Below, one piece after another: positions 1-24,121 of a DNA stretch of 24,121 nucleotides. The stretch is from positions 1 to 24,121 of IMG/VR virus record IMGVR_UViG_3300042905_001606, one strand, 5' to 3'. Within the stretch, counting starts at the first letter, position 1. Each line of letters opens with the position of its first letter. The notes below the pieces were generated by a model that saw only the letters and a program-made list of their open reading frames with translations, did not search any database and had not been told where the DNA came from. Source of the stretch: a virus. Both the position numbers and the translations under genes were made by a program.

Positions 1-733
1 TCGCCAGTATGATACCCACAACATCTGCGTCAGAGTCGTATCCCGAGGCGGTACCAGTGAAAGTGGCAGCGTTGGTCTTGAACTGCACAATATCGCCAGG
101 AGCAAAGTTGGAAGACACTGCACCAGCCCCGCTAAGAGACACCACAGATCCGTAAATAGGAACCGATCCGCCACGCTCCAGTAGACGCGAGTACAACTCC
201 GAGTAGTCTGCCACCGAATACGAAGCACCGTTGCACTCCAACCAACTCTCAGGAACAACTGAACCTGCATACGGAACAATACTGCCCACAGGTTGAACTT
301 CATCTATTGAAACAGTGGAAGACCCACCAATCTGTGTGCCCAAGTAGTTTGTTACTATGTACCCACCACTGAGATGGTTACGAGAAACCACTGCTTTTAC
401 AACGGAGCCTATGAAACTAGGAGGACTGTTTGTGAGTTCTCCCGCAGTTTCTCCAGACAAAAACATGACAGGAAAGGAAACTCCTGCCAAAGCAGGAACG
501 CTCAAGTATCCACTGTAAGTGATTTCAAAGTTGTCCGCGTCCGTAATAGAGTTGACTACGCCCACTACTTCGGCATTGGTGGCGTTGTCAGCCTTTGCCT
601 TGACGTACTTTCCGTTTGATGTATTTAAACGGAGCACGTCACCGACCACGAATCCGTGCCCAACCTGGGTCAACAACTCCTTTAGAGTTTTTGTGTTTGC
701 TGCTCCACCGCTTAGAACTAGTGTTGACCCCAT
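1..733 (-). CDS. Tail fibre protein with phage tail-collar domain, partial (C-terminus beyond left edge)
   Basis: The frame opens with ATG at 733 and stays open to base 1, giving 244 visible residues; the stop lies outside the window. An AAAGGAA Shine-Dalgarno sits about 7 nt before the ATG. Residues 24-118 form a module also found in the S74 fibre gene, including NAEVVGVVNSIT and FEITYSGYLS. Residues 150-192 match the start of the phage tail-collar fold (GSIVPYAGSVVPESWLECNG, then YSELYSRL), known from T4 gp12 and many short fibres that bind host surface glycans. Instead of continuing to the usual FNLPDLRGR segment, the chain runs into a second copy of the module (APGDIVQFKTNAA, DADVVGIIL) at residues 208-244. 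It follows the previous gene by 24 nt. I infer a peripheral host-contact fibre. Frame and domain are clear; the complete architecture is not visible. Confidence 0.88.
   Translation of the reverse strand, partial: MGSTLVLSGGAANTKTLKELLTQVGHGFVVGDVLRLNTSNGKYVKAKADNATNAEVVGVVNSITDADNFEITYSGYLSVPALAGVSFPVMFLSGETAGELTNSPPSFIGSVVKAVVSRNHLSGGYIVTNYLGTQIGGSSTVSIDEVQPVGSIVPYAGSVVPESWLECNGASYSVADYSELYSRLLERGGSVPIYGSVVSLSGAGAVSSNFAPGDIVQFKTNAATFTGTASGYDSDADVVGIILA
380..664 (-). repeat. Fibre module, copy C (within collar-domain fibre, residues ~24-118)
   Basis: GDVLRLNTSNGKYVKAKADN, NAEVVGVVNSIT, FEITYSGYLS, MFLSGETAGELT and SVVKAVVSRN follow the same order as copies A and B of the S74 fibre. A fourth, incomplete copy begins near base 112 and runs off the window (APGDIVQFKTNAA, DADVVGIIL). 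Confidence 0.7.
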
Positions 734-757
734 GTGTGTTTCCTTTTACTGTATGTA

Positions 758-1771
758 TCAGTTCAAATCCAATGTGTACTGGTCGCCCACGAAGTAGATT
801 TTGTGTATGGTTTGGGCACTAAAGGTACTGTTTGTAATAGTAAATACCTGCGGCGAACCCGTCCAGTTTACAAACAACGAGAATCCACTTCCACCGTACC
901 AATTTCCTGAAGTTGCCATACACGCGCCCAACTGCTGATTACTTCCGTATAGTAACCTAGTATTATTGGAGTCCAGTGATGCGTTGTCTGATCCTGTCCT
1001 CCAATGCACCAAACACGCTTCCCAAGGCTGAAAGGTTGCATTAATTGTAGTACCAGACGAGTATCCCAAATTCGATGTTATCTCCCATTTGTTGGGAAAC
1101 AAAAACCACCCACACGCACCGTTGCCGTTACACCCACCTCCACTAAAAGAGGCAGAAATATTTGCCATATTCTTGAACTTGAGAGTGTTTGAAGTTCTAA
1201 AAGCGCGAACCTGACCACCTGCCACTGAATGTGTAGTGGAGGTGGATGCACCTAAAGCAGTGCTAGAGCCTCCTAGGTTGTTCAGTGTTGTTCCATTTGT
1301 ACCGTCTTCAACTACACCAATAGTGATCAGTGTGTTTTCTACACAATGCTCTGATTTTCTAGCCAAAGTGTTGTTGGAAACAAAGGTAGAAATGGTTTGT
1401 GTGTTGTTAAGAGTTGCGTACAATCCGCAGCCCCCATCGGCGGAGGTTCTAACAAAAGGAGAGAGCGCATCACTCCAAGCGTATCCATACCTAGGAGGAC
1501 TGTATCCCACTAATCCATTAGACAAAGCAGCATATGCACTGTACGGATTGTAAGGACAGCCCGCTAAAAACGCCAACATGGACTCTCGTCTTCCTGTGTG
1601 CCTGCCTTTTCCAACAAAGTCTCCGTACTTTAGTGGAGCAGCGGTTGGAATGCTAATGTCACGAGAAAGATATCCCAAAAGGTTGTCAGCAGTAACACCC
1701 GCGTTTGGTCCAAACTCTACTTGGATGTTGCTAACTAGTCCGAGTGGTACACCAGAAGGTATTGTTCCCAT
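758..1771 (-). CDS. Putative tail fibre / adhesin-like structural protein
   Basis: 337 residues, ATG start with a full AGGAGG Shine-Dalgarno 6 nt upstream; the start lies one base after the stop of the S74 fibre gene. The N-terminus (MGTIPSGVPLGLVSNIQVEFG) followed by LKYGDFVGKG at 47-56 resembles short structural modules common in marine T4-like fibre and collar proteins, where a 'GVPisl...E.G' segment precedes a 'dFyGK' segment. The rest is rich in Gly, Ser, Thr, Asn and aromatics, typical of beta-structured fibre tips. Seven cysteines are present (72, 115, 143, 214, 220, 253, 284), including a CNGNGACGW cluster at 214-222. I recognise no enzymatic motif. Its place between two fibre genes supports a host-contact or fibre-accessory role, but the exact function is unknown. 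Confidence 0.82.
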   Translation of the reverse strand: MGTIPSGVPLGLVSNIQVEFGPNAGVTADNLLGYLSRDISIPTAAPLKYGDFVGKGRHTGRRESMLAFLAGCPYNPYSAYAALSNGLVGYSPPRYGYAWSDALSPFVRTSADGGCGLYATLNNTQTISTFVSNNTLARKSEHCVENTLITIGVVEDGTNGTTLNNLGGSSTALGASTSTTHSVAGGQVRAFRTSNTLKFKNMANISASFSGGGCNGNGACGWFLFPNKWEITSNLGYSSGTTINATFQPWEACLVHWRTGSDNASLDSNNTRLLYGSNQQLGACMATSGNWYGGSGFSLFVNWTGSPQVFTITNSTFSAQTIHKIYFVGDQYTLDLN

Positions 1772-1772
1772 T

Positions 1773-4700
1773 TTATTCCTCCTGTGGCGGTGGAATTTGG
1801 TTTACCCGAGACGACAGTTCATCAATTTTCTGCTTTAGTTGCTTTATGGCTTCAACAAACAAGCCTGCAAGATTTCCGTAAGCCAAACTGTAGTACCCTT
1901 CGCCCTCGGTGCCCCCGTGAACGGCTTCAGGCAAAACAGCCATAACGTCTTGCGCAATAAGTCCTGTTCTACGGTTTCCCTCGCTGTTTGTGTACAGAAC
2001 TCCGTTTAGTTTAAGAACCTTACTCAACGCGTCTTCCAGCGCAGTAATGTTGGTTTTCAAACGACTGTCGGACAAAGCAGTAATATCACCACTTGCGAGT
2101 ATTTGCCCAATTACGTGGAGTGCTTGGGTGGGTGTTTCTGTACCGATTCCGGTTTTTCCGTCGTTCAAGATGGTTAGTTGAGCCACAGGTGAAGTTCCCG
2201 CATCAGCCGCTTTGCCTAACCGTAAAACACCGTCTTTTTGCGACAAGAACCCCACTCGGGATCCTGATGCGGCATCAGAATCAGAAAGCACCAATGCTGC
2301 TCCAGTGGTGGACGCAACAGTTACTGATCTGCCGTACCCTGAAATGAGCAGAGGAGAACTAACACCGAATCCAACACTACCCGAGAAGTACGCAGTTGGT
2401 CCACTCATGCGGAAGTGTTCCGTAAGGGTAGACGTTCCGTTTATTGGCGTATCGGTAGAAGATTGGCTCAAGAAAGAGATTATTCCTTCGCCTTGAGTAG
2501 CGCAAACACCAACAACAAAACTGCTCTTTGGAATAGTACCCGAAATCGTGGAGGTGTACAGAGAAGACTTTGTTGCTCCCTGTACACCGTAATTGATTTG
2601 TAGGTTTGCAGTTCCGTATTGCGTTCCGATCACATTGTATGATCCAGCACACGTTCCATTGGCTACATCACTGGTTGACGTGAATCGACTAATGATGAGA
2701 GGTCTGCCGTCAGGAGTAGCAGCAGTGTTATCCCCGATTCTGATGTGACCTATGACATCAAGTGGAGCAATTATCCTGTTTCCTGCTCCGCCGTTAGCCC
2801 AGTTGCTCCAACCACTACCTACTCCAACGTATCCTGCTATACCTCTACTGTTATTAAAGAACGCGCTTCCAGCAGCAATTCTCATGGACTCGGTGCCTTG
2901 AATTGCTCCGTTATAACGAGAAATCACCAAGTCACCACTAACACCGTCTCTAAGATCGGTTACAAGTATTCTTCCAACATCAACAGAAGCACCCTGAACC
3001 GTAACTACACCACCAAGTACGCCTCTGTCTGCGTACAGGTATCCGGCTCGTGCGCCTGTTGCCAAAAACACTGCCTTTGAAACTTGTTGAGAAACAGACG
3101 GAGGATTGATTTGGAAAGACGAAACACTGCTTTCCAGTGAAGTAGAGTGATGTACTGGATACGAAGCGGGAATAGTTCCTGCGCAATTTGTAGCCAGCCA
3201 GTAAACAGTTTCAGGTGTAAGTGGTGTGCTGTACGTGTACGTGATGCCGTCAAAGAAACCGTCAACCAAAACATCAAAATTTTGGTACACCAAGTTGTTT
3301 ACGTTGTTGCCCGTTGCACCACCAACAGCAACAACCATACCAGCAACTTCTGCCTCGGCAGCGGTATTTGCCTGTGCTTTAACGAAAATACCAGTTGGGT
3401 GATACTGTTCTGCTGTGTTTCCATTGTTTGCAGCGTTTGTAAAATACCGTAAGGTCACCCCCGCAGGATGCGCTTTGAATCGAACAAAGTCTCCAAGGTT
3501 GAATCGGTTCAACTGGTTGAATCGGGTAGTAATAGAAGACGCATTTGAAATTTGCACAGGCGTAGCAAGTTCGCCACCAGTAAAGGGCAAAACCATTGCA
3601 GACTTAACACCAGTTGCAATCATCAGTGCCTTCTGCACCTGACCGCCAGCAAGAGGCTGAACACTGGTTATTTTTCCTGGATTGTACGGACTCAAATAGT
3701 AAACTGATCCCTCTACTAGTTGTCCACCTGAGTCTTCCAAAACATTGGCAAAATTACCAAATATCTCTCCAACAAAAGTCATTTCAAATTCTGTTGCCGA
3801 TATGATGTCTGATACGATACCAATCACTTCTGCGTTTGATGAGTTGTCTGCTTCAGCAGCAATATACTTGTTTGCGCTACCTGCATCGTAACGAACAGGT
3901 GTTCCAAATTGGAACAAGTGTGATCCCGCCGTCTTTACTGTTTTTCTATTGACACCGTTTTCTATCTTGACAAAGGGTCGTTGACCGTATGTGGTTCCAT
4001 TAAGAACTTCCATGAAAGCAGTAGAACCTGCAAGACTGTAACGAGAAAACTCGATTACGCGATCAGATTCAGGAGAACCTGCAAGAGTTCGCACCTCAAA
4101 ACCGTGTTCTGTTGTTGCGCCACCGTCCACGCGAATACCGCTTCCGTGCACTGGCAACAAACCGTTTCCGCTTGGAACTATTCCGTGCGTTGATCCACTA
4201 AATCCTATGTGGGCGTTTGATCTCCACAGCCCTGTAAATCCGTGAATCTGATTTGCAAGCCAAACCCATTCCGCGGTTCCACCTGTTCCTCTGTACAGCA
4301 AAACACCACCACCACCAGCAGTATTAATTGCTGTGTCGTTTGCAGCAGAACTAGCACCCAAAACAATACTGTAGTCATCAATAGTGACTGTGTTTGCGTT
4401 TACAGTAAAAGTATTGGCATTGAATGTAACATCACCATCAAAGGTAACACCGTTTGTAAAGCGAATTGACCCCTGGAAGGTATGACCGTATTGAATATTG
4501 TCAGACAGTCTGTATGTAAATGTTCCACTTGGAGAGTCTATTACGGTCAGTTCGTCTCCACTAACACCTTTATACGACTGAAGTTTATTCAGTTTATACA
4601 CAGAGAGATTGGTAATATCTCTCCAAGTATTGAAAGTATCCCCTAGTTCAACTTCAGGAATTTGGTAGGTGTTTGAGTCTGGTCCGGTGTTAATTGCCAT
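1773..4700 (-). CDS. Long tail fibre protein with C-terminal self-cleaving Peptidase_S74 chaperone domain
   Basis: 975 residues, ATG start 2 nt after the stop of the coiled-coil gene. The N-terminal part (VELGDTFNTWRDITN, residues 17-31) resembles the baseplate-attachment ends of marine phage fibres. Residues 70-115 are repetitive beta structure (GVTFDGDVTFNANTFTVNAN). Residues about 261-360 and 397-550 are two copies of a fibre module containing AEVIGIV and AEVAGMV. GIGTETPTQALHVIGQILAS (851-870) leads into the S74 intramolecular chaperone: SDSRLKTNI at 877-885, then RTGLIAQDVMAVLPEAV. In characterised members (endosialidase and T5 fibre chaperones) this domain trimerises the fibre and then cleaves itself off; the Ser/Lys pair spaced by five fits S877 and K882. 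The tail end (AIKQLKQKIDELSSRV) is a short coiled coil. The receptor-binding part is presumably residues 560-850. Confidence 0.93.
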   Translation of the reverse strand: MAINTGPDSNTYQIPEVELGDTFNTWRDITNLSVYKLNKLQSYKGVSGDELTVIDSPSGTFTYRLSDNIQYGHTFQGSIRFTNGVTFDGDVTFNANTFTVNANTVTIDDYSIVLGASSAANDTAINTAGGGGVLLYRGTGGTAEWVWLANQIHGFTGLWRSNAHIGFSGSTHGIVPSGNGLLPVHGSGIRVDGGATTEHGFEVRTLAGSPESDRVIEFSRYSLAGSTAFMEVLNGTTYGQRPFVKIENGVNRKTVKTAGSHLFQFGTPVRYDAGSANKYIAAEADNSSNAEVIGIVSDIISATEFEMTFVGEIFGNFANVLEDSGGQLVEGSVYYLSPYNPGKITSVQPLAGGQVQKALMIATGVKSAMVLPFTGGELATPVQISNASSITTRFNQLNRFNLGDFVRFKAHPAGVTLRYFTNAANNGNTAEQYHPTGIFVKAQANTAAEAEVAGMVVAVGGATGNNVNNLVYQNFDVLVDGFFDGITYTYSTPLTPETVYWLATNCAGTIPASYPVHHSTSLESSVSSFQINPPSVSQQVSKAVFLATGARAGYLYADRGVLGGVVTVQGASVDVGRILVTDLRDGVSGDLVISRYNGAIQGTESMRIAAGSAFFNNSRGIAGYVGVGSGWSNWANGGAGNRIIAPLDVIGHIRIGDNTAATPDGRPLIISRFTSTSDVANGTCAGSYNVIGTQYGTANLQINYGVQGATKSSLYTSTISGTIPKSSFVVGVCATQGEGIISFLSQSSTDTPINGTSTLTEHFRMSGPTAYFSGSVGFGVSSPLLISGYGRSVTVASTTGAALVLSDSDAASGSRVGFLSQKDGVLRLGKAADAGTSPVAQLTILNDGKTGIGTETPTQALHVIGQILASGDITALSDSRLKTNITALEDALSKVLKLNGVLYTNSEGNRRTGLIAQDVMAVLPEAVHGGTEGEGYYSLAYGNLAGLFVEAIKQLKQKIDELSSRVNQIPPPQEE
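1776..2084 (-). other. Peptidase_S74 intramolecular chaperone domain region
   Basis: Encodes residues 873-975 of the fibre. SDSRLK supplies a putative catalytic serine (877) and lysine (882) with the spacing known for endosialidase chaperones, so release of about 98 C-terminal residues is predicted. A coiled-coil tail follows at about 951-966. Cleavage itself is inferred from the family. Confidence 0.88.
1778..1783 (-). promoter_or_regulatory. Consensus ribosome binding site for the 337-residue fibre gene
   Basis: A perfect AGGAGG stands 6 nt before ATG at 1771 and overlaps the last codons of the S74 fibre. It is the strongest Shine-Dalgarno in the window and suggests high translation of this protein relative to its neighbours. 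Confidence 0.75.
3051..3512 (-). repeat. Fibre module, copy B (within S74 fibre, residues ~397-550)
   Basis: Protein-level repeat: LGDFVRFKA, then a longer insert, then EAEVAGMVVAV, FDVLVDGFFDG, YWLA and KAVFLATGA. The order of elements matches copy A and the copy in the gene at 1-733. It is divergent at the DNA level. Boundaries are approximate. Confidence 0.65.
3621..3920 (-). repeat. Fibre module, copy A (within S74 fibre, residues ~261-360)
   Basis: Order of elements: FGTPVRYDAGSANKYIAAEA, then NAEVIGIVSDI, FEMTFVGEI, YYLSPYNPGKIT and VQKALMIATG. The same elements in the same order occur in copy B and in the gene at 1-733. The pattern looks like a beta-rich domain reused along fibres. 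Boundaries are approximate. Confidence 0.7.
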
Positions 4701-4702
4701 TT

Positions 4703-4894
4703 TCAGTTACTCTTATTTTGAATTAGTAGGTCGCGCAGTGCCTGCAATTGTTCTTTCAGAGTATCTATCTCTGTCTTCATCACGTTTATTTCAACCGCAG
4801 TTTCTTTGCCTTTTAAAAACTGCTCGACCGCTGCCTGATCGTGAAGAATCAGACTTCCTGTCGAGTTGTCTCGTTTATACGATCTGCTGCTCAT
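4703..4894 (-). CDS. Small coiled-coil protein between giant wedge protein and fibre
   Basis: 63 residues. The ATG overlaps the TGA of the 1678-residue gene in an ATGA junction, implying translational coupling. Residues 1-16 are polar and basic (MSSRSYKRDNSTG). Residues about 34-59 have a clear heptad-like spacing of I/V/L/M (INVMKTEIDTLKEQLQALRD), predicting a parallel coiled coil. There is no signal peptide or membrane segment. Small coiled-coil genes occur at this place in marine T4-like genomes, but I know of no assigned function. Its position suggests a linker between baseplate and fibre, or a fibre assembly helper. That role is inferred from context only. Confidence 0.75.
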   Translation of the reverse strand: MSSRSYKRDNSTGSLILHDQAAVEQFLKGKETAVEINVMKTEIDTLKEQLQALRDLLIQNKSN

Positions 4895-7800
4895 GGGTTA
4901 ATGAAACTAACACTTCTTACACTACGAACTGCTGGAGTTTGGTAGTAAGTAGGTGTGGAAGAGGACGAAGACAATTCCAAACGAACTTGATAAATCTTGA
5001 ATGTCGGAGACACAGGAGCAGTAGTTCTGAACACCATCTCTCTGTAATCAATTTCACTGGTGCTGGTAAACGGAATGGAAATCTGAGTGAGGGGTTGCCA
5101 AGTTTTACCAAAGATGTTTGTTTCTCCAACAGAAGCAACTCTGTAGTACGCCTTGACACTTGATCCGCTTGGAATATTTGCATTAACAAACACTGCTATT
5201 CCATCAGAAGCAATGTTTTCAGGCAATTCTACCGCTCTACTAACGTAGTTCGATGCTCCAAGACCTCCATACATCTGTACCGACGTACCGTACTGAGCCT
5301 GAATGTCAACCAGTGGAGAAACGGTATTAGCCACGCCTCTGTTCAAATTGTAAGTAACACTGGGATTTGCTCCAAACAGAGTTTGCATATACACAGATTC
5401 GTTGTTTCCAAACAACACACTGCCTCCCACAGAAGACTGTAATGTTCTGGATACGGAGCAGTCAGCGGGGACAACTTCTGGTGCGTAAATCTTGATTACT
5501 TGACGATTCTGACAGTTAAGCAAATTACTGTACTGAATAGTTCCGGTTGATGCCGAAAACGCACACCGAGAAACCTTGAACATAAGATCGGTATTGTTGT
5601 CCTGCACAATCGTAGACGATCCTTGAGGCGTGAACAGGGTTCCAACCAGTTGATTGTTTCCTGCTCTACCTGATTGGTCAAAACTATTGGCACTAACATC
5701 TGCTGCAAATAGTTCGTACTCACTGCTATTTGTTGTTATACAGATGGCGTACTCTCCTGGTTGCAAATACACAGGAGTGCTGAACTTAAACTGCGTTTCT
5801 ACTGGTTGTGTTTTGCTTACAGAAATCTCTGAAGGCGTCTTGACAACTGTGCTGAACGGCATAATGACCGATGGCGACGGGTATCCAGACACAGTTGGTC
5901 GTATGTCTACGGTAAGAGGAAGAATTGTGTCTTTGCCGTAAAAATACAGAGAAACACTGTCTAGGAAAATTCCTTCAGGATTAGTCACCTTATCAACAAA
6001 GAAAGTTTGAGACAGCGGCTCTGTGGGATTGCTGTTTACCAAAGAGTCTTGACTCTTGTTGAAGGGATCTTTGGAAATCGTTTCGCTGTTTACCGTTCTT
6101 CTACGAAGAGTCGGAGGTCGTGTGGAGTACGATCCAGAGTCTTGTTGCAGGAGTGCGCCCGAGCAGTAAATGTTTTCTTCTGCACTCACTGTGCAGTTCT
6201 CAACAACACTGCTATCGCTAATCCGAACTGATTTGGTGCCAGCCAAGAATGTAGACGACGGAATAGTAAATGATGTTTCACAAGTTCCGTTTTCATTCGT
6301 GGTGAGATTTGTAACCAGTCTCACGTCATCAACATACAATGCCAACCCACTGCTAGAATTCATGTTGGGTTTCAACCCAAAAGCCGTGACTCCCACCGTT
6401 GTTGTTGGGAAATATGGAACAACACTATTGTCAACAATTCTTGACCCAACCTTACGGCGAATTCTATTCCGAAGATTGCGAGAACGAATGTAGTTACTGT
6501 TCTTCTGATTCACAGAAAGAACCCCACGATTAACTCCAGATCTTACATTTCCAGAGTTAACAGACGGGATAGACGACTGTGAGTCTACCCGAGGAGTTTC
6601 CAGTATCTGCTTTTGGATATCATCCTGTTCTTCTTCTACTTCCTCAATACCAGTCCAAATGCTTTCCCAATCATTCCACTGTGTTCCGAACCCGCGAGAG
6701 TTTCCTGCGTTTGAACCAACCCAGTTGTCGTTTTCCAACAACGAATTGGTTTTGACCACAGGACGGTATCCGTTATCAAAATACGGGAAAATTTGACGAC
6801 TAAGTTTGAGCGTGCCTAGCCAGTTAACCGTGTTCGACGGGTTTGGCTTGACTCTCTTTGTGAATTGAATGTTTGAAATATAATCAGCAGCAGAATAAGT
6901 CAAGCCAACAACCCCGTCATTGCTGACGAAAGTGTTGGTCGTAACCCTAGAAACACCACTGTCGGTGTAAGACACTGGACTGTTTGTAAAGTACGGTCGC
7001 AACTCTCCACGCTCAAAGTCTACAGAACAAACGTGATCTGATGACGAAACATCAGATGTAGAGTGACCATAGAATTCATCGGAGAAAATAGATGTCTTGA
7101 GTGGTTCATTTGCCGAAGCAGAAGTCTTCAACGAGCGAGCATCAATTTCAGATTCAGAAATCGACAGTTTGGCAAAGACCTCAACATCATCAATTCTCTT
7201 TTCTAATTTTCCAATATCAGCCATAGTATATCGCTGATTGTTTGCTGGAGTAAACACGATGTCTTCTGGGTTGTGTGTATACGCAGGCACAGTCACTGTT
7301 GCCAAAACCAAACCGTCTAGTGGATCCGGAGGAGCAATAGGAGCAAGATCAGGAACACCACTAACAGTGAAGAACAAGGCAGAGCCATCAGCGGGATCAG
7401 GCTTCAGACACAGTTTGTCTATTCTTGGCAAGAAGTGATTGTACGAAACTGCCGTGCCTGACTCCGTAATAGACGAGAATTCGTAACCGCCATACGGCTT
7501 AAGCATGGCAGATTCTGCTGTTAGTCCTGTGCGCCTAAAGTCCAAACAATTAGCCAAAGAAACCGTTTTTCCGGTTCTAGGATTCGTGAACAGCGGAATG
7601 TTTTCGTAAGTTATGCCTGGGTATGATTTTTTGCCAATAAATGGTCCCGCAGTTAGTCCCTTGTGCTCAAAGTACGAGTAGTTAACCACAAACGACACGG
7701 GAGAACTGGTGTATCGAGCAAGACCTTCTGCCGTCTTCTTGATGTACAGTCTGGAGTTTTCGTAGTGACTTTCTCTCTGCCCGTCATCCAATTCAAAGTC

Positions 7801-9927
7801 ATCAGTGATATCGGTGTTTCCTGGTGTTATCAAAACAGAAGAAACCGAGAAAATGTCAACACGAGGCAACTCAAAGTAAAACCTTCCCACATCATCGGTT
7901 CGTTTGGCAGTAGAAACTGCTATGGCTGGTGTGGTAGCGGTTTGCGCTGTTTTGTATCTGAAACTTGCAGGAGGATTTTCCGTCAGGACCGGAGTGTATT
8001 TTACCGGAACAACAAGCCGAACATTGATGTTCGTTGCTCCAGCAGTGAATCCACGCAGATTGGGAGAGTTTGGAACTTGTAGTCTGATAGTGCTGCCAGC
8101 CGCTCCTCCATTGCTGAGAGTAACACCCGGTGCGGCTGTGGGTGTAAACGCCTGACCAGCCAGAACTGGATCCATAGACACTATTTCAATCTGATCAAGC
8201 ACACCTTGATTGGTTGGTGAACCGTTCAAGTAGTCTATGAAAGAAACAGAAGTTGCAGTGGAAGCATTCGGAATAGATTGGGTCAGATTAGAGCGAGTAA
8301 CTTCATACTGTACCACGTTTCCTGTCATGGTAGGAAGAATATTGTTTGTCACTAGTTTGCTGTACATGGTTAACTGGGTTACGTCATTAATGGCATATCC
8401 AGGTTCAATAGGATACACCAAAGACTGATTCTCTACACCAGTCAAACTTCCAAGCAAAGAACCCGAAACTGGACCAAAGAATGCTAGTGTCTTTCCTGAC
8501 GTACTAGCAGAGCCTGATGTGTGACCGTAGATGAACCCAGACCCAGCACTAGAAACATTTCCACTAACACCGTACAAATAAGCCCGCGCAAGGTAACCCG
8601 TGCTGCCCTGAGTACGGTCAATATACGGAACCAGTCCGTGAAGGAAACCAGTTGCAACAACAGATCCTGGAGACGCAGGATTGGATCCTGCTCTAAACAC
8701 AACCAACGAAGAACCAGAACCAATAGTGACCAAGTTGTTCGCGTAAGTCACACCAAAATTATTAGCATTTGCAACCGAGATTCCCAAGTAATTTCCAATA
8801 AGGTAACTGAAGGTGTTGCTTTCAGTTTTGATGTGATTGGGATCACTGCTTGTGTGTGCGCGAGTAATTCCTATTGTCTGAGGATATCGGGTTTCAAGTT
8901 CGTAGCCTAGAACGTAAGCCTTTCCCGGACCCATCTGCAAATCAAACTTCGTTGTGTTGCTTGCATTTCTCCTAACCGTTGTTTCAAACGGAGAAACGAC
9001 ATACGAACCAGACTCGTCATACGTTCTACGAGCCAAAACATTCTGTATTTCCCCGTATGTGATCTTTTCTACTTTACGGGTAATCTTACCAAACTCAATA
9101 CGAATAAGTTCAATAAAGTCTCTTGGGGTTGTCGTGACATCCGACTGATCCAATTCAAACACAATCTTGTAACGATCCGCCCCAGGAGCGTTGTAGTTGT
9201 ATGAACCGATAGAAGGATCTCTTAACGTAGAGTCGTCTTGCTCAGTGATTGCATCACGAGTTATAGAGAAACCTATCTTCTTTGTTAGTAGAGAAAACTC
9301 GGTTCCAAAAGTTAAATCCCTATAAGAGGTTGGTGCACTTACTACTCTATACGGAGAGAATGTAAGCATGGGGTTTCTAGCAAAGAACCCGTCAATATAA
9401 AAAATTCCTTCATCAACAGTCACTAGTTTGCAAATACCTGTTGCGTAGGTAGCCGTTACAGGAGACACATTCGCAAACACCACTTGCTCGTCTTTAACAA
9501 AGTTGAACGTCGGAGGAACACTTGATCCTGATATAATATCGTATACCAAGATAAGATTTTTGTCTGAACCAGCATCAGGAGCAATGTAATGAACAACCTT
9601 TGCTCGGAAGTCTGCTCCAACCAAGTATCCGCCCAAAAACTGCTCGTAATCCGTGATCCCAAATACAGATGTGCCAACATCATCAAGGCTAATCATAACG
9701 TAGTTTGCATTTCTAACTGTAATGCCACCACCAACGATACGAGAACCGTCTTTGAACAGGTGGTCACCAATTTTTGAAATTTGACTCTGAAGAATCGTTT
9801 GTAGTTGGGTCAATTCACGGGCTTGTACCGCGTATCCAGGCTTGAAAAGAACCCGCAAAAAGCCCTTTTCGGAGTCAAAGTCGTCGTAGTACGGGTTTAT
9901 GTTAAAGATTGTTTGGTCGTATGCCAT
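4891..9927 (-). CDS. Giant baseplate/tail structural protein, DUF4815 type
   Basis: 1678 residues, ATG start with GAGGA about 6 nt upstream and 9 nt after the gp8 stop. The N-terminal signature (NPYYDDFDSEKGFLRVLFKP at 11-30, then GYAVQARELTQLQTILQSQI) is the hallmark of the DUF4815 proteins that follow gene 8 in marine T4-like phages. That body appears to run to about residue 830. Residues 903-930 are helical (IGKLEKRIDDVEVFAKLSI). A WNDWESIWTG motif with an acidic run lies at 1084-1102, and a basic Arg-rich stretch at 1148-1163. Residues 1318-1410 form a beta domain (GIFLDSVSLYFYGKD, VYLQPGEYAICITTNSSEY) that recurs in this protein class. By position it stands where T4 has gp9/gp10, so a peripheral wedge or fibre-docking role is inferred. 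It has no lytic or glycosidase motif that I can see. Confidence 0.9.
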   Translation of the reverse strand: MAYDQTIFNINPYYDDFDSEKGFLRVLFKPGYAVQARELTQLQTILQSQISKIGDHLFKDGSRIVGGGITVRNANYVMISLDDVGTSVFGITDYEQFLGGYLVGADFRAKVVHYIAPDAGSDKNLILVYDIISGSSVPPTFNFVKDEQVVFANVSPVTATYATGICKLVTVDEGIFYIDGFFARNPMLTFSPYRVVSAPTSYRDLTFGTEFSLLTKKIGFSITRDAITEQDDSTLRDPSIGSYNYNAPGADRYKIVFELDQSDVTTTPRDFIELIRIEFGKITRKVEKITYGEIQNVLARRTYDESGSYVVSPFETTVRRNASNTTKFDLQMGPGKAYVLGYELETRYPQTIGITRAHTSSDPNHIKTESNTFSYLIGNYLGISVANANNFGVTYANNLVTIGSGSSLVVFRAGSNPASPGSVVATGFLHGLVPYIDRTQGSTGYLARAYLYGVSGNVSSAGSGFIYGHTSGSASTSGKTLAFFGPVSGSLLGSLTGVENQSLVYPIEPGYAINDVTQLTMYSKLVTNNILPTMTGNVVQYEVTRSNLTQSIPNASTATSVSFIDYLNGSPTNQGVLDQIEIVSMDPVLAGQAFTPTAAPGVTLSNGGAAGSTIRLQVPNSPNLRGFTAGATNINVRLVVPVKYTPVLTENPPASFRYKTAQTATTPAIAVSTAKRTDDVGRFYFELPRVDIFSVSSVLITPGNTDITDDFELDDGQRESHYENSRLYIKKTAEGLARYTSSPVSFVVNYSYFEHKGLTAGPFIGKKSYPGITYENIPLFTNPRTGKTVSLANCLDFRRTGLTAESAMLKPYGGYEFSSITESGTAVSYNHFLPRIDKLCLKPDPADGSALFFTVSGVPDLAPIAPPDPLDGLVLATVTVPAYTHNPEDIVFTPANNQRYTMADIGKLEKRIDDVEVFAKLSISESEIDARSLKTSASANEPLKTSIFSDEFYGHSTSDVSSSDHVCSVDFERGELRPYFTNSPVSYTDSGVSRVTTNTFVSNDGVVGLTYSAADYISNIQFTKRVKPNPSNTVNWLGTLKLSRQIFPYFDNGYRPVVKTNSLLENDNWVGSNAGNSRGFGTQWNDWESIWTGIEEVEEEQDDIQKQILETPRVDSQSSIPSVNSGNVRSGVNRGVLSVNQKNSNYIRSRNLRNRIRRKVGSRIVDNSVVPYFPTTTVGVTAFGLKPNMNSSSGLALYVDDVRLVTNLTTNENGTCETSFTIPSSTFLAGTKSVRISDSSVVENCTVSAEENIYCSGALLQQDSGSYSTRPPTLRRRTVNSETISKDPFNKSQDSLVNSNPTEPLSQTFFVDKVTNPEGIFLDSVSLYFYGKDTILPLTVDIRPTVSGYPSPSVIMPFSTVVKTPSEISVSKTQPVETQFKFSTPVYLQPGEYAICITTNSSEYELFAADVSANSFDQSGRAGNNQLVGTLFTPQGSSTIVQDNNTDLMFKVSRCAFSASTGTIQYSNLLNCQNRQVIKIYAPEVVPADCSVSRTLQSSVGGSVLFGNNESVYMQTLFGANPSVTYNLNRGVANTVSPLVDIQAQYGTSVQMYGGLGASNYVSRAVELPENIASDGIAVFVNANIPSGSSVKAYYRVASVGETNIFGKTWQPLTQISIPFTSTSEIDYREMVFRTTAPVSPTFKIYQVRLELSSSSSTPTYYQTPAVRSVRSVSFINP

Positions 9928-9936
9928 GTCTTCCTC

Positions 9937-12288
9937 TTAGAAGCCCAAACGCACTCTGAACTCTTCTTTTTGTCCAATTGTTCTCTGTATTGGGCGAACA
10001 TTGTTTATGTATAGAATCTCCCCAGAGGTAGGAAGAATTTCTGGTGGATCTACCGACGATACCACATACTGTCCAAGAGTCGTTCCAGTCACGCCGTATG
10101 CCTCTGACGCTCTGTTGCCAAAAACTCCCTTAAACTTCCCAGTGACGTTCGTGACATACAAGAAACCGCAAGATGGATTGACTAGTTCCCAATGGTAAAC
10201 TGTTCCGAAAGCGTAATCTGCGTTTGTACCTGTTTTGCCTTGCAACACAAAATCGCCTTCAGAGAACGAATTTCTTGACAATGCAGCAGAGGTAATATCA
10301 AGCCCTCCGGTGTGACCACTAACACTGGTGGCTACAGTGATTTTGTGGAGTCCTCGATAAGACGGAGTTCTGTCGGTGTCAAAGTAAGCACTGCCAACAT
10401 CTACCACTCTATAGAAGTTTTTGCTGAACTCGTCTCCAAAGTTGTAGACAGTGGGTGTTCCTGGATTGGCGTTTATGATCCAAACGTACTCTCCGTAAGC
10501 GGGGTAAATACGTACAATCGAAGCAGTCTTTCCACTAGACTGCCCAACCAAGTCCGAAGATCCAGCAACAAATCCGTAATCACTTTGTAGTTCTACTGAA
10601 ACAGTGAGTCCTAATACGCTCACCACCGAGCCACTAGAGGTAATATCGAATCCATACGATACTCCCTGACCTTGTGTAAAATCTGTTCCGGCTGGAATCA
10701 CCTGTCTGACTATTTCTCCAGGAAAGAACTCTACTGGCTGATCTATACGAAGCCTAAAACGATTCTTACGATCCTGATATGTAAAAAAATCACTGGAACT
10801 GTTTTGTGTTTTTAGCAGGATAGGTTCTTGTCTGGACTTTATAGACACAACCTTTGCGGAAGAAGAACTCTCTGCTCCCACTATGACGTTTGCGTAGTCT
10901 CCCGTGAATATGTCCTCTACCGAAGAAATTATTCCACTTTCTTCTTCTCCTTGCAGACTAATGTCTCGGAAGAACGGAGACTCCGATCCAGCCAACCGCT
11001 TTGTACCATCGGACAGGACGGGATTCTTTATTATTCCAAACTGACGATACGATCCACCACCAACAAATTTTTCAGAGTCAAATTCATTGATCTCAACCAC
11101 CACAATCACGTCTTTGATATTCAACTCAGACAATATGTTAGATCCGTGACCTCCCTTTGAAGACAGAATCGGTGTTATGGTAGGGTGGACTGTAGTGGCA
11201 GTTTTGCTGCTGACTACTGTGCCTTCTATTTTAGAGTAGTCCTTGCCTCTGCCTACTAAATTAAAGGCTGTTATTTGTTTGTTGTTGTTTGTGCTAACGA
11301 AACCGTATGCGTCTCTACCGTTTCCAACGAATTTTACATGGGGTAGTATTTCTACCGATGTAATAAGTCCGCCGAGTGAAGGCTCAAGGTGAAAAGGTAT
11401 GACATCATTTTCAAGAACTATGGTTAGTGTGGATGTTCCTATACCACTTACACTCTTTATTATTCCGTAGTTGTTAACCTGTGTTGGATTGCGCTCACAC
11501 TTTTCAACTCGGACAACGTATCCAACGTAATCTATTGCTGTGCCTGTAAACTTGGCAATGGAAGGGGCGTCTGTTACTGTTAGTGTGTTGGTCACTCTGT
11601 CGTAAAAACTGATGTCTACTACAGCAGACCCACTGCTAGAACTTCGGGCAATTGTTTTTGGATACACGCCCCAAGACACACCAGTGCCGAAATTAGATAC
11701 CTCTACTCGCGTCAGAGAACCTGATACAGACGTGAGTTGTGTATTGTATTGATTAACGGTTTCAGTATCTGTACTGGTTGACGCGTAATCAATAGGCAAG
11801 TAATCAATCAACTCATAAGGAAGATCGCTTTCTCTCACCGTGGCAAGGTATTTCCATGTGTATCCATCTGAACCAGTAAATGGTTCGGTCAAAGTCTGTG
11901 TTGGTTTTACCGTCGATGTCCCTGTCCCCGACTTCAAGCACTTGTAGATGTTGTTGTCGTCTGTGACCACATAAAACTGCTTTGGGTCATCTGCATCAAA
12001 GAGTTCAACCGTATCTTTATACTCGTCGTAGGCAGTTCCGCTCTGCCAAGTGTATCGCGGGATAGCAAAGAGTATTTTTTCCGGAGACAGTTTCTTGTAC
12101 GCAATAATGTTGTTCATCACATCGTATTCAGACGAGTCCGTATCCGAGTACACCGGAGGAGAGGTATCGTTCGTCCAAGGAGTGCTTTTGGCTACGAAAA
12201 AGAAGTACTGATTCTCGTTTCGTTCAAGTTCCTTGAGAAAACTTTCAGCATACGAGCGTTCGAGTGATGCTTTGATGTAACTAGCCAT
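9937..12288 (-). CDS. 8: Baseplate wedge protein gp8-like, greatly extended
   Basis: 783 residues, more than twice T4 gp8 (334). ATG start with AAGGGG 5 nt upstream, 10 nt after the preceding stop. The N-terminal core carries gp8 landmarks: FFFVAKSTPW near 29-38 (T4: 'FITFGRSEPW'), IPRYTW at 76-81, and EPFTGSDGYTWKYLATV at 135-151 (T4: 'EPGDGYVWEYLFEI'). The C-terminus GEILYINNVRPIQRTIGQKE at 756-775 matches the T4 ending with its 'GEMIYMENRPPI' element. The extra length lies between these ends. That stretch includes a GRDAYGFVSTNNNKQI segment (324-339) and KGGHGSN (378-384), also seen in cyanophage gp8. In T4, gp8 dimers bind gp7 and gp10 in the wedge. Confidence 0.9.
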   Translation of the reverse strand: MASYIKASLERSYAESFLKELERNENQYFFFVAKSTPWTNDTSPPVYSDTDSSEYDVMNNIIAYKKLSPEKILFAIPRYTWQSGTAYDEYKDTVELFDADDPKQFYVVTDDNNIYKCLKSGTGTSTVKPTQTLTEPFTGSDGYTWKYLATVRESDLPYELIDYLPIDYASTSTDTETVNQYNTQLTSVSGSLTRVEVSNFGTGVSWGVYPKTIARSSSSGSAVVDISFYDRVTNTLTVTDAPSIAKFTGTAIDYVGYVVRVEKCERNPTQVNNYGIIKSVSGIGTSTLTIVLENDVIPFHLEPSLGGLITSVEILPHVKFVGNGRDAYGFVSTNNNKQITAFNLVGRGKDYSKIEGTVVSSKTATTVHPTITPILSSKGGHGSNILSELNIKDVIVVVEINEFDSEKFVGGGSYRQFGIIKNPVLSDGTKRLAGSESPFFRDISLQGEEESGIISSVEDIFTGDYANVIVGAESSSSAKVVSIKSRQEPILLKTQNSSSDFFTYQDRKNRFRLRIDQPVEFFPGEIVRQVIPAGTDFTQGQGVSYGFDITSSGSVVSVLGLTVSVELQSDYGFVAGSSDLVGQSSGKTASIVRIYPAYGEYVWIINANPGTPTVYNFGDEFSKNFYRVVDVGSAYFDTDRTPSYRGLHKITVATSVSGHTGGLDITSAALSRNSFSEGDFVLQGKTGTNADYAFGTVYHWELVNPSCGFLYVTNVTGKFKGVFGNRASEAYGVTGTTLGQYVVSSVDPPEILPTSGEILYINNVRPIQRTIGQKEEFRVRLGF

Positions 12289-12298
12289 TTGTACCCCT

Positions 12299-15200
12299 TT
12301 ACAGTCCTACGTTCGTGTATGTATCGTTGGACAATACAGTTCCATCCGACAGAACCGTACCCGATGATTTGTATATTGAATCTGGAAGAGCAAAGAATCT
12401 GATTAGCGGTGTACCAGAAAATTCAGAACCAAAAGGTATGGTTGATATGTTCTTATTGTTCGGGTGGTTTTCTATGTCCCAATACGTAACCCCCTGAGCG
12501 AATGCGCTTGGATGACTTAGTCTAAACGCATCAGGCATTTTAGTCTCCAAAAGAGTGGCGTACTTACGAGTCAAGTACGCATACACACCCTGTCGCTCGG
12601 TTTCACTTAGTTTTCTATCGTAGACTATCACCTCGTAAATAACACCCTCGAAACCATAAGATCCATTGGTAAGAGCACTGTTTACCCATGCTTGAGAACC
12701 AAAACCCAAACTGGAGTCAGCCGAAAGTGTTGTTCTTAATAGAGATCCAAATCTACCAATACTCATGGTTACACCCGAAACAGGAAACGGAGACTCTGAT
12801 GCGTTTCCAACAGCATTTGCCACGTACCGTCCGGTTGAACGGGAGAAATTGGTTGCCCTGTCTCCGTTTACCCACGCGTAAATCGTGCCGTCTGTGTCTC
12901 GTGCAGCCTCGGCAATTACCACTCCACTACAAACTCCTGAAACGTGCGGGTCGTAGGCTATGGTCTTGCACTCCGCGTCACGGTTACCCAAAAATCCTCC
13001 ACGTGGGCGGAAAGCAAATAGTCCTGCTGCGCTAGCCAAGCCAGCCGCGCTTGGATACCTAAACACTCCGCCTTGTACAGAATAGTATACAGAAGTCTGA
13101 TACGATGGCGTGCGGTCTATGTTGTTCCATGATCTCGCGTACGCAACCCCATCACTAAACGCAAGACTGAGTCCTTCTTGCCGAGTAAATCGGTAAGAAC
13201 TACAGATCATAACACCTCGGTCATATGCGTCGCTTGATGTTTGGTACACAACAAACATATCCATGTCTTTGTTGGTGTTTGTGACTATTGGTTTGGTGAG
13301 GTTGAAATGCCTGCCGGTCAATAGTTTTTCTCCGGTGAATCCAGAATAAAATGTTATGCCCTTTACACCAAGAGTTTTACCGTCAGATCCTGAACCGACC
13401 CATGTGCTTTCGGCACTGTACAACACACCACCATTGAACGATATGCCAGTGGCTCCTGTTATGCCCAAATGCTTGAACGCAATTTTGGGGCGTAAAGAAT
13501 CAATCGTGACACCAGCGTAAACACTAGTAGTCACACCTGCACTAACCGTACCAAACACAGGCGTTACTCGTTTGCCGTTGTACGACAATTCTTTGATTGT
13601 TACGCTGGTTCCTGCGTTTGCAGTGTCGGCAGAGTTCAAATAGAAAGACGAGTCAAAGTAATAGGTCTTTCCGTATCCAACATACCCTCGTCTTGCCTCG
13701 CGCCCGTCCACGCGGAAAATGATATTCGGTTCCACGTACTCCAATTCAAACACCGTGTTGTCAAACGCTGTCAAAACAGAGGTACCTGTAACCAATGGTG
13801 GACTACTGTCAATCATGTTGTTGTTGTTTCCAGGAATTTTAAATCCCCCCAAAATTGTTCTGTTTGGAGTAACACCACCATACGGACCATACGAGTACAG
13901 GTAGTTGTCTATTCCAGTTTCACTCACCGCAGTAGGATTTTCAGACAAGCCCACGATACACAGTCTTCCCGTTTTAAATCCTCCACACGCACCGTTAAAC
14001 ACAACTGCCACTTTGGTTACTGGTGTGGTGTTGTCGGAAACGTGTCGTCCCCAAGAAGTAGCCGTGTTAGCAGTGTGGTTTATTTGCGCAACGTCATTCC
14101 AAAAATCCCATGTTGGTGGTATTGCGTCGTTTTTGTTTGGAGATGCGTCTCTCCACACATCCATGCACGCGCCGGAAACAAAAGCACCACACACACCAAT
14201 GTTCTCCGGCTTCAGCCACAGCACCAGTCCAGAAAACTGGTCAGGTGCAGAACGCTGCTCATTGCCTCGCGTCCAAGCAGTCAGCCCTCCTAGTGGTGCG
14301 CCAATAGGATTATGTGCAGTCAATCCAAACTCGTCCATCACGGTGTACGTGTATCCCATTCCCGAATTAAAGAACAGAGAACCAACAGACGCAGAATTGC
14401 CGTTTGGTCCGATTTCTGTGCTTACACCAATATACGGGTTGTATCCATTTGGATAAAAGTCTCCAACCGCTCCACACCAACCACCCGCAGGCAGAGACGC
14501 ACCGGGAGGAGTGGTTTTGTACGGGTGACCTTGTGGCAAGTTGCCGTCTAGGTTGTACTTGTGAGCAAGGTAGCCTTCAATCTTCTGCCGATCACTGGTT
14601 CCCACATCGCCCTGATAGCAAAGGATTTCTGCGATTTCTCCATCGAATGCTCCAACCAAAGAATCAGCCCTCTGCTGCCCTATTTGCAGAGGTTCTGGAG
14701 CAATTGCTGCCCCTGTTGGCTGCGCTTGTGCCACAGTTCCGAGACAAACCCCGTCAACAAACAGGGACATGGGACCAGAAACACCTGTGTTGCAAGTGAA
14801 TGTATGAGAGACGAGTTTCCACTCACCCGTTTTGCCAATACTTCCAATGATTCCATTAGTATTGGCAGATGCGTGCCAACTGAACGCTGCAATCTTTGGA
14901 ACTGTCAGGTCTGATCCTGTGACTCCAAAAAATATTCCACGATGTGCACCACGGTCACCAAGCAACATATTACCTGTGGTGCTGAAGCCGAACGCGTTCA
15001 TTTGTGTCAGGCGACCAGGCTTGACCACTGCAAAATATGAAGTGGAAAGAGTAAGACCCAGTGCACCCATTGTTGGACCACTGAATCCCAAACTAACCAT
15101 GTTGCCCGTGTAATCAGGACCACTAAAATTGTACTGTACCGGACGAATACGAACAGTGGGATGGGTGTTCAGTGACTCCTGTTGAAAATTGGGAGTAAGC

Positions 15201-16708
15201 CAAACATTGGAGTTTGGATACGAACCGAAATGAGAGAAAGTGTGTCCACCAACAATACTCCTCCAGTGCCGCACACCAAATATGTCTTCACGGTCAGCAC
15301 TTCTCCCACCTGGATCCGATCCAATAGTAGCCACATTCAAAAGCGTTCCCCATCCTGCGGTGATTCCACTGCTGGTGTTGCCTGCAATGTTGTACCCACT
15401 CAACCACACCTGAAGAGTCGCGCCCTTTACTTGGTTGGGCAAGAAGTACCCGCCGCGCAGGTCATTGAATGTGCGAAGTGCATAGGGAGTGTATCGACCT
15501 ATCACTGGAGTTTCAAAAGTGATTTGTTGAGCAGATGAAACTATATTGTTGTCAATGCTCTTTTTTATCAATAAAGAAGCAAACATCCGAGTACCAGCAG
15601 GGTGAACCAGACGTCTCAGCACATCATAGCAAATACTGAAACAAACCTCACTTTTCAATTCATAAGAAAAGTCTTGGTAGTAGTGTCCGTCCTGAATTCG
15701 CTTGTTGCTTGAAATTTTGCCGCTGTTTCCTAGGAAATATCCAGGATACTCAGTCACTGCACTACGAAGTGCTTTGACTATTGCAGTCTGAACACCTGTT
15801 TCAGAAACAATGCTCACAACAACATCCGTGGCGTAGTTTATACCTGAATTGATGATGCCTATGCGTTTGATGCCTCCGGCAAGACCAACCTGTTCTACCT
15901 TTGCTGCAAATCCACTCCCCGTGGTCGTGGAAACTGTCACGATGTCTCCAACCCTATACCCCGAACCAGAAAGTTCAATATTAAACCCACCCAGTACACT
16001 GTAAGTCTTTTCGGTGTACTCTTCAGTGTCTTTCCTAAAGACTATGTTTTCGTTGGGTAAGAAATCTCCGTTTATGTTGCTCAAGAAAAATTCAGTAACA
16101 GGAAATCCACCAAAGGAATACTGAACAACTGAATCCACTGTAGCAGATGCGATAAGACCGCCCGATCCATTGTATTGGAGTGCTTCTCCGTTCTTCATTG
16201 AGAACAAGTTGGATGTGTTCGTACTTGTTGTTTTTACAGACCGAGGCTCAATCCATCTACCGTCTGAAACTTTTAGTATGTCGTTCTTTGGAAGGTAGAT
16301 TTCCAAATCACTGTCGTACAAAACTCGGAACAAAAACTTGAAAGAGTTTTCTGTTCCCTTGTTGCCATAGAAATCTCGTATTTTCTTGAGCAGTGTTTTT
16401 TTGTTTGGTTTGTTTCCTAACGTGTCCGTAGCGAAAAGTTCAGGAAATGTTGATATATATGTGCTCTTGAAGTGAGAATAGAACTCGTCCACGTTACGGT
16501 CAACATCAGAAACCGTGTCCAACTTTCCCATCACGTATCCAGGGTTTCCCTGTGTGTCCAACCATTCGTAGTAAGCCTTGACAAAAGAAACAATCTTGCG
16601 GTAGTCGCTTCGCATGAATTTAGGGAACTGCTCCTCAATAAAAGGAGCAATCACGTCTTCTAATTCTTCATCACTCGTATTGAGTATAATTTGCTTAATT
16701 TCCGACAT
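12299..16708 (-). CDS. 7: Baseplate wedge protein gp7-like with three LamG/ConA-like modules
   Basis: 1469 residues; the ATG lies inside the end of gene 6 (14-nt overlap), with GAGAGGAA upstream. The first ~385 residues correspond to the C-terminal core of T4 gp7: SFVKAYYEWL (41-50), IRDFYGNKGTENSFKFLFRV (110-129) and DVLRRLVHPAGTRMFASLLI (362-381), which parallel gp7's FYSTKG...YKFLFKVLY and FVHP elements. T4 gp7's large N-terminal part is absent. The rest resembles three LamG/concanavalin-like lectin units. Unit 1 (~430-722) ends in EGYLAHKYNLDGNLPQGHPY, a known tail of bacterial LamG proteins. Unit 2 (~825-1045) opens with GLVLWLKPENIG...WRDASPNKNDA. Unit 3 (~1060-1390) ends in VIVYDRKLSETERQGVYAYL. 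I infer a wedge anchor plus glycan-binding decoration. Confidence 0.87.
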   Translation of the reverse strand: MSEIKQIILNTSDEELEDVIAPFIEEQFPKFMRSDYRKIVSFVKAYYEWLDTQGNPGYVMGKLDTVSDVDRNVDEFYSHFKSTYISTFPELFATDTLGNKPNKKTLLKKIRDFYGNKGTENSFKFLFRVLYDSDLEIYLPKNDILKVSDGRWIEPRSVKTTSTNTSNLFSMKNGEALQYNGSGGLIASATVDSVVQYSFGGFPVTEFFLSNINGDFLPNENIVFRKDTEEYTEKTYSVLGGFNIELSGSGYRVGDIVTVSTTTGSGFAAKVEQVGLAGGIKRIGIINSGINYATDVVVSIVSETGVQTAIVKALRSAVTEYPGYFLGNSGKISSNKRIQDGHYYQDFSYELKSEVCFSICYDVLRRLVHPAGTRMFASLLIKKSIDNNIVSSAQQITFETPVIGRYTPYALRTFNDLRGGYFLPNQVKGATLQVWLSGYNIAGNTSSGITAGWGTLLNVATIGSDPGGRSADREDIFGVRHWRSIVGGHTFSHFGSYPNSNVWLTPNFQQESLNTHPTVRIRPVQYNFSGPDYTGNMVSLGFSGPTMGALGLTLSTSYFAVVKPGRLTQMNAFGFSTTGNMLLGDRGAHRGIFFGVTGSDLTVPKIAAFSWHASANTNGIIGSIGKTGEWKLVSHTFTCNTGVSGPMSLFVDGVCLGTVAQAQPTGAAIAPEPLQIGQQRADSLVGAFDGEIAEILCYQGDVGTSDRQKIEGYLAHKYNLDGNLPQGHPYKTTPPGASLPAGGWCGAVGDFYPNGYNPYIGVSTEIGPNGNSASVGSLFFNSGMGYTYTVMDEFGLTAHNPIGAPLGGLTAWTRGNEQRSAPDQFSGLVLWLKPENIGVCGAFVSGACMDVWRDASPNKNDAIPPTWDFWNDVAQINHTANTATSWGRHVSDNTTPVTKVAVVFNGACGGFKTGRLCIVGLSENPTAVSETGIDNYLYSYGPYGGVTPNRTILGGFKIPGNNNNMIDSSPPLVTGTSVLTAFDNTVFELEYVEPNIIFRVDGREARRGYVGYGKTYYFDSSFYLNSADTANAGTSVTIKELSYNGKRVTPVFGTVSAGVTTSVYAGVTIDSLRPKIAFKHLGITGATGISFNGGVLYSAESTWVGSGSDGKTLGVKGITFYSGFTGEKLLTGRHFNLTKPIVTNTNKDMDMFVVYQTSSDAYDRGVMICSSYRFTRQEGLSLAFSDGVAYARSWNNIDRTPSYQTSVYYSVQGGVFRYPSAAGLASAAGLFAFRPRGGFLGNRDAECKTIAYDPHVSGVCSGVVIAEAARDTDGTIYAWVNGDRATNFSRSTGRYVANAVGNASESPFPVSGVTMSIGRFGSLLRTTLSADSSLGFGSQAWVNSALTNGSYGFEGVIYEVIVYDRKLSETERQGVYAYLTRKYATLLETKMPDAFRLSHPSAFAQGVTYWDIENHPNNKNISTIPFGSEFSGTPLIRFFALPDSIYKSSGTVLSDGTVLSNDTYTNVGL
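12539..13531 (-). other. LamG/concanavalin-like module 3 of the gp7-like protein
   Basis: Residues ~1060-1390. It opens with a strand (RPKIAFKHLGITGATGISFN), has MDMFVVYQTSS and IYAWVNGDRAT in the middle, and ends with GVIYEVIVYDRKLSETERQG and VYAYLTRKYATLL. This is the usual end of bacterial LamG-like units, a last strand followed by a helix. Boundaries are approximate. Confidence 0.65.
13574..14236 (-). other. LamG/concanavalin-like module 2 of the gp7-like protein
   Basis: Residues ~825-1045, from FSGLVLWLKPENIG and DVWRDASPNKNDAIPP to ELEYVEPNIIFRVDGREARR and IKELSYNGKRV. The opening 'LVLWL...W.D.S...NDA' is typical of LamG-like lectin units. It lacks the closing 'EGYLAHK' helix seen in module 1. 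Boundaries are approximate. Confidence 0.6.
14543..15421 (-). other. LamG/concanavalin-like module 1 of the gp7-like protein
   Basis: Residues ~430-722: ATLQVWLSGYNIAG at the start, YFAVVKPG and WKLVSHTFTCNTG in the core, MSLFVDGV, then DGEIAEILCYQGDVGTSDRQ and KIEGYLAHKYNL. This is the best of the three matches to the LamG/ConA-like family. Boundaries are approximate. Confidence 0.75.
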
Positions 16709-18530
16709 TGTTTCCTCTCAAAGATTGCTTCCTTGTTTCTTGTGTAATAAGGGAAACTTTCACCGAGTCAGAGTAAGCACGACTAACTCTTAGAATGTTG
16801 TTTTCAAACACAAAGATGTCTTTGTTTGACGGTTGAGCAGTAACCACGAAGAATATGTTTTGACTGATTGGCTTGAAATTAGTGTTGAACCGTACAGAAC
16901 CAGTTTCGTAGTCAACAGTGCCTATTCCTCTAAGAACTACTCTAACGTCTCCATTACTCTCTAGTACTACTAAATTAAGAGTGCTGTTGCCGTCATCTTC
17001 CACAGTCACAGACTCGTAAACTGAACCGTCATCACCAATGTGGGAAAAAGCCGATGAGGAAATCACCGACGAGTGACCATCGTGGGGATGATACAGAGGG
17101 TTTCTAAACTCTATGCTTACACCCTTACTCTGTACCAGTTTAGACAGATTTACTGACTTGCGAAGCATGATGGTTGTTTGGTTACTTAATATTGAGTTAT
17201 CCAAACCGTTTATACCCTGAGACACCTTGGATAGGTACAGATTAGACCCAAACCTCTCCATTACCGTAGAGGAGTAATTGAAGATGTATGAAACAATCAA
17301 AGCCTTGATTGTTCCTGGTGTCAGAGTGGTAATATAAGGGTCATAGGTGATAAGCGAATCAAACACCACTTCGATGTAATCAGGATCTACTATTTCGGGG
17401 GTTACTGTTATAACCGAAGAGTTTCTACGAAGAGTAGTCACCAAACTTTTCTTTTCTTCCGTAGTAAGTGCCAATCCAGTTTTTGGCTTTATTGCTATGA
17501 ACACCTTTCCGTACTGAGGCGGTGTCACATTCTCTCCTCCGTAAACAACAACAGAGTCGGTGTTTGGGTACTCTTTGAAAACTTTAGCCGTGTAATCGTC
17601 TTCTGTTACAGCCCTAGACTGAGATTGATAGTATTTTGGTGCTAGAAACTTGATTCTGCTTATGGTTTCAGGAGCGGCACCACCGGACGAAGCAGACACA
17701 GTACTGATAGTTCCCAAACCAGTCACCTGACAAGTGAAAGTACTGATCCCGTTTGCTATTTCCCCGTTTGTTTCCAAGTACTCTATCGTTACTAGGCTTC
17801 CGTCAGCAGGCTTTAATCCCAAGAAGTTGTCACCGAAGAACAGTTCATAAATTCCACTGCCCTTCTCTTGCAAGAAGAATACTTTAGAAGTTGGCGTAAG
17901 ATCAATGTAAGACGTGCTGTAGGTCCACACATCAGTAGAGCCAGTGGTGTCTGTTGGAGAAACCTGAACTCGAACTTTGAGCGTAGACACATCTGCTTTG
18001 TCGTTAGGAATCGTTAAGAGATATCCGTTCTTTCTTGTTGTGTCGTAGATATAACTGACTCTCCGCAAGGATCCTTCGTGGATAGACACGTTTTGGAATT
18101 CATCATCTGCTCCGTTAGCGTATACCGTGTCCAACAAAACGAACCGATACTGCAATCCGTCCCCGTCAGTACCTACAAACTCCGTTCCTCTCGACAAGTA
18201 AGTGTTGTCGCTTGCTGCTGGAGCAGGAATGTCAACTATGGCTTTAGACGCTCTGATAGAAGACGGAACGTATCCCAAAGCCTTTGCGTGAGAAACCACA
18301 GACTGTCTAAGAGACGCAGTGTCTAGGAACGATTCATTGGCAACCATGTTGGCGTAAAACGCTTGGTAGTGCGTGTTGTACGCCAAAACATCGAGAATTG
18401 TATTGAGCACGGATCCATCAAAGTTGTAGTCTTTGAGCGTCGATTGAGATGTCAAAAACTGCTTCAGAGAAGTTTTAGCCTCCTGAAAGTCCAGCCCGAG
18501 CAGATTGAAACTATCTCCTTTGGTAGCCAT
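16695..18530 (-). CDS. 6: Baseplate wedge protein gp6
   Basis: 611 residues (T4 gp6: 660). The ATG overlaps the gene 25 stop in a TAATG junction, so translation is probably coupled. The N-terminus (DFQEAKTSLKQFLTSQS, then FDGSVLNTILDVLAYNTHYQ, 37-56) is the characteristic start of marine T4-like gp6, with helices that pack against gp53 and gp25. Residues 289-350 contain the Baseplate_J-like core, RAVTEDDYTAKVFKEYPNTD followed by VVVYGGENVTPPQYGKVFIAI. In T4, gp6 dimers link neighbouring wedges into the inner ring and drive the sheath contraction switch. Gene order 25-6-7-8 is the T4 order. No anomaly is seen in the reading frame. Confidence 0.94.
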   Translation of the reverse strand: MATKGDSFNLLGLDFQEAKTSLKQFLTSQSTLKDYNFDGSVLNTILDVLAYNTHYQAFYANMVANESFLDTASLRQSVVSHAKALGYVPSSIRASKAIVDIPAPAASDNTYLSRGTEFVGTDGDGLQYRFVLLDTVYANGADDEFQNVSIHEGSLRRVSYIYDTTRKNGYLLTIPNDKADVSTLKVRVQVSPTDTTGSTDVWTYSTSYIDLTPTSKVFFLQEKGSGIYELFFGDNFLGLKPADGSLVTIEYLETNGEIANGISTFTCQVTGLGTISTVSASSGGAAPETISRIKFLAPKYYQSQSRAVTEDDYTAKVFKEYPNTDSVVVYGGENVTPPQYGKVFIAIKPKTGLALTTEEKKSLVTTLRRNSSVITVTPEIVDPDYIEVVFDSLITYDPYITTLTPGTIKALIVSYIFNYSSTVMERFGSNLYLSKVSQGINGLDNSILSNQTTIMLRKSVNLSKLVQSKGVSIEFRNPLYHPHDGHSSVISSSAFSHIGDDGSVYESVTVEDDGNSTLNLVVLESNGDVRVVLRGIGTVDYETGSVRFNTNFKPISQNIFFVVTAQPSNKDIFVFENNILRVSRAYSDSVKVSLITQETRKQSLRGNNVGN

Positions 18531-18943
18531 TACCGTATCCTTTCAAGAGTTACATTTACTGTTTGTGTCTCTTTAACCTCTGCTATTCCGTACTCCACAT
18601 TGACAATGTAACTGTTTCCGTCTGAGTCAGAACTGACATCCACCAAAAGAGTTCCTACACGAGGCTCGTGTTTACGAATAGTTTCTATCACTCTGTCTCT
18701 AATTTCCATAGCAGTGATTTCGTCAATCGGCTCAAAAAGAAGACTTCGCAAAGAGCATCCCAATCTTGGTTGAAACAGCCTCTCGCCAAAAGAAGTGCTC
18801 AATAGATTTCTAATGGATTGTTTCACAGAAGCCATGTTGCTCACCGTTAACAAGTCTCCAGTTTTGGGATTTTTGGTGAAAAGAATATCCACATCGGAGT
18901 ACGACGGAACTTTGCTGTCTGTGTTGATCAGACGAACTGCCAT
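18530..18943 (-). CDS. 25: Baseplate wedge protein gp25 (GPW/gp25 family)
   Basis: 137 residues (T4 gp25: 132). ATG start 3 nt after the stop of the membrane-anchored gene, with AGGAG upstream. The GPW/gp25 family pattern is clear: SIRNLLSTSFGERLFQPRLG at 43-62, SLLFEPIDEITA near 67-78, IRDRVIETIRKHEPRVG at 81-97, then beta strands to the end. In contractile phage tails and type VI secretion (TssE), this protein sits beside gp6 and gp53 in the wedge and nucleates sheath assembly. It precedes gene 6 with a one-base overlap, matching T4-like order. Confidence 0.95.
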   Translation of the reverse strand: MAVRLINTDSKVPSYSDVDILFTKNPKTGDLLTVSNMASVKQSIRNLLSTSFGERLFQPRLGCSLRSLLFEPIDEITAMEIRDRVIETIRKHEPRVGTLLVDVSSDSDGNSYIVNVEYGIAEVKETQTVNVTLERIR

Positions 18944-18946
18944 CTG

Positions 18947-19633
18947 TCATCTCTCCTGCTGCGCAGTAAGGTGCGCGTTTATGGTTCTGCTGTTGCTCTC
19001 TATGACCTGTTCCACCGAGTGTTCCGAAATGCCGTCCTTCTCAATTTCATCCAAACCTTCTCGGGAACACCAATGGCAGCACACGAATCCCAAAGGCGTG
19101 ATCCCGTCCATGCACTTGAGCGGGCTAACCGTGAAGTACAGCACGTTATTTATCTCAAAACTGGAACGGAATGCGGACTCGGGCAGGGTGTCAACTGCAA
19201 TAATTCTGTCGGGTGAGGTGTCCAGTATACGGACAAGATCCATGTAACGGTTGAGCATGACATCCTGCGACTCAATCATCATGCTTTTCACTCCACCACT
19301 ACACGACTCGTGAGTAACAGAAACCCGTTTAATGGAACTGCCGTCCGCAAACTTTCCACCGTTGTGAAACTGAAACACTAAGCACCTAGACGCACGAACC
19401 GTTACACGCAGTTCTGTGAGGTGTTCGTGAACTCGGGTATGAACCATTACTTGGTGACTGTCTTGTATGACCTGCTTCTTCTCGTCTTCTTTTGCCTGTT
19501 TTTCCGTTTTCTTGCGTCTACGAATCACACCTGCTATTCCAATTCCAATTCCCATGATAAGCACACCCAAAAACTCACCCCCCATTAGAGCAAAGTCCGT
19601 CGCGGTTCGGAGTATTTGGGTGATGTCGCTCAT
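18947..19633 (-). CDS. Membrane-anchored protein with GAF-like region, function unknown
   Basis: 228 residues; the ATG overlaps the preceding TGA (ATGA). A single hydrophobic segment at about 19-37 (GGEFLGVLIMGIGIGIAGVI) is followed at once by RRRKK, so the C-terminal part should stay in the cytoplasm. A charged helical linker covers about 40-65. The soluble part has VHEHLTELRVTVRASRCLVF (68-87), then QFHNGGKFADGSS and VSVTHES, a pattern seen in GAF/PAS-like sensor-type domains of some phage and bacterial proteins. Six cysteines lie between 84 and 189. It is not a T4 baseplate family, yet it is embedded between tail-tip genes and gene 25. It could be a lysis-timing or membrane-interacting protein, or a virion-associated one; none of these is shown. 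Confidence 0.82.
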   Translation of the reverse strand: MSDITQILRTATDFALMGGEFLGVLIMGIGIGIAGVIRRRKKTEKQAKEDEKKQVIQDSHQVMVHTRVHEHLTELRVTVRASRCLVFQFHNGGKFADGSSIKRVSVTHESCSGGVKSMMIESQDVMLNRYMDLVRILDTSPDRIIAVDTLPESAFRSSFEINNVLYFTVSPLKCMDGITPLGFVCCHWCSREGLDEIEKDGISEHSVEQVIESNSRTINAHLTAQQER

Positions 19634-20442
19634 CTGAAACTGGTGGCTCCTGTGCTAGTGAGTGCGCTACGAACGGTATTTGTAAATTGCGGATCTACCA
19701 CATTAACTGTTGCGTCCACACTTAACTGATTACACGGATCATCGCTTTCCGATATGATGTTGCTCATTAGATTTATAGAGGTTACCTTGTCAATAAACGA
19801 AAGAGCCTCCGCTAATTTTGCAGTTGCTGCATCCACCGCTCCGTTCACTGCGGCGTTAGCGGTGTCTATTTTGTTAAATACTTCGCCAATAGCGGACTGG
19901 AACGAGTCAATGAACCCCTGAACATTGGTAGCCAACTCGGTTCCCATTCCAGGGTTTATTTGATTAAGCAAGGCTTCCATGTCCACTTGAGCAGCAACCA
20001 AAGCATTGATAGACAGTCTACCGTCGTCTTGTATCATGTTTAGCCCAACACCAATGTCTAGTCCTTCGATTCCCAAAGCACATTGAAACTGCCCATACAG
20101 GTTCAGACTGCTGATCATTCGCGCCAACTGCTTGGGGTCTTTGTACTTTGCGCACTCCGCATCAAATTTACTGATGGCGTTTCCCACTGCGGTCAGTTTG
20201 GTTTGAGCCGCTTGCAAAGAGGGCAAAAGTGTCAGTAGAGTGTTTGTTCCACCTGCTCCTCCTGGACCACTTGCAGCCGCAATAAGTGCTGCCACCCGTC
20301 CAGAATTTTTACCCAACAGAGTAGAAGCCGCTGCAATAGCAGTCTCGTTGGGTTTGGTCAACAGGTTTTGGAAATCGTTCAGTCCAAAGGTAAGGATGCT
20401 CTTTTCGCCGTCTGTTAGTTTTTGCTTGCATGGACACGTCAT
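19630..20442 (-). CDS. Helical tail-associated protein of unknown function
   Basis: 270 residues, ATG start 3 nt after the PAAR stop with a weak GGGG site. The N-terminus has a CPC pair (MTCPCKQKLTDGEK). Residues 33-57 and 66-100 are Ala/Leu-rich helices separated by a flexible SGPGGAGGTN hinge (58-67). Another helical stretch at about 170-215 (SFQSAIGEVFNKIDTANAAV) has heptad-like spacing. Cysteines recur at 97, 121 and 237. There is no signal peptide or membrane segment. I do not recognise a named family. Its place directly after the PAAR tip suggests a tail-tip assembly factor, a cargo-like protein or a structural component; this is context only. Confidence 0.82.
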   Translation of the reverse strand: MTCPCKQKLTDGEKSILTFGLNDFQNLLTKPNETAIAAASTLLGKNSGRVAALIAAASGPGGAGGTNTLLTLLPSLQAAQTKLTAVGNAISKFDAECAKYKDPKQLARMISSLNLYGQFQCALGIEGLDIGVGLNMIQDDGRLSINALVAAQVDMEALLNQINPGMGTELATNVQGFIDSFQSAIGEVFNKIDTANAAVNGAVDAATAKLAEALSFIDKVTSINLMSNIISESDDPCNQLSVDATVNVVDPQFTNTVRSALTSTGATSFR

Positions 20443-20445
20443 AGT

Positions 20446-20712
20446 TTACCCCACAAATAGAGTTGAAGAAGTACTGGGTGTGTGACCGCAACTGGCTTGA
20501 CTAGCACCAGTGCATACTGGTAATCCACCTATAACAAAGTTGGGTGTGCCTTGAACCATGATTGGTCCAGAGTGCTCTCCGTCTCCGTGTCCCTCTACAG
20601 GATTACCCTCCACGGCTATTGGGAAGCCATCTAAAAATACAGTAGGGTTACCAACCTGTATGACACCTCCAGCCACGTCAATGTTTGCTCGACACACTCC
20701 GAATCCTGGCAT
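20446..20712 (-). CDS. PAAR-domain spike tip protein
   Basis: 88 residues; the ATG overlaps the preceding TAA (TAATG). The whole protein is a PAAR fold: GNPTVFLDGFPIAVEGNPVE (21-40), then GHGDGEHSGPIMVQGTPNFV, IGGLPVCTGASQASCGH and a TPSTSS tail. Candidate zinc ligands are His42, His47, Cys75 and His77, with Cys67 as an alternative. PAAR proteins form the sharp metal-bound cone that caps gp5/VgrG beta-helix spikes (T4 gp5.4, about 97 residues) and punctures the outer membrane. Its place two genes after the gp5-like spike fits. No extra effector domain is fused. Confidence 0.93.
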   Translation of the reverse strand: MPGFGVCRANIDVAGGVIQVGNPTVFLDGFPIAVEGNPVEGHGDGEHSGPIMVQGTPNFVIGGLPVCTGASQASCGHTPSTSSTLFVG

Positions 20713-20942
20713 TAGTACGACCCTCCATTGATAATATCGTTGGGAGACGGATCAACGGTTAGAGACATGAGCGTGAAACCAGATCCCAAGTCTTCAGGAA
20801 TATACCCGCTTGTGGTTTCGGTGTCGCACACATAGAACTTTGTGTTGCGCTTCACAACGTCTCCGTAGTGATACACCACATACTCCGAAGAGCCTTCGGC
20901 GTACTTGCGATGCAGTCCTCTGTAAACCATTCCGCCTGTCAT
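20712..20942 (-). CDS. Small protein resembling a carbohydrate-binding (CBM5/12-like) module
   Basis: 76 residues, ATG start with GAGG 6 nt upstream; the Shine-Dalgarno overlaps the stop of the spike gene. An in-frame ATG at residue 5 is a possible alternative. Residues 6-62 fit the pattern of small chitin-/polysaccharide-binding modules: VYRGLHRKYAEGSSEYVVYH, then YGDVVKRNTKFYVCDTETTS and a final GFTLMS strand. This gives the aromatic-rich 'Y..GDVV...FYVC...T.SG' layout of CBM5/12-like folds, although the closing Trp of that family is not seen. Lying between the spike and its PAAR tip, it may be a minor spike- or tip-associated adhesin. Family assignment is by pattern only. Confidence 0.78.
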   Translation of the reverse strand: MTGGMVYRGLHRKYAEGSSEYVVYHYGDVVKRNTKFYVCDTETTSGYIPEDLGSGFTLMSLTVDPSPNDIINGGSY

Positions 20943-20945
20943 TGG

Positions 20946-22043
20946 TTACCTCAAATCCACCCGCTTGGGTTTCACGACAGGCTCACCTGAGTTTACTTCA
21001 ATACGCTTGCCCTGCTGCATCACCATGACCGCAGAGTCTGTCATAAAGGAAATGGTTCGTCCAGAGAAGCCAATGTCTCCGTCTGTGTAGAACTCCATTG
21101 TCTTTGCAGAAGCCTTGAACTCGCCTTCAACTTGTAAGTTTACATTGGCGTTTGCAAGAATGTCTGCATTCCCGTTCACCTGGAGATTTACTGCGCCTGA
21201 TACTGTGATATTCATTCCACCCGCGATCACCAAGTCCACGCCTTGACTGCCCGCAATATAGATTTTCTTGTTGCCGTGTACAATCTCGTAGTCGTCCCCC
21301 ACAATTCGTTGCACACGAGTTCCGTCTGGATTGTCTTGCCAACCATTGCCCACTTCAGTGAATGTGCCTGACTGGTGATAATCGTGAAGTCGCTCTGCTC
21401 CTGGAGTGTCGTCCACTTCACGAACGTGACCGCTCTGACTGAAACTCACGTGATTGCGGGGGTACTGCGCTGCATACGGAGTCACCGGTTCAGACCAAGT
21501 ACTCTTTGCTTTCATATCTGGGTTGTTCTGTATGTTCTGTTTCACGGTGGAAGCCTTTGCTCCAACCACGGTTTGCTTCATTTGCTCTGTATTACTGTTT
21601 CTAGCAAGACGGTTTGTGTCTTGCTCACCAACAACAGAAACACCCAAAGGAAAAATACCTGCCGAAACATTTGCAGGGGTTGCGGGATATTTTCCACTAG
21701 GATCGGAAAAGCCTTCGGATGTATTTGCTGCTGTTTGCGGTATTCCGCCAAACGACCCAATCATTACAGGGTCTTGTCCTTCTTCGCCGTCACGGAAAAA
21801 ACCAAAGACATGAGAGCCTACCAACAAACCTGTAGGCGATTGACCGACCCCCGATAGTGCAGCAGAAGCGAGTGATTGCATGGGGAAAGCCCAAGGCAGA
21901 TCATTTGTCGGTAATTGTACCTTGTCCTTTACGTGAAAACCAAATATACGAACTCTGCAACGACCTATCTGTAGAGGATCGTTCACGTCTTCCACAACGC
22001 CGTGCCACCACACAAAACCTTCTTTTCCGAGAAACCCCTTCAT
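20946..22043 (-). CDS. 5: gp5-like baseplate central spike protein lacking the lysozyme domain
   Basis: 365 residues from the ATG that overlaps the gene 27 stop (TAATG). An upstream in-frame ATG at 22058 would add five residues but has no Shine-Dalgarno and overlaps gene 27 by 16 nt. Residues ~1-100 form the gp5 OB-fold (WWHGVVEDVNDPLQIGRCRV, LVGSHVFGFFRDGEEGQDPV, then MIGSFGGIP). A Ser/Thr/Pro-rich linker follows. From about 195 comes the triple-stranded beta-helix, with repeats such as DYEIVHGNKKIYIAG, GMNITVSGAVNLQVNGNADI and LANANVNLQVEGEF. T4 gp5 (575 residues) has a lysozyme domain between OB-fold and helix; here the linker is too short to hold one. The trimer should sit on gp27 and carry the PAAR tip. 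Confidence 0.92.
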   Translation of the reverse strand: MKGFLGKEGFVWWHGVVEDVNDPLQIGRCRVRIFGFHVKDKVQLPTNDLPWAFPMQSLASAALSGVGQSPTGLLVGSHVFGFFRDGEEGQDPVMIGSFGGIPQTAANTSEGFSDPSGKYPATPANVSAGIFPLGVSVVGEQDTNRLARNSNTEQMKQTVVGAKASTVKQNIQNNPDMKAKSTWSEPVTPYAAQYPRNHVSFSQSGHVREVDDTPGAERLHDYHQSGTFTEVGNGWQDNPDGTRVQRIVGDDYEIVHGNKKIYIAGSQGVDLVIAGGMNITVSGAVNLQVNGNADILANANVNLQVEGEFKASAKTMEFYTDGDIGFSGRTISFMTDSAVMVMQQGKRIEVNSGEPVVKPKRVDLR

Positions 22044-23374
22044 TAGACCCCCATGCAAGTTTTGGATAACTCGTACTTACACGAGTACGCCGTATTGAAC
22101 TCGTGTTTGATTGATGTGATGATGTAGTCACCGGCAAGATTCTTGTCTGAAATGCTAGGATCCAAAAAACTATCACTCTGTATTCTTGATATGTCTATGG
22201 AAACAATGTCTCCCACACGACGGCGAGAGTCACCCATTACCAAAATTGCTAACTTATGAGTAAGTATGCTTCCAACGTGATGCCTATGTTTTAGAAATGT
22301 CTCTTCGTACTGGAAGTTATCTACCACAGAATTAGAGTCGGTGTACACAGTGTACGGGGTAGACGGGAGATAGTAATACGACGCTCCGTGTTTTAGAATA
22401 TTGTCTGCGTCGCCCTTTTCTGTTTTGAATAGTGGCTCGCCTCCAATCTTGGGTGTGGCAGAGAACACATCAGTTTCAAAAAATTCATTGGTTCTCTGTT
22501 GCTTTCGCACTAGGTCGTGAACCGAAAGCACAGAAGATACAACACCCTTTGATATGTTTGAAGCGGTGTCGAACCGTTCAATATCTTCAAACTTGAGTAT
22601 TTTGTGGTATCGAGGAGGCAGCACTGACGGAAATGGAACTCTGTCTACTTGCTCATCCAACAGTCCCATGTTGGGCGGCATATAGGTATATCTCTGCTTA
22701 GACTTGTAACCGTCCTCTATTATTCTTCTCATGCTCTTGTACGAGTAACCGTCAAGAGTCTCGTAGAAAAAGTATGGAGTGTAGCCAGATCCTCTATCAG
22801 AATACGCTCTTGTTGCCAACCAAGAAATAGCCTTGAATGGAGTGTACGAGCCAGGAATAACAAACGAATAGTTTTCCTTGCTAGTTTCGATAAACAAGCG
22901 GTCCTTCCACACACTCTCGGGAAAATGTTTCTCAAACATGGATTGAACCATGTTTGATGTGTTGCCCTTCATCGAATAACCACAGAATCGTGAGTAGTTT
23001 AAATACCCACCAACACTCATCAAATGCAACGTATAGTCTTGTGTTTTAGCGTTGTCGCCTAACTTATGAGAGTCCATCTTATAGACTCTGAACGTCAAGG
23101 TCACCGGATTAATAGAATCTATATCTGGCTTGAAGGATACGGTTACTATTTCTTGACCGCGAATAGGCAGTCGCTCAGGAAAATTAAATGAGTCCCTGAT
23201 GTACAGTTTTCCTGTTAGGTACGGTGAAAACAAATCTTCGTAGATTTCAAATCTCGTAATCAGACCGCGAAGATCAACGCTGTTTCCTGAAACAACAGAA
23301 CGGATCTCTAGCAGACTTAAAACATAGTCGCCTGCTTTTAGAAGATTTGAACCTGTCTCGGAAGAATTAGCCAC
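22043..23374 (-). CDS. 27: gp27-like baseplate hub protein
   Basis: 443 residues (T4 gp27: 391). The start is GTG at 23374 (MANSSETGSNLLKAGDYVLS), one base after the gene 53 stop and 6 nt after AGGAG. Residues 33-82 (VDLRGLITRFEIYEDLFSPY, then LTGKLYIRDSFNFPERLPIRG) resemble the gp27/VgrG-type tube-like domain that forms a pseudo-sixfold collar. FSPYLTGKLYI is widely seen in marine T4-like hub proteins. Residues 160-200 and the end (LAGDYIITSIKHEFNT, about 415-430) are beta-rich. The adjacent gp5-like spike supports the hub role: gp27 trimers bridge the tail tube and the gp5 spike. It is more distant from T4 gp27 than gp25 or gp6 are from theirs, so the assignment rests partly on neighbours. 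Confidence 0.82.
   Translation of the reverse strand: MANSSETGSNLLKAGDYVLSLLEIRSVVSGNSVDLRGLITRFEIYEDLFSPYLTGKLYIRDSFNFPERLPIRGQEIVTVSFKPDIDSINPVTLTFRVYKMDSHKLGDNAKTQDYTLHLMSVGGYLNYSRFCGYSMKGNTSNMVQSMFEKHFPESVWKDRLFIETSKENYSFVIPGSYTPFKAISWLATRAYSDRGSGYTPYFFYETLDGYSYKSMRRIIEDGYKSKQRYTYMPPNMGLLDEQVDRVPFPSVLPPRYHKILKFEDIERFDTASNISKGVVSSVLSVHDLVRKQQRTNEFFETDVFSATPKIGGEPLFKTEKGDADNILKHGASYYYLPSTPYTVYTDSNSVVDNFQYEETFLKHRHHVGSILTHKLAILVMGDSRRRVGDIVSIDISRIQSDSFLDPSISDKNLAGDYIITSIKHEFNTAYSCKYELSKTCMGV
22048..22052 (-). promoter_or_regulatory. Weak G-rich ribosome site favouring the TAATG start of gene 5
   Basis: GGGGG lies 4 nt before ATG at 22043, short of ideal spacing. The competing ATG at 22058 has no purine-rich site. 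Coupling to gene 27 termination through the TAATG overlap probably does most of the work. Confidence 0.4.
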
Positions 23375-23375
23375 G

Positions 23376-24121
23376 TCATGCTCCTAACAAAGACTGTAAT
23401 TCTTGCACCGCTTGTTTCTTGTAACGAGGATGAAGTATCTTTATGGTTCTCTTCTTTTCGTTCTCTTCTATCTCGTACAAGTTGTTGGCAACACTGTACT
23501 GATTTACCGCAGTTCCACTTATGCCCATGTATCTGCCGATGTAGGTTTCCCACAAATCAACAGTGCCGTTGATGCTGCTATCGTAACACAGACCAGACGC
23601 ATCGACTATTGGATAAATGTCTTCTTTGCCGCTGACGTATCCCCCAATATAGTCATAACTGTTTGTCTGTTGCGATAAAGGATCCACCACAACCTTTTCT
23701 ACTGCTCCACAACTACCTGATGGTCTTGTTATTCTGAAATGATTGAGGCTAGTTCGTTCTGCTTCGATTCGATGAACGTACACAGAGTAATTATTACCAC
23801 ACACACCTGTAATAGAAGCATCGCCAACAGAGAAGTTAGGATCCCTAATTATCAATCTACAAAATTCAGGATGATACTCTTCTATTGCACTGCTTCTTGA
23901 GCCTTGGGTTAGTGTCGCACCTTCTCTTACTTTAGTGTTGTAAAACCAACCAACAGTTGATCCTGTTGTTCGATTGGTGATATAGACGGAATAGCCCGAG
24001 TATTTCATAGAGACATACTGCTCCAACACTTCCGAAGACTTACACCAACCGTGGTAAGGATCTACTATGTCGTTAGTCAGTAAAACCAACCAGTGGTAAT
24101 TGGCATCTCCATAAACTCTTT
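23376..24121 (-). CDS. 53: Baseplate wedge protein gp53, partial (N-terminus beyond right edge)
   Basis: The open frame enters at the right edge; no start codon with a Shine-Dalgarno is seen within it. A TTG at 24089 is not the start, because the residues before it are conserved: RVYGDANYHWLVLLTNDIVD, then PYHGWCKSSEVLEQYVSMKY parallels T4 gp53 ('AIYGNPQLYWVLLMCNDNYD', 'PYYGWITSQEA'). About 247 residues are visible. The C-terminus has NEKKRTIKILHPRYKKQAVQ and ELQSLLGA, the usual end of marine T4-like gp53. A middle region of about 100 residues, including HFRITRPSGSCGAVEKV, has no clear T4 counterpart. In T4, gp53 locks the wedges around the hub with gp6 and gp25. Confidence 0.9.
   Translation of the reverse strand, partial: RVYGDANYHWLVLLTNDIVDPYHGWCKSSEVLEQYVSMKYSGYSVYITNRTTGSTVGWFYNTKVREGATLTQGSRSSAIEEYHPEFCRLIIRDPNFSVGDASITGVCGNNYSVYVHRIEAERTSLNHFRITRPSGSCGAVEKVVVDPLSQQTNSYDYIGGYVSGKEDIYPIVDASGLCYDSSINGTVDLWETYIGRYMGISGTAVNQYSVANNLYEIEENEKKRTIKILHPRYKKQAVQELQSLLGA
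23381..23385 (-). promoter_or_regulatory. Ribosome binding site fixing the GTG start of gene 27
   Basis: AGGAG lies 6 nt upstream of GTG at 23374. No ATG in the same frame is placed this well. A nearby ATG (23379) is in another frame. The site lies within the last codons of gene 53. Confidence 0.75.

What the first reader, a model, noticed from the sequence alone, without database searches (positions are those of the whole stretch)
380..3920. A fibre module reused in at least two adjacent fibre genes
The ordered set 'G..V.......Y..A.A', 'AEVVGIV', 'FE.T..G', 'YFLS...G.LT', 'KAV..A' occurs twice in the S74 fibre and once, with a second partial copy, in the collar-domain gene. Shared modules can allow recombination between fibre genes and quick changes in length or receptor range.
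Basis: seen in the sequence. Interest (0 to 1): 0.5.

Follow-up and report, generated by a model that had tools for sequence, protein, structure and literature searches.

The report
Repeated bead domain in phage fibres
Two neighbouring tail-fibre genes of an uncultured phage carry three old copies of an unnamed bead-like protein domain, related to the beads of a known phage neck fibre and predicted to resemble capsid cement proteins, so phages seem to reuse one building block in several fibres.

Summary
The repeat is real. Two copies (F1, F2) lie in the S74 fibre and one (C1) in the collar-domain gene; F1-C1 and F1-F2 beat all 1000 shuffles, F2-C1 998. The "second partial copy" is not a full copy: it lies at 8-115, outside the stated range, matches about 36 profile columns, and belongs to an insert that splits the Collar domain.

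A profile grown from the copies finds 144 copies in 112 ORFs of 80 loci. No curated family names the domain. It matches the A-1(L) neck-fibre bead protein gp81 (37.7 bits; best of 900 shuffles 7.3), published as trimeric beads. In models of F1 and of a C1 orthologue, the best structural matches are small phage capsid (decoration-type) chains (Z 9.6 and 8.5). Likely role, inferred: a trimeric bead that spaces and registers the fibre chains.

The recombination idea is only partly supported. The 2+1 layout is kept in nearly all relatives seen, copies group by position, not by phage, and copies within a phage are no more alike than between phages. What occurs on either gene is the S74 tip.

The parts
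1773..4700 (-). S74 tail fibre gene (P0001, 975 aa) carrying module copies F1 and F2
   Evidence: Peptidase_S74 E 1.2e-13; long tail fibre families
3966..4700 (-). N-terminal 245 aa of the fibre, conserved in relatives (52-63% identity in most); probably the baseplate-attachment end (inferred)
   Evidence: weak BppU_N match below cut-off
3591..3926 (-). module copy F1
   Evidence: 103 bits; predicted fold; Z 9.6 to a chain of the Adjutor capsid entry
3033..3518 (-). module copy F2, longer than the others by insertions of about 24, 10 and 19 aa
   Evidence: 80 bits
1917..2072 (-). Peptidase_S74 (intramolecular chaperone) domain at the fibre's distal end; on the collar gene in some relatives
758..1771 (-). 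337-aa gene (P0003) between the two fibre genes, no module and no known family; not seen in the relatives
2..733 (-). collar-domain fibre gene (P0002), cut by the window end after 244 aa
   Evidence: Collar E 7.7e-10
356..670 (-). module copy C1
   Evidence: 118 bits; fold of the L004 orthologue
185..286 (-). first part of the Phage Tail Collar domain (Pfam positions 1-34 of 57)
8..115 (-). C2: weak resemblance to the first third of the module, inside an insert that splits the Collar domain; not a full module copy

Best explanation
F1, F2 and C1 are three copies of one globular beta domain of about 105 aa, followed in many single-copy relatives by an N-(W/Y/F/M)-R-G end. Each copy sits in a fibre chain that is expected to be a trimer. 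Three copies from three chains most likely pack into a trimeric bead that locks the chains together, sets their register and spaces the stalk, like beads on a string. The distal domains (S74 tip, collar part) would do the maturation and receptor work. The copies arose by old duplications and have stayed in fixed places since.

Shown here: homology of the three copies, conserved positions, sequence homology to A-1(L) gp81, a position close after collagen-like stalks in a quarter of the single copies, and a predicted fold closest to small phage capsid chains of the decoration type. Taken from a paper: gp81 and gp82C form trimeric beads in a chain. Inferred: trimer formation and the spacer/register role in this phage.
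For: Homology of copies. Position-specific clades: (SH-aLRT 96, 98, 98); joint descent. Profile match to gp81 at 37.7 bits, Flavobacterium phage 11b gp32 51.3, Xanthomonas phage X1 C-terminus 41.3, gp82C 15.2; best of 900 shuffles 7.3. PMC10966104 (passages, section 8 read): about 14 gp81 trimers in a chain on trimeric gp82; trimer models (AlphaFold2) fitted to a 6 A map. In L083 a gp82C-like ORF (E 3e-20), a gp81-like ORF (51%) and a module ORF (109 bits) are consecutive. Of 49 distinct single copies, 12 have at least 8 Gly-X-Y triplets within 80 aa upstream and 3 within 80 aa downstream; 17 of 53 module ORFs in loci without a two-copy fibre contain such repeats, against 19 of 394 other ORFs of 200 aa or more. 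VIA-align: F1 against Adjutor Z 9.6, Patience 8.2, BB1 8.2, HFTV1 8.1, Pam3 7.5, XM1 7.3, phi29 gp12 C-terminal part 7.1, TW1 6.2, then herpesvirus capsid (triplex-type) chains 5.9 and less; L004 C1 against Adjutor 8.5, Pam3 7.2, gp12 7.2, BB1 6.7, XM1 6.5. PMC7602432 (passages): beta-tulip decoration proteins and triplexes share a fold, decoration ones form trimers, gpD resembles phi29 appendage 3SUC. One copy (in L075) is hit by both the module profile (40.6 bits) and Pfam Phage_cement_2 (20.4 bits, cut-off 24) at the same place.
Against: No Foldseek match in the PDB reaches E 0.001; models are single chains of moderate confidence (mean pLDDT 74.5 and 63.8). The tool warns that Z under 8 may mean only a common arrangement; only four F1 rows and one C1 row in the tables reach 8. 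For several entries the table names the phage, not the chain; that these are decoration chains rests on chain length, Pfam names seen (Pam3, XM1) and recall. The alpha-helix that the review gives as part of the beta-tulip fold is not visible in the F1 model and only three residues long in the C1 model. No oligomer was modelled. F2 was hardly covered by the fold comparison (5vku_g Z 5.9, 7et3_g 5.6, 1td0_C 3.1). The gp82C match is weak. Most single copies (37 of 49) have no collagen stalk within 80 aa upstream. The one protein over the Phage_cement_2 cut-off in the 35 records searched (L088) is not matched by the module profile. gp81 is a separate polymerising subunit, whereas here the domain is inside longer fibres.
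Confidence: 0.7

Rival explanations
1. The module is a carbohydrate- or surface-binding domain: repeated copies raise avidity for the host surface, and the fibre's job is done by the module itself.
For: Seven of 100 copies touch Pfam CBM_5_12 weakly (best E 0.0012) and one the endosialidase beta-barrel (E 0.0019). The review says some decoration proteins may take part in cell attachment (PMC7602432 passages). Orthologous copies are only about half identical between phages.
Against: These Pfam matches are few and weak for 100 members against a large library. F1 and F2 lie mid-chain, and C1 is followed by the Collar domain. In A-1(L) the carbohydrate-binding part is assigned to gp80, not to the gp81 beads, and it showed no binding to the host (PMC10966104).
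Confidence: 0.15
2. The module is a recombination cassette: shared sequence lets the two fibre genes exchange parts and change length.
For: Same module in adjacent genes; the S74 tip occurs on either gene in relatives; one fibre-like gene (L053) has one copy instead of two.
Against: Copies keep position-specific clades, show no within-phage homogenisation, share no long DNA repeat, and the two-copy fibre is constant while length varies elsewhere. Congruent distances of F1, F2 and C across 19 loci (Mantel rho 0.70, 0.35, 0.47) point to joint descent.
Confidence: 0.1
3. The similarity is convergence on a common small beta-barrel sequence pattern and the copies are not related by descent.
For: The first third of the module (GDxV ... 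AEVVGIV) resembles other small barrels; residues 16-78 of the F1 model align with V-ATPase and MreC chains at Z about 3, and C2 shares the pattern.
Against: The similarity runs over the whole 105 aa, with hhalign E below 1e-20 for all three pairs and blastp E 3.5e-11 for C1-F1.
Confidence: 0.03

Closest known systems
Neck-fibre bead proteins gp81 and gp82C of Anabaena phage A-1(L), with YongM2 proteins annotated 'head decoration protein D' and Flavobacterium phage 11b gp32
   Same: Detectable sequence homology over the module; in L083 the window-type module lies right after gp82C- and gp81-like genes.
   Different: gp81 is a small separate protein that polymerises into a chain on the neck; here the domain is built into long multi-domain tail fibres, two copies in one and one in the other.
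Capsid decoration/cement proteins (Adjutor, Patience, BB1, HFTV1, Pam3, XM1, TW1; beta-tulip type such as lambda gpD)
   Same: Predicted fold of F1 and of a C1 orthologue is closest to these. Weak family hits: PF09956 for 3 of 100 copies (best E 0.00028), PF23982 for 3, PF22758 for 1, PHROG head decoration for 1 and for C1 at E 0.046-0.073. One L075 copy is hit by PF09956 and the module profile at the same place.
   Different: Sequence identity is 8-16% in the structural alignments; the window copies match none of these Pfam families; the site is a tail fibre, not a capsid.
phi29 gp12 preneck appendage C-terminal fragment (3gqh, 3suc)
   Same: Fold match Z 7.1-7.2; the review reports similarity of gpD to 3SUC.
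   Different: In phi29 it is a self-cleaving C-terminal domain (recalled, not looked up); here the module is internal and repeated, and an S74 domain is present separately.
Trimerising caps of phage collagen-like fibres (PfC of EPclA, PMC3368898 passages)
   Same: Globular domain next to a collagen stalk that forms trimers.
   Different: No sequence relation was tested; the comparison is of role and place only.

Membership tests
A-1(L) gp81/gp82C bead family | sequence homology over the bead domain | tested here: met
   37.7 bits (gp81), 15.2 (gp82C), 900 shuffles at most 7.3; blastp gp81 against the L083 module ORF E 0.001
A-1(L) gp81/gp82C bead family | trimeric globular bead | not testable with these tools
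   single-chain prediction only
A-1(L) gp81/gp82C bead family | separate small subunit in a gp82-gp81-gp80 operon that polymerises head to tail | tested here: not met
   the window copies are domains of long fibre genes; filed as homologues of the bead domain, not as neck-fibre subunits
capsid decoration/cement proteins | overall fold of the decoration proteins | tested here: inconclusive
   best Z 9.6 (F1) and 8.5 (L004 C1), such chains leading both lists; no Foldseek E <= 0.001 in the PDB
capsid decoration/cement proteins | five-stranded barrel with a helix between strands 3 and 4 (beta-tulip, as described in PMC7602432) | tested here: inconclusive
   strands but no helix in F1; three helical residues in C1; moderate confidence
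capsid decoration/cement proteins | match of the window copies to a curated cement family (PF09956, PF22758) | tested here: not met
   none; among 100 copies 3 and 1 match weakly; one L075 copy 20.4 bits, under the cut-off of 24
capsid decoration/cement proteins | binds the capsid | not testable with these tools
   gene context is tail fibre
Peptidase_S74 tail fibre | Pfam PF13884 over cut-off near the C-terminus | tested here: met
   51.6 bits, cut-off 22
Phage tail collar fibre | Pfam PF07484 over cut-off | tested here: met
   39 bits, cut-off 24, positions 1-34 of 57; the rest lies beyond an insert and beyond the window end

The most novel reading that the evidence does not exclude
One trimeric bead domain has spread by descent to three sites of tailed phages: cement on the head, beads of the neck fibre, and beads of long and short tail fibres. 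The module of this window would be the sequence-level link between tail fibres and neck-fibre beads, and fold plus a few intermediate copies (such as L075's) would link both to capsid cement.
Probability: 0.4. Interest if true: 0.55.

Novelty: new variant of a known kind. Interest (0 to 1): 0.36.

Why it matters
The domain is common in uncultured phages (144 copies in 80 loci; 64 BFVD matches at E <= 0.001, most of the 50 rows seen being unnamed proteins) yet has no Pfam or PHROG name of its own, and whole window proteins match no NCBIfam model for it. A profile for it would let annotators recognise fibre shafts in unnamed proteins. If it trimerises alone it is a ready-made trimer cap, and its link to neck-fibre beads and cement-like folds gives a testable route by which phages recycle one part in head, neck and tail.

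Tried and rejected
Rejected: C2 as a full fourth copy. Rejected: module-driven gene conversion. Led nowhere: tblastn of P0002 (E 1e-5) and of C1 (E 1) against 50,697 phage records gave no match, nor did L037's copy at E 0.001; F1 gave one doubtful match at E 0.1; L035's copy gave 10 records at E <= 10, best 0.003, useful only after the profile test. L010's collar protein hit 6 records through its collar part only. Sequence searches of solved structures with profiles gave nothing credible. gp81 has no solved chain in the PDB copy (best E 0.63, an unrelated protein); the solved chain 8keg_a is gp82, modelled only for residues 1-125, outside the module. P0003 has no match in viral contigs.

PF09956 was sought in the records of 35 loci that I picked out of 78: 3 have a match at E <= 0.001, one over the cut-off. 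That one (L088) is not matched by the module profile (2.6 and 4.0 bits), the weakest (L090) not either, but the third (L089) falls on the divergent L075 copy.

Limits. In one search the comparison was dominated by F1; F2's fold was barely tested. C1's fold was modelled on L004's protein, not on the window's. Two long-fibre PHROGs reach back into F2 in the whole protein (from residues 481 and 426), but isolated F2 matches none. Of the 1083 phage records matched by P0001 I saw 40, all through residues 828-972. The 10 single-copy ORFs scanned were chosen by me; six had a Collagen match, one below its cut-off. For the tree, 100 of 144 copies were used (80% identity cut), by the quick method, with 44 of 97 inner branches open; L059's C and F2 copies lie outside their groups and the long-branch L075 copy lies inside the F1 group. 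L044, L056 and L066 (two copies, another architecture) were left out of the 29 loci. L003 and L081 are one contig, so these 29 loci are 28 records; several others are near-identical, and 19 distinct ones were used for the distances.

Full report
Observation. The window is a 24,121-base virus record with contractile-tail baseplate and fibre genes on the minus strand. The S74 fibre (1773-4700) and the collar-domain gene (2-733, cut by the window end) are separated by a 337-aa gene (758-1771). Three full copies of a domain of about 105 aa are present: F1 (3591-3926), F2 (3033-3518) and C1 (356-670). Pairwise scores exceed 1000, 1000 and 998 of 1000 shuffles for F1-C1, F1-F2 and F2-C1. Groups of orthologues of the three copies align to each other with hhalign probabilities above 99%.

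The partial copy. In 17 relatives with the region in view, the Collar domain starts (..WLECNG.SY..), is interrupted, and in most resumes with ..(N)TPDLRGRF or similar; from the interruption to that point there are 94 to 155 aa. The window's 55-aa fragment is the first part of that insert. It resembles profile positions 3-38 (11.8 bits; 16.2 bits in isolation against at most 9.1 in 897 shuffles; insert family against single copies 80% probability over 45 columns; C1-C2 reached by 1 of 1000 shuffles), but the 17 other inserts score 8.3 bits or less. In the model of the L004 protein the insert region (residues 195-292) matches F1-ATPase chains and a Pa193 baseplate/tail-fibre chain at Z about 5, while the module region of the same model matches decoration-type chains at Z 8.5 to 5.8. 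It is best called a different small barrel with a shared local pattern; a very distant relation of the first third is not excluded.

Relatives. A scan of viral contigs with the three-copy alignment gave 78 loci. An iterated profile found 144 copies in 112 ORFs of 80 loci (79 fetched and the window), 32 ORFs with two copies and 80 with one. Twenty-nine loci share the window's fibre architecture with two copies; 26 of them, the window included, have the collar gene in view with one copy. Judged independently by the fibre's N-terminus, 28 of 28 matching ORFs are two-copy fibres. The loci were fetched by the module, so relatives without it would be missed. L053 has one detected copy in the gene before its collar gene, and L062's is cut. 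In 25 relatives the collar gene begins within 98 bases of the fibre's end or overlaps it; the 337-aa gene was found in none of the loci.

Descent of the copies. In a tree of 100 copies, 15 of 16 C copies form one group (SH-aLRT 98), 15 of 16 F2 copies another (98), and all 15 F1 copies with one long-branch stray a third (96). Across 19 distinct loci, orthologues share 51%, 48% and 53% identity (F1, F2, C), whereas paralogues share 31-35% within a phage and 33-36% between phages. Distances of F1, F2 and C are correlated (Mantel rho 0.70, 0.35, 0.47; 0, 5 and 0 of 2000 permutations as high). These results fit duplication before the radiation of the group, followed by separate descent, and give no sign of exchange between copies. 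No long DNA repeat joins them.

What does differ in place. The S74 end occurs on the fibre in the window and L003/L081, and at the C-terminus of the collar gene in L013/L041 and L028/L052, 55-59% identical to the window's. The fibre ORFs range from 644 to 1397 aa with the same two modules. Rearrangement of the two genes is thus seen at the tip, not at the module.

What the module is. No Pfam or PHROG family covers the isolated copies, and the whole proteins match no NCBIfam model there; scanning 100 copies gives only scattered weak matches, among them three cement or minor capsid families and CBM_5_12. A weak tblastn result led to annotated phage proteins that the profile then confirmed: 11b gp32 51.3 bits, Xanthomonas phage X1 41.3, A-1(L) gp81 37.7, YongM2 33.4, A-1(L) gp82 residues 139-222 15.2, against at most 7.3 in 900 shuffles. 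In contig L083 three consecutive ORFs are a gp82C-like protein, a gp81-like protein (51% to A-1(L) gp81) and a protein with the window-type module (109 bits). The A-1(L) paper reports that gp81 and gp82C form trimeric globular beads, about 14 gp81 trimers in a head-to-tail chain (PMC10966104, passages and section 8). A sequence bridge to cement proteins is thin: one divergent copy in L075 is hit at the same place by the module profile (40.6 bits) and by Pfam Phage_cement_2 (20.4 bits, cut-off 24), while a protein over that cut-off (L088) is not matched by the module profile.

Fold. The model of F1+F2 (mean pLDDT 74.5) and the model of the L004 collar protein (63.8) were compared with solved structures. 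In both lists the module region is led by chains of phage capsid entries that I take to be decoration-type proteins (Adjutor first in both; the tables often name only the phage) and by the phi29 gp12 C-terminal part; herpesvirus capsid chains follow for F1. Foldseek E-values alone are not significant in the PDB; against predicted viral proteins 64 matches reach E 0.001, and the 50 rows seen include a collagen-repeat protein, tail-fibre proteins and auto-processing-chaperone proteins. A review describes beta-tulip decoration proteins as trimers, gives herpesvirus triplexes the same fold, and reports similarity between gpD and the phi29 appendage (PMC7602432 passages). The helix said to belong to that fold is not seen in the F1 model, so I do not file the module as a beta-tulip protein.

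Role. Among 49 distinct single copies in other proteins, 12 lie within 80 aa after collagen-like repeats and 3 within 80 aa before them; none of the F1, F2 or C copies do. A domain beside a collagen stalk is well placed to hold three chains together. My explanation is that the module is a trimeric bead that registers and spaces fibre chains; trimer formation and role in this phage are inferred.

Novelty. The kind is known (bead/cement-like trimer domains; neck-fibre beads). The family as a repeated internal part of S74 and collar tail fibres, without a name in the libraries searched, is a new variant. I searched papers and saw no description of this module in tail fibres in the listings and passages; most subscription journals are not held and most listed papers were not opened.

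Noticed in passing
window 758-1771 (-): A 337-aa gene between the two fibre genes has no Pfam, NCBIfam or PHROG match, no match in viral contigs and no counterpart in the loci held, where the collar gene follows the fibre directly; perhaps a recent insertion.
   Followed up: partly
window 1917-2072; L013, L028, L041, L052 collar genes: The S74 chaperone tip is on the fibre in this phage but on the neighbouring collar gene in other phages, 55-59% identical.
   Followed up: partly
L083:2825-4810: On a contig binned as an Ignavibacteria genome, three consecutive ORFs encode a gp82C-like protein, a gp81-like protein and a window-type module protein: a possible neck-fibre operon of an unknown phage or prophage.
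   Followed up: partly
window 2-145 and the relatives: The Collar domain of this group is split by an insert of variable sequence and length (94-155 aa to the point where the domain resumes), predicted to be a separate small beta-barrel.
   Followed up: partly
L075:2595-2909: A divergent module copy that is also hit by Pfam Phage_cement_2 below its cut-off, a possible intermediate between fibre beads and cement proteins.
   Followed up: partly
window 12299-16708 (-): A 1469-aa protein with a baseplate-wedge N-terminus whose remaining length matches other virion proteins only in short patches, suggesting domains added to a wedge subunit.
   Followed up: no
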